From Neelides folsomi (lineage: Eukaryota > Arthropoda > Collembola > Neelipleona > Neelidae), in NCBI GenBank assembly GCA_034687125.1, contig JAQGBZ010000054.1:124001-188000 (forward strand): a DNA stretch of 64,000 nt, in the 5' to 3' direction. Below the pieces are notes generated by a model, which saw only the letters and a list, made by a program, of their open reading frames with translations, had not been told where the DNA came from and ran no database searches. How positions within the stretch are numbered: the first letter of the stretch is position 1; each line of letters begins with the position of its first letter. Positions 1 to 64,000 of this stretch are shown here, piece by piece. The translations under genes were made by a program, and so were the position numbers.

Positions 1-3000
1 GTCGGACCCCCGCAGGTGTGAATGGATCTATTACCGATTGAGTCATCGCCACTTACTCCATATGAGACACGAAAAACCTACGCAGATGATTGCGATGAGC
101 AGAGACAAACCTTCTTGCATATGTAATCTCTCACTCCCTTGTACACACATCCTTCTCGGCTTCGTTTTTATCAAACACCCAACAATGGGAGTAAAGAAAT
201 TGGTGCATGCTCTGGAATTAATCATTTTCATATCTTCATCTTCTACCTATTATTTATCATAAATGTCTTTGATTGCCCTTTTTATTCCGTCTCTCTTTTC
301 AGACTTTTCACATGATGTTGCATCGCATCTCATTTAGTATAATAAAATAACAAAACAGTAGATAACAATGTATCTGTATACATATTGTAATACAGGTAAG
401 CTTATTTATTAATTTGCTAACTAATAGGATAGGAAAAGAAATAAAAAAGGAAGATTTTGGATTAAACCAATGGGAAGAGGGAGGACGCGGAAATTATATA
501 ATATTGTGAAACGATGAGAAAGAAGATGAGATATAAAGGTATTGGAATAGAAGGAAGGGCATTTGGAGGTATTTAAGTATTTTTGCCATGTATAAGTAAG
601 GTAGAGGGATTGAATAGACTCATCTCTCATCCTCCATGTTCTCTCAAGTGACAGAAGGGAACAAAGTGGGAATGAGAGGAGCATAATAGAGTGAGAATGA
701 CAACGGAGGGATCCGGGTTGGAAAAGATGGAAAAATCTCTGCGAGAGATATCTATTGAGCTGAGGTGAATGGGGGATGTTGAATGGAGGATTTGGGGCCT
801 CCCTCTTCTTCCCCTCATCGGCTCATCCGTGGTCTCCATTGTGCCTCTTTGGTATCTTGAACGGTGATTTTTTGTCCGTGACATCTCAATCGGTGCGGCC
901 GGACACTTTGGGACAAAGGATGAGTCCCAGGTGGATCCCTTTTTGTCACCAGGCGTTGAGCCGTTATTCCCTTTCCCTCATTGGGAGTGATGGGGGACGG
1001 GTATCAGTTGTGTGTGTGTGTGAAGGCCCTCGGATCCTCCTCACCTCATCGCCAATTCCATAGGGTCCATTGAGAGGGGCCCATTGAGGGAAATGGTCAG
1101 GCCGCGTATCTCCCTCGCTCATTCCAACAATACAAAGAGGGACTGGGCTTTCTCTCCCTAATTGAGTTGTGGGTTGAACCGTCCTAATCCTCACACCCTT
1201 ATAGGACGGGAGAGATAAGCTTCCGACTCGCACTCACAATTACGAGCACAATGGAGAGGACCACGAGAATGGAAGGCTCTTAATAGCATGATGAGACCAA
1301 CGATGACCCGACTGCTCATCCCTTACAAACCTCTGCTCGAATATACAGATCTATTCTTCACAAGAATTTCATGGACAAACTCATCATCCACTTATTCTGG
1401 CCGCTTTTATCACTTTCACACAAATTCCTCGACTCCTTGTAAACACCTTTGCCCTTTCAGACTTCTTCAAAGACATTCGTATTATATTCAATTCTTATCT
1501 TCACTCCCTTCTCCACAATAGGGACGACAAGGACGTTAAATATTTCAAAAAGGTTTCATAACCATTTTACAAATTCCTCCATCAGTAATACATAACACAT
1601 TTAAAATACATTTCGTACTTTACTACAGGAATGTGTATCATATAGCTTTTACTTCAAAGTCAAGTAGACCACAGTTCACTATAAAAGTTAAAGTTCTCAT
1701 AAGAGGAGGGGAATTAAGGAATGAATTACATTAAGGAGTGCGACCCTGGAGGAATATAATTGTCTTCTATTGGGTATAGGGAAGAAAAAATCAAAGGGAT
1801 CCTAATGAATTGAATTCCTTGTCATAATAGAAAAGAATTGATAAATTGAGAGGCATTAGGAAATTGTCAAGCGGCCCATTATTTTTTGCAAAGTGGAAGG
1901 ACGGGCGTTGGGAGGCGTGAAGGAAATTTATCTTAATGTGTGGGGAGAGGGTGAAAGAATGAAGATGTCGGAGAGGCTGCGGTGAGATATGATATGATAG
2001 GGAAACCCTAGGGATTCAATTGAGGTGCTAGGAAGTACTCGAGGTGATTAATGCGTCACGTTCGTCTCGACTCGACGGCCTCCTGAAAGCTTTTCCTCGT
2101 TTTCTCCCGAAAAAAGGGAATCGATAGACGGAGCGGCGTCGGATACCCCATCAGTAGTGTGAGAGGATCCATTAGATAGGCCATCATCATCATCTCATCA
2201 GATCGCCTCTCTCTCACCACTCCTCTTTTAGTCACTTCGGCCCTATCACCCAACCACGGCGGCCCATTGAGAATCTCTCATCCGCGTCCTTCCCCATCCA
2301 AATTCTCCACCCGACTCCTCCGCATCCAAACTCTTCACCACCGAAAAACCATTGAGCCGCCAAATGAGCCAAGGAGACCGAGAAGCCCAATTTTACACAT
2401 TCATTTAATAAATGTCCTCTCAATTTGACCCTTTTAACTCCCTCATCCATTCCACATATCACACACACTTCTATTATGATCACATGTCACATTGAATGGG
2501 GTTGAGGAATTCTGCATCATTTCACTCTGATTTCCAATTTCCTCAATTGATCCTCACTAATATTGTCATGATGGATGAAATATAGAAGGCTTATATGGGA
2601 GTTGGCTTTTCAGACTTTCTTAAGGGCCGTTTAAATAGGTAGATTCAAGGAGAGACATTTGTGAAGAGCACGTGAAAATTTAAATGGAAACTGGGGATTT
2701 ATGCACAATTACAAATATTTGGTTGAATGCAGTTCTCAATTACTTTCTCGTTTAACTTGTAACTGACCTTAATGTCGAAGCCACTCACACACGTACATAT
2801 TGGTAATATATGCCAAGCGTGTTTACTTTCATTGACAACTATGTCCTTTTCATCATTGGCATTTCATTCATCGAGTGTGTACAAGTAGTTGGCATACACT
2901 TTAGATGATAATGTGGAAAGGAGACCTTTTAGGGGTTTTGGTTCGGGATTCTCCAAAACAATATTTAAATCCACCTCAATCCAATTCCTGGTCAAAATAA

Positions 3001-4701
3001 CAATGATTTGAGGTGTGAGGGTCAGTTTTCAAATTCGACTCAATGGGTAGCAATAGCAAGCCCATGATGGCTTGTTGAATCTTTGTGAAGAACACATCCC
3101 AATATAGCGGTTCATAGGAATAAGCCATTCATATATCTACCTGAAGTTCTAACTAACTACATTACCAATAGTATGTATATTAAACGTAAGTTTTAGAGTA
3201 TACGAGGGTTTAAAATTTCAGGAGGGTAATGAAGCAAAGAGTGTGCGGAGAGATACTTAATCCTCTCACATGAACGTCATGAACCGTCGTGAGTAAGTCA
3301 AAGGTTCAAAGAAGAATTTTTGTATGAAAAATTCCAAATGTCTCTTTGAGGACGATAGTGAGAGGGGGAAACAGGGGAGAAGTTGATGTGTGGACAGTGG
3401 AGACGGGAGAATGAGAAAAGTCGGCAGGGGACCACGAGCCACTCGTTTTTCCCACCGCACTTCCATTACACTCCTATTATACTTATTTGCTATGAGAGGA
3501 GGTTCGGAGATGAGCCCTCGAATATTCTTACAACTTTCCCTCTCTTTAATGGAAGGCTCGCACGGAACCGTTGGGTGAAGTTTGCCGTTATCCGCAATCC
3601 AGTGACTTCATTTATTGGGGAGTCCTCGAGGGAAGTGAATTGATAAGATGGGGGGAATAGATAGATGTAATTAACCCTCAGACCTCACCTGCTTCCAAAG
3701 GGGAAACAACCACGGGCCATAATGACCCATTACGTGTTTGACTCTCAATCGCAATATTATGCTCCATACAAACACGGAGTCACTTATTTCCTATATCCAT
3801 TATGTTATAAAAAATAAAGAATGTAGATTCAACATAATCTATACGTAAGTATTACACAGGGGATTAAGTCTCTATTCTAATGAGATTTGTATTAGCATAG
3901 GATTATCAGTGTGGTATATAAAAAGGTATTCTTATTATGAAAATCAAGCATTTCTATCATTACCGTAAAAAGAATCGAGATAGGATGATATATAAGAAAT
4001 GGTGAAATCATAATTCTTTTCCGGAAAGTATGGTTAGGTTATAAGTCAAAGTAATAATAATGCATTTCTTTTCCGAAGTTTTCTTCCCCTCGGCCGGGAA
4101 GGCAAGTTGAGTAATTACCCCCGCTTCCCATGCATCCTAATCACCTATTCCTATCACATACCCCTCATCGACTAGCACAAACACAAAAACAGACATTCGG
4201 TATTTTAATACATGTACCTAAGTAGCTGTATAAATAAACCACGATTGAACCAGGAATCCTCCCAGCACTTAAGAGTGAATCCGGTCAAAGTCCTTTAGTT
4301 TTAAGCGGTGATTGAGGAAGTGATGAAACATATGCAAGAATATTTTTTCCATACCTTTAATTATTTCACTAACTAGACAAAATCTATAAATTATTCATTA
4401 GCTTCTTCAATTTAATAATTAAAATTATTTCCTCTGATCGACATTTATGTAATGTTTGTTTAGGATGCGAATTGCTTCGCTATTATTCTTTTACATTAGA
4501 TACATGATGGTTATCACAAAAGGGTCTCTCGAAATTGAACAAAATCCCGGAAGATCACCAACTGATAAATCGATTTTAAGTATAATATGCGGCTTTGAAA
4601 TCATAATGGCCTAGGAATGGTGAAGGGAATGATGACAAGAAGAGGGGAATGATGTTGGTAAATTTCTATATTCAATAATACATCACTTCCTCTGCTTTCA
4701 G
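1..4701. other. Long non-coding stretch upstream of the hamlet/MECOM exons
   Basis: No exon can be supported here: the open frames are short, lack recognisable domains and have no phase-compatible splice partners. Roughly positions 600-2500 look clearly richer in G+C than the rest of the window, with many GAGAGG-type purine runs. The first recognisable exon downstream (4702) begins inside an ongoing reading frame. This stretch is therefore most simply the 3' part of a large 5' intron of that gene, possibly with enhancers. The missing 5' exons (any PR domain and first fingers) probably lie before position 1. No tRNA-like or rRNA-like sequence was noticed. Confidence 0.5.
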
Positions 4702-9523
<4,822 letters not shown>

Positions 9524-11728
9524 TTAAGATTCACTTCATTCAAACTCTTCACCAAAGAAATTCCATTTTATGTGAAAGTTACCAATTAGATTTAGGAAAC
9601 CGGAAGTCTCCGTGTTTATCATTTTCTTCTGTACCTTTTTATTTTAATTTTACGTTGAGGACATGTCAAATGTAAAATAACGATACTTATAAAGAAAACT
9701 CATACATAGAATTTATCGTGATTATTTTTTAACGATCATGTGTATGATTTCATTGAATATTTTACTTATACTATATTTGTATTAATTTTTATTTAAAATC
9801 TTTTTACAATGAATTCAATGTGCACCTTACGATTAAATTGTTAGTGTTATATCAGTACTTAAAAATAAATTTTAGAGGTATGCAATGAATGTCATTTTGT
9901 GATGTCAGATAGAAATTAAAGGTATGATTGAGTCAATAAAATATCTAATAATATCAAAAGCATACTTTGAAATGGTAATACTAACCTTATAATTAAATAT
10001 TCAATAATACATTGTATTGTATTTATTATTACTTAATGTTAGTATGTAGACTTATCATTATTTTATTATTTTCAATGCCAATGATTTAATATTTATTTAC
10101 GTTTAAGGTTTATATTTTATATGTAACTTGTTCTATATGATATATTTTGTGAATATTTTGATTGGAAGTATTAGCTTCTGAAATATTCCAACTAATTGTA
10201 TTTTATTTTTTACATTTATTTTTTATAATTCAATGTATTTTAATGAATTTTAACCAATTGACTAATAATTAAATTAAATCATATTATTAGTAACTTAATT
10301 TTAACGTTATGCAATGTAAAAATTTATTAGTTTTAAAAATGGTTCGTATCATGTTTGTAAAACTAAAGCCATACTTGAAAATGTTATAAATATTTATATG
10401 TATAGCACACAAAGACAATGAGTCGATTATTGTACTAAGTATAATTTCCAATATCAATTTTAAATTAATCAAATATAAGTGCTTATTGTCATTGTTTAGG
10501 AATGAATTGAAACAAATTCCTTTTAGACAAACGAGCATCATCAACCCGATCTTACATTCACTGTTAATATTAATTATCTCCTTACATAGAAATATTTACC
10601 TATTAGTATTGCAAAATTGCAATGTCTCCAATATAAAAATTCCATCGTGTATTGTACTATGTGATTAGTTGTGAGTATTGATTAACGATTAGGAATTTGG
10701 TTCATCTCTTTGAAATCTCAAGCAGTACTTAACTTCTTATAAGGCAGTACTTTGTACGTTAGGCGTGATTAAATAATTGATAATATTGCCAATAAATAAA
10801 CTAATCTCATTCCATTTCATTATCACTTATTTTCACATTATCTTGTAAAATATCTTATTTATCATTTACTACGTAAATATTTGCATATATTTATTCATAT
10901 AAAACTAATTTTTATTTACAGAAGCAATGGATCAATCAAATTGAAATTAGTGGTTAATAAAAGAACTAGGGCTGAATTCTCATTATAAATTTATATAATT
11001 ATGTATATAATTTATAGCGTATTTCATCATTAACTATAAGAAATACTAAAAGTTTAATATGGAGTTAATACTCACTCAATGTTGCAATGTGCAAATAACG
11101 TTTATTGCCAAAAGATTAAATATTATGGCTTCGTTACAAGTTCAAGCCCATGCATTCGTCTCCATCTGTTGGTTCACATTGCAAGAGTTTCAATATAGTC
11201 GATATTAGGAATTGTATGCATTGCATTTGTATTGCTGTGTCAGTTCAGTTCACATTGGCTGTTGAGCTCCTTTGCTCTTAATCCACAAATCTAGTCTCGA
11301 ACGACGGTTTTTCGTTGGAAAAAATGTTAATTTAGAAATTCTTTAGAATTGGATTCAATTTAAAAAAGTTTGAATCATCATACGAGAAAGATATTTAATA
11401 TTTCTTCAGAGTTTGTCCATTTCGATTTTCGCCATTCAATAGTTTGTGTGTTCTTCCATTGGTTAATATTTTAAAGATTCCGTTCGGAGTTCCGACATTT
11501 AATATTTGACAGTTTATTAAAGGGAGATTATTAATACATTTAATTGGTTCAGTGCTCAACTTCATTGAAAAGGTGATTGAAATATTTTTAAATTAATGAT
11601 TATTGATTTATTTACCACTTTATCCATTTCTCCATCAAATTCATCATTTATAAAGCTTGGCATGTTTTTGAATGATTTATTAATGTTCATACATGTTTTA
11701 TATTCAGATAAGTTGAACTCACTTCAAA
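9524..11728. other. AT-rich intergenic region / 3' UTR of hamlet-like gene and 5' region of Srrm-like gene
   Basis: About 2.2 kb without a supportable gene. The first part is presumably the hamlet-like 3' UTR. Upstream of the Srrm-like start codon, a pyrimidine-rich ...TTTTATATTCAG at about 11698-11709 looks like the acceptor of a 5'-UTR intron, placing that promoter further upstream. The 11100-11500 stretch is slightly less AT-rich and could be the first non-coding exon and promoter. Confidence 0.4.
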
Positions 11729-14700
11729 ATGTACAACGGAATCGGACTTACAACTCCGAGGGGATCCGGAACAAATGGATTCGTAACACGGAATTTGTCC
11801 GCTGTTAGAAAAACAAAAGAAAAAGTTCCTGATTACCAAATTAAAGAAGACTCTGCCGTTAGACCATTTGACCCAGAATTGGTTGAACATGAAAGAAGGA
11901 GACAAACAGAGGTAAAAGCTAATTTCTAACTATTTGAATTATATGAAATTCAATCGAAATTTTTCGTCTTAAATAAATCGAATCATTGATTTTAATTAAG
12001 GTGAGATGTATGGAGCTTCGTGAACTTCTTGAAGAACAAGAGATGGATGAAGACAAAATCGACGAGCAAGTTAACGCCTTTCGCATTAAATTACTGGCCG
12101 AGAAGCAAAAGTCATTTCCATTTCAGAGAGATTCTTCTGGAAGAGCAATGTAAGAAATTTTTCAATAACTTTTTCTAGGTTCAAAATTAAATGCTAAAAC
12201 CCATATATTTAGCTATCGTGTTAACTGCAACACTATGTGTATTATTTTATACATCCTCCATAAAATATGATCATGAAGCTGATTTCATAAAATGTCGTTT
12301 TTAATGCATCAGATGCATATTAATCCTTCATTAATGAGAGTGTGGTAGGGGAGAGAACCGGACAGATCAATAAATCCTTTTATCTCCCAATGGCACTCTA
12401 AAATACATGGGAATCTGGGCCTGGAATTTAACACGGAAGCCTGCGCCCTCCCCGTTCCTCCTGAATTATTGATCAATGCAGTCGGGGCCTTCTGTTGGCT
12501 TCTTTATCCCAGAGGGATCAGAGATCCGCTTAGCGGTTTCTTAATTTCTATTACAATCTTTAAATTATTCAGTTTCACTCTTTCAATTATAATGGGTTGA
12601 ACCCATTTAGAATCAATTTTAATTTAGTGACATCCAAGTCTTCCAAAATTAAATTAAATGTATAAATATTTATAATCAAATGTAAATTTTAATTCTAAGT
12701 AATTTTAAGAAACGAAGTCTTCCAAAAATGTCTTCCAACAATATAACCAACGATAATTTAGATAAAATTAAAAACCAATTAATTAATGAAACAAATCATA
12801 ATAGCAAGAAAATCCATAATCAGAATAAAAACATTTCTGAGGATCACATTGTAACAGAGAAAAACGTGTCAGAGAACATTTCCGTGCTTGAGTCAATCTC
12901 CAAAGAGAGGATTTCAGTTAGTAGCAATAAAGTGAATCTGACTCTTGCCAAGTTCTTAGCCCAATCCGAGGAACCGAGGCGGAAGAGGAATTTGAATACA
13001 AGTAGTGACAAAGAGAGGAATAATCAACAAGACTCGGTCGTCCTTACAAATGTAATTGAGGAAAAGAAAAGGAAATTTTTTATTTTCCCTCCCTCTCGGG
13101 ATCCAAATTCTCTGATTAAATTAGGCAGACAGAGAGGCAGACTTGTTTTTATTCCTTCGCCCTCTTCGTGTTGTTGCTGTTGTCGAAGGAGGAAACGCAG
13201 GTTGAGATCTTCGTCTTTATGTACCCAATCTTGCTATTTAAACTTGGACGGATAATAAATTGTTTTATGCCTCATTTTCACTTGTCTTGTATTTGTTTTA
13301 GGGCTCGAGACAGTCATGAGCTTTCATTAGCCCAAGAAGAGAAGAATGACAAAGCAAAGAATGCCTTTGGAATTCGAGAGGATTTTATTCCCGGGTCATC
13401 AATGAGCTCTATTAAGTCGGACAAAGAAGAGAACAGCAATAGTGTGGAAGTGATCAACAACAATGATCAATCAAAGGTATTCATTTAATTATTATTCTAT
13501 GTATACTTTTTTCTTTTATTATTAATTAAGACTTTTTATTTCTTACTTAAATTCATTCTAATGTTTATTAAAAATGGATAAGTTTTTTGTTTAATAATTA
13601 CTCATTTTTATTATTTTATTTAATTAATTAATTGATGATTTGTAGGATGGAAAAGCGGAGAAAGGACAAAAAGAAAAGGAGAAGAAAAGGAAGAAGTCCA
13701 AGAAACGTCGCTCATCCTCGTCATCTTCAAGCTCATCCTCTTCCGAAGATGACTCACGAAAGGCCAAGAAGCGAAAGAAGGAGAAGAAGAAGAAGTCAAA
13801 GAAATCTCATCATCACAGCAGCAGGTAATTAAGATATCCTTTAATTTTTTTATTTTTTTCTCTCACTAACTACCATTAAGTATTGTGTAAAATTAAATGC
13901 TAAAATTGCTAAATCGTAATGTTTTTTCTACCATTTTGACATTACAACATGGCTTACGGACTCGTTTCTGGTTACATTTTCCCCATTTCTCTCTTTAAAT
14001 AACTATTAATGTGGGGGATTTCATACATGGCGAACTGTTTCCTTCGACAACTTTCATTTCAGTTGATTGAATTTTGTTTCATGCACGCGTTTACCATTTA
14101 CAATTTTAATTGTAATTTATAATGAAAAATTTTTTTGCACCTTTAATTGACTAAAAAGGAATGTTGTCGAAGTGAAGGAATAAATATGGGGAGCAGAAAC
14201 GCAAAGCTGTTCGACTTTAATCATAACCTAGTTTGTATAAGTATTTATATCAACTATGGGCAATATATCATCTAATAAAACAATAACTCATTAGTTGTTT
14301 ATATGCTTAATTACAATACTTGTAAGCCGTTTTACTGTGAGTATGAATAACGGAAGGAAATATTTTTTTCTAATTAATTGTGATCTCTGGAGAAGTCATC
14401 ATGGTGAAAAATGGAAATGGAAGGTAAACTCACAAGTGAATGTCTCGTCACACAATCTCATAGACTTTAATATAAATAGAATTCTCTACTAAAATTAACT
14501 TTCTTTAACTTTATTATTACAGTGTCTTTAATTTAAATCAAAATATTTGTAGTTTCTTCTTCACTTTCAACTATGTCTTTTTAGCTTTCACATTTTCCTC
14601 CATCCTTCCCAATTTGCTCCTTTAAATATCGTAGATTTTTTTAATCAAATTGAATAAATATTGAAAGATTAATTTATTAAAATTGTATAATAGGGATCAC

Positions 14701-16578
14701 TTCACTTTAAAAGTTTTTCAATGCTTATTGTCCCTGTTTAATCACTAATTTAGGAATTTGAACAGGCTTCGTAATTTACCAATATCGTTAATTAAAAACT
14801 ATTTTCCAACTAGGTTATTAAACCATACTTATCTCTGTAATAAGTAATGCTTTAATTTCCCTTAAAAATATTTATAATAGAATATTAATTTGCTTTTTCT
14901 TTTTCGTCTTAGGCGAACCGATAGGAACGAGGAGAGATCGAGATCGAGGGACCGCGAGAGGGATCGGAATGGGTGAGTTGATTAATTCAATGATACGAAC
15001 GAATATTTTAGAAAATAATTATTACAGACATTTTAATTATATTGAACGATAGAAATATATTTAATAACGTACAGTATATTAGTTGTATTTTAATTTAAGT
15101 AAAATTATTACTATTGTACAACTGTGTATGAGAGAACAATTTGTTTGTGTGTTGAGTCGGGATTGTGAGTGTGGATCGGAGTCTTCTGTTATTTCTTGCT
15201 GCTCTTCTGCTTCCTCATCTTCCCCACTTCCCATCTCGACCTTTACATTCCTCCGAGAGGGAGGAGAAGGAGACAATGCAATTGTGGAGGCCGACTCGAC
15301 CCATTTCACCCTTTTAGAATTGGGTTGTGAAGAGTCGTCAAATTCAAAATCCCTCTCGCCCCTTCTCCCACTCCCTCCAGAGGAACCCAAAACCAAGAGC
15401 CGCTCGAGAAGTCCCTCAAGTGAAGATGATCGAAGTCACCATAGTCGGAATTCACGATCCAGAAGTTTAAGTGGAGAGAAATCTGTTAAATCCATTTATT
15501 CATCTCGTGGATCCTCACGACGATCTTCAAGATCTGTATCTCGATCTTCCTCATCGCGATCCAGATCCCATTCTTCGAGATCCAATAGTTCGAGGTCAAG
15601 GTCGAGGGGTTCGCGGTCTTCCTCTAAATCCTCTGTTTCAATCCCTCGTCGGAGGGGCTCACCTTCCTTTCTCGATCGGAGACGAATTACAAGGTGATTT
15701 GGAATTGAATTTTATTAAATTGTTCTTTCTTTATTTTCAGGAGTAGGAAGCGAAGAGATTGATTTTCATTTACGCCCCGATTACCATCTTTTTGTTGCCG
15801 TTGCACTCCGCTTCTTTCCCCAAATTTTCCAATGGCTGACTCGTTCTTTAATATTAAGTAAATATCAAGTATGAATGTCACTGCTCGAGTTAGGCTCATT
15901 TATTTTATAAATTGTTACTGTTATTGAATTCATAATCTTGTATTAGTAATAGTTAAATGTTGATAATTATAGTTAATTATTATTCAATTTATAATTTGTT
16001 TTACTTATTACTTATTACTTTTTATTATTACTCGTATTGTAAGTTTTTAATCTTTATTGAATTTTTTATTCCTTGTTATGATTATTTAAGACTATTATTC
16101 TTAAGACTTTTGTCATTGAAGTTCAAATGTACAAAATGATGACGAATTCATTGTTTTGTTAAATAAATACACCATTCATTTTTATTTGCTTATGTTTTAT
16201 TTTCTCGCGGTCATGAACTTAACAAAATGGCGTTAATGTTAATTGTTTTAGTTTTATAACTTTTGCACGTGTTTACATTTATCTAACTACTTCAACTCTA
16301 ACTAAATTTTGTGCATGTTAATTAAAATGTATAATATGAATTAGTTCATTGGTTAGCTTTAATGCTTAATTTACGCAAGTTAAAACGTATCATTTTGGCT
16401 TATTTTACCAAAACTAACATTTAAAATTTAATGATTGTGGGAGTGGGTTTCATGACTAACTCTTTTGCCTTAACTAATTAGCGCACGGAAGCGACCAATT
16501 CCTTACAAGAGGAGAGCTGATTCTGATTGGGATTCTTCTTCTTCTTCTGATTCAAAATCTTCATCTCAATCCGATTGA
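11729..16578 (+). CDS. Srrm234: Srrm2/3/4-type splicing factor (cwf21 domain + RS tail, alternative eMIC end)
   Basis: Spliceosome-associated SR-related protein. Constitutive exons: 11729-11911, 12001-12149, 13302-13476, 13646-13824, 14913-14972, 15157-15693, all phase-consistent. The first 100 or so residues begin MYNGIGLTTPRGSGTNG and continue with the cwf21 helix pair, as in human SRRM2/SRm300; later comes AFGIREDFIPGSS, matching the SRRM2 AFGISDSYVDGSS region. A Lys/Ser-rich tract and an RS-rich exon follow. The donor at 15693 (phase 2) fits two acceptors. Exon 15741-15762 ends RSRKRRD-stop (434 aa). Exon 16482-16578 completes RRRITSARKRPIPYKRR, an eMIC-like tail (459 aa). In animals the eMIC promotes neuronal microexon splicing. 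The start of the 15157 exon rests on phase alone; its first 75 residues are less RS-like. Confidence 0.9.
12700..13200 (+). CDS. Candidate in-frame cassette (or alternative first) exon inside Srrm-like intron 2
   Basis: This open frame lies on the gene strand within the 1,152-bp intron 12150-13301. An acceptor ATTCTAAG at 12699 and a donor CAG|GTTGAG at 13201 bound exactly 501 nt. The incoming (1-nt lead) and outgoing (2-nt overhang) phases match the flanking exons, so inclusion would insert 167 codons without a shift. Alternatively the ATG at 12728 could start an alternative first exon that skips the cwf21 part. The peptide is Asn/Lys/Glu-rich and ends in a short Cys run and a basic stretch; no domain was recognised. 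Whether it is used is unknown. Confidence 0.4.
15741..15762 (+). CDS. Srrm234: Alternative short last exon of the Srrm-like gene (non-eMIC end)
   Basis: The acceptor TTTATTTTCAG at 15740 is strong. Joined to donor 15693 it completes an Arg codon and adds only SRKRRD before TGA. An AATAAA at about 16162 could end this transcript. Use of this exon excludes the eMIC-like exon at 16482. Confidence 0.6.
16482..16578 (+). CDS. Srrm234: Alternative last exon encoding an eMIC-like tail
   Basis: The acceptor ...TAACTAATTAG at 16481 gives a 1-nt lead that completes Ser after RRRIT, producing ITSARKRPIPY. This is the signature of the enhancer-of-microexons (eMIC) segment in SRRM3/SRRM4, preceded in the shared exon by SPSFLDRRR (SPSFLEARR-like in vertebrates). 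A Ser/Asp-rich tail ends at TGA 16576-16578. The 718 bp before it hold the competing short exon and its presumed 3' UTR. Confidence 0.8.
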
Positions 16579-18668
16579 TGATTTGCCCTTATTAATTTTC
16601 TGATTTGGGACGACGACTTCCCCGCCATTTCTACTAATTCTTCTCACTCAGAATTAACTTTGTATTTTATTAAACTTGATCGTGCTTTTATAAGTTGGAG
16701 ATAAGTTTGTAAACGCTATTATTGTTACAATTTACAATAATGACGAACAAGTGTGCAATGTGACATTTAATAATTCTAATGATATTATAAGTTGACAACA
16801 AACTAGACTCAAATGCTGAAATCTTAATAACGAACTTGATAGATTCTTATTGTGTGCTCGTGTGAATAATTCGCAATGCGTATTAACATTAACACAGTGC
16901 AGAAAATAATGACATTCTTAATGTTAGTAATTTTTCACATTTTTAGCATAATATTTAATATGATCTCATGATGTGGAAGGGGCCGGAATACTTAAACTCA
17001 TGTCACCAGTGATTTTAGTCAGTATTGATTTACCAAAAAATATGATTTAATTAACGCTCAAAATACAAATAATAGTCAAATAGTGTAATTTTGCTAGTTA
17101 TAAAATTCACAAGAGATTTCATCTTTAGCACAGGAAATTAAGAATTTCAGTTTAAAGTTATAATTATTATTATAACTGTTTATGTGAAATGTGTAATTCT
17201 CAATAGATGAATGGATCTCTCAGAATTTCCTCGAGACCTCATAAATTGAACCACAAGTATTCGAAGAATCTCTATATCATTCATTTTTATTACTTTTAGT
17301 ACATAGATCCAAAATCTTAAAATGAAATATTTTATTTTTTGTACTCAATTGATTTAAAATCTTTATGGTGTTAATTTTTTTGCTAAATTCATCTCGAGGT
17401 AATTTGTAACTGTTAAACTTTAAGTTAATGATATTACTCAAAGATATTGCAATCTCTAGTCATTTGTCAATGATGCTGAGCTGAAGTGATGTTAATAAAA
17501 AGATGAAACTGAAATCGAAAGTCTATTTTCATTCACATACTTAGGTACATGCTTACATTATTATTCAACAGAGGATATTATGCGTTTAAATCATTATTTG
17601 ATCACTCTAAACTAAATTGATCTTAAAGCCGCTCACACTTTGCTTTTGAAGCATTTTGGGAGACACTTTGAAAAGTATCAAAACTCATCAAAATACCAAC
17701 AATAACAATAAAAAAATATAAACATTGATTTGTTAAAAGTGGTTACATTACAATTCGCCACAACAATGAGGATTTCAGGTTCAATGAACCACTAAAATTG
17801 AATAAATGAAAGTTATTCGCAAACTTTCCTATGTAAGTTTAAGTAGTTGTGCATATTACATTCTCATTGTACTTAAGACGTTTCTTTCCTCTCAAGTCTC
17901 AACCTTCACGTTCAATAGAAAATTGCAAACTTTCATGAAACCCAATAAATACTGAATAAAAGGCCTCTTTACACATTTTATTCTCTCTCAGAATCAGATA
18001 CCAGGATGTATGTAAAATTATAAATGTTATAAAACCCAAGAACGTGTTACATTTTCAATGGCAAAAAAAGCGCAAAATTAGTTGATAATTGAATTTTGAT
18101 AAAATCTATTCACAATGCATGAAATCCTAAACAAGTAAGTTGCATACTTATATGAAATTATCTAATTAAACATATACACTGCAATTACAATCACTTTTAA
18201 AGGCTATTAAGTCTCGCTCCCTCGGCTCATATCACGTCTCTCAAACTCAAATCTCTCCCCCCAACAAAGAGGTGATTTTAAGTATGTTGGTGTGTAACGG
18301 CATTATGTGTGACTTTTTATTCTATACAATACAAGTTTTTACTCTCGATTACGTTGGCTCAAAGGAGTTGTTGTCAGTATGTCTGTGGCTTTGACAAGAC
18401 ATAGTCGGAAAGTTTTTTGATTATTTATTTTTATATTCAATTCCTACTTTAAGTTATGTTAGATAAAAGAAGATAATTTGAAAATATTAAAAAATCTATA
18501 ATAAGCAATAAACGATTGGTTCAATATTCGGTCAACATAAATATGGAATAATTTGGTTCCGTTTGATCTGAAAATAAACGTGATACAAGTTTTATAAATA
18601 ATATACACACTATTGTATTCTGCCTTGTGATTTTGTGAGTGCAATTATATTTGTAGTGAGAAAGTGAG
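16579..18668. other. AT-rich intergenic region
   Basis: About 2.1 kb between the eMIC-type stop and the GMC oxidoreductase start. I see only AT-rich sequence with no supportable ORF, RNA gene or long repeat. The last few hundred bases must hold the promoter and 5' UTR of the next gene. Confidence 0.5.
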
Positions 18669-21600
18669 ATGGAGAGGCAAATGGTTAGAAATGGCTTATT
18701 AAGCCCGTTAGTTTCAACTATAATGTCTTTAGCCATTTATGGTGGATTTGCTGTAGTTCCGATCTTCATTCTTGAATATTCAGTTTTGGACGAATTCTCA
18801 GAACGACTCAATGTTTTAGAGAAACACGAAACTTTCGATTTCATTGTTGGTATTTTAATAAACGATTTTAAAGTCATTACTTTTAAAAAATTATAATAAA
18901 CTGTTTTGTAGTTGGAGCAGGAGTCTCGGGTTCAGTAGTGGCAAATAGATTAAGTAAAGAATACAAAGTGCTTCTTATTGAAGCTGGTGGTAAGATGACA
19001 ATTTGTGAAGAAAATCCTATCTTTACTATCATTTATTTATTTATACATACCATTTTAATACTTACCAAATACTTACCATTTTAATACTATTCGCTTTCAC
19101 AAATGAAAAATTCTATAAATGAAACATTAAATTAAAGGGGAACCAAATCCACTTCAGTCAATTCCAGCCGCTGCTCCTTTGTTCCTCAACAGTCCTCAAG
19201 TTGATTATATGTATCGAACAACACCACAAGATCATGCATGCCAGTCTTTAAATAATTTTGTAATGCCAAATTGTTTAGAATTTAAATTATTAAGAATTTC
19301 GGTTTATCGTTTTACAATAATTTATAATTTACTAAATACAGCAAAGTTTGTGGCCTAGAGGAAGATCCTTAGGAGGAACGTCGAATTTAAACTTTATGGT
19401 TTACGCTCGGGGGCATCCTTTAGATTATGACAACTGGGCTGAATTGACAGGAGACAACCGTTGGAGTTATGAAAATATTTTACCATTTTTTAAAATGTCC
19501 GAAAACTATGCGAGTCATGAAGGAAATTGTGAGCGAAGGAACATAATAAAAATCCTACCTAATCCTACCTAAGTCATAAAGTTATCTAATATAATCAAAA
19601 TCTTTTTAATGAATCTGAATAATGAAATGATTGACATTGAGAATTTAATGATCGCGAGTTGATCGTTTATTTTTATTTGGCTAGTGTTTTATCATGGTTC
19701 TGGGGGAGAATTGAATATTGAGCCAAGTCCATTTAACGACCTTGCAAGATATTTTGTCAAAGCTGCCGAAGAATCTGGTTATCCGAATGTAGACATCAAC
19801 GCACCTTATGATGAAGGCGAGTCACATGCTACTTTGATGTTGATCTTTCATTTCGATGTCAAAAGTTTTAATCATTGAAAGAGAAGGATTTTGATTGTTT
19901 TGCATGTTTAGGCTTTTCGCAATGTTTTTACACTACGAAGAATCGACGGCGTTGGGGAGCCTTTCAAGCTTTTCTTCAGCCCATTAGGGAGCAAAGGAAA
20001 AAATCACTCGTCATTCGCAAATTTTCAACTGTTACTAAAGTTCGACAACTATAGCCGCTCATTATAATTAGCAACTTCAAATCCTAATCAATTTAAATTT
20101 CATAATACTTATTATGTTATTATTATCATTATGCGATTTAATTATGAAGGCAATTACGTGTGCATAATATGAAAATCTTTTTTATTCACTGAAGGTACTA
20201 CTGAATGATAATAATGAAGCATTTGGTGTGGAATACGAGAGATTTGGCGTTAAAAGGACAGCAAAAGCTGGGAGAGAAGTGATCTTGAGGTATTATTCTT
20301 GTTTAACAATACACATACTACATATCCATACACAATACATTTGTGTATGTAATATGTTATTGTGTTATAATAATAATATTTTGAAAAATATATGAAATTT
20401 TATTTCTTTTAATTGAATATTTTAATGATTAAACTCTTTCAATATCATAAGTGCTGGGACAATTGGATCTGCAAAGATTTTAATGATTTCTGGAATTGGT
20501 CCGAAAGAGCATCTTGAAAGTCTTGGGGTGAGATAAATTATACTTACAAATTCCAATCAAAAAAAATAATCACATTGTGGGATAAAAAATATTTGAGCCT
20601 TATGTAAGGAATCATCGTATCATATTCATTACATGCTTAAATCACATTCTTTATTTTTTTAAAGATCAGAACGAAAGTTGATTTGCCAGTAGGAAAAAAT
20701 TTACAAGATCACGTCAGTAAGTAGTAATAATATTCATTATTAAAAGAGTCATACTATTTTATTATTGATTCATTAAGAAAACGAGAACCATATAAATCAT
20801 ATAATGTACATAATACATATAATTTGTATATTAATTCATCTTTTGATTGTAGTTGGACTAGTCGGCCCATTTTTCATCGATCAACCCCTTACGTTCTTAT
20901 TGGACAGAGACTCTGGCCCTTCTCATCTTGTCAACTATGCAATAAATGGGACAGGGCCTTTGAGTTCTTCTGGCGTGGCAGCGACGGGTTTCATTCACTC
21001 CCATCTTTCCAAAGAGCGGCTCAATGCGACTGGGCTTTCATGGGCTGACATTCAACTCATTTTGTTAGCCATCCCGATTCATCAACAAGGGCCCGAAAAA
21101 CTCGCCGAACTTTACAATCTCAATCCTCAAATTGCGGAAGAATTCTACAGGCCTGCGGCTGGGAAGGATTCTTTCCACATTATGAGCATTGCAAGCAGAC
21201 CAAAGTCAAGAGGAGAAATTCGTCTTGCTTCAGCTGACCCCAATCAACGGCCACTCATCAACCCAAACTATCTTTCAAATGAATACGATGTAAACATCAT
21301 TTTAGAAGGTAAAAACTTTTATATATAATCTTAAAGGTATTATTTTTGATAATTTTTAAATGATGAAAAAATTGACTTTAAAAGATAAGTATCAGTATAA
21401 AAGTAATCATAATTAATATGATATAAATTATTTATAATTTTTGTCTTTTTTATTATAGGTATAATAAAAGCGATAGCTTTAGTTGAAGAAACCAACGTTT
21501 TTAAATCCGTTGGAGGAAGATTGAATCCAACTCCTTTCCCATCTTGCAAACATCTCGAATATAGGAGTTTGAATTATTGGGAATGTTACCTTCGGCATTT

Positions 21601-21817
21601 CACCCTCTCCGTTTATCACCAATGTGGAACTTGTAAAATGGGGAGACCGGAGGATCCAACGGCTGTTGTTGACTCAACCCTTAGAGTCATTGGAGTTAAT
21701 AGATTGAGAGTTATTGACGCTTCAATCATGCCAGAAATTGTTTCTAGCAACATTCAAGCAGCTTGTTATGCTATAGGAGAAATGGGAGCAAAGTTTATTT
21801 TGGAGTCGAACAAATGA
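18669..21817 (+). CDS. GMC (glucose-methanol-choline) oxidoreductase, FAD-dependent
   Basis: Exons: 18669-18849, 18912-18989, 19138-19259, 19342-19528, 19685-19816, 19912-20039, 20195-20289, 20452-20527, 20665-20716, 20853-21308, 21459-21817 (621 aa), all phase-consistent. The N-terminus has a hydrophobic segment (about residues 18-36), suggesting a signal anchor. It is followed by the FAD-binding GAGVSGSVVANRLS and LLIEAGG, then PRGRSLGGTSNLNFMVYARG (GMC signature 1) and AGTIGSAKILMISGIGP (signature 2). C-terminally, YHQCGTCKMG carries the catalytic His, and SSNIQAACYAIGE has Asn at the second active-site position. The substrate is unknown; insect relatives include glucose dehydrogenase and ninaG. 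The intron after 19816 uses a GC donor (GAAG|GCGAGT), demanded by phase and by the conserved Gly-Phe-Ser-Gln junction. Confidence 0.92.
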
Positions 21818-22383
21818 CATTGTAAATTAAACTTTCTTTGAATATCTTCTTTCACCTTTATAAGTAATGATAAAACAAAATATAGCTTTATTACCATTTG
21901 ATCTTCCAGTGTTAATAAATTTTTTCCCAAATATTTATTTCAATATTCCATCCGTTCATTATACAATATATTTACATTATATTTATAAGTTCATTAAATA
22001 TCAATACAATTTTTAATATGAACACAATTCTATGTGATAACATAAAACGTTACTTTTATATAAAACCAAACATCAATTAATAAAAGACTCTTAAAATATA
22101 TGTTTTGAGAATATAAAATATGAGAAAATGTTTTACTTATACGGTATACGTAGTGCAACATAGCATACATATTTCATCAATCCAAATAAATGCATTCTCA
22201 AGTGCATAGTGCATCACTTTATTTTGCTGCATTGCCGTCCCTTGCATAAAGAAATGAACTCTTCAAATAGGGATCGTAGTAGTTGAGAAATGTTGTTGCA
22301 TTGAGTCTAAACCCTCACGACTCTTTCCAATGTTCGCGGTAGAAGCAAGATAAAGATACTCAGGAGGACGAGGGACGTTAATA
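21818..22383. other. AT-rich spacer between GMC oxidoreductase and C2H2 gene
   Basis: This 566-bp stretch contains the GMC 3' UTR and the promoter of the next gene. Nothing distinctive was seen. Confidence 0.5.
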
Positions 22384-25300
22384 ATGCGAAGGCGGAGGCT
22401 AAGAACGATTCTTTTAAAAAAGACCATTATGAAGCGTGAGAAAATGGGATGGAATAAATTTGTCTTGGGATCTTCATCTCGGAACAATTTCCTATGGCCA
22501 AGTCTGAGTCCAAATGACGAACTCCTTCGAGCATCCAAGGCAAGGCCGAGTCGAAAATGTAAGTTTGTTTATACACCTTTTCCTATTATTACTCTATTGT
22601 ATATAAAGCCAAACATGTTTTTTATTTTAAAATTTCTATATGGGTTCACAGTTAAGGTCATGTGTATGCTGTGTTATAAATGGACGAGGACGAGACAAGA
22701 CCTGGAAAATCATTTTAGAGAAGAACATCAAAAATTAAAGCTTTATAAATGCCGGATTTGTGCGAAATTGTTCGAGGCCAGATTTCTTTGTCTTCGTCAT
22801 GAGGAAATTCACAAATACGACGTAAACGTTCCTTATCAAAAGTAAGCTACGTTTTTTAAGTTTTTAAATCCCGCTTGTAAAATAGACTCTTTTATTATCT
22901 TTTTCTAATTATTAATATTTGGTTTAACTATTTATTATAACATCATTACAATAATATCTTAATTTTGTTATAACTTTTCAAGTTTTATAATTCTCTTTTT
23001 ATTTTATATTACTTTTACATTTATTTTACAAAATTAAAAGTTATTAACTGTAAGACTATAAAATGGGAATTGGAGAATATATTTATTAACGGTGTTCATA
23101 TTATTTCAGTTTATTCCCATCTGCCGATCTTCCGCTGGACACTTTCGTTCCTAATCATCCACTGAAGCGTCTTCGTACCTGTCCTCTCACCGAATGGTAT
23201 AAGAAGGAATTAGAAGAAATTCTCGAGACCGTTGCTGAAACTCCTTATAATTGTATTGACTGTCCACAAACATTTTCATCTGACGAGGAATTGAGAAATC
23301 ATTTCGAATTGACCCACGCCTCTCAGGAATGTATTTTTTGTTATAAGAAGTTTGATAATCAACACATTTACGACTTTCATCTTTCAAAATCACATGATGC
23401 CGCGATTCCTCGAATGAACATCGTTGGGGGTTTATTCGCTAAGCGGCAAATTGAAAGAAAAGTCGCTATGGAAGAAGTTGATATGGCCAGAAGCTCAATT
23501 GAGTTTTTTCATTCTTATGCTCTCGGATCGGATCTCGACCCTTACCAATACAATCGACCCAACCTGACTGAATTAAGGACAATTGCCGATTATAATGAAT
23601 TTAACAGTGATGAACAGCAAAATATAAACAAGCCCAAGGCCAAGAGGAAAAATTGTAAGTTCACTCACATTAATTTTAATTACCTATTAATATATCATTT
23701 CATATATTTTACCCAATTGTACTAACATCTAAAATGAATAACCTTTGTGAAGTATTTTTATTATCGATTGAGAGAATGAAAAAAAAATTGTTCGGCTGTT
23801 TAGAGAAGAGAAGGGTAAAGAGTCCAATTTTTATATCCTTCTATCCTTTCCCTACTCTCTGGCCATCAGAACATAAATTTATTTTCATGCAGATTATCCT
23901 AAGATAGAAAATACCTTATATAGTTAAAGAACGAAGATAAGGAATACCGACTTACACTTTAGAAAGAGCTAAATAAGGAAAAGCTTCAGCTAAGAATCCC
24001 CTCTCCGTAGCAGCGATGTACTCAAAGGGTGTACTTTTACCCTGTGGGTACTTGTATCGTTATATTTATACCTTTATTACCTACTTATTTTTATTCTTTG
24101 CCCCTCCATAGCCCAATCAATGCAATAAGTATTCCAATTTAAAATAAGAGAATACTTTACAATATTCTTATGTTTCACTAATTAATGAATGTTTGATGTT
24201 TTAAATTTTGAATGACATTTTTATTAAAATAATTTTAGCTGCTACCATCACCGCTAACAAAGACGCAGTTGTGACTTGGGAATCCGAAGAGAAAGAGCGG
24301 ATGAGACGAGAAGGGAAGAAATGGTGCCCCAATTGCAAGAAAAGCTTTGAGGATCATAATGAGTATCAGGAACACATGCAGCAACATCTCCTCGACCGCC
24401 CATATGTTTGTCAATACTGCGGGAAAGGATTTCGATCCCCAAGTAATCGGAAGGAGCATGAAAGGACTCATACTGGAGAAAAACCATACACATGTCCATT
24501 TTGCAACCGAGGCTTCACACAGAGTTCCAATCTCAAAAAACACATGCAAATTCATAAAGACATCAACACATTGCAGTAAGTTTTCTTTTATTAATTTGCA
24601 TATGAATACTGAAATTTACTTACTTTTAGTTAAATATTCTTATAAGTCATATACATAATATACTCTAGAATAGAAACTATAATATTATAAATAATAATAT
24701 TCCCTTATTAGACTAATGACAAATCCCTTTTAACCCAGATGTACAAAGTGCGGAAAACAGTTTATTAAAGAATCGAGTCTCATTCTCCATCAAAGGAGTC
24801 ATTCCACAGAAAGAAAATTCAAATGCCATCAATGCGATAGGGCTTATAACTACAGCAGTCTTCTTCGACGACAGTAATTTATTTATTATAATCATTTATT
24901 ATACTTTGAAATAACAATTGGATAAATAGCATCAAATCCATATTGGCTGCTTCTATATTTTAATTCGTTCTACTATACTTTAGTTTAGATATCTATTTCT
25001 AATTCAATTGTTAACATTATCGAATACAAATTGATTTCATTTCATTCTTATTTTTAGTCTTCGAGTTCACACTGGCGAGACTCCTTATCAATGCGATGAT
25101 TGCGGCCTTCCTTTTTATGAGCTTGTGTCTCTCAAATATCACAAGTGAGAAATGACAATCCTATAATATTCACATTATAATTCAAACTTATAAGAAATTC
25201 ATTCTTTTATAAGATATTAATGTTATTAAATTAATGGTTTTTTAGGGTTAAAGCACATTCGTTAGAACGGCCGTTTAAATGTTCATATTGCAACAAAGGC

Positions 25301-26185
25301 TTCATTCTCTCGTCGGACCACAAGAAACATCTCAAGATTGCTCATCGAATTACTTATTTTCCCAATATGCTTGTAAAGAAGCAGGAGTTTCCAGATTTTC
25401 AGGAAAGTTACATCATTGACGAGACGATGGATTCATCGCTGGATCAACATATGATGGAAATGGAAGACCAGAATGAAGTTCCGATGGATGATTTAATCGA
25501 GCCATCGATTTGTAATTTCGTACTTCAGGAGAAACCTGTTCCAGTTCCAGTCGAAGACGAGAAGGTTCAACCAATTAGGATTTCAAAGGTCCAAGAGAAA
25601 AAACGGTCAGTGAAACGCCATCCAAAGCGACCCGAAAAGCGAAAGCGAAAAGAACCACATGTGATAAATAAAAAGGTCAATATTATAATTAATCACAATA
25701 ATGTTACTGAAAATAGTAGAGGGACAAATCGACCCAATACAAGGAGTGCAGAGGTAAGGAGAAAACCATTAAAATTCCGAGATGAGGATGATGATGATGA
25801 TGAGACGGAAGGTGTAACTGTAAGGAGGGTAAAACGGAGAAAGGTTGCTCACTATGATAATGATGATCTTGAGGATAATGTAATTACAAGGAAATTGGCC
25901 GTTGTACCACCTCCGCAGCCTCCAAAACTCCGGATTTATAATTATGATAATGAGGGGAGTGAAGGGTCTTTAGGAGAAGACGAGATTCCCAAACTGGTCC
26001 AATATGGAGACAATGAGTCTCCGATAAAGGAGGGGAAAGAGGAAGAAAGGTCAGACGAGGATGATGAGGAATCTCTCCCTGAGATTCCTTTCGAAGCGAC
26101 GATGACTGAGGGAAATGCGGAGGAAGAAGGAGAAACGGTCATGTGGTCTGGCTCAGGTTCTAATGAGTTTATCATGTTCAATTAA
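22384..26185 (+). CDS. C2H2 zinc-finger protein, about eleven fingers with acidic C-terminal tail
   Basis: Exons: 22384-22558, 22652-22841, 23110-23654, 24239-24575, 24739-24873, 25058-25144, 25246-26185 (802 aa from the first ATG; an in-frame ATG at about 22429 is also possible). Two fingers lie in exon 2 and two in exon 3. Three canonical fingers joined by a TGEKPY linker follow in exon 4, then single fingers spread over the last exons. Finger halves are interrupted by introns in phase. The last exon adds about 270 residues with basic stretches and long Asp/Glu-rich runs, typical of a nuclear regulator's low-complexity tail. I do not recognise an orthologue. It is tail-to-tail with another zinc-finger gene (next entry), about 245 bp between stops. 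Confidence 0.85.
23655..24238 (+). other. Intron of the eleven-finger gene
   Basis: Donor AATT|GTAAGT and acceptor ATTTTAG agree in phase (1 plus 2 nt). Positions 23790-24060 are less AT-rich than neighbouring introns and contain a cluster of CTACC/GTACT-type words, but no ORF or structure I can support. Confidence 0.6.
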
Positions 26186-26429
26186 TCTTAATTCACTATT
26201 TAGCATTATTTTGTCATGTTCAATAATTATACCTTATTAATTACCTTTAGTGTAATTTAAATATCATGAGAAAGAAATTAAATATATTATTCTGAATGAA
26301 TAAAAACATATTATATTTGTTTAAATAAATTATATAATCTTTCTTTAAAACTGGTTCATTAATTTAAGCACAATTACTGGAATATAATCTGAATTAAACA
26401 TATTATGGATAACACTTCATATATTTTAA

Positions 26430-28240
26430 TTACTCTAGCATTATGGCATCATCGTTGATAGAAACTTGATCATCTTCTACTTCATCTTTAACTTCGACAT
26501 TAATTAGCTCAATGTTGTCAATTAGAATGAGACTCGCATTTCCGAATCCTTCATTTTCATCAAGGATGTTATGATTATCAGATTCTTCGGTCATGTCAAT
26601 ATCAGTCTCATCTTTTGAGTCCAATTCTGGTTTACTTTGATTCATTTTACTCGGAGATTTGAATGTACAATGATGAGAAGAATGTTCTTGTAGTTCACAT
26701 TTGTTATCAAACATTAATCCACAGGCCGAACATGCAATTGGCTTTGTCGAAGAATGCAGGATCTTGACATGTCTATTCATTTGTATCGTAGTCTTGAACA
26801 TTTTGTGGCAGTGAGTTGACTTGACTGTTTTCTCTTTATGATGGCTCAGCTCATGCTCGTTTTTGTCTCGATTTGAGAGAAATCCTTTTTTGCAAATTGA
26901 GCAAGAAAATGAAGCAATTCCAGTATGAGTACATAAATGGTGTTTAAGACTTTGATCATTTCCGAAATCTTTTCCTAAAAATTATACCAAATAATAAATT
27001 TTTAATTACATATAAATTAGATTTGATTATAAGATAAAAGAGAAATTATAATATTTTGTTGATAAAAGCAAATAAATTAAAATATAAATTACCACAATAT
27101 TCGCATATGAAAGGCCTTGAATTGGTATGAGTCCTTTCATGATTCTCAAGACTTCCCTTGTCTTTGAAATCTTTATTGCATGAGGAGCAAACAAAACATT
27201 TCTTTTTTCCTTCATGAATTCTTCTAATGTGAATTGACATTTTTTCTTTATTCCGAAATTTGTATTTGCATTTATCCATGGGACAATTAAGTTTTTTTAC
27301 ATCATCCATTCTCGAATTCGGATTCTCTTGAGCAGAATCATTACGCAATTTTTCTAATGATTTATGATACGCATTTAATATTTGGTTCGCAAGTGGATCT
27401 TTTGACCGGTGTGTTTTGACAGTTGACCTATTTCTCCCATTGCTGATTGCAGGCCCAACACGTTTATTCGGTTTAGTATTCGAAGTGCTGATTTGGATGG
27501 GAGTAAGTGAGTTTTCAACTGTATCAAAGTCAGCCGCGTTATCATCAATTTGATAATTAATTGACTCTGGAAACTCTGGATTAGCACTACCGGAAAGTTC
27601 TACAATAGAGATATAAAAAACACATATAAGTTTAATGAAATATTAAGTATTAGGCAAATTAATAATTTTACAATATTCACTACAATTACATACACCTACT
27701 TTTGTATATTAGATTTCTCAAATCAGAATTATTTTCTTTCTTTTCAGTTTCTTCTTGACAGAACTCTCCCAATCCCAACGATTTGTCTTCTTCTAGATCC
27801 AACAAAGGACCTGACTTTTCGAAATTTCTTCGAAATTTATATTCCCATTTTTTCCTCAAAGCTTTAATCCGTTCGTTTATGGCTTTACGTTCGTTAATCT
27901 CCTCTGAGACTTTGTTGTAAAACAGGATGCAATTGTCACAATAATCCGCATTCGATAATGACATCCATTGTATGGATGAATCGCAATTTTCAATATTTAA
28001 GAGTTCACAAATTGCATCTTCGATTGATTCTCTTTCGATTGTCTCTCTCCGAATGACACACCAGCAAGTTAAACAGTATTTTCTAGGTTTCTGTTTTGGT
28101 ACAATTTCGATCGGTTTTTCTTTTGAAACGTCAATATTATTCGCTTCTGTCTCTGTGTTTAATTTATTGTTGAGAGCGAGATTTTTAATTCTTGCTTTTC
28201 GTGATCTACGTGACCCACCAAATGGTTTATTTCTCGACAT
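26430..28240 (-). CDS. C2H2 zinc-finger protein with ZAD-like N-terminus
   Basis: Minus-strand exons: 28240-27700, 27599-27093, 26974-26430 (530 aa), phase-consistent. Near the N-terminus a CLTC pair (Cys56, Cys59) and a CDNC pair (Cys101, Cys104) flank a helical stretch, the spacing expected of a zinc-finger-associated domain (ZAD). ZADs let arthropod regulators dimerise. Five or six C2H2 fingers follow, one cut by the second intron; one (around KSTHCHKMF) has lost the normal first-Cys spacing. The C-terminus is acidic. The start ATG lies just after a basic-compatible leader and gives the longest open frame. The target is unknown; the ZAD call is by pattern only. Confidence 0.8.
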
Positions 28241-28960
28241 TATTCTTTATGAATGGGGAGATTGGAACGATAAACAAAGACCAAATGACCAAAGACGAAA
28301 ACGAAAAGAAAACGAAGAAAATTTCTACAAGAAATTATTGCGAATTTGAATGCCTAGTGCTTCGCGGGATGTTTCGTTTGATGGATTGATAGCCTTTAGC
28401 CTTTATTCTATACACTTATACTTGTTTAATTACTTGCAATTTCTTTAAGTTCTTTATAGCCTGTCAGTTTCAAAAATAATGATAATTATTTAACTGACAT
28501 TGAATATTTAATTCTTACTTAATACTTCTTTGGGTTTGTAGGAATTTAGGAATAATATAATATTAAGAATACATTTCAAGGCATACGCTCTATAATTTGG
28601 ATAAATATTGATGAATAAATGAGTAATTTAAAACAACTTTACTCGAACAATTACTTTATTTGCTTCAAGTTAAATACTATGTAATTGTCTAAATATATAT
28701 TATTATGAACTTATAAATTTATTGTAATTTCATTTTTATAAGTTTACATTGATAATGATCCGATCATAATGTTTAGAATTCTTGGAATTCGACCAAATGA
28801 TAAGGTGTAAATTATAATTTAAGAATTTCATTTAATATGTAAGTAGATTCAAATTTAATTTTATGCATAAGAAGCATCATATTTCAAAGAAGTGTGAACG
28901 GTATTACAATAATTAAATTAAATTATAAATATAGGCACTGGCAGAAATATTTTTCAGTAC
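28241..28960. other. Intergenic region between ZAD-like gene and Rpn13
   Basis: 720 bp holding the promoter of the minus-strand ZAD-like gene and the 3' UTR of Rpn13. AT-rich; nothing else was recognised. Confidence 0.5.
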
Positions 28961-30482
28961 TCAGTCAGTACTCATCTGCTCTTCGGCTTCTTCCTCCTAA
29001 AAAAGAAAATTTATAATTACATTTTTATTCACAGTTGGATAAAATTATTAGCATAAAATCATTTAAATAAAATGTGAAATACATAAGAATTAAATATAAT
29101 TATACCTTTTCCCCATCTTGAATGGCTTTGAGGAATCTTTCAAGGTTTCCTTCATTTGCTGCTTTCACGGCCTCGTCACCTAATCCAAATTGGCTAATGA
29201 GTGGTCCAAGTTGACCAGATGGAAATGCGGCACAGAACGAAGTAAGGGCCGATTGAAACTGTGGCGAATTGAGAGTCTCTTCTAAATTGATAAGCGGGTC
29301 AACTTCATGCCCAAATTGAGGTAAAAGAGGTGCGAGTTTCGTCACGGTCTTTGGATTGCTCTTGATTCTGTCAACAACTTCGCTTGAAAGTCCGGAGCTC
29401 AAATTAACTATAAAATGTATAATTTATAAAAATAATTACTTATTCATTCATTTCATTACGTGAAATTGAGAAATTCCATAATCAAAATGTGACTGATAAA
29501 GTAATAAAAACATTATTTACCATCCTGAGGTGTTTGTGGAGTGAAGGAGTTGAGAATTTTTTGAAGGTCCTGGAGTTGAACTTGTCTCCCAGATGATCCA
29601 GTTGATGAAGAAGGTGCGGAAGGAGCTGGTTGTGTAGGAGCAGCGGGGGTTGGTGGAGCAGCAGCTGCAGCAGCAGCAGAAGATTCTGATGATTTCTTCG
29701 ATTGTCCTTTCCCAGCTCCTCCGAGTTGACTCAGTTGTTGAAGCAGAGCTGAAGAAGATCCTTGACCTCTCAACTCGCTCATTCCTCCGATGAGCTGCAA
29801 CAATTGACTTTCACTCATGGATGAGAGGAGTGATTGCATGTCTTGTTCCGAAGGGGCTCCAGAACCAGATCCGCTCGAACCTCCTGTTTTATTCAATGCT
29901 TCGTTCACCTTCACTACAAGATCTTCGTCATTATTGGTCGGTTCTTGCATCCAGAAAAACAATCTGAGAAATAATTAATATTCCATTAAATATTGAGTTG
30001 TATTACTTTTTTAATAATTTGCAATATTGCATTATTTGGTGAATTATTTAATGAATAGTGTGCTAATTAAAATAACGAACATTAATTTTTAAACGTACTT
30101 TCGAGAAGATGCCTTGAATTTCAAAATGAATACTCTCTCTGATGTGCAGTTCTTCACCTTTTTATATTCGCAATCGTCTGGGAAAATGATGAGATCCTGG
30201 GATATAATTAAAGTGAGAGTAATTTAATTAGTTTCTTGAAAAAATCCAGTACAAATGAAAACATATAGTATTTTTAAATTTTACATCTTCGACAGAGCTT
30301 GTTTTCCGATCCTTCCAGCAGAAATGGGTGAGTCCATCTTCGGAAGTGTAAATGTAAACTTGACCTTTTCGCTTGTCGGGATGAACCATGTTCTGCCCAG
30401 GTTTCATCGTCATTTTCCCTGCTCGGAACTCAACGAGGTTTTTGGTCCCTCCTGACCTTGCTTGAGAACCAAAGAGGGCCAT
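28961..30482 (-). CDS. Rpn13: Proteasomal ubiquitin receptor Rpn13/ADRM1
   Basis: Subunit of the 26S proteasome cap. It binds ubiquitin through an N-terminal Pru domain and activates the deubiquitinase UCH37 through its C-terminal DEUBAD domain. Minus-strand exons: 30482-30285, 30196-30099, 29963-29521, 29407-29106, 28996-28961 (358 aa; human ADRM1 is about 407). The Pru domain (about residues 10-125) shows [30 protein letters not shown] and the FFWMQEP motif. The middle is a Ser/Gly/Ala/Pro-rich linker with a poly-Ala run, as in other animals. The DEUBAD region (about 245-345) is intact, and the protein ends in a short acidic exon. It shares an 804-bp divergent 5' region with NCAPG. Confidence 0.95.
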
Positions 30483-31286
30483 TGTTGCTGTCTCGTCTTG
30501 GTTGACTCGATTAAATTGCCCAAGTTGTAAGAAAATTAAATGGTTAAAAAGAACGAGAAATAATTTTTTTGACGGATGTTGAGCTAATGAAAAATGAGAA
30601 TGACGGAGAGAAAATGAAGCTTTTTGAGAATTTCCACTCGCTTATCTGACAATTCTTCGCTAATTTTAGTCACTTAACTATATCAAATGTATCGTTTTTC
30701 CTTATGGCATCCTTCAATTGATAGGAGCCACGTTCAGCATATGCAATGCATAAGCATTTCATTGACTTGTGGAATGTTTTGGCGCCAACCGGTTCATTGT
30801 ACATGTACGTAGTACGTAGTGAGTCGTTGTGTTTTGTTTTGCGATTGCCGATTATATTAAATTGAAGTTTGTTGATTGTTGTTTTGTTCTGTGTGAGTGT
30901 GAGTGAGGTGAGACGTGAGACGAAGAGACGAGTGCTCGAGCTCAAGTTGTGTTTCAGCATCGCAACATTTCCGTTGACGTGTTGGCCTCTGACATGAACA
31001 AATTTATTATTCAACCATATTAGTCATAAAATTCAACATCTTTATTATCTATACGGCACATAGTGTTAGGTTTATAAACCTAAAGGTAGACTCATTAAAT
31101 TAAATCGTTATAATTATATTTAAAATTAGTCACAAATTCATGGTTTACAATGTTTACATTTTAATAACAATTGTCCTAAATAAATCAAAATTAAAACACT
31201 TATGTAATTATTAATTTTTACAATTTCTATATTATATGTTAAAGTTAATGATAATATGATAAATATTTGAATTTAATTGTTTTAGT
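30483..31286. promoter_or_regulatory. Divergent 5' region shared by Rpn13 (-) and NCAPG (+)
   Basis: The two start codons face away from each other 804 bp apart, so both promoters and 5' UTRs must lie here. An ACG/GAG-rich stretch at about 30880-30990 is the least AT-rich part and a plausible promoter core. A 114-codon minus-strand open frame (31014-30670) has no recognisable motif, and I do not call it a gene. Confidence 0.5.
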
Positions 31287-34200
31287 ATGGTTGGTACAAC
31301 AAGAGGAAGAGGTCGAGGAAGGGGGAGAGGTCAAGGAAGGGGAAGACCAAGCAACGAGAGTGTCTTGAGTAATTCCAGACTGAACAACACAACGGTTGGA
31401 GGTTTAACAGCAATTGCTGAAGACACCGATGAAACGCTTAGAAATTTTATTGATGAACCGAGTACAGTCCAAGGAATAGACGACCATCAGAAGATGTTAC
31501 AAGTTCTCATTGCCTACTTTAACGAATGTCAGAAGAACAAATATACACATGAGCAATTATTGTCAAAAATCAAAGTCGTTTTCAATAGTGTAAGAACATT
31601 ATATCCTTTAATTATCAAAAATATTTGCACTATTAGACTGAATTAAATAATTTAAGATTTTTTTATTATAGAACGACAAGAAAATATTTGCTGAGACGAT
31701 TTGGCGAATGATGGCTGTTCCTTTTTCTCTCAAGCCTAAAAGGGGTGACCCTTGCTATTGCGTAAATTTTTTCTACAAAATCATCAACAACGTTGGAACC
31801 CTCAAGGATTACAAAGAGAGTCTTGAAAATTCGTTGACAGCTTTTGAAAAGAAAGATATTCTTAACATAAGAATCTTAAGACTTGCACAAAAGGTATTTG
31901 AAGCTTTTATTATAGTTTATAATTTATTAATTATTAAATGTTTGGAATTTAATCATCTCTTTATTATTTAGTATGAACGTGAGAGCAACACTGCTATTAG
32001 ATTCAGAATCGGCGAAACCATCAACGTAATTTTGAAAACTATCAACCAATATACTGAGCTCAGCGAAGTGTTTCTTAATTCACTTCGAGATACTTGTTTA
32101 TTGGGACTGAATGATAAAGATCCACAAGTGAGAGTAAAACATGCAGAGAATTTTGCCTTTTTGAATATTGACGAACATTCTAAATCAGGTTTGGTTAATT
32201 AAATTTTCATTAATTAAATCATTTTAACAAGTTTTATTATTATTGGTGAATAATGTGGAAATGTTGAAAATCTTATAAATGAAGAATTTTACAATTTTCA
32301 GTATTATTCTACAAATTGCAGCACGATCCACATGCCGAAGTTAGGAAGGCCATCATTAAGTATATTTCCCTTTCAACAAAAGATATTCCTGACTTTCTTG
32401 AATTACTTGGAGATGAAAACGAACAAGTTCAGTTACTTGCTATTCAAGCACTGAACAAATTTCCATTCGTTCGACTCACAATTAACCAAAGGGAAAGAAT
32501 CATCTCTGCGGGTCTCAAGTTTTCTACGGGTATATCACAAATTACAAAAATAAATCTCGTTATTTTAAACATGAACTCGAGCTTATTCAATTAATTTCAT
32601 TCACAGATGCGATAGTTGCCGCTACAACAAATTTACTCAATTTATGGTTGACAAATTCGTGTGATGGAGATCCAATTAAATTTATTCAGAAACTTGATGT
32701 CGTTGAAAGAAAATCAGTTTGTTTATTGGCTCTAAAAACCATCTACAAGTAATTTTAATTCAAACAAATTAATCTTATAATGTGACTATTCTTTTAACCG
32801 GAAATCTTTAGCACTATCCCATTGCAAGCTAGTTGGTTGGTTTATTAAAACAGAATTTTTTATTTGAATTTTATAGGGATGTTAACACAGATACTTTTGA
32901 TAAGATTAACCTCTCATTTTTGGAAAATGGCTTCATTCAGAATGATCATCTTACTCCCGAAAATGCCTTTTTCTGGTGGTTTCTTTTTGATCACTTTGGC
33001 TCAGTTCCCTTTTGTTACGAAAAACTCAAAGTGCCCATTGTTAATTTAATCAGCTACGTTAAAAAGTAAGTTTAAGCATAAATTATTAAATTCTAAAGAT
33101 TCCTGTTACCAAATAACATTTTGTCAAAATATTATAATCTATTTTTGTTAAGGTTAGGCTTGAGTTTGAAATAACCGCATTATTTATTTGTATCAAAATG
33201 CATGGAAATTATTTGCGGTTATTTCAAACTCAAGCCTAACCTTTGAAAAAATAGACTATAGTAGTAATTAAACACAAATATTTGACTGTTCATAACATGC
33301 AATATATCCAAATAGGCTGATGGCAATCGAGCATGATTTCGAGAACGAAGAAAATGAGAGCGGCAAATTGAGCAGTTGGAATCTTATTATCTCAAGCATT
33401 TTGAAGATATTCAGTTATTTGAATCCAGAGGAGGGTGAAAGGTACAGATATGAAATTTTTATAAACAGAGTAATATCTGTTATATGTATAAAATTACGTT
33501 GTTTAAAATAATTAAATCAAATTCTCTTAATTTTTTAGGCGAGAACTTCAAAAATTTATCAGAAAAGTTTTCGAGTACAAATATCTTACTCAATCTTTTC
33601 TCAAGCCCTTAATGGAACTTTTTTACATATCATTCCCTTGTGACGATATGGACACCGCCATTGGAGATTTCATCCAATCAATTTGTATCAACGGGCGTCC
33701 AACATCATCTCGCTTATCCCGTTCTGTTGAAAATTTAGCAGAGCAATCTCAAAAGAGACTATCCGATGATGAAATATCGGCAATTAGACTCAAGGTGAAA
33801 ATCTTAATGACTTTCAATTTAATAAAAAAACATTTTATTTAATGAAGATATACGAATTAATGTTATAAATGACAGCTCGGGGAATTGACCCATGAAAAGC
33901 ATAAGTTAATTACGGAGAAACAACGGCTTGTAGAAATCAATGACTTCCTCAAGGCTCATAATGTTCAGGAAACTATTGAGAAATGCGCTTTGGAAGTGAG
34001 TGAGCTTAAAAATAAATTGGAGGAGAGCAAAAGAATTGAAATTGAAGAAATTCCTGATAGCACTCTCGATCAAGACGGCGAACTTGCGAAGTATCCAGCC
34101 AATACTTTGAAACTCATTTTGGAACTTCTTAACTTGTATGCGAGGAACAGAAAAATGACGAATCTTCATCGAACATATTACGATTTTTATGTTCTTAAAT

Positions 34201-36066
34201 CGATTGTTGTAAGTTTGCTAACTCTAAAATAAATATTTTTCTTATTTAATATAATAAGAAAAACAAGGTCTTATCAAAAATTTCTTTCCTTTTAGTGTGA
34301 GTACGATATTGTTAGGATAAGAGTTCTTGAAGGAATGACATTCCAAGGCCTTATATCTTTTGAGGATGGAACTTCAGCTATGATTGTCAACTGCCAGGTT
34401 AGAATTGAATAACCTTTTTTTTTCATTTTATAGATTGTAAGACATACACACGTAAAAGATTGTGAATTATAAAACAAAATAATAATCTCATAATTGGTAA
34501 ATTTTAGGCTGTAATTCACGACGATGAAAACGTAAAAATAGTTGCGATCAACGGCATATTTGATTTATTACTAAAATGGGGATTCGACAAATTTAAAAGT
34601 AAGGAGAGAATTTATAGAAATATCGTAAATTATTCTTACAATTAATAGAATAAATTTAATTACTGATACATAATAATAGTGCTATTTTAAATGATAGATA
34701 ATCCTCGATTGCGTGAAACCCTGAAAATGAATGAAGATGAAACGAGCAACAAAGATGTGTCAAGAAGAAGTTCAGTTTTAGACAACGAAAAAGAAGATCC
34801 ACTTAAAATACTCCTCTTCACACAATTGAGAACTAAGGTTGATAATTTATGCAATCTAAGGATCAAGATCAAAGTCCTTACATAAAAAGTGTCAATGATG
34901 ACTCTTTTTATTTATAAAAATTATATTTTATTCGAGTTGTACCTGTGTATTTCAGATTAATAATTCTTCTAATCATTTCATATTTTTAGAACGTTAAGAT
35001 GACCAAAATTGTTGTTCGAGGCTTTTTAAGAATTCTCTTGGCTGGACAAATTCATTCCCCTACACTTATTAATTCGTTTTTGCTCCTTTGGATCAATCCA
35101 GCTAATCGTATGCTCAATAATAATTAAAAAATAAATGTAAATGTTCGAAAATTGTTTTATAAGTGGTTTTAACATAAATTCTAAATTCTTCTTAAGATGG
35201 AACAAAATTGTGGAGGGAAATTTCCCTTTGGCTTCCAGTTTACGCTTCTATGGGCGAAAGCCAAGCAGAGCTCATCGCAGAAGGACTAATTCCATCGTAA
35301 GATCATTATTTATTAAACTAACTACATAAAAATAATTAATAATGACGTTTCTCATTGAAAATCACTAATTAATTAGGTTGAAAAGAATATTTTTGGCAAA
35401 TCCTTCTTCTCCAATGGCTGATGCTGTCCCTGATAAACTCATCGAATTTGTTCTTAAGAGCACTGACCAAGTGAACTTCAAAAAGTTCAAAGCCCCATAC
35501 GTAATTTTGATAACAAAAAACTTAATGTTTACATGAATTAGATTACCATACGGTAATCCAATTATAAATGTTTTTAATTTTCTAATTTCAATAATTTAGG
35601 CCATTCACGAAAAGTTAACCCATTTGATAATTGACGAATTGGACAAACTTCATAAAGGGAACGTGAGCAATACTTATGCTAAAGCAGTAAAATGGCTTAA
35701 ACTCGAAAATTCCAGCCAAAAATCCATAAAGAAGATAAGAAAACGAATCAAATCGACTTTGCAAGTAAATTTAATTTTAAACATTTAAATTAACTCAATG
35801 ATGCATATTTATGATATTTGGTATTAAATTACTCTATGAATTTACAGCTCCAGTCCAAAGGTGTACGAACAAGTTTGATGGCCTTTACTCGCTACTTAAA
35901 TACTCTCCATCCTCCTGCTGAAGGAGAATCTGACGAATCAGACACCGAATCCGAACTCGAACAAACGGTAATTGATCTCTTTGAGAGTCAAGAAGAAGGA
36001 GAAGATCAGAATAAAACAAATGCTACAATTAGCTCCCAAGATGAACAAGGAATGGAAATTGAATAG
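31287..36066 (+). CDS. Cap-G: Condensin I subunit NCAPG (CAP-G), HEAT-repeat protein
   Basis: HEAT-repeat subunit of condensin I that helps load the ring on DNA and compact mitotic chromosomes. Seventeen phase-matched exons: 31287-31589, 31672-31893, 31972-32188, 32302-32529, 32607-32748, 32877-33065, 33316-33441, 33539-33794, 33876-34208, 34296-34397, 34508-34598, 34698-34873 (or ending 34837), 34990-35107, 35197-35296, 35377-35500, 35600-35764, 35848-36066. Length is about 1,036 aa, close to human NCAPG (1,015). An RGRGRGRG-type basic N-terminus leads into HEAT-like helices (for example DPHAEVRKAIIKYIS). The Cnd3 C-terminal domain is recognisable around RGFLRILLAGQIHSP and LWREISLWLPVYASMG. 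The tail is acidic. The donor of the twelfth exon is uncertain (AAG|GTTGAT or AAA|GTCCTT). Confidence 0.88.
33151..33242. repeat. Perfect 29-bp inverted repeat (hairpin) in an NCAPG intron
   Basis: Arms 33151-33179 and 33214-33242 are exact reverse complements of 29 nt around a 34-nt loop. Weaker pairing extends outward on both sides (about 33134-33259). It fills most of the 250-bp intron 33066-33315. It could be a foldback/MITE remnant, a hairpin-RNA source or a pre-miRNA. Confidence 0.85.
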
Positions 36067-36460
36067 AAAAACTTTCATTCCAACATTATGTTGTACAATA
36101 TTTTTCAATTTTAAACGATCTTAACTTGCTTAGCATAATTCTTAGAAACTAATTAACTTTCGAGTGGGTGTTGATTAACTTACGCACGATCTTTTTTCTA
36201 GAAGGTAATAATGTTATATATTACATTCGAAAATGTATAATAAAAACTTTTCATTACAATATACAATTTTTCATTGTGGTATATAAAATTCCATAAACTT
36301 ATGACACTAAATACATACTTATTAAATAAGAATTTTTTAAGCCATTTTTATTAAAATACCAATGTAATTTATAGACGATGTCAAAATTGAAAATGAAAAT
36401 ATAAAAAATGCTTTTACTGAAAAGAAAATTGAACTTTATTAGCATATTTAACACATTGCG
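36067..36460. other. Convergent 3' region between NCAPG and the Maelstrom-domain gene
   Basis: The two stop codons are 394 bp apart. AATAAA near 36239 could serve NCAPG, and TTTATT (AATAAA on the minus strand) near 36434 could serve the opposite gene, so the transcripts may overlap little. Confidence 0.5.
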
Positions 36461-37964
36461 TTAAAACTCCATGTTTGGAAATTGACGAAAATCGTGACCT
36501 TTTGACTCTGGGATCCCGAGATAGGGGCAGAATTCTTTGAAAATGGCCAACATCTCGTTGAGACCCTTATATCGGCAGCATTCGAACCCTCTCATGTCAT
36601 CTTTAAACTGCATAAAGTAAATTATCATTTTCATTTCATTTTGAAATCAATTTTTTTAACATACCGTATTAAGCCTATTAACTTTACAAATCCGATTTTT
36701 ACTAACTTGATAGTGGTATGGACAAACAATTTTTTCCACAAGTTCAAAGTCCTTTGAAAGAGTACTGAAAAAGTCTGTCGCTTCTTTAAACCCATGTCGA
36801 GTAACAAATCGAGTGTTACGGTACTCGGGATTCAAGCTTCTCACCCTCAATGCCAATTGAGCAAAGAAAGACTCCATGGGGAAGAAGACACACTGATCCA
36901 AAACCTTTAATCGTTTTGCCCTATCATCTTTAAAACAAAACAAAGTGTGATAGTTTTGATAGAAGTTAGTAACTATTTTGTGTTATTAAATATATTACTT
37001 ATACAGAATTGAGAAAATTGTTGATGATAATAATGATTGAAAATAATGATACATTTATTGTTAGTACTACCATAAGAGTAATATGGATGGGTTAACTTAA
37101 CTTAAGTAAGTTAAAAGTCATAACATAACTAATCAGATAAATACATTATAAAAGTTGTATACCTTTCACATGTTCAAACATGTTTTTAATGAGCCATTTA
37201 AGGACACCTCTCGTTGACTCAATTTCATCGTTCAACGCCAACAAAATGTAACGACCATCGATCGGATTTAAATGCTGTATATACAATGAAATGGCGCATT
37301 GTTGAAGATATTTGTTATATATATGTATATCACAAATCAAGTTCAATTTTATTATTTCATAAATATGATACGTAGCTTTTATTATATTTAACTCACAAGC
37401 TCGATGAGTCTCAAAACAAGCGAGACAATTGTATCGTAATTCTCGTTTGATGAGTCGAATCCCTGATTTTTGGCTTGACTGTCAATTGTTGCTGGATGGG
37501 GCAAGCCAGTTGCAGCAATTGTTTCCTTCAGATCGTAATCGTAACCCAATGGAACGTTACCTTTAAAATATTAATTAATTATTACAAACGAATTGTAACG
37601 ATTTTACGATTTACATGAATAATAGTATGCTTATGAAATTATGAAAATTATATAAAATAGAAATAAAATGTGAATTACGGGTGTTGATGAGTGTTGTAAA
37701 TTCTTTGAATCTTCCATCCCTTAAATTGAAAATCACCAGAGATAATTCAATGGGCCAGTAAGCTGGTTCGTCACCCGTGATGATTTCCACAATGGAATGT
37801 CGAGTTTTCAGAATGGCAAATTTCTCATTTTCAATGTTGCTCCCTTCAATCAAACTTCGGACGTTTTCCCTGATCATCAAATCTTGAGGGACCTTTTGAG
37901 GACCAGAATTGGAGTCTGTCGATCTCACGTAGTAGAACTTTGACTCAAGGGTTCTTTTGTCCAT
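36461..37964 (-). CDS. mael-like: Maelstrom-domain protein lacking the HMG box
   Basis: Maelstrom acts in piRNA-guided transposon silencing; its MAEL domain is an RNase H-like fold marked by an E-C-H-C set. Minus-strand exons: 37964-37679, 37560-37397, 37274-37163, 36927-36665, 36607-36461 (323 aa), phase-consistent. YWPIELSLVIFNLRDG aligns with the human CEIGCVKYSLQEG region and supplies the Glu. FTTLINTRNVPLGYDYD matches FHSFINPGEIPRGFRF. CPYHYQVSKNRIC supplies the Cys-His-Cys cluster. The start MDKRTLESK leaves only about 70 residues before the domain, too short and without the motifs for the HMG box of insect and vertebrate MAEL. I find no HMG exon in the 860 bp upstream. Fold assignment is by eye from memory of the family. 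Confidence 0.75.
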
Positions 37965-38823
37965 GTTTTAATAATTAATTTTAAGTAAACAAGAATTTGT
38001 CAAAAGAAAAGATTGCAACTTTGCAATACGACTGCAGGACTAGGAGTCCTAGTCTAGGACTGTCCGTTAGCACGTCCTTAATATTAAGTTAATTACAAAA
38101 ATGAAAATAAAGAAAAGCTAGAGCTTCTGACGCGCCAAATAAATTCCAGTCGAATCATGTAATTAACAAAGTAAAAGTAAATGGCTTTTAATAGGATATG
38201 AATATGGGATATTCAAGTGTGGTATTTATTCGTATTATAGTACCAAATAACATTAGCTTTTTGAGTAAAATAAAATACGCTTTTATGATTTTCATTATTT
38301 ATGATTTAATAAATATATATCATAACAATTATGGTCATATAAAATAGTTTACTTTATATTTCTTGTTAATCCAAGATTAAATAATAATAATAATACTTAT
38401 GAAATGTCTATGAATGTATACTAATATTTTCATTAAACAAAGTGCGTATTACATAATATTATTACATTGCATACCATGCATTTAGTAACAATAAGGTTTG
38501 TACAATAATGTTATACGACATGATTAGCATATTGTGTTTAATTACCTACTTTTAATATCATTAATATACATATTACTCTATTTTCACCTTTAAACACTTT
38601 TTACTTTCCTGACTTATGATTTTGTACTTTAGATTATGTATGATTATATACATATTTATTTTAATATTAATACAAAACGGTAGAATATTACAATACTGTT
38701 ACAATATTATAGTTTATTAATACCGATAACTATTTTATGGCATAATATAAATGAATGAATTAGTAAAAACAAAAACAAAAGAAAGAAAGACAATATTTCT
38801 TAAAAAATATACCTAATACAATT
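37965..38823. other. AT-rich spacer upstream of the Maelstrom-domain gene
   Basis: 859 bp between the minus-strand mael-like start and the stop of the next minus-strand gene. A small GC-richer block (about 38020-38100, with a repeated AGGACT word) next to the start may be its promoter. The rest is AT-rich with nothing recognisable; no HMG-box exon was found. Confidence 0.5.
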
Positions 38824-40366
38824 TTATAATTTAAGATACAACTTAAAATTAAAAGCATCGATTCTATTTTTGCAACAACTCCATTGTGCGCCGTCATCTT
38901 TCTTGTATTTTGATTCAGAATCGGAATCATCGTCTGAGGACGAGTTTGACATTTCGTCTGATTCACTTGAGTCTTCATTCTTATTGACTTTGACAATCTT
39001 TAGCTCATCGGAAAAATTTCTCACTAGATAATTACGCTTCTTGTTTTTCCAAAACGCAGAATCCACCTGAAGGTTTTTAATGATATTCCCTTTATTGATG
39101 TCTTTAGCTCCAAATGGAAATTTATTCCAACCCATTCTATCCGAAGCAATTTTGATTCCATAAGTCATCAAGTCAACTTTTTCATAAGGAAGAGGATCAA
39201 GATATGTTGCACGATATTCAGCTCTCTGTTGATCTTTCTCTAACAAAGATTTTCTTGCTGCTTCCTTTTCTTTTTCTTTTTCCTCGTCAGCTTTATTCTT
39301 TTCTTCTTGCTTAAATTCTTCATAACATGATTCACATTTCAAGAACCCCCCATCAGTTCTACATTAAAAAAATAAATATAGGAAGGGTTAATCTCATTTT
39401 AATAATAAAAAGATTTGGTTAGACTACATGTCTCAAATACTATTGAAATTTTATAAATATAAGTAATACCGCATATGAAAAATAAATAGTATGTATAGTA
39501 TTTGTATATGGTATTAAATTCATTTTACCTTGCAAATCCTGGTTTACGACATTTGTGGCAAATATTTTTTCTGGCGGTGTCTCGCTTTTCAATTTTTACT
39601 ATTTCTCGAATCACATCCGCTCTTTTTGAGCCGCGATGTGTCCGGAGGTAATCCCAGATGAAAGAATTTTTATAATTAGTACAATGTTTACAACCACAAT
39701 TATACCATTGACCATTGCAAGAATCTGGATCTGAATCAGGGTAATTAAACGGTTGGCTATGAATGCTTCCGGAAGATTGCGACATTGAATCGCAAGATTC
39801 ATGGTCATGATCGGAATCATCAATGTCTTGGTTTTTTGGCCATACATAAGGATGTGGCGATTCTGTTTCTGAATCGGAGGATGTTGAAACGAATGAAATG
39901 TTCCCTTTGGGAGCGTGACTGGAACTTGACGAATCTTCATCATTTTCATTATTAGATTCCAGATCAGTATTTGGTTCATTCGCCGTAGTTGAAGGATCTG
40001 AATCTTCTGAATCGCTAATAATTTCGCAGCTGTCGTTTTTTTCTGATACTAATTGTAAGTCTTCAGACTCTGATGATAAATCGGGTGATGTAGAGTGTAC
40101 TATTGGTGAACGGGATCGTGAACGAGAATCATCTGAAGATGAAGAATCTATCCTGAGCCTTCTTCTAAATTGAATAAAAAGTTTAAAAAAATTATATTTA
40201 ACAAGTGAGATATATCATTATCTTAAATAAAATATACATTGGGTATATGTTAACTATTACCGTCAGTACATTCGACTAATTCAAGAATAAAGCATTTACA
40301 AAATCAACTTGTAACAATGTAATGAAGAATATACGAAGATGCTTACCGACTTGAATTCATTTTCAT
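38824..40366 (-). CDS. Acidic Ser-rich protein with Cys-cluster (putative zinc-binding), unknown
   Basis: Minus-strand exons: 40366-40347, 40164-39529, 39358-38824 (396 aa), phase-consistent. After a short start exon comes an RS-like patch, then a long Ser/Asp/Glu-rich disordered region. A Cys-rich block follows: YNCGCKHCTNY, then ICHKC, then across the last intron KCESC. Four Cys pairs of this spacing would suit two zinc ions. A highly charged coiled-coil-like Lys/Glu stretch and a second acidic Ser/Asp tract complete the protein. The arrangement suggests a nuclear protein, but I do not recognise the family and assign no function. Confidence 0.7.
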
Positions 40367-41431
40367 TTCTGTTTTCAAATTGTCTTCAATTTTTCACACT
40401 TGAGATTCGTGAAAAAACAATAAAAGAATATTACTGAATGTAATACTTCTACAGCAGACAGCTGAAGAATTTAAAGTCCGACGTCCTAAACAATTCCCAG
40501 AGAAAAATTAGGATCTACATAAGTTAGAAATTATTTAATAATTATATTAATTATTATTAATTTAATTATATAGTTTTATTAAAACTATGCAGGCTTAATT
40601 CAAACGGGATTTTCTTTTATCCCATATCTATTTATATTAAACCAATTAATATAGATAATTAAGTTTATAAGTTTTAGTGTAATATTTAAGTTTTAAGTAT
40701 ATACGAAATAGAATAGACGAACGCACATGACACATGAAATGAACAGAAACCAGAATTAACACTGGTAATTTACCAGAAGTGCCAGAAGACCAGAAAACCA
40801 GAATACGTATTTCTTCCCGCTTTCGTATCGTATTTTACTACGTACGCTAAAGACAACTCTAACTCTCGGGATCTGTACATCTTGGAAAATTAAGATTTAT
40901 GTAACCCTAAATTCTCACTCTGCATCCAATTCATTGTTTAAATCAAAAAGAACGTTTTATCTCAAGCGTCTAGTCTCAAGCTCAGAGCATTAAACTCGAG
41001 TGTAATGGGGCTTCGTTACCTAATTAAATTTCGTTGTTTGTATTTACATTAAATTTTAATATTTTTCGACAGATTGTTGGCGATTATTGTTGGATTTTAT
41101 TTCATCATTCATATGTTGAGTCTTGGCTTCTCGATTGATGAATTGATGACATTATGAAGGAAATACCAAGAAGGCCAACTTCCTCATCAAGCTCATTGCT
41201 AACTTGGACTCTTATAAACGTTATAAGGATATAACTATGGAACTTATTACAAGTTTAATTGATGAGTCTAAAATTTATGAACATAATGCTACAATATAAC
41301 ACGCAAATAAGTATTAAATATTATCAATTAAGCATTATATAGGAAGCAGTTATTATTTATTTTCAGACTCAGGCTTTAAAAAATTTGCTGTAACAAACTA
41401 ATATTGAAGATCTTCAAATTGAATTGTAATC
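40367..41431. other. Intergenic region with a possible coding relic
   Basis: Divergent 5' region between the acidic Cys-cluster gene (-) and the small membrane protein gene (+). Mostly AT-rich. Between 41162 and 41299 an open frame of 46 codons without a usable ATG looks protein-like. A second short stretch follows a good acceptor (TTTTCAG at 41366), but the two do not splice in phase. Confidence 0.4.
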
Positions 41432-42227
41432 ATGAACGGAAATTGTGACAATAAAATTCCTGTTTCACCATTAATGTCAGAACTCATCCCAGAACATGAA
41501 AAGATCAAAGAAGAGCATTGGAAAATTCTGAGCAGTCCCAACCATCCGATTGCTGATATTAATCAGAATTTCATTATCAAAAAAGATTCGAATTTCGAAA
41601 GTTGGGCTTCGAGCACCGTATCTCTCATTTCCACCTCAAACGAAGCAGAAATTCATTTGAAGATGAGACGAAATCCGGATAAAATTCCAATGCCTATTTT
41701 TGACGCTCAGGGGAATAAAATGCTAAAAGAGTCTGAATCTACTCGAACACTTGTAATAATTACTTTTAAGATTTGTATACTTTGAATACTCTACAGCTTA
41801 TGTTACTACTCTTGTTACAATTTAATTTAATAATTTAAAATGGTTAGATTTATAATATTTACAGGTATATTAAAGTCGTTAATTCTTATTTGAATAGGGT
41901 GTGTGCACGATGGACTTTGTTCAATTAAAAAACCCAGGAAAACGTTCGCTCATAAGCATTGGCTTCAATAAAGATAGAACAACAAAGAAATCTGACATTG
42001 ACATCATCTACAATTCATCAGGGGATGAAGATGACGAGTCAGAGAGCGAAGATGGATTTAGGAGAGATCCGCCATGGCGTAATTGTATCTCCTTACTCAT
42101 CTGCCTCATTTTCTTTGTTATCATCCCAATATCAACTCTTGTTATTTATTTTGCCTACTTTTACGATCCACTGTCAAAGGAAAGCGTCAAACCTGGACTG
42201 TTTGAAACTCATCTCCACTATTCCTAA
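41432..42227 (+). CDS. Small membrane protein with one C-terminal transmembrane segment, unknown
   Basis: Two exons, 41432-41752 and 41898-42227, joined in phase 0 (CTT|GTAATA, acceptor GAATAG), give 216 aa. The N-terminal 150 residues are polar with an acidic stretch (GDEDDESESEDG). Near residue 178 a hydrophobic span of about 25 residues starts (CISLLICLIFFVIIP...), leaving about 15 residues beyond it. There is no signal peptide, so a type II or tail-anchored topology is likely. Further 5' exons cannot be excluded. It converges on a second gene of the same general plan (42500-43254). No family was recognised. Confidence 0.65.
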
Positions 42228-42499
42228 AAAAAATTATTATAATTTCTTACTGACCAAAATTAAATTTCTAAAGATCAAATGATTTTTTTCTTGCCTTTTT
42301 ATTCTTACATTTGACGCTACTACATAATATGCAGATAAATATTATTTATTTTAGCCCATATTTTCTCAGTTATTTAAATCCCAAATGAAATTATGAAATA
42401 ACAAATAAAAGTTATTACTTATGTAAAGCATAAATAAAATGGATTCTTTATTGTTCGTCATAAAAATAATATTTTAATGCAGGGTAATTTAACAAAAGA

Positions 42500-43254
42500 T
42501 TAAATTATCCCAGCGACATAATGAAAGTAAATGAAGAGGAAAACCAGTGGAGGAATTACACAACAGACACAGAAAACACAACAAAGACCAGCAAGGTCTT
42601 CAAATGTGTATTCACTCAAGCAACTTCCGGCCTCTCGATCTTTTGCCATGCTTTTGAAACGCTGTGTTTGGATCTGTTGTTGGAAGAGAGGATGGGCGTA
42701 GTTGGACTCAAGTGGCTCCGACAACAATGTCATGTTAGAGGGAATGATAAACTTTGAAGGACTTTGATCGATTGCCGGAGTCTCTTGGATGATTTCTTCT
42801 CCGCCCAATGTCACACTGCGTTTACTGCCCTTATTTCTATTAAGCTTTTTAATGCTGCTGGACAGGGAATAATTTTCAGAAATGAAGGACGAATTGACTG
42901 ATCCTGCCTGTGGAGCTGGACCAGAACCTCGATTCCCTTTATCGGCTTCTAAATGCAAGTAAACATTAGTTTAATTAATTAAATTAATTAAACTTCAATC
43001 AATCAAGTTTTAAGTGATGGTTTGTATGTATTAGAACGTAAATTATATTTTGAGACGTATTAAAAATAAATGAGACTTTGAACATTAGTTTCATCATCTG
43101 GGTCTTCGTCATTTTTACGATATTGGATATCGATCTTGATTAACGGTTGAGATGGACCGGGTCTGGGCGATTCTTCAGTTTTGGCTTTCTCATTGGTTTC
43201 ATTGTCTGGATTTTTCCCTTTGGAATCACTTTTCCCTTTACCTTTCGAATCCAT
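42500..43254 (-). CDS. Small membrane protein with Cys-rich C-terminal transmembrane segment, unknown
   Basis: Minus-strand exons 43254-43077 and 42948-42500 give 208 aa. The donor (CAAA|GTCTCA) is weak but is the only one matching the acceptor phase. The N-terminus is rich in Lys/Gly/Asp (MDSKGKGKSDSKG) and the middle in Ser/Pro. At the C-terminus LCCVFCVCCVIPPLVFLFIYF forms one membrane span preceded by five closely spaced Cys, likely palmitoylation sites. Only a few residues follow, so a tail-anchored topology is likely. No family was recognised. Confidence 0.65.
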
Positions 43255-44120
43255 TATTCAAATGCTCCTAATTATTATATTACTTCATTGCATAGTAAAT
43301 TTTAAATATGGAGCAAACAAAGTTTCGAAAGAAACTCGTCATTCATTATAGGTTGGCACTAGCGATCGCTCGCTCAAAATTTAATTGATACTTCTGACTC
43401 CCGAATGCCCTATTGTATGTCTTCGAAGGTGAGGCAAAGGTGTTTACATGTAGAGTATGTACCTGTAGAGTATCTGTACCAGCAGAGTAGAGTACCCTAC
43501 AGATACAGATATTATAATATAACTAAGTCGGATGTTAAAACTAAATACAATTATAGCAGCCAGTGAATGTCAATGTCAATCAGGATTGTCTTGATCATGA
43601 TAATAAGTACAGGTATGTATAGGTTATTGTTAGCAAATGGAAAGAAATCAAATGAAACATTGAATCCATTCAATGCCAACGTAAATTTTTTATAAAATGC
43701 GTTATTAGTGGATAATACTATAAAGTATCGAGTTTATAATTTAAGCTTTTTTAAAATGGTTAATTATAATTAAACTAAAAGTAATGGTATTTTTATTATC
43801 CTTACACAGGGGTAGTGACACTTGAAGGATCTTGCTATTTTGAAAATCATTAAAATACATGTTGAATGATAAATACCATATTTCATGTCACAAACTAATC
43901 ACTCGCAATTCGTACAGAGTAACAAAAATCATCAACAATATACAGGTAGTGAATGAGTGATGTGATGTGATTAGTTAATTGGCAGTTTGAATATTTCCAC
44001 TATATAAGACAAAAATTAGCTCAAACTATTTCGTATAACTTCTTCCGTTTTCACGCTAACAAAAAAGCCGGAATCCTTTTTATCCTAAAAAGATTGAAGA
44101 CACTCTTTCATTTTTACAAG
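43255..44120. other. Divergent intergenic region
   Basis: About 870 bp separating the starts of the Cys-tail membrane protein (-) and the small secreted protein (+). It includes a short cluster of GTAGAGTA repeats (see repeat entry) and otherwise AT-rich sequence. Confidence 0.5.
43445..43512 (+). repeat. Cluster of short GTAGAGTA-type direct repeats
   Basis: Within about 70 bp the word GTAGAGTA occurs three times, one followed by TGTACC and one preceded by CAGCA. A reverse-oriented partner (CTACAGATAC) follows. The position between two divergent starts makes a regulatory role possible, but a simple local duplication is equally likely. Confidence 0.45.
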
Positions 44121-44832
44121 ATGAAGCGGATCAACAGACAACTTATCAATATCTCAATCCTTCTCATTTTGGTTCAATCAAAATATTTCAAATCAATAAT
44201 ATTTTGATAACTAATTTTCTTTTATTACATTAAAGGGTCAACAAAGGGTAGAAGGGTTTGACAATTTCAATATAAACAAACATGATGGGATCGTTCCGTT
44301 CAAGGTATTTCATTTTCAATAAAAATGTATTTTAATTTCATTGGGATTTTTTAACTTTTATTTTTGAGAATTTAAAAAAGAAAAAGTATATATTTTCCAA
44401 TGATAGAAAGGCCCAACTGTCGGCTCTGCACCATTGGATGTTAATGATAATGTTGCCCATACAATGGAAGTTCTCTCTTCCATTGTTGGATCTGTTGGAG
44501 GATCAGTCTCTGGTTTATTGGTGGGTCTTACAGGAGTTTCCATCACTGATTGTGCTCTTTCATACAAGGCAGGTCTTCCGATTTATTGTTCTATTTGCCA
44601 TCATGTAATGTTTAGAATATTTTAAATTGTTTACCATCGGTAAGAGAAGGAAACTGCTAATGTTTAATTTAATATTTAAAAGGATACAGATGTGAGCAGC
44701 ATCACTTGTCAAGAGTTTATTGAATCGTTGTCACATTGCGATTCTTTGGCCCACCTTAAACCACTTTTGGAGTCTACGAGTAAAAAGTATAAAAAGAAGC
44801 CCGAAGCTTCGAAACCATGTTTTAAAAACTAA
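44121..44832 (+). CDS. Small putative secreted protein with C-terminal cysteines, unknown
   Basis: Probable exons: 44121-44171, 44236-44304, 44407-44604, 44683-44832 (155 aa), all phase 0. The first exon encodes MKRINRQLINISILLIL, a likely signal peptide. A Gly/Ser/Val-rich hydrophobic middle (SSIVGSVGGSVSGLLVGLTG) follows. The last part holds several Cys (CSICHH, TCQEF, SHCDSL, KPCFKN), suggesting disulfides. The third exon might instead end at AAG|GCAGGT (44568), a GC donor that would remove 12 residues. The first donor (TTTTG|GTTCAA) is weak, so the start exon is the least certain part. No family was recognised. Confidence 0.6.
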
Positions 44833-45281
44833 ATGTTATATTTTATTTCGTTTATTTTAAATGAGAACTTTTGATTGTTCGTGAAAGAAAACTTAATCTC
44901 TAAATTGAATAAAACTATTTGAACGGTCTATAAAAAGAATTTATTCAAAAATGCATTTCAAATAAAATTTTAATATTCTAAACATAATTATTAATTAACA
45001 ATATTAATCGTATATAAAATTTATTTTATACCTGTTAGTCTTAAATCTTAAATATTCATATAAATAAGTAGGTAGGTACTTTTTAAAAGTTCCAATATAA
45101 ATGTACAGAAAATGATACTTTACTGTGCAACATGTTAAAATCTTTCATAAAGATAAATAGTCAATATGATATGTCTCTGAATTTTAATCCAGATTTTACA
45201 TTTAGAATATTCACTCACATTAAGGATGAAAAATGAACCATACAATGAATCATTGTTTCACATTGCATTATCAATTCTCAA
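44833..45281. other. Convergent AT-rich region
   Basis: 449 bp of 3' flanks between the small secreted gene (+) and CDK11 (-). Nothing further was recognised. Confidence 0.5.
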
Positions 45282-46189
45282 TCAAAATTTGAGATTGAAG
45301 CCAGCTCCAACTTGTCTACTGTCCCCTCCAGCTCCCAAGTAGAATCCCGAAGCTGCTGTTTCAATATTATCTTCGTCTCTCTAAAAGAATTGTAAAAATC
45401 ATCATGAAATAAATCCTTATTTTAACTACAATTGATAACACGTTTAATAAACAATTAAATTAATTAATTTAGCAAAAATGTCTTTACCAAATCTTTGAAT
45501 TGTCGTCCGCCTGAAGGAGCCTTAGGAGAAGCTCCCTTTCTTTGTCCCATTTCTGATTTAGCAGGCCAAGTTGGAAACACAGAAGGATCAATCGGAAGGG
45601 GTCCTTCTTGAAAAAATGGATGTTTAAGAGCTCCTTCAGCGGTGATTCGTTTTGAAGGATTGAATGTTAGAAACCTTTATTCCAAAAATACATTTATTCA
45701 TTATTTTAAGGATGATTTTAATTTAAATATTTTAATAATAATTTTGATAGTTTAAGAATTATTAAAAAGTATAAAAATCATATCATACTTGTTAAGGAGG
45801 TCAATGCCCAATTCAGTAAGATGTGTTAAAAACCGAGTCTTCAATTTATTCATGGGATAATCCGCAAATGTCATTTTTTGATGAAGTGGAAGTTGCGAAT
45901 AACCAGGCCAAATTCGATCAGTAGGTGTCCCAAGAGTCTGTATTTAATTTTACAATTATTTAAAAAGTTAATTATTATTATTGGTTTTAAAAGGCTTTTA
46001 TAAAAATTAAATGTGTCAAAATAAATAAATATGTTGCAAGTAAATGGCTAATGCTGTCAATGTTGTGTTGGTGTGTATTGAATAATCGTTATTGTGTCGG
46101 GTGCAATTAACTCACAGTTGTTTATGTATCTTGTTCCACATTTATTGCACAGAATATTGTTATTATTTCCCAAATATTGTTATCACCAA

Positions 46190-46223
<34 letters not shown>

Positions 46224-49200
46224 CTTTCACACAATAAGACTACTACTAAACTACTGTTATTCCCTTGGAAGGGAGTAATTAACACCGGAAGTACTTTCTG
46301 TAATGACGGAACGAGAGGGGAAGACGGGCGGAGCAGAAGGGTCAGAGGCCCTTAGGTAATATGACACTTGGGTGTGAGTGGAGATTCCTCCTCCACCACA
46401 CTTACTCCTTCCACCGCACGAATGTATGGAAGGTCGAGAACTTTATCTCTATTACCCTTAACTAATATGAATGAGTTCTACTTTGACTCGGAGACTTTTA
46501 AGACGAGAGAGAATAAGATGAAGTTGTATGAACCAGATACGAGACTGAACAGAGAGTAAGCTATTTTTCTCTCCTCTTTATAGGCAATCCTTCATTCACA
46601 TTACGATTCTCGTTCAATGATCTTTATGATCCATTTTTCAATGACTCTTTATGAAATAACCACGTCTGATTATTCATCTCTCAGAGTTCATTCCTTTATG
46701 TAACTCTTTGCTAGAATTTGCTTATTATTTGTTGACCAATTTCCTCTTCATTAGGAATATTTCTTAAATACACTTTTAACTCAAGCAGAGCATGAGCACT
46801 AATGCTCTTGCAATGTATTACCTGAAAAATAAGGTTCAATTGATTCGCTTCACTCTTTCCAGGGAACATAGGTTCCATTTTGAGGAATTCTCCAAATATA
46901 CATCCAACGCTCCATACATCAATAGGGGTTGAGTATTCCTAAAACAGTTATAAACAAATTAGATAACAATATCACAGTGACTCAATTCAAATGTCATTAC
47001 CTTAATTCCTAAAAGAAGTTCAGGTGCTCGGTACCAGAGAGTCACAACAATGGGCGTATAAGGTTTCAAAGGTGAACCATATTCTCTTGCAAGACCAAAA
47101 TCTCCAACTTTTAAAATACCCTTGAATTTACAAGAAGTCGTATAAAATTTTAAGATTAATAATATTAAATATTGTTTTATCACATATTCTATTCATTTAG
47201 ATATCAATATCTTGCAAAAATTATTACAAATATTGTTTGAATCTTTAAATGTTTATTGAAAATAAGAGAAAAAATGAAACCTTGTGGCTCAAGAGAAGAT
47301 TTGATGTTTTGAGATCTCTATGAAGAATCCAATTATCATGAAGATGGGCCACTGCTCTCAATAATTGAATCATCAAACATTTCACTTCTCCCATTATAAA
47401 AGTTTGTTCCTTTTGTTTCAATGTTTCCATCAGTGCCTTCAAATCATGTTCCACGTAGTCCATAACTAAGAAGATTTTATCCGTATTACTTCCAACGACA
47501 ATTTCTCTCACTGTGACGATGTTTTCATGTTGAGCCTTAAAATATGAAACAACACTTTAAAATTATTATATTAACAAAGATTAATTAATATATGGTTCAT
47601 AAAGTTCGTGCATCTGTGAGTATATGTTTGAATAGCATTTATACATTCAGAAATGCACGAATTTTGTGAACTATATATTAATAATATTAAATATTACTTT
47701 GAGTAAAGTGTTGATTTCTCTCAGGGATGTAATAGGAAATCCATCTTTTTCCTTTTCCATTTTTAGTCTTTTAAGAGCGACGATTTCGTTGGTTCGTTTG
47801 TCTTTTGCTCGATACACGACACCGTAAGTTCCTTCTTCGATCCTGTTGAGCAAATTGAACTCTTCCACTCGTCGACATCCTTGAAGTGCGGGGAAATAAA
47901 TTGGGAGCAATACTCCCTGTTCAACTTCTTCTTTTCTAAACATAGGAATAAATATTATTATTATTAATTAATCTCCTATTTAATTAATTATAATTTAATT
48001 AATTATAATTTAAAATTTTATAATTTTCTTGATCTTACATTGAAACATTTTCTTCCATGGGGTTTTCAGGTTCTTCTTCATCAGAGTTGTTTCTCTTCTC
48101 TTCTGTTATCGAATCAGGGCTAACTGGTGACATTTTACTGGGACTTTGAGTGTTGGAAGCTAAATTCACAATCGGCTTTGCATCTGAAGGATTTCCATTC
48201 TTTTTCTTATCATCCGCTTCATCATCTGAAGAGGACCCAGAGGAAGAATCATCGTCACTTTCAGAACTTTTTGAACCTGAAGATTCTTTTGAACCTGAAC
48301 CCGTTCCTATTTAATAAAAATCAAACATCATTTAGTTTTGAAAAGTAATTATTGTAATGAAAGTAATTAGGTTCAAAAGTAATTATCTAAATTAAAAAAA
48401 GGAATTAATGTTTAATTACCACTTCGACTCCTGCTTTCTGATCTTAAAAGAGGACTTGGTGGTGGTTCTTTGGTTCTTGTTTCCTCCTCTTCATCACTTA
48501 TTTCAGAAATAGAAGCAGGAGCAGAGCGATCCTCTCCTTCTTCCAATTCAGACGAAGAATCCACGTCCTCCACTGTTGGCATTTCTTCAACAACGGATTT
48601 TATGATCGTTACTTTTCTCGCACGAGGAGGAGTTTGCTCTTTGCCTTGTTCTCGATGTCGATCTTGAATCTTTCGCTCCTTCGCCTTTCGTTCCAACTCT
48701 CGATACATCCTCTTTTCCTCTTGTTCTAAAAGTCTTCTCCGCAGTTTATGTTCTTGGAGTTCTAGAAGTTTTTCTTCTGTTGATTTGCTTACACCTTGAT
48801 TATATAAAATTATAAATATAATTAGCTCTTGACTCTTAGGTCAGCCTGGAAAGTTGAAAGGCAATAATTTTAATTGCTTTTTCTAATATTTAATAAAATG
48901 TTAACTAAACTAACCTTGAGAATATCGATCAGGTTTTTTCAACTCTTTAGGTTTTGGTTCGTGGCTGCCCGACGAACTTGATTTATGAAGAGAACTTCTT
49001 GCATCGTAATATCGAGAAGAATGCTTTTCCAATTTCTCTTCGTCTGTTCGATGTCTTCCCCTTTAACAAAATAAACAAGTGGTTTTTTGTTTGCTCTAAT
49101 ATGATTGATAAAATTAATTATTCCCTTTTAAATGTTAATATTTTGGTCAATATCAATTAAGTAAATTACAAATGCTCATATTCATACTTACTTTGACAAA

Positions 49201-49406
49201 GATTCTCCTCCATCGTGTGTCCTTTTTCTTTGAATTCTGCTCCTATCCTCCACTCGTCGATCTTTATGAATTTGAGAATATTCATGAGGTCTTCCGTGTC
49301 GATCGCGATCTCTTCGATTTCGATAATCTTTCCCTGATCTCGATCCACTCCCTACCTGTGGAGGTTTAATGTGAAGGGAATCCCCCAACTCATCTCCCGA
49401 AGACAT
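45282..49406 (-). CDS. Cdk11: Cyclin-dependent kinase 11 (PITSLRE kinase)
   Basis: Nuclear Ser/Thr kinase that pairs with cyclin L and phosphorylates splicing and transcription factors. Minus-strand exons: 49406-49192, 49060-48915, 48794-48420, 48306-48039, 47935-47698, 47535-47281, 47120-47001, 46938-46822, 45937-45789, 45674-45488, 45380-45282 (722 aa; human CDK11B is about 795), all in phase. The N-terminal half is Arg/Asp/Ser-rich with a Glu-rich helix and acidic Ser runs, as in CDK11. The kinase domain begins near residue 360 ([20 protein letters not shown]). The diagnostic helix motif PITSLRE is exact, HRDLKTSN and DFGLARE are intact, and the C-terminus ends GAGFNLKF like the human GPGFSLKF. 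The call is secure. Confidence 0.96.
45938..46821 (-). other. Largest CDK11 intron, with TA microsatellite and GC-richer patch
   Basis: 884-bp intron (CAG|GTAATA ... ATACAG). It contains a perfect (TA)n run at about 46192-46222. Directly after it, at about 46260-46560, comes a 300-bp block much richer in G+C than the surrounding introns. A 63-codon plus-strand frame in that block has no recognisable feature. Confidence 0.6.
47584..47682. repeat. Imperfect 32-bp hairpin in a CDK11 intron (pre-miRNA-like)
   Basis: Arms 47584-47615 and 47651-47682 pair over 32 nt. The four mismatches are all transitions, so they can form G:U pairs in one RNA orientation. The 35-nt loop pairs partly. It occupies most of the 162-bp intron 47536-47697. 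The size and loop suit a microRNA precursor, on either strand; a short foldback element is the alternative. Confidence 0.7.
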
Positions 49407-50070
49407 AACTATTTCTTTATTTTCAAAGTCAATAATATTTATAACTTAATTTTTTACCATTTGAGATTCTGTTTATTCTTATCAACACGAACTTATATGG
49501 ACGCTTTTATCACAATTGACATTAAAGCGAATAATATTTCTATTTATTTACTAACTTCAAACTTAAACTTAAATTGTTTTAATTAATGTCAATGAAGAAA
49601 GAGCCGAAAAACTTTCGGCTTCAGAAAGAATGATAAATTGAAAACCTTTTAAACGAATGCACAAATTGATTTTCGCGCTACTTCATGAATATACAAATCA
49701 GCATTTAGCGTTTGCTACTACTCTAGCCCAAGAACATCAACACTTCACAATTCCCTATCTATAGATTCAGTGAAGCCATCAATCCCTCATCCAATTTAAT
49801 TGTCAATTGTAATGATGATGGGCGCTAGGTGCATAGACATTGTAATGTAATTTTTTATCTTTATGAAAGTGAGTTTGAAATAAAATTATTTTATCGATCG
49901 AATTGTTAAATAATTTGTTTTTAATTTCGTTATAATAATGGATTTAGTAGATTAGGAATACAAGTTAACTTATTAGAAGACAATGAGATTTAATACATAT
50001 TATTACTACAATACATACATATATTTATCTAAATAAGTAATACAGTATAATAAATCACATTATTTTCAAG
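49407..50070. other. Spacer upstream of CDK11
   Basis: 664 bp containing the CDK11 promoter/5' UTR and the 3' flank of the next minus-strand gene. A slightly GC-richer block near 49590-49840 is the likely promoter. Nothing else was recognised. Confidence 0.5.
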
Positions 50071-51758
50071 CTAACTTGGAATAAATTCACATTTAAGATC
50101 CTCTCTCATTCGTGGAATTCCTACTGTCAAACCATGTTTACCGATGAGATGTTTACAGAAGCAATTAGCCCATTTGATACGGATATTCCTTTTGTTGGTT
50201 TCATCATCAGTGATGATCGAGAGATCCTTATCAAGAATTTGGGCAAACGTCTCACCTTCTGTAGTTTTATATTGATCCTTGATTTCACCACTTTCTTTGC
50301 ATATCTCCGGCTTTCCAAAATTGCAAAACCGACTTTGAATCTTCCCATTGAGAGTCTTTTCATAATTGTAGCAACGATAAAAATATTGATTGTCTTTTTG
50401 TCTAATGAACATGTCAAGAGACAAATGAGTCTTTTTCACTTGTCTGCTTGTTTTAGTAGGAAAACTTGGAATTGGAAGACTTTCACAATCGTCTCTGGTC
50501 CTTTTATTTATATTTAAAATCTTCCTATCACAGTCGAACATGTCCTTAAAGTTTGTGTGTAGTTTATAAGGACATTCATCTTTGCATGGGAATTCCGAGG
50601 CTCCGGTGGCAAGTTCTTCGTAAGAAGCGTAAGTTTTCGTGGCATCACATGGATGAAGATATTTCCCTTCTGAATTATAAAGCAATGGATGTCTAATCAA
50701 TCCGAGATTTGGAGAAATGTCATTCGGTTTCTCTGTCATTTTGTACATGGTTTGATCTGCACAACCTTTAATTGGATCAATGATAACTTTTTTGCAACAT
50801 GATCGTTGTTTAACCGGCTCAGAATCATTTTTAAATAAAGGTGCTTCGGTTTTGATTGTTGGTTTAAATTTATTCGGATTGATTCCTAATTCCTTTGTGA
50901 AGTCATTCCTTTAAAAAGTGTAACGTATTTTCTTATAATGTTACTTGTTTAACTTTTTAACACCATACTTTTCATTATATCATAATTTATAATATTATCA
51001 TGATTATCTTATATTTCGATTTTTTAACCCACTTTGACATGACAATTCTTCTACAGAGACCAAATTCGTCACATGTGAGCATTCGGGATCGTCCCATTCT
51101 TTCGGGACTAACGAAGCCGAAGACAAAGGCGATTAAAAGCATTGAAACCTAAAAATTTGTATTAAGCGCGCTAAATTATTGTTTTTTCAGTATATTCAGA
51201 TCAGGGTAATCGAAAATTATCTTTGTATCATAAAAGTAAAACTTAAAGGACGGTCATACCATTCCAAGAAATCTCCTGTCAGGTAAAAAGCCAATGTTAA
51301 GATAACTTGGAACTTGACACCGGGAATTAAGTCTCATTGATAAAATCTAGTATAGTAAAGGGTTTTTTAGAATTTGTATTATTGTATCATAGGTAGGTAT
51401 ATTTAAATTTTAAATACGTTATATTATAAGATTTACAAAGTTTTGTTCATGAGGAGTTTCAAGAATAACAATATACAGTCTTTTTATAAAGCTCGCATTA
51501 TCTTGAATCTTGGAGAATTAAACCAAAATTTACTCGTTTAACTTGAAAAACTCTTTTTCATTTCACACAATTTAATTTAAATTTGTATTGCATATAAAAA
51601 CAATTAAATGGAACTCACAGCTCGCCCATATTGTTAAATGTTTCACGAGCTCCACTCATTATAGAAGGATCGTGCTTGACAGCTTCTAAGATCCAGGGGA
51701 GATCAACACCAAATAAATGTGGATATGATAACCGATGAGGAAGCCTTTTTAATTTCAT
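50071..51758 (-). CDS. Single-span Cys-rich membrane or secreted protein, unknown
   Basis: Minus-strand exons: 51758-51619, 51332-51260, 51148-51033, 50908-50071 (388 aa), phase-consistent. About 70 residues precede a hydrophobic span (VSMLLIAFVFGFVS). The remaining 300 or so residues carry many Cys (LTCDEFGLC, RSCCKK, FPCKDECPY, DDCESL, RCYNYE, RFCNFG, NCFCKHL), as expected of a disulfide-rich extracellular domain, so type II topology fits. Alternatively, translation could start at the ATG 51142, where the same hydrophobic span becomes a cleavable signal peptide. The acceptor of exon 2 (CAATGAG) is weak but gives an open, Cys-containing frame in phase on both sides. No family was recognised. 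Confidence 0.65.
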
Positions 51759-52294
51759 ATTGGTTTTCTTTCTTTTGGAAAAATACTTAAAACATAAATC
51801 TCAATGTCTCACATTCACACTGATTGTTGCACTTGCTCACTCATATAGGACAATGTCACTATGTATTTGTCTTAAGTAAGTTAGGTAACACACACAACAT
51901 AAGATTTTAAATTGTATTTTTCAGGATAGTAGATAAGTGAAAATGCCTAGGGAATGGTTTCATCGTTGATCTTAGATCTTAGGATCATGTCGGGTTCGTC
52001 CATACATTATGTATAAAACATTGTTATTATGAAATTTATCGTATTTGACTTAATGTTAGAAACTAATTTTAGTAATTTTGAATAATCTACTTCGGAAAGA
52101 TGACTTGAACATGAAAAGTAATATTGAATTGTGTAAGTGAATTATGAATGAATGAAATAAGATAATTTATTTAAATTCCTCTTTTAAAATAACATTGTTT
52201 TACTCAATTTAGCATTTTAATCATTTTAGTGGTTTTACTAATGATTTTGTTTTTATGTTAATATTATTTATAAATGTCAATGATCAATCAATTA
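51759..52294. other. AT-rich spacer
   Basis: 536 bp between two same-strand genes (promoter of the Cys-rich gene, 3' flank of the coiled-coil gene). Nothing distinctive was seen. Confidence 0.5.
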
Positions 52295-54397
52295 TTATTT
52301 CTTCCCCTTTTTCTTGTTTTTGCTTCCTTTGCTCTTCCCTTTCTTTCCCTTCTTTCCTTTCTTCCCCTTTCTCTTCTTGGTTTTCTTCGCTGCTCTTTTC
52401 CTAATCATATCACCACATTTTAATTAAAATCTCTTTTAAAATTACTACCAAATTATTCTTAAGAACATTAATTTATTAAATTTCACTAATTGTTTGATAC
52501 GAATACCTTTCGACATTTATTTTCTCGATTTCTTTTTGAATTTCTTTTAATTCATCGTCCAGTTGTTCAATCTCGCCTTTAATTTTTGTGTGATTAGCTT
52601 CTGCTAAATCTTTTGTTTTCTTAATTTCCAAAAAATCCCTCCTTGGGACAACATCTTTATAGCGGAGCTCCAATACTTTACATCTTTAACGAATGTAAAT
52701 ATCATTAATACGAATCTTATTTATTTAATACCATATAAGAAATATCTATATTTATTATGAAGTTGTATGAAAAATGGATGTAAAAAAATTATAATCAAAT
52801 AATAAAGCTTACTCTTCTCTTGCTTTTCTATAATCCTTTCTTGCTACTTGGAGAGCTTTTCTAAGTACAATTGGATCATCCGCTGTGAATTGTTGCATAC
52901 TTTCTGGCTCTTCTATTTTAACATTAAACTCTTCAATGTCATCGTACCAATTTTTATCAAAAGGTCTTGGATCCAATCCGAGCTGCTGTCTAATCACATT
53001 AATATCTTCAAGAATCATTCGTTTCATGTCTTCAGCTTCTCTTCGTTGATCTACTTGATCGGTCAAATCAAACTCAAGCCTGTGAATTTCAAATATGTAG
53101 TTTAAACCAATCTCTTTCATTTTTAAAACAAAAATTCAAAAAATTGATTATAAAGCAATTAATAATTCCAATACAATGCGATACAATGTATAATATAATT
53201 TACAATTGCAAGAGATCCGTCACGTATCTGATAACTTGTTCCCTGTATGCAATCCTTTTTGTCAAATAACTGCAAATATTGTCAAGATTGACCAAACCAG
53301 TTTCTCCATCAAACTTGAGATTTTCTCCAGCGATTTCAAACTCTAGTCTGGCTGTTTCAATATTCCTCTTCATCTTTTGCATATTGCTGATTTGAACGTC
53401 ACGGACTAAAATGACATTATCGTAACAACGCTTGATATTTCTCAACAAGGGAGAATAAGCCTCAAAGCGGAGGAGAAACGCGCTGAAAGCTCTTGCATAG
53501 ATCTTGTGTCTGTCGTAAGTTTTGGATTCTGGTTCCATCATTGAGTAAATTCTGAACAGCTTATCTGTATAACTCATATCTCTTGGGACTTCTGTAGTAC
53601 GACAATTCTTTTGCATCATCTCTTGGAATTTAAATTGTTCTCTGGCTCTAATTTCATTCGGTGGTTTGCATCTGTTCTTGGCGATCTCTTCTGCTGTTAC
53701 TTTCTCGAGGAAAAAGAGGAATTTGGATTCTATGACCATTGCGGCTGGCCGAACCTATTTATTTGTATTAGAAATATTTAATTATCACTAATCTTAATTT
53801 AACTAGGTCTGTATTTATATTTACACCATAATTGGTTGTATCATTTAATAATATTATATTTATTCATACTGTGAGGATTTGTGAAAATCCATCTTCTTTT
53901 TCCTCATCTTCGTATTTTTTACAATGAGGAAGATCTTTTTCTATTAGTACATATTTTCGTACAGGTGTAGAATTGATGCCAATTCCACCTTCGAGAAAAT
54001 CTCTTTGCAAGTCATCAATCATTTTAGATGCTAAAAGTTCTTTCCGATCAACGTCAAATCCTGAGACCAATTGCTTGAATGTATGTGGACATTTCTCATC
54101 TAATGGTCCTTCTTCTATTTCTCCCACCCATTCTGGCTCTTTGGGAATTTGAGGAAAATAAGAAGTTTCTCCAGGGAATTCTTCTTGTGCCATGAGTTCA
54201 ATTAGTTTCTTGTCCAAATATGCTTCAATCTCATCGTACTCGCCTTCGTAGATGTCATCATAGCCATATCCTAACCCGTAGCTTGACCAATCGTGACGAA
54301 GCCAAGATTTTTCTTCTTCTTCGTCGTATTCCTCCTCATCATCTAATTTTCCTATGTAAATATTGCCAAAATTAACAGGATCTTTGGCCGGATCCAT
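52295..54397 (-). CDS. Coiled-coil protein, probably TSNAXIP1-like (cilia/sperm-associated family)
   Basis: Minus-strand exons: 54397-53870, 53754-53204, 53079-52813, 52683-52507, 52400-52295 (542 aa), phase-consistent. An acidic Tyr/Glu-rich N-terminus is followed by an all-helical middle. The segment AFLLRFEAYSPLLRNIKRCYD resembles the N-terminal domain of translin-associated factor X-interacting protein 1 (a helix with a conserved Y-x-PLL-x-IK-x-x-Y pattern). The later YKDVVPRRDF motif is also typical of that family. Coiled coil continues to a tail of alternating Lys/Gly (KKGKKGKKGKS). The identification is from remembered motifs and is moderate. TSNAXIP1 relatives are expressed in testis and ciliated cells. 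Confidence 0.6.
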
Positions 54398-54721
54398 TTT
54401 AGTCTAAAAATATATAACAGAGGAATCAAATAAAATGAAATAAAATTAAAATGTCAATCAATTTTGGAGGTGTTTCGATAATGAATGAAGTAAACACAAA
54501 TAAGTTTGCTTGGGAATTTGAATGCATTTTATAAAATAAGATATTTTGAGTACTTTTAAGCCGACACTGAAACCGTTCCATTGAAACGCATAATTCGCAT
54601 ATACATAATTCAAACAAAATCACCAAATTCAACATAAATTTTGTTACATAAGTTGGATTAGAATTTGGCCTGTGGTAATATTTTCATCCCCCTTTCAGCC
54701 CCTTTCAGACTCACTCACAAT

Positions 54722-54806
54722 CAACGAAATATTCCACAGAGATCCGCTCGACTCAATGCTCGACTCAACGGTTGAGTTAAGCGTATCTCTGAGGAATATT
54801 TCGTTG
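54722..54806. repeat. 35-bp imperfect hairpin (pre-miRNA-like)
   Basis: Arms 54722-54756 and 54772-54806 are reverse complements over 35 nt with four mismatches and no gaps, around a 15-nt loop. The loop region also contains a direct duplication of GCTCGACTCAA. It is a good fold for a microRNA or small hairpin precursor on either strand. Confidence 0.75.
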
Positions 54807-54836
54807 AGTCTCAACCTCACTTCTTTCAACTTCGAG

Positions 54837-55088
54837 TCATGTCACAGTCACAGTCGACTCTATTGACAATTGAGTCGATTGTGACATGGATTCCGCTTGG
54901 TCGGTCCCAATCTTTGAAGACCTCCAAGACCTAGGCGGTGGCTTGTAACCATACATTTCCATAGCTTTCTCTCTTGAGTCTCTGTAAAAGCCAAGAGAGC
55001 CGAGAGACTTGAGAGAGTGAGCAAAGTGAAGGCATCTGATCTCTCGACTTTTACGTCGCGACGAGTTGAACTTACGTTTCTTATCCAT
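54837..55088 (-). CDS. Doubtful 83-codon ORF, basic N-terminus
   Basis: The minus-strand frame starts MDKKRKFNSSRRKSREIRCLH and ends in a Ser/Thr-rich tail that overlaps the second small hairpin. The start is preceded by an ordinary AT-rich leader and no splice partner is obvious. No family was recognised. It may be a real short exon or chance in a GC-richer region. Confidence 0.25.
   Translation of the reverse strand: MDKKRKFNSSRRKSREIRCLHFAHSLKSLGSLGFYRDSREKAMEMYGYKPPPRSWRSSKIGTDQAESMSQSTQLSIESTVTVT
54847..54885. repeat. Second small hairpin, 14-bp stem
   Basis: GTCACAGTCGACTC (54847-54860) pairs with 54872-54885 with one mismatch around an 11-nt loop, 40 bp after the larger hairpin. Both contain the word GACTC, suggesting they share an origin. 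Confidence 0.6.
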
Positions 55089-55341
55089 TTTAAAGTTATT
55101 AGTTAATTAATTAAAACGAACGTTCTTTCTTTCCTATTGACTATTACGTTTTTATTTCGTAAGAATAACACCGAAAAAGTCGCTTTGGAGTTTTCCTTAT
55201 GTTGGTGAGCGCGAAGACGTTACTAAATGAAAGAAAGACGAGTCGCTTGCAGTAGTCGGTCGATGTACTATGCAATGCTAAAATGCAGTTCAACAATAAT
55301 GTATTATGTATAAGCTAATAAATATGACAATAATTTACGAT

Positions 55342-57341
55342 TTTTTTCCATATTAATATAATGCATTCATAATGCATTTTAACAGTTTATTAAGTAGTGG
55401 TAGTAAGTACATAACAATCTTTAAAATAAATGTTAAATATAATAAACCATGTAAAATAAATTAATACAATAAGTATATTGTAAATATGAATTAGTGACTG
55501 AGACGAGACGGAGTTTACTAAAAAATAATACATATTATAGCTATTTTTATACATTACTTATAATATTACAAATTAATTGGTTTGTATTTAGTCTTGATTA
55601 ATTAGGTAAGCTTTCCATTACGCAAACGACCATGAAATTATACAATATTTAACTCAAATACCCATAAACTCGAAATTCTATAACACAAAGTAAGTAAATA
55701 TGATGCATTTCAATTTCAATTAAATGCATTATACAGACTCTAATGAATTCAAATCTAAATGGTTGATATTAAAGTATCAGAAAATCTATTTATGGTAGAT
55801 TCTATTATAAATAAAAAAATAATTAGAGAGTAAAAGTACTAGGTACATAAATTGCATAATAAACGAGGGATAATCAAACATGTGCAATTTGCTAAATATA
55901 ACAAATTAGAAACCTGAACGTATTTATACTTAATTGTATTTATGTTGATAATATAAATACAATTAAAATAATAATAATACAATAAAATATGTCAAATTCA
56001 TTGACATATTTTATTTTTAAGATTAAAAGTAAATTCAAAGATTTGATATTCTTCATATAATTTTGAATTTGAAATTTTGACATACAAGATATTTAAACCT
56101 ATTTAATTAAATATATACAAATTTTATACTTTTCATGATTAGTCGTATTTTTTACCATATATATATTTATTTAAGCGTTATTTTTACTTTATATTAAAAA
56201 ATCTAACAATTGTGACATTTTTTTGTATTGAAATTTTACAGACATGTCCACACAAATAAATACTCGTATTATGTCAGAATTTGTAGCTATCAATAAACCA
56301 CAAATGCCAATTAAATGCATTAAAATCCCACATTCACCGATTATCTAAGTTTTCTGAAGTTAATGGAAGATCTATTAAACTATGCATTAAATTTTTGACA
56401 CAATTACATATACTTTAGTTTCCATTTGTTTTTAGCTATTTAGTCAATATTAGTGAGTTTGTAAATGTATTTTTGTGAACAATCATCATATAATTATTTG
56501 TTTGTTTTGTATCATTTTTCAAGAGGCACACGATTACAATAAGTAGCACTTGTCAATGTATTTAATTTGCCCTAAATGTATTGTTCCTAAATCTAATTAG
56601 ACGGCTTTTGTCATGAAGGCTTTTATAATACAAGTCTCAATTATTTCATTCGTTTTCGTAGAGGCACTCGGAAGTTCTCCTAAATACAACACAATTTAAT
56701 CTCTAATTTAGCTATAAGGTGTCATTATTAGTCTTCTATAGTACAATAAGTTGACTCGAAATCTCTATAAAATATTCATTAATGAGCTTTTAAAGAAGGA
56801 TTCGATTTAAAAAATGGCAGTTTCTTCCGTTGAGTTCCATTAGTATTGGAAATTATAATTAATTATAATATATTGTTATAAATAAATTGAAAAGTCTAAA
56901 CCCATTAAATAGATTACACGTTTTTGCATTTAGGAGATAAAAATTGCTCATTGTTGAAGACCTGGGGAAATGACACGAATTACACGCAAAAGTCCATACA
57001 AATATCTAAAGCTGTTCTAATCTTTAAGTAAGTATATATAAGTAATAGGAAGTACATTAATTTAAGCATCATACAATTTATACATGAACCAATCAATAGA
57101 ATACATCAATATTCAATTAACTAGCAATGACATTAACCTTCCGTCAAATACATATTATTTGTATTTTAGATAAGTTCTCTTTTAACAATCTTATAATTTT
57201 TAGAAATTATCATATAAACAGTATGGACTTTTGATTTTGTGAAATAGTCCCATTGTAACATCGTACAAAACTTTTCTAATTACCTAATTTACTCGCATTT
57301 TAATATTGCAATGGATCAATACAATTGCATTTAATACATAC
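55342..57341. other. Very AT-rich 3' flank of integrin beta
   Basis: Two kilobases without a supportable gene, probably including a long integrin beta 3' UTR (minus strand). Two short hairpins stand side by side at 55931-55965 and 55981-56015. Nothing else was recognised. Confidence 0.5.
55931..56015. repeat. Pair of adjacent AT-rich hairpins
   Basis: First stem: 12 bp (55931-55942 with 55954-55965). Second stem: a perfect 15 bp (55981-55995 with 56001-56015) around a 5-nt loop. On the minus strand they would lie in the presumed integrin beta 3' UTR and might affect RNA stability or 3' processing. AT-richness makes chance stems likelier here. Confidence 0.5.
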
Positions 57342-60300
57342 CTATTTACCCGTGTACATAGGGTTTTTGAATGTCGAAGTCGCCTGTTTGTAAATTGGAT
57401 TTTCACCCTGAAATAAAAGAATAAAAGTGAGATTTGGATCTACTGCATTTCGAAAATTGATTTTTAATAATGGTTTAAATAAATTTTAACTTACGGCGTC
57501 CCATTTGGCATTTTTCCTTTCTTTTTCAAAGCGAGCATATTCAGCCCGATCATGAATGTGAGTGAGAAGTTTCCAAAGGAAGAGGAACATGATACCGACC
57601 ATGACAATGGCTCCAACCACACCAAAGATGATAAGTGCAACTTGAGGTTCCGGAGGGCAGTCTTTGGTGATTTGGGCCTTCACGTGCATCTTCCCAGCTT
57701 GGTCAAAACCATATACAAAGTAAAAACGACAATCGTCGTCTTTGTCAGTAAAGGCACAGTAGATTTCATCATTCGAGTCATCATCTGAAAGTAATATTCG
57801 TAAATTTATCCAATCTGGCAAACTAAACTCTTTGATAAATCATTCAGTTTTTTAAGTACTTTCTGCAATGTCAACGGGGATAATCTCAGGGAATCTTTTG
57901 CATTCTTCTTCACAGTCTTCCGGATTACGGAATTCTCCTGTTTTATGCATCTTGCATTGAATGCACGGTTTAAGTTCTTCACATCGATCCCGACAAGTCT
58001 TTAAATTATATTTTACAAGATCAATTTAAAGTTTTCTAATATTTAATGATAATAAAGGAGTGCTATTTAAACAAAAAATCTATAAAATAATATTATCTTA
58101 CTGGGCATTTTTCGCAAAACCTTCCAGAGTATCTAAAATTCTCCGTAGATTGGCAAGCACATTTTCCACATTTGCATGTTCCTTTATCACTGCAGACAGT
58201 ATCTCTTCCGGGTTCAAAGCATGGAGTCTAAAAGAAAAATAAATATTCTTAAAAAACATAAATAAAACAATTAAACAAAACCTTGTGAATTTAAATTATA
58301 ATTAATTACGTTATCTGTTGAACATTCACATGCGTCGCCAGACCATCCAGGAGCACAGATACATTTACCACAATCGCAGCGTCCATGATCTGGGCCCGAA
58401 CATAAAACTCCATTATCTCGTTCACAGCTGAAGTTATCGCATTCACAAAATGCTCCATATATTTTCTATTAAAAAGTTAAATCATATAATTGAATATTTT
58501 ATAAATATGCATCAAAAATCAGAATTGATACACAACATGTAATAATGAAGATAGACATATTATTCATAATAAATTGAATGAATTTCATACTTCATCAGGA
58601 TCCGGTCTCGCTTGGCATTCGCATTGTCCACAAACACAAGTTCCTTTGTTTGAACAAATCGTATCTGTAGTGTTTTCTCTTCTGCAACCACTATCGTCTT
58701 CAATTCGGTTTCCTCCTCGAGCATCACATTCACACCGTCTTCCAAAATGATCATCGTCGCATTCACAAATTCCGCATTTTGAAGTTCCAAATTTATTACA
58801 AAGTGGTGAATCAATTTGATATCCCTGCAAGAAATTCAAATTCAATGTTTTCGAATAAGACTTTACAAAATAAAGTTTACATAATATGTGGAATATTAAC
58901 AGCTATAATTTATATCGCAAAGTAAAATTTATTTACCGGATTCCCGGGAACTTCACAAGGACATTCGCAAAGCATTTCAAGATCGACTGTGAGACTTTCT
59001 TGAATTCCAACGCGATAAATTTGGAAAGTTTGCTGCCAATCTGCTGGATCTTTTGGACATTCTGTGACTTCTACTTTCACTGTGAACCTATTCAACAATA
59101 AATAATTAAACACATTAAAGACAATTTTCAAGTTGTATAGCAATATAAATACTAATCAGTAATCAATATTAATAATACTTACTCGACAATTGTTCCAACT
59201 CGTAAACCACTGCATTTATTGGTCTCAATAAGCTGAGGAGAATCAAGACATTTTGAAAAGTAGGAAACTCTCACATTTCCAGAAGCTGTATCTTTAAGTT
59301 CAACCGATGAAGTAATTTTCTTGTACTCTTCCTGGACGAGTTCAACAACATTGGACGAATTAGCTGCTAAGATACCACAAGTAGAACCTTCAACATTTGC
59401 ACTCAATCTCTTGTAAATATCGAATTGCTCAGCGGTGACAGCGAAGATCATATTGATTGACTTTTCCTTCACTTTCAAATTCACTTGGGCTACAGAAGGA
59501 TAATCCTGGATTGTTGAATGGGTGTATTCTCCACGAGCATCCATATGACACTTTCCATCATTTGGCTTCACAATTCCTCCAAGCTATCAAAGACAAAGGA
59601 ATATGAAACTTACACAAAATTAATAATTTTCAAAGTAAACATTAAATTTGCCCCAAAACTCTACACGATCAATCAGAATTAATCATATTAACATTATTAA
59701 AATAATATATCGTAGAATATTATACAAATCTACAATGTTGAAAATTTCCCACAAAACGTAACTCAATATGAGAAAACTAATAAAAGTAGAGAAAAGGTTA
59801 ATTGATATTAAATTTTACCTTTCCATCCCCAGCATAATGAAATGAAGCATCCGTTGAAAAGACAAGAAGACGCCTGGCTTGTTTTCTCCAACCTTTTACA
59901 AAATTCAATTAATTAGGTCTTGATGGAGGAAACGACTGTTTATCTTCATTACGCCCTTTCTTTTAAATAAAATGGAATATACAGAAGTGAACTTTGCAAT
60001 ATAAGGAAGTTCCATTAGGGTCGAATCTAATTTGCTAAACGTGTATTTGCATAATGTAAAAAAGCTCTTACCGATATCTTCTTCGCATACAATGGCTTGC
60101 ATGATTGCATCAAATCCACCTTCAGGAGCGTCCAAGTTACCCGAAACTCTCGCACTCTTCACTTCACCCTAATCATCCCCATTTACTCATTAGAAAATGA
60201 CTTCAAAATGATTTCAAATGGAGTTAAGTAGGTTAGCGGATATTACTAAATTTATTATCAGGTTTCACAAAATGTTTTTTAATATTCTAAAATGTTAGAG

Positions 60301-63300
60301 AGTTTGAGCGAAATGTCTCAAAATTAGCTAGCAAAAAATTGTTTATTAATCCAGTCAAAAAATCAAAATCTGGATGGTAAGTAGAGATGAGTTAAGACTT
60401 ATTTATAGATTTAAATAATGGTAATTTATATATAATATTTGGTCATAAATATCAAGTTTTGTTTAAAAATGTTAAATAATTGATTTCGCTTATTCTTATT
60501 AAATGTAGTAATTAGACATTAGAGAAATTATGTCGTTTAATCTCCTGTCGCATATCATTTATGTACACAATATCAAAATGATATACTGTAATTGATAAGA
60601 AAATGAAAGAGAAATAAAAATTGAGATGAGAAAGAAGAAATAATAAAATGAGGAACTGAAATATTTTACAAATAACTCCCCGTGCAAGTGGCACAAATAA
60701 TATAAAATAAGCTTTTGAAATATTTACACATATAGGACCTTTGAGCCAAAATAATATATTTAAGAGTGATATTTACACATTATTTATTTAGAATGAGGAT
60801 TAATTACAGTTAAACATAAGTGGAAGCAAGCAATCAAGCAAAGCGTTTTTAAATATATAAATCGTTTGAAGTGAACAGTTTATATAAGAAATCTCTAAAA
60901 TGTCCATTTGAAGTTGTTGAAACTTACAGCAAAGCGGGCCGTATTTCTGTCGAGTGACATGACGTTCTGAAACCCGTATGGAGCCTCACATCCGTTACAT
61001 GGCTGCTTCAGACTTAAGTGGTCCAAGGTATTGGTTTAATTTAACATTTTTACCCAAGTACATTCATTATACATTAATTAACAGTAGAACATTGAGCATT
61101 GCTTTTAAAATGATCTCCCAAATATGGCTCCGAATTATGATTTGCAAACACATAATTTTAAAAATCATGCATTAATTACATGAGTGCTGAGGAATAATTG
61201 TAAATAAATGGAGGAATAAAACATTGTGCATAAAAAATTTAGAATAAAATAGTCATTTCTAACATCCCCAGTCATCCCCTATTTACATTCATTTCATGAA
61301 ATTAGTTAAAAATTGAATAAGTTGACAAAACCGTGTTATACTAAATCTTTAAAAAAAAATAAGATTCTACCTAATCTTATTCTAAAGGTAAGAAAAAATA
61401 ATATAAAATACATAAACACCCACAATCAAGGATAATCCCACAATAACATAGTAGGTATATCTGCAAATCCTGAAAAACTTAAAATTGGCACATTTAAAAA
61501 ATTCCAGGTACAAACATGCCATTAATCATTGTGCAACAAAGTACATATGAATCCATTTCACCCAACGATCAATTTATAATTTATAGAGAGCTAAAAACAA
61601 AAGTCGCGTGGCTGTCAAAAAGTCATAGCCAAAAGTACTCTGTAAAAAAGTTGTGTCGCTTTAGACAAAAAAATACAGCGTGTGCTGATTGCCGCTGAGC
61701 CAACACCAAAAAACAAAAAGATTTATCCAAAAAATAAATTACACCGAACAATTGAGCTTGCTGATACCAAAAATGCAGCCCCAAAATATGAAACAATATA
61801 TATATATATATAATAGAACTTTACAACATATAAAAACAATTTCCCAAAAGTATCCCAAAATTTGATACAAGTCCAGATATCCTTATATAAAGAAACTCAA
61901 AACCCATAAAAGTGACATAAACTTAAAAATTCCAAAAAGCTCCCAAGTGCGCAAAAAAATCAAAAGGTAAAAGGTCGAAGATGATTTTATGTATTTTAAA
62001 ATTTACAGTCCTATTGAAGATTTCAACCCACGAAGGTTGAACTATTGAACTATAAGAAGATTTGATATACTCCATAGATAGTAAATTGAGGTTTAAAAGG
62101 TCTCAAATACCTAAAGGTATAATATGAGTATTTATATCTCTATTTTTTTATTTTTGATTATAAATCATTAAATTACAAAAGTTCCCTGTTTGAACATTTG
62201 AACCCGACTTGTAAATAATACTTAACGGGACATAGGGGTATTGTTAAAGGGGCGTAAGTTGAACTTACGGAGAAATTCTTTGTGTCAGTTGTAAGTTTGA
62301 GATGACTGCGGAAACCATACGGAGGAACGCATTTATCGCAAGGCTCTGTAATTCTTTAAGTCCCTTCAACTCTTGTTAACCAGTTCAATATAAAAAGGTT
62401 TAAAATGGTTCGCTACTAGGAGTGAGGATTAAAACCAATTACTTTTTCTCCAATGTCGACACGAACGGCATTACAACTTTGTCCACAAAGGATCCAAAGC
62501 CGAGTCGAAAGTTGGACGTCAGTCGCTGCATCGTTTCCGCCAATTTGTCACCGAGATTCGAGAGTTCTTCCTAAAACAAACATTTCCCATTGTTCAACCT
62601 CAATTCCCCACCAACGAAATAAGGAAAAGACAACTGAACCAGGCGTTTGAGTAAAAAAAAGTCATTGTTTCTCGCCTTATCGTCTTCCATGGATTTGGAG
62701 AGATCCATCAAGTAGTACAGATCAACGGGGTAATCTTCAGCTTGAGCATATTGCATCTCAATTTTATACTCCTTCCCGACCCGAAGCTTCAACGATACAT
62801 GTTGGGGTCGAATTTGAACAGCTGCCCTCGCTTCACTCCCCTTCGAAATCGCCTCATCCCTAACACGAAATGATTGTAATAACATACATCACCACATCTC
62901 CTCCTACACCTTCCCACACGCCCAACGACATGCAAATGTCTATTGAAGTCTACTATATTTATATGTAATGCTAATGATGCTCAGAGTTTAAAAATCGTTT
63001 TACTTGATTAAATGATATTGATGATGAGGACTGATGAGATATTCCGATTCGCATTTGTGTTCGAAGGGAATTCCTTGATGGCGAGTCATTGTGTTGCATC
63101 TCGGAAAAGGGCTTCTGTCCGGTCTCTCATAATGCTACAATGATTAAACAAATTAATAATAATTAATTATTTAAAATCATTATGAGCAAAATGAAATACA
63201 CAAATATATTATTTATAAAAATTAATAATGTTTGATATGAAGAACTTCAAATAAACTATAACTAATTTAATATTTTTGATTTATTTATTACATTTATTAA

Positions 63301-63469
63301 ATTTTTAAATTTTTACCGGCTGAGAACACCAAACACAGTCAGGACTTCTGATACAATCGCCGCATGACTTCTTTGAAATACATCCGGATGAATTTGACTG
63401 CCCGCTACAACTCGAAGCAGCGATGAGAAGGATAAGGGATAAAATGTAAACAAGTGTTTTTCCCTCCAT
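57342..63469 (-). CDS. mys: Integrin beta subunit (myospheroid-type betaPS)
   Basis: Cell-surface receptor subunit that pairs with an alpha chain to bind extracellular matrix and links to the cytoskeleton. Minus-strand exons: 63469-63317, 63134-63004, 62859-62676, 62570-62443, then 62353-62269 or 61012-60928, 60168-60072, 59892-59819, 59583-59183, 59087-58937, 58824-58591, 58465-58310, 58227-58102, 57998-57860, 57784-57495, 57407-57342 (804 aa). Visible parts: signal peptide; Cys-rich PSI domain; MIDAS motif DLSKS (Asp147, Ser149, Ser151); [18 protein letters not shown]; four Cys-rich EGF-like modules; one membrane span (about 730-755); cytoplasmic [19 protein letters not shown] with NPIY and NPMY motifs that recruit talin and kindlin. 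Length and order match Drosophila myospheroid. The intron after 62676 has a GC donor (AAG|GCGAGA). Confidence 0.97.
60928..61012 (-). CDS. mys: Integrin beta mutually exclusive exon, proximal copy
   Basis: An 85-nt exon (acceptor CACTTAAG, donor GCT|GTAAGT) encoding [15 protein letters not shown] and on to NTARFA. It replaces the homologous exon at 62269-62353 between MPFVSTLEK and [10 protein letters not shown]. Both copies have the same length, phases, Cys-x-x-Cys and APYGF/PPYGF core. Drosophila myospheroid has a corresponding alternative exon 4A/4B pair in the ligand-binding head. Confidence 0.88.
61013..62268 (-). other. Intron between the two alternative integrin exons
   Basis: 1,256 bp separating the homologous exons. 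AT-rich, with a (TA) run at about 61798-61810; otherwise nothing supported. A 60-codon plus-strand frame at 61516-61698 is taken as chance. Confidence 0.6.
62269..62353 (-). CDS. mys: Integrin beta mutually exclusive exon, distal copy
   Basis: An 85-nt exon (acceptor GACTTAAAG, donor TCC|GTAAGT) encoding [15 protein letters not shown] and on to DTKNFS. With exon 3 it gives [14 protein letters not shown], aligning residue for residue with the Drosophila STIPKKLEHPCENC stretch. It is the partner of the exon at 60928-61012. Confidence 0.88.
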
Positions 63470-64000
63470 TTTAATTATAATTTTAAGTCTCTTGGACTTT
63501 GATTTGAGAAAATGTGAATCAAAAAGTATGTCAGTGTCAATTGACCAAATAAGTCTTCCTTCTCTTCTTGGCGTCGCTGACTAGTGAGAGAGAGTTAAAG
63601 TAGTTGAAGAAATCCCTCCCAATTTGCGTGGGATCAATTTTTAATCTCCTAAACTTTTGTAGAATCTCTTTAAACTAATTTCTTAATTTCATAGTCCATT
63701 TAAAATCCACACTCTTTTTAAATATTAAAAATGTCACTCACTTTAAAAATTTTTAAATGAGTTTTTACCAAAACCCGTATAAATTTCGATGAAAATAACT
63801 CTCTTGCATGAGGTTTAAGGATCCCTTTCGGGTAAACCCAATTTGGTGATTCGATGAAATAAAGGACTCTTAGGTTTTAATAATAAAAGTAATCACTTTG
63901 ATATCTCTCCCAACTCACATCATCCTCGTGGAGGTTCGAGGCGAGGTTGAAGAAGTTGTAATATGGAATCAACCACACCTACGCCCACAGACCCAAGAAA
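63470..64000. promoter_or_regulatory. mys: 5' flank / 5' UTR of integrin beta
   Basis: The minus-strand start codon is at 63469. The 530 bp upstream contain GC-richer blocks (about 63550-63640 and 63880-64000) that would suit a promoter or a non-coding first exon. No element was identified with certainty. Confidence 0.4.

Follow-up and report, generated by a model that had tools for sequence, protein, structure and literature searches.

In Drosophila, the available text of PMC8797185 describes Srrm234 as a gene with a proximal exon that is either terminal or a poison exon and a distal exon carrying the enhancer-of-microexons segment (eMIC), with Elav/Fne promoting the distal form in neurons, and the same text reports this arrangement as conserved at least in holometabolous insects. 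In neurons of vertebrates, as in those of flies, this segment leads to the inclusion of very short exons. More broadly, multiple isoforms from one SRRM234 gene are regarded as the ancestral bilaterian state in the accessible part of PMC10551640.

To these systems we compare an Srrm234 gene of Neelides folsomi, found in a window of 64,000 nucleotides (the whole stretch of DNA analysed, C54:124001-188000) from a genome of 75.1 Mb in 840 contigs. We consider it very probable that the gene has two alternative last exons, a proximal one used by default and a distal one, switched on by ELAV, that completes the eMIC and would promote neural microexons.

Identity of the gene and its genomic setting

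The gene model up to the last exon common to both ends is as follows (window coordinates), with consistent phases and GT-AG introns throughout the six shared exons.

11729-16578, forward strand: Srrm234 gene, from splice sites, phases and homology
11729..11911, forward strand: exon 1, SRRM2/CWC21-type N-terminus beginning MYNGIGLTTPRGSGTNGFV; phmmer match to human SRRM2 (5mqf_S), E = 4.4e-32
12001..12149, forward strand: exon 2; the cwf21 domain (residues 53-95; Pfam E = 5.8e-15) is encoded jointly by this exon and the end of exon 1
13302..13476, forward strand: exon 3, phases consistent; the alignment with human SRRM2 extends into its first part
13646..13824, forward strand: exon 4, Lys/Ser-rich, from splice sites and phase
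14913..14972, forward strand: exon 5, Arg-rich, from splice sites and phase
15157..15693, forward strand: exon 6, the last shared exon, RS region and SRRM_C/eMIC profile positions 2-55

The gene thus carries both the SRRM2/CWC21-type N-terminus and the cwf21 domain of the Srrm2/3/4 family. Its alignment to human SRRM2 (PDB 5mqf_S, E = 4.4e-32) spans residues 1-151 and crosses the joins of exons 1, 2 and 3, and the cwf21 domain is also recovered in the full 459-aa distal protein (Pfam E = 1.7e-14). When the genome was queried with the N-terminus, two places matched among the best candidates scored, both of them adjacent exons of this gene, so that among those candidates this non-vertebrate has a single Srrm234 gene. 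Manual reading of the sequence also showed an acceptor-like site at 15382, which we discounted since its use would break the RS frame.

A search for relatives in viral contigs gave 99 pattern matches, none of which was confirmed, and one in genome contigs gave 163, with one confirmed locus at 38% identity. This locus (L031, JAIYDP010000058.1), a cwf21-gene-like N-terminus in a pond Verrucomicrobiaceae bin, was left out as probable eukaryotic contamination.

A contig of 15,157 bases holds mitochondrial genes, with cox1 identified by Pfam, the others by eye from translations and the tRNAs by ARAGORN. Its gene order is pancrustacean, because trnL(taa) sits between cox1 and cox2, a position given as ancestral for pancrustaceans in the consulted part of PMC7923271 and as diagnostic for Pancrustacea in that of PMC6706885.

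Two further features of the window were noted. An open frame of 189 codons (12686-13255, forward strand) lies within intron 2, and about 0.005 such frames would be expected in the window from base composition; the part from its first ATG has no Pfam match at E 0.001, and it could be an alternative exon or start, for which only weak in-phase splice sites were seen. Further along, a TSNAXIP1_N match lies at 53200-53754 on the reverse strand, and neighbouring open frames on that strand look coiled-coil by eye.

Two alternative ends and the eMIC profile

Exon 6 follows an acceptor AG at 15155-15156 and closes on the donor AAG|GTGATT, its last residues SPSFLDRRRIT being followed by AG, two bases of a codon. 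From this one donor two GT-AG introns, of 47 and 788 nt, lead to two acceptors in a common phase, the nearer of which brings an early stop, as in the fly; reading through the donor would give ITR and then a stop ending at 15697.

15694..15740, forward strand: proximal intron, 47 nt, GT-AG with a pyrimidine-rich acceptor
15741..15762, forward strand: coding part of the proximal tail, RSRKRRD and the stop TGA; truncated eMIC
16162..16167, forward strand: AATAAA, candidate proximal poly-A signal from a motif scan, the sole AATAAA between the donor and the distal acceptor
16456..16481, forward strand: distal acceptor region, with CTAAC at -26, TGC at -16, CTAAT at -8 and TAG
16482..16578, forward strand: coding part of the distal exon, SARKRPIPY... 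matching SRRM_C/eMIC profile positions 56-66, then the stop
16669..16674, forward strand: ATTAAA, candidate distal poly-A signal from a motif scan; other variant signals lie around this and the proximal candidate

The acceptor at 15741 yields seven residues including the split codon, with TGA ending at 15762 and a protein of 434 aa, while that at 16482 yields 32 residues (SARKRPIPYKRRADSDWDSSSSSDSKSSSQSD), with TGA ending at 16578 and a protein of 459 aa. A preliminary description of this DNA had placed the end of the shared exon correctly to the base, had the exon at 15741 stop after seven residues, as it does, and had named both acceptors and their phases, which we confirmed on the sequence (both AG sites, one common phase).

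To identify the distal segment we used the Pfam family SRRM_C (PF15230; curated cut-off 27 bits), which, given its name, we take to be the same segment as the eMIC. A 136-aa query ending in the distal tail scored 46.7 bits. Putting the proximal tail in its place lowered the score to 21.7, and leaving the tail off gave 19.5; the tail by itself reached 13.9. The full 459-aa distal protein scored 44.4 bits, so the distal isoform stands above the cut-off, as the preliminary description required of an HMM search. Of the 67 profile positions, 55 is the last one matched before the exon join and 56 the first one after it. The description's claim that the exon at 16482 supplies the eMIC-like tail is therefore upheld with a refinement: the distal exon adds only positions 56-66, and positions 2-55 lie in the shared exon. 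Since the shared exon already encodes positions 2-55, the proximal isoform is a truncated eMIC form. The cwf21 and SRRM_C matches both exceed their cut-offs in the 459-aa protein and the SRRM2 alignment runs across exons 1-3, and because these matches fall within one predicted protein, cwf21 and eMIC belong, as had been proposed, to one gene with alternative ends.

The dependence of eMIC completion on the distal exon is seen when other tails are put in its place. From the 172 AG sites in 15700-19700, ten tails were scanned with Pfam, namely the two described here and eight controls, hand-picked from the 14 longest open tails with overlapping ones skipped. In trimmed queries the distal tail scored 53.2 bits, the proximal 28.0 and the eight controls 24.7-28.2, so that the distal tail stands at least 25 bits above all nine others, and acceptor 16482 is the only one of the ten with which the match runs out to the profile's end (position 66 of 67). 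Besides the distal tail, the proximal tail (narrowly) and four of the eight chance tails passed 27 bits; the cut-off alone therefore fails to separate the isoforms, and it is the extra 25 bits that do so. Two hand-scrambled tails, one residue longer than the real tail and not exactly keeping its composition, gave 16.0 and 19.9 bits against 46.7, and no SRRM_C match was obtained with an invented RS-rich decoy, or when the RS part ahead of the true tail was scrambled by hand. A genome-wide search with the SRRM_C model returned no match; since an intron interrupts the domain, this was expected and does not show that it is absent. Among solved structures, a query of 55 aa from the eMIC had a single match (E = 0.71), taken as unrelated.

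The distal acceptor lies 741 nt beyond the proximal one, and the pyrimidine fraction over the 20 acceptor bases is 0.75 for the distal against 0.85 for the proximal site. The motif scan also found ATTAAA, AGTAAA and TATAAA variants between the donor and the distal acceptor, and three donor-like sites lie 3' of 15741, at 15858 (TAA|GTAAAT), 15946 (TTA|GTAATA) and 16039 (ATT|GTAAGT). The stretch from the donor to the distal acceptor contains UUUNUUU six times, a count reached by 11 of 317 overlapping tiles, whose mean is 1.7; two of the six sites are inside the pyrimidine tract of the proximal intron and the region is AT-rich, and we regard the excess as weak evidence that ELAV may control the choice of end. 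By eye, the tails at 15741-15762 and 16482-16503 have GGAAGCGA in common; it stands equally far from each acceptor and is read in the same frame, encoding RKR in either tail. This could be a duplicated exon start, a common splicing enhancer or chance.

Candidate microexons and the choice of end

An ELAV-type gene is present on contig C97, with pieces covering profile positions 1-221 and 224-350 of 351. It contains a 42-nt in-frame exon in the hinge, between the exons of the second and third RNA-binding domains, that encodes STGKAMLAINKGLQ and with the next codon, R, gives MLAINKGLQR. This exon fits the microexon motif given in the available part of PMC8553928, and is the sole match to it in three forward frames of a 7-kb stretch. 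A second strong ELAV-family match, at C301:3092-3397, has one in-frame stop in the matched stretch and may be a paralogue, a retrocopy or intron read-through.

The EndoB gene (C212), which matches human endophilin-B1 at E = 5.1e-60, has a 36-nt phase-0 in-frame exon encoding KDGSDPRVLIQQ, and 12 gap columns of that alignment fall, in two pieces, at and beside the stretch of this exon. Its position is presumably that of the neural insert of the vertebrate gene. The portion of PMC8797185 consulted names four exons that sit at equivalent positions in mouse and fly; only the one in EndoB was also present in every other insect studied there. The EndoB and ELAV exons are candidate eMIC targets, and an ELAV-type gene together with short in-frame exons at two published microexon sites lends indirect support to a neural microexon programme. 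The AG-free zones ahead of the two exons measure 122 nt (EndoB) and 128 nt (ELAV), compared with 20-97 nt in 12 other introns and 36 nt at the distal Srrm234 acceptor. In addition to EndoB, the genome showed three endophilin-like genes, at C402:4635-5144, C8:401299-402138 and C40:276248-277463, recognised by eye through their BAR matches and open frames; the proteins from C402 and C8 are closely similar but not identical.

On the pattern of the fly work, the acceptor at 15741, 47 nt downstream of the donor, would be used by default and the transcript would finish at the poly-A signal close by, its product being a general splicing cofactor that has cwf21 but just a truncated eMIC. Blocking of the proximal acceptor, or of the poly-A site, by an ELAV/Hu protein in neurons would then let the donor at 15693 be joined to 16482 to give a complete eMIC segment, and the distal isoform, presumably neural, would promote the inclusion of short neural exons.

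The distal exon might instead be a minor or decaying remnant, with the gene ending at 15741 everywhere and the eMIC disused, as its less pyrimidine-rich (0.75 versus 0.85) and 741-nt more distant acceptor could suggest. Sequence no longer in use should drift, whereas the distal tail still matches the profile in frame at positions 56-66 and is followed by a stop and a candidate poly-A signal, and an open frame likewise runs through the short exons at the microexon sites of EndoB and ELAV; we therefore consider such decay very improbable. That the eMIC-like tail is a chance likeness of Arg/Ser-rich low-complexity sequence is barely credible: the trimmed RS-rich shared exon does come near the SRRM_C cut-off with any tail (24.7-28.2 bits for the eight chance tails), but the true tail exceeds these by at least 25 bits, the scrambled tails fall far below it, the decoy and the scrambled RS part lose the match altogether, and the Srrm2/3/4 identity of the gene is established independently by the human SRRM2 match.

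A different question is whether the proximal exon is terminal at all, since it could act mainly as a poison exon that is itself joined to the distal exon, as in isoform G of the fly, a form that the available text of PMC8797185 documents. The donor-like sites at 15858, 15946 and 16039 would allow this; they are only consensus-like, however, and the AATAAA at 16162 suggests that the proximal exon is able to terminate alone, so that we think a poison exon unlikely.

We also considered that the eMIC isoform promotes its own distal exon, with ELAV starting the switch and the eMIC protein holding it on. In the fly, according to the accessible part of PMC8797185, exons that depend on the eMIC combine strong CUAAY branch points with a UGC in the vicinity of the 3' splice site; their 3' splice sites are very weak and their AG-free zones long. 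The distal acceptor has UGC at -16 and CUAAY at -26, and the EndoB microexon acceptor has them at -12 and -42; with UGC within 20 nt and CUAAY within 60 nt, both of these acceptors carry the pair, compared with none of the 12 other introns measured in these two genes. Across the window, 0.22% of 3231 AG sites on the forward strand and 0.70% of 3291 on the reverse strand have both marks (TGC at -20 to -3, CTAAY at -50 to -13). The motif windows were, however, chosen after the sites were seen, the ELAV hinge exon lacks the pair (TGC at -25, no CTAAY), the AG-free zone of the distal acceptor is short (36 nt), its pyrimidine fraction of 0.75 is not weak beside other introns (0.45-0.90), and the switch reported in the available text on the fly is Elav/Fne (PMC8797185). 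Such self-promotion seems improbable to us; if it does occur, it would account for the way in which a neuron fixes its microexon programme. No mention of Srrm234/SRRM4 self-regulation was found in the accessible parts of PMC8797185 (by term search), PMC13281805 and PMC10551640, which is not a claim that it is unpublished.

Comparison with known systems

The closest likeness to the two-ended gene preferred here is Drosophila melanogaster Srrm234 (CG7971), whose isoforms A/G and C/F likewise have cwf21 with, respectively, a very short proximal tail and a distal exon that completes the eMIC; the fly also has an ELAV-family gene, as does the N. folsomi genome. The proximal tail is seven residues long in N. 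folsomi and four in the fly, to judge from the consulted text of PMC8797185. The match to the proposed ancestral bilaterian design claimed in the preliminary description agrees with PMC10551640 and with the fly architecture of PMC8797185, in the parts of both that were available. The arrangement was already known from fruit flies, and the N. folsomi sequence confirms it in another animal, placing cwf21 and an alternative eMIC end in a compact 75-Mb pancrustacean genome and supplying exact junctions and two candidate target exons for testing.

Human SRRM2 and yeast CWC21 have the N-terminus and cwf21 domain in common with N. folsomi Srrm234, but SRRM2, unlike the distal isoform, is without eMIC in the available portion of PMC10551640. 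Vertebrate SRRM3 and SRRM4 also carry the eMIC, and there, as the accessible text of PMC8797185 has it, the segment is restricted by the transcription of separate genes, whereas in N. folsomi it belongs to an alternative end of one gene, in line with the published view that such an end is how microexon control arose.
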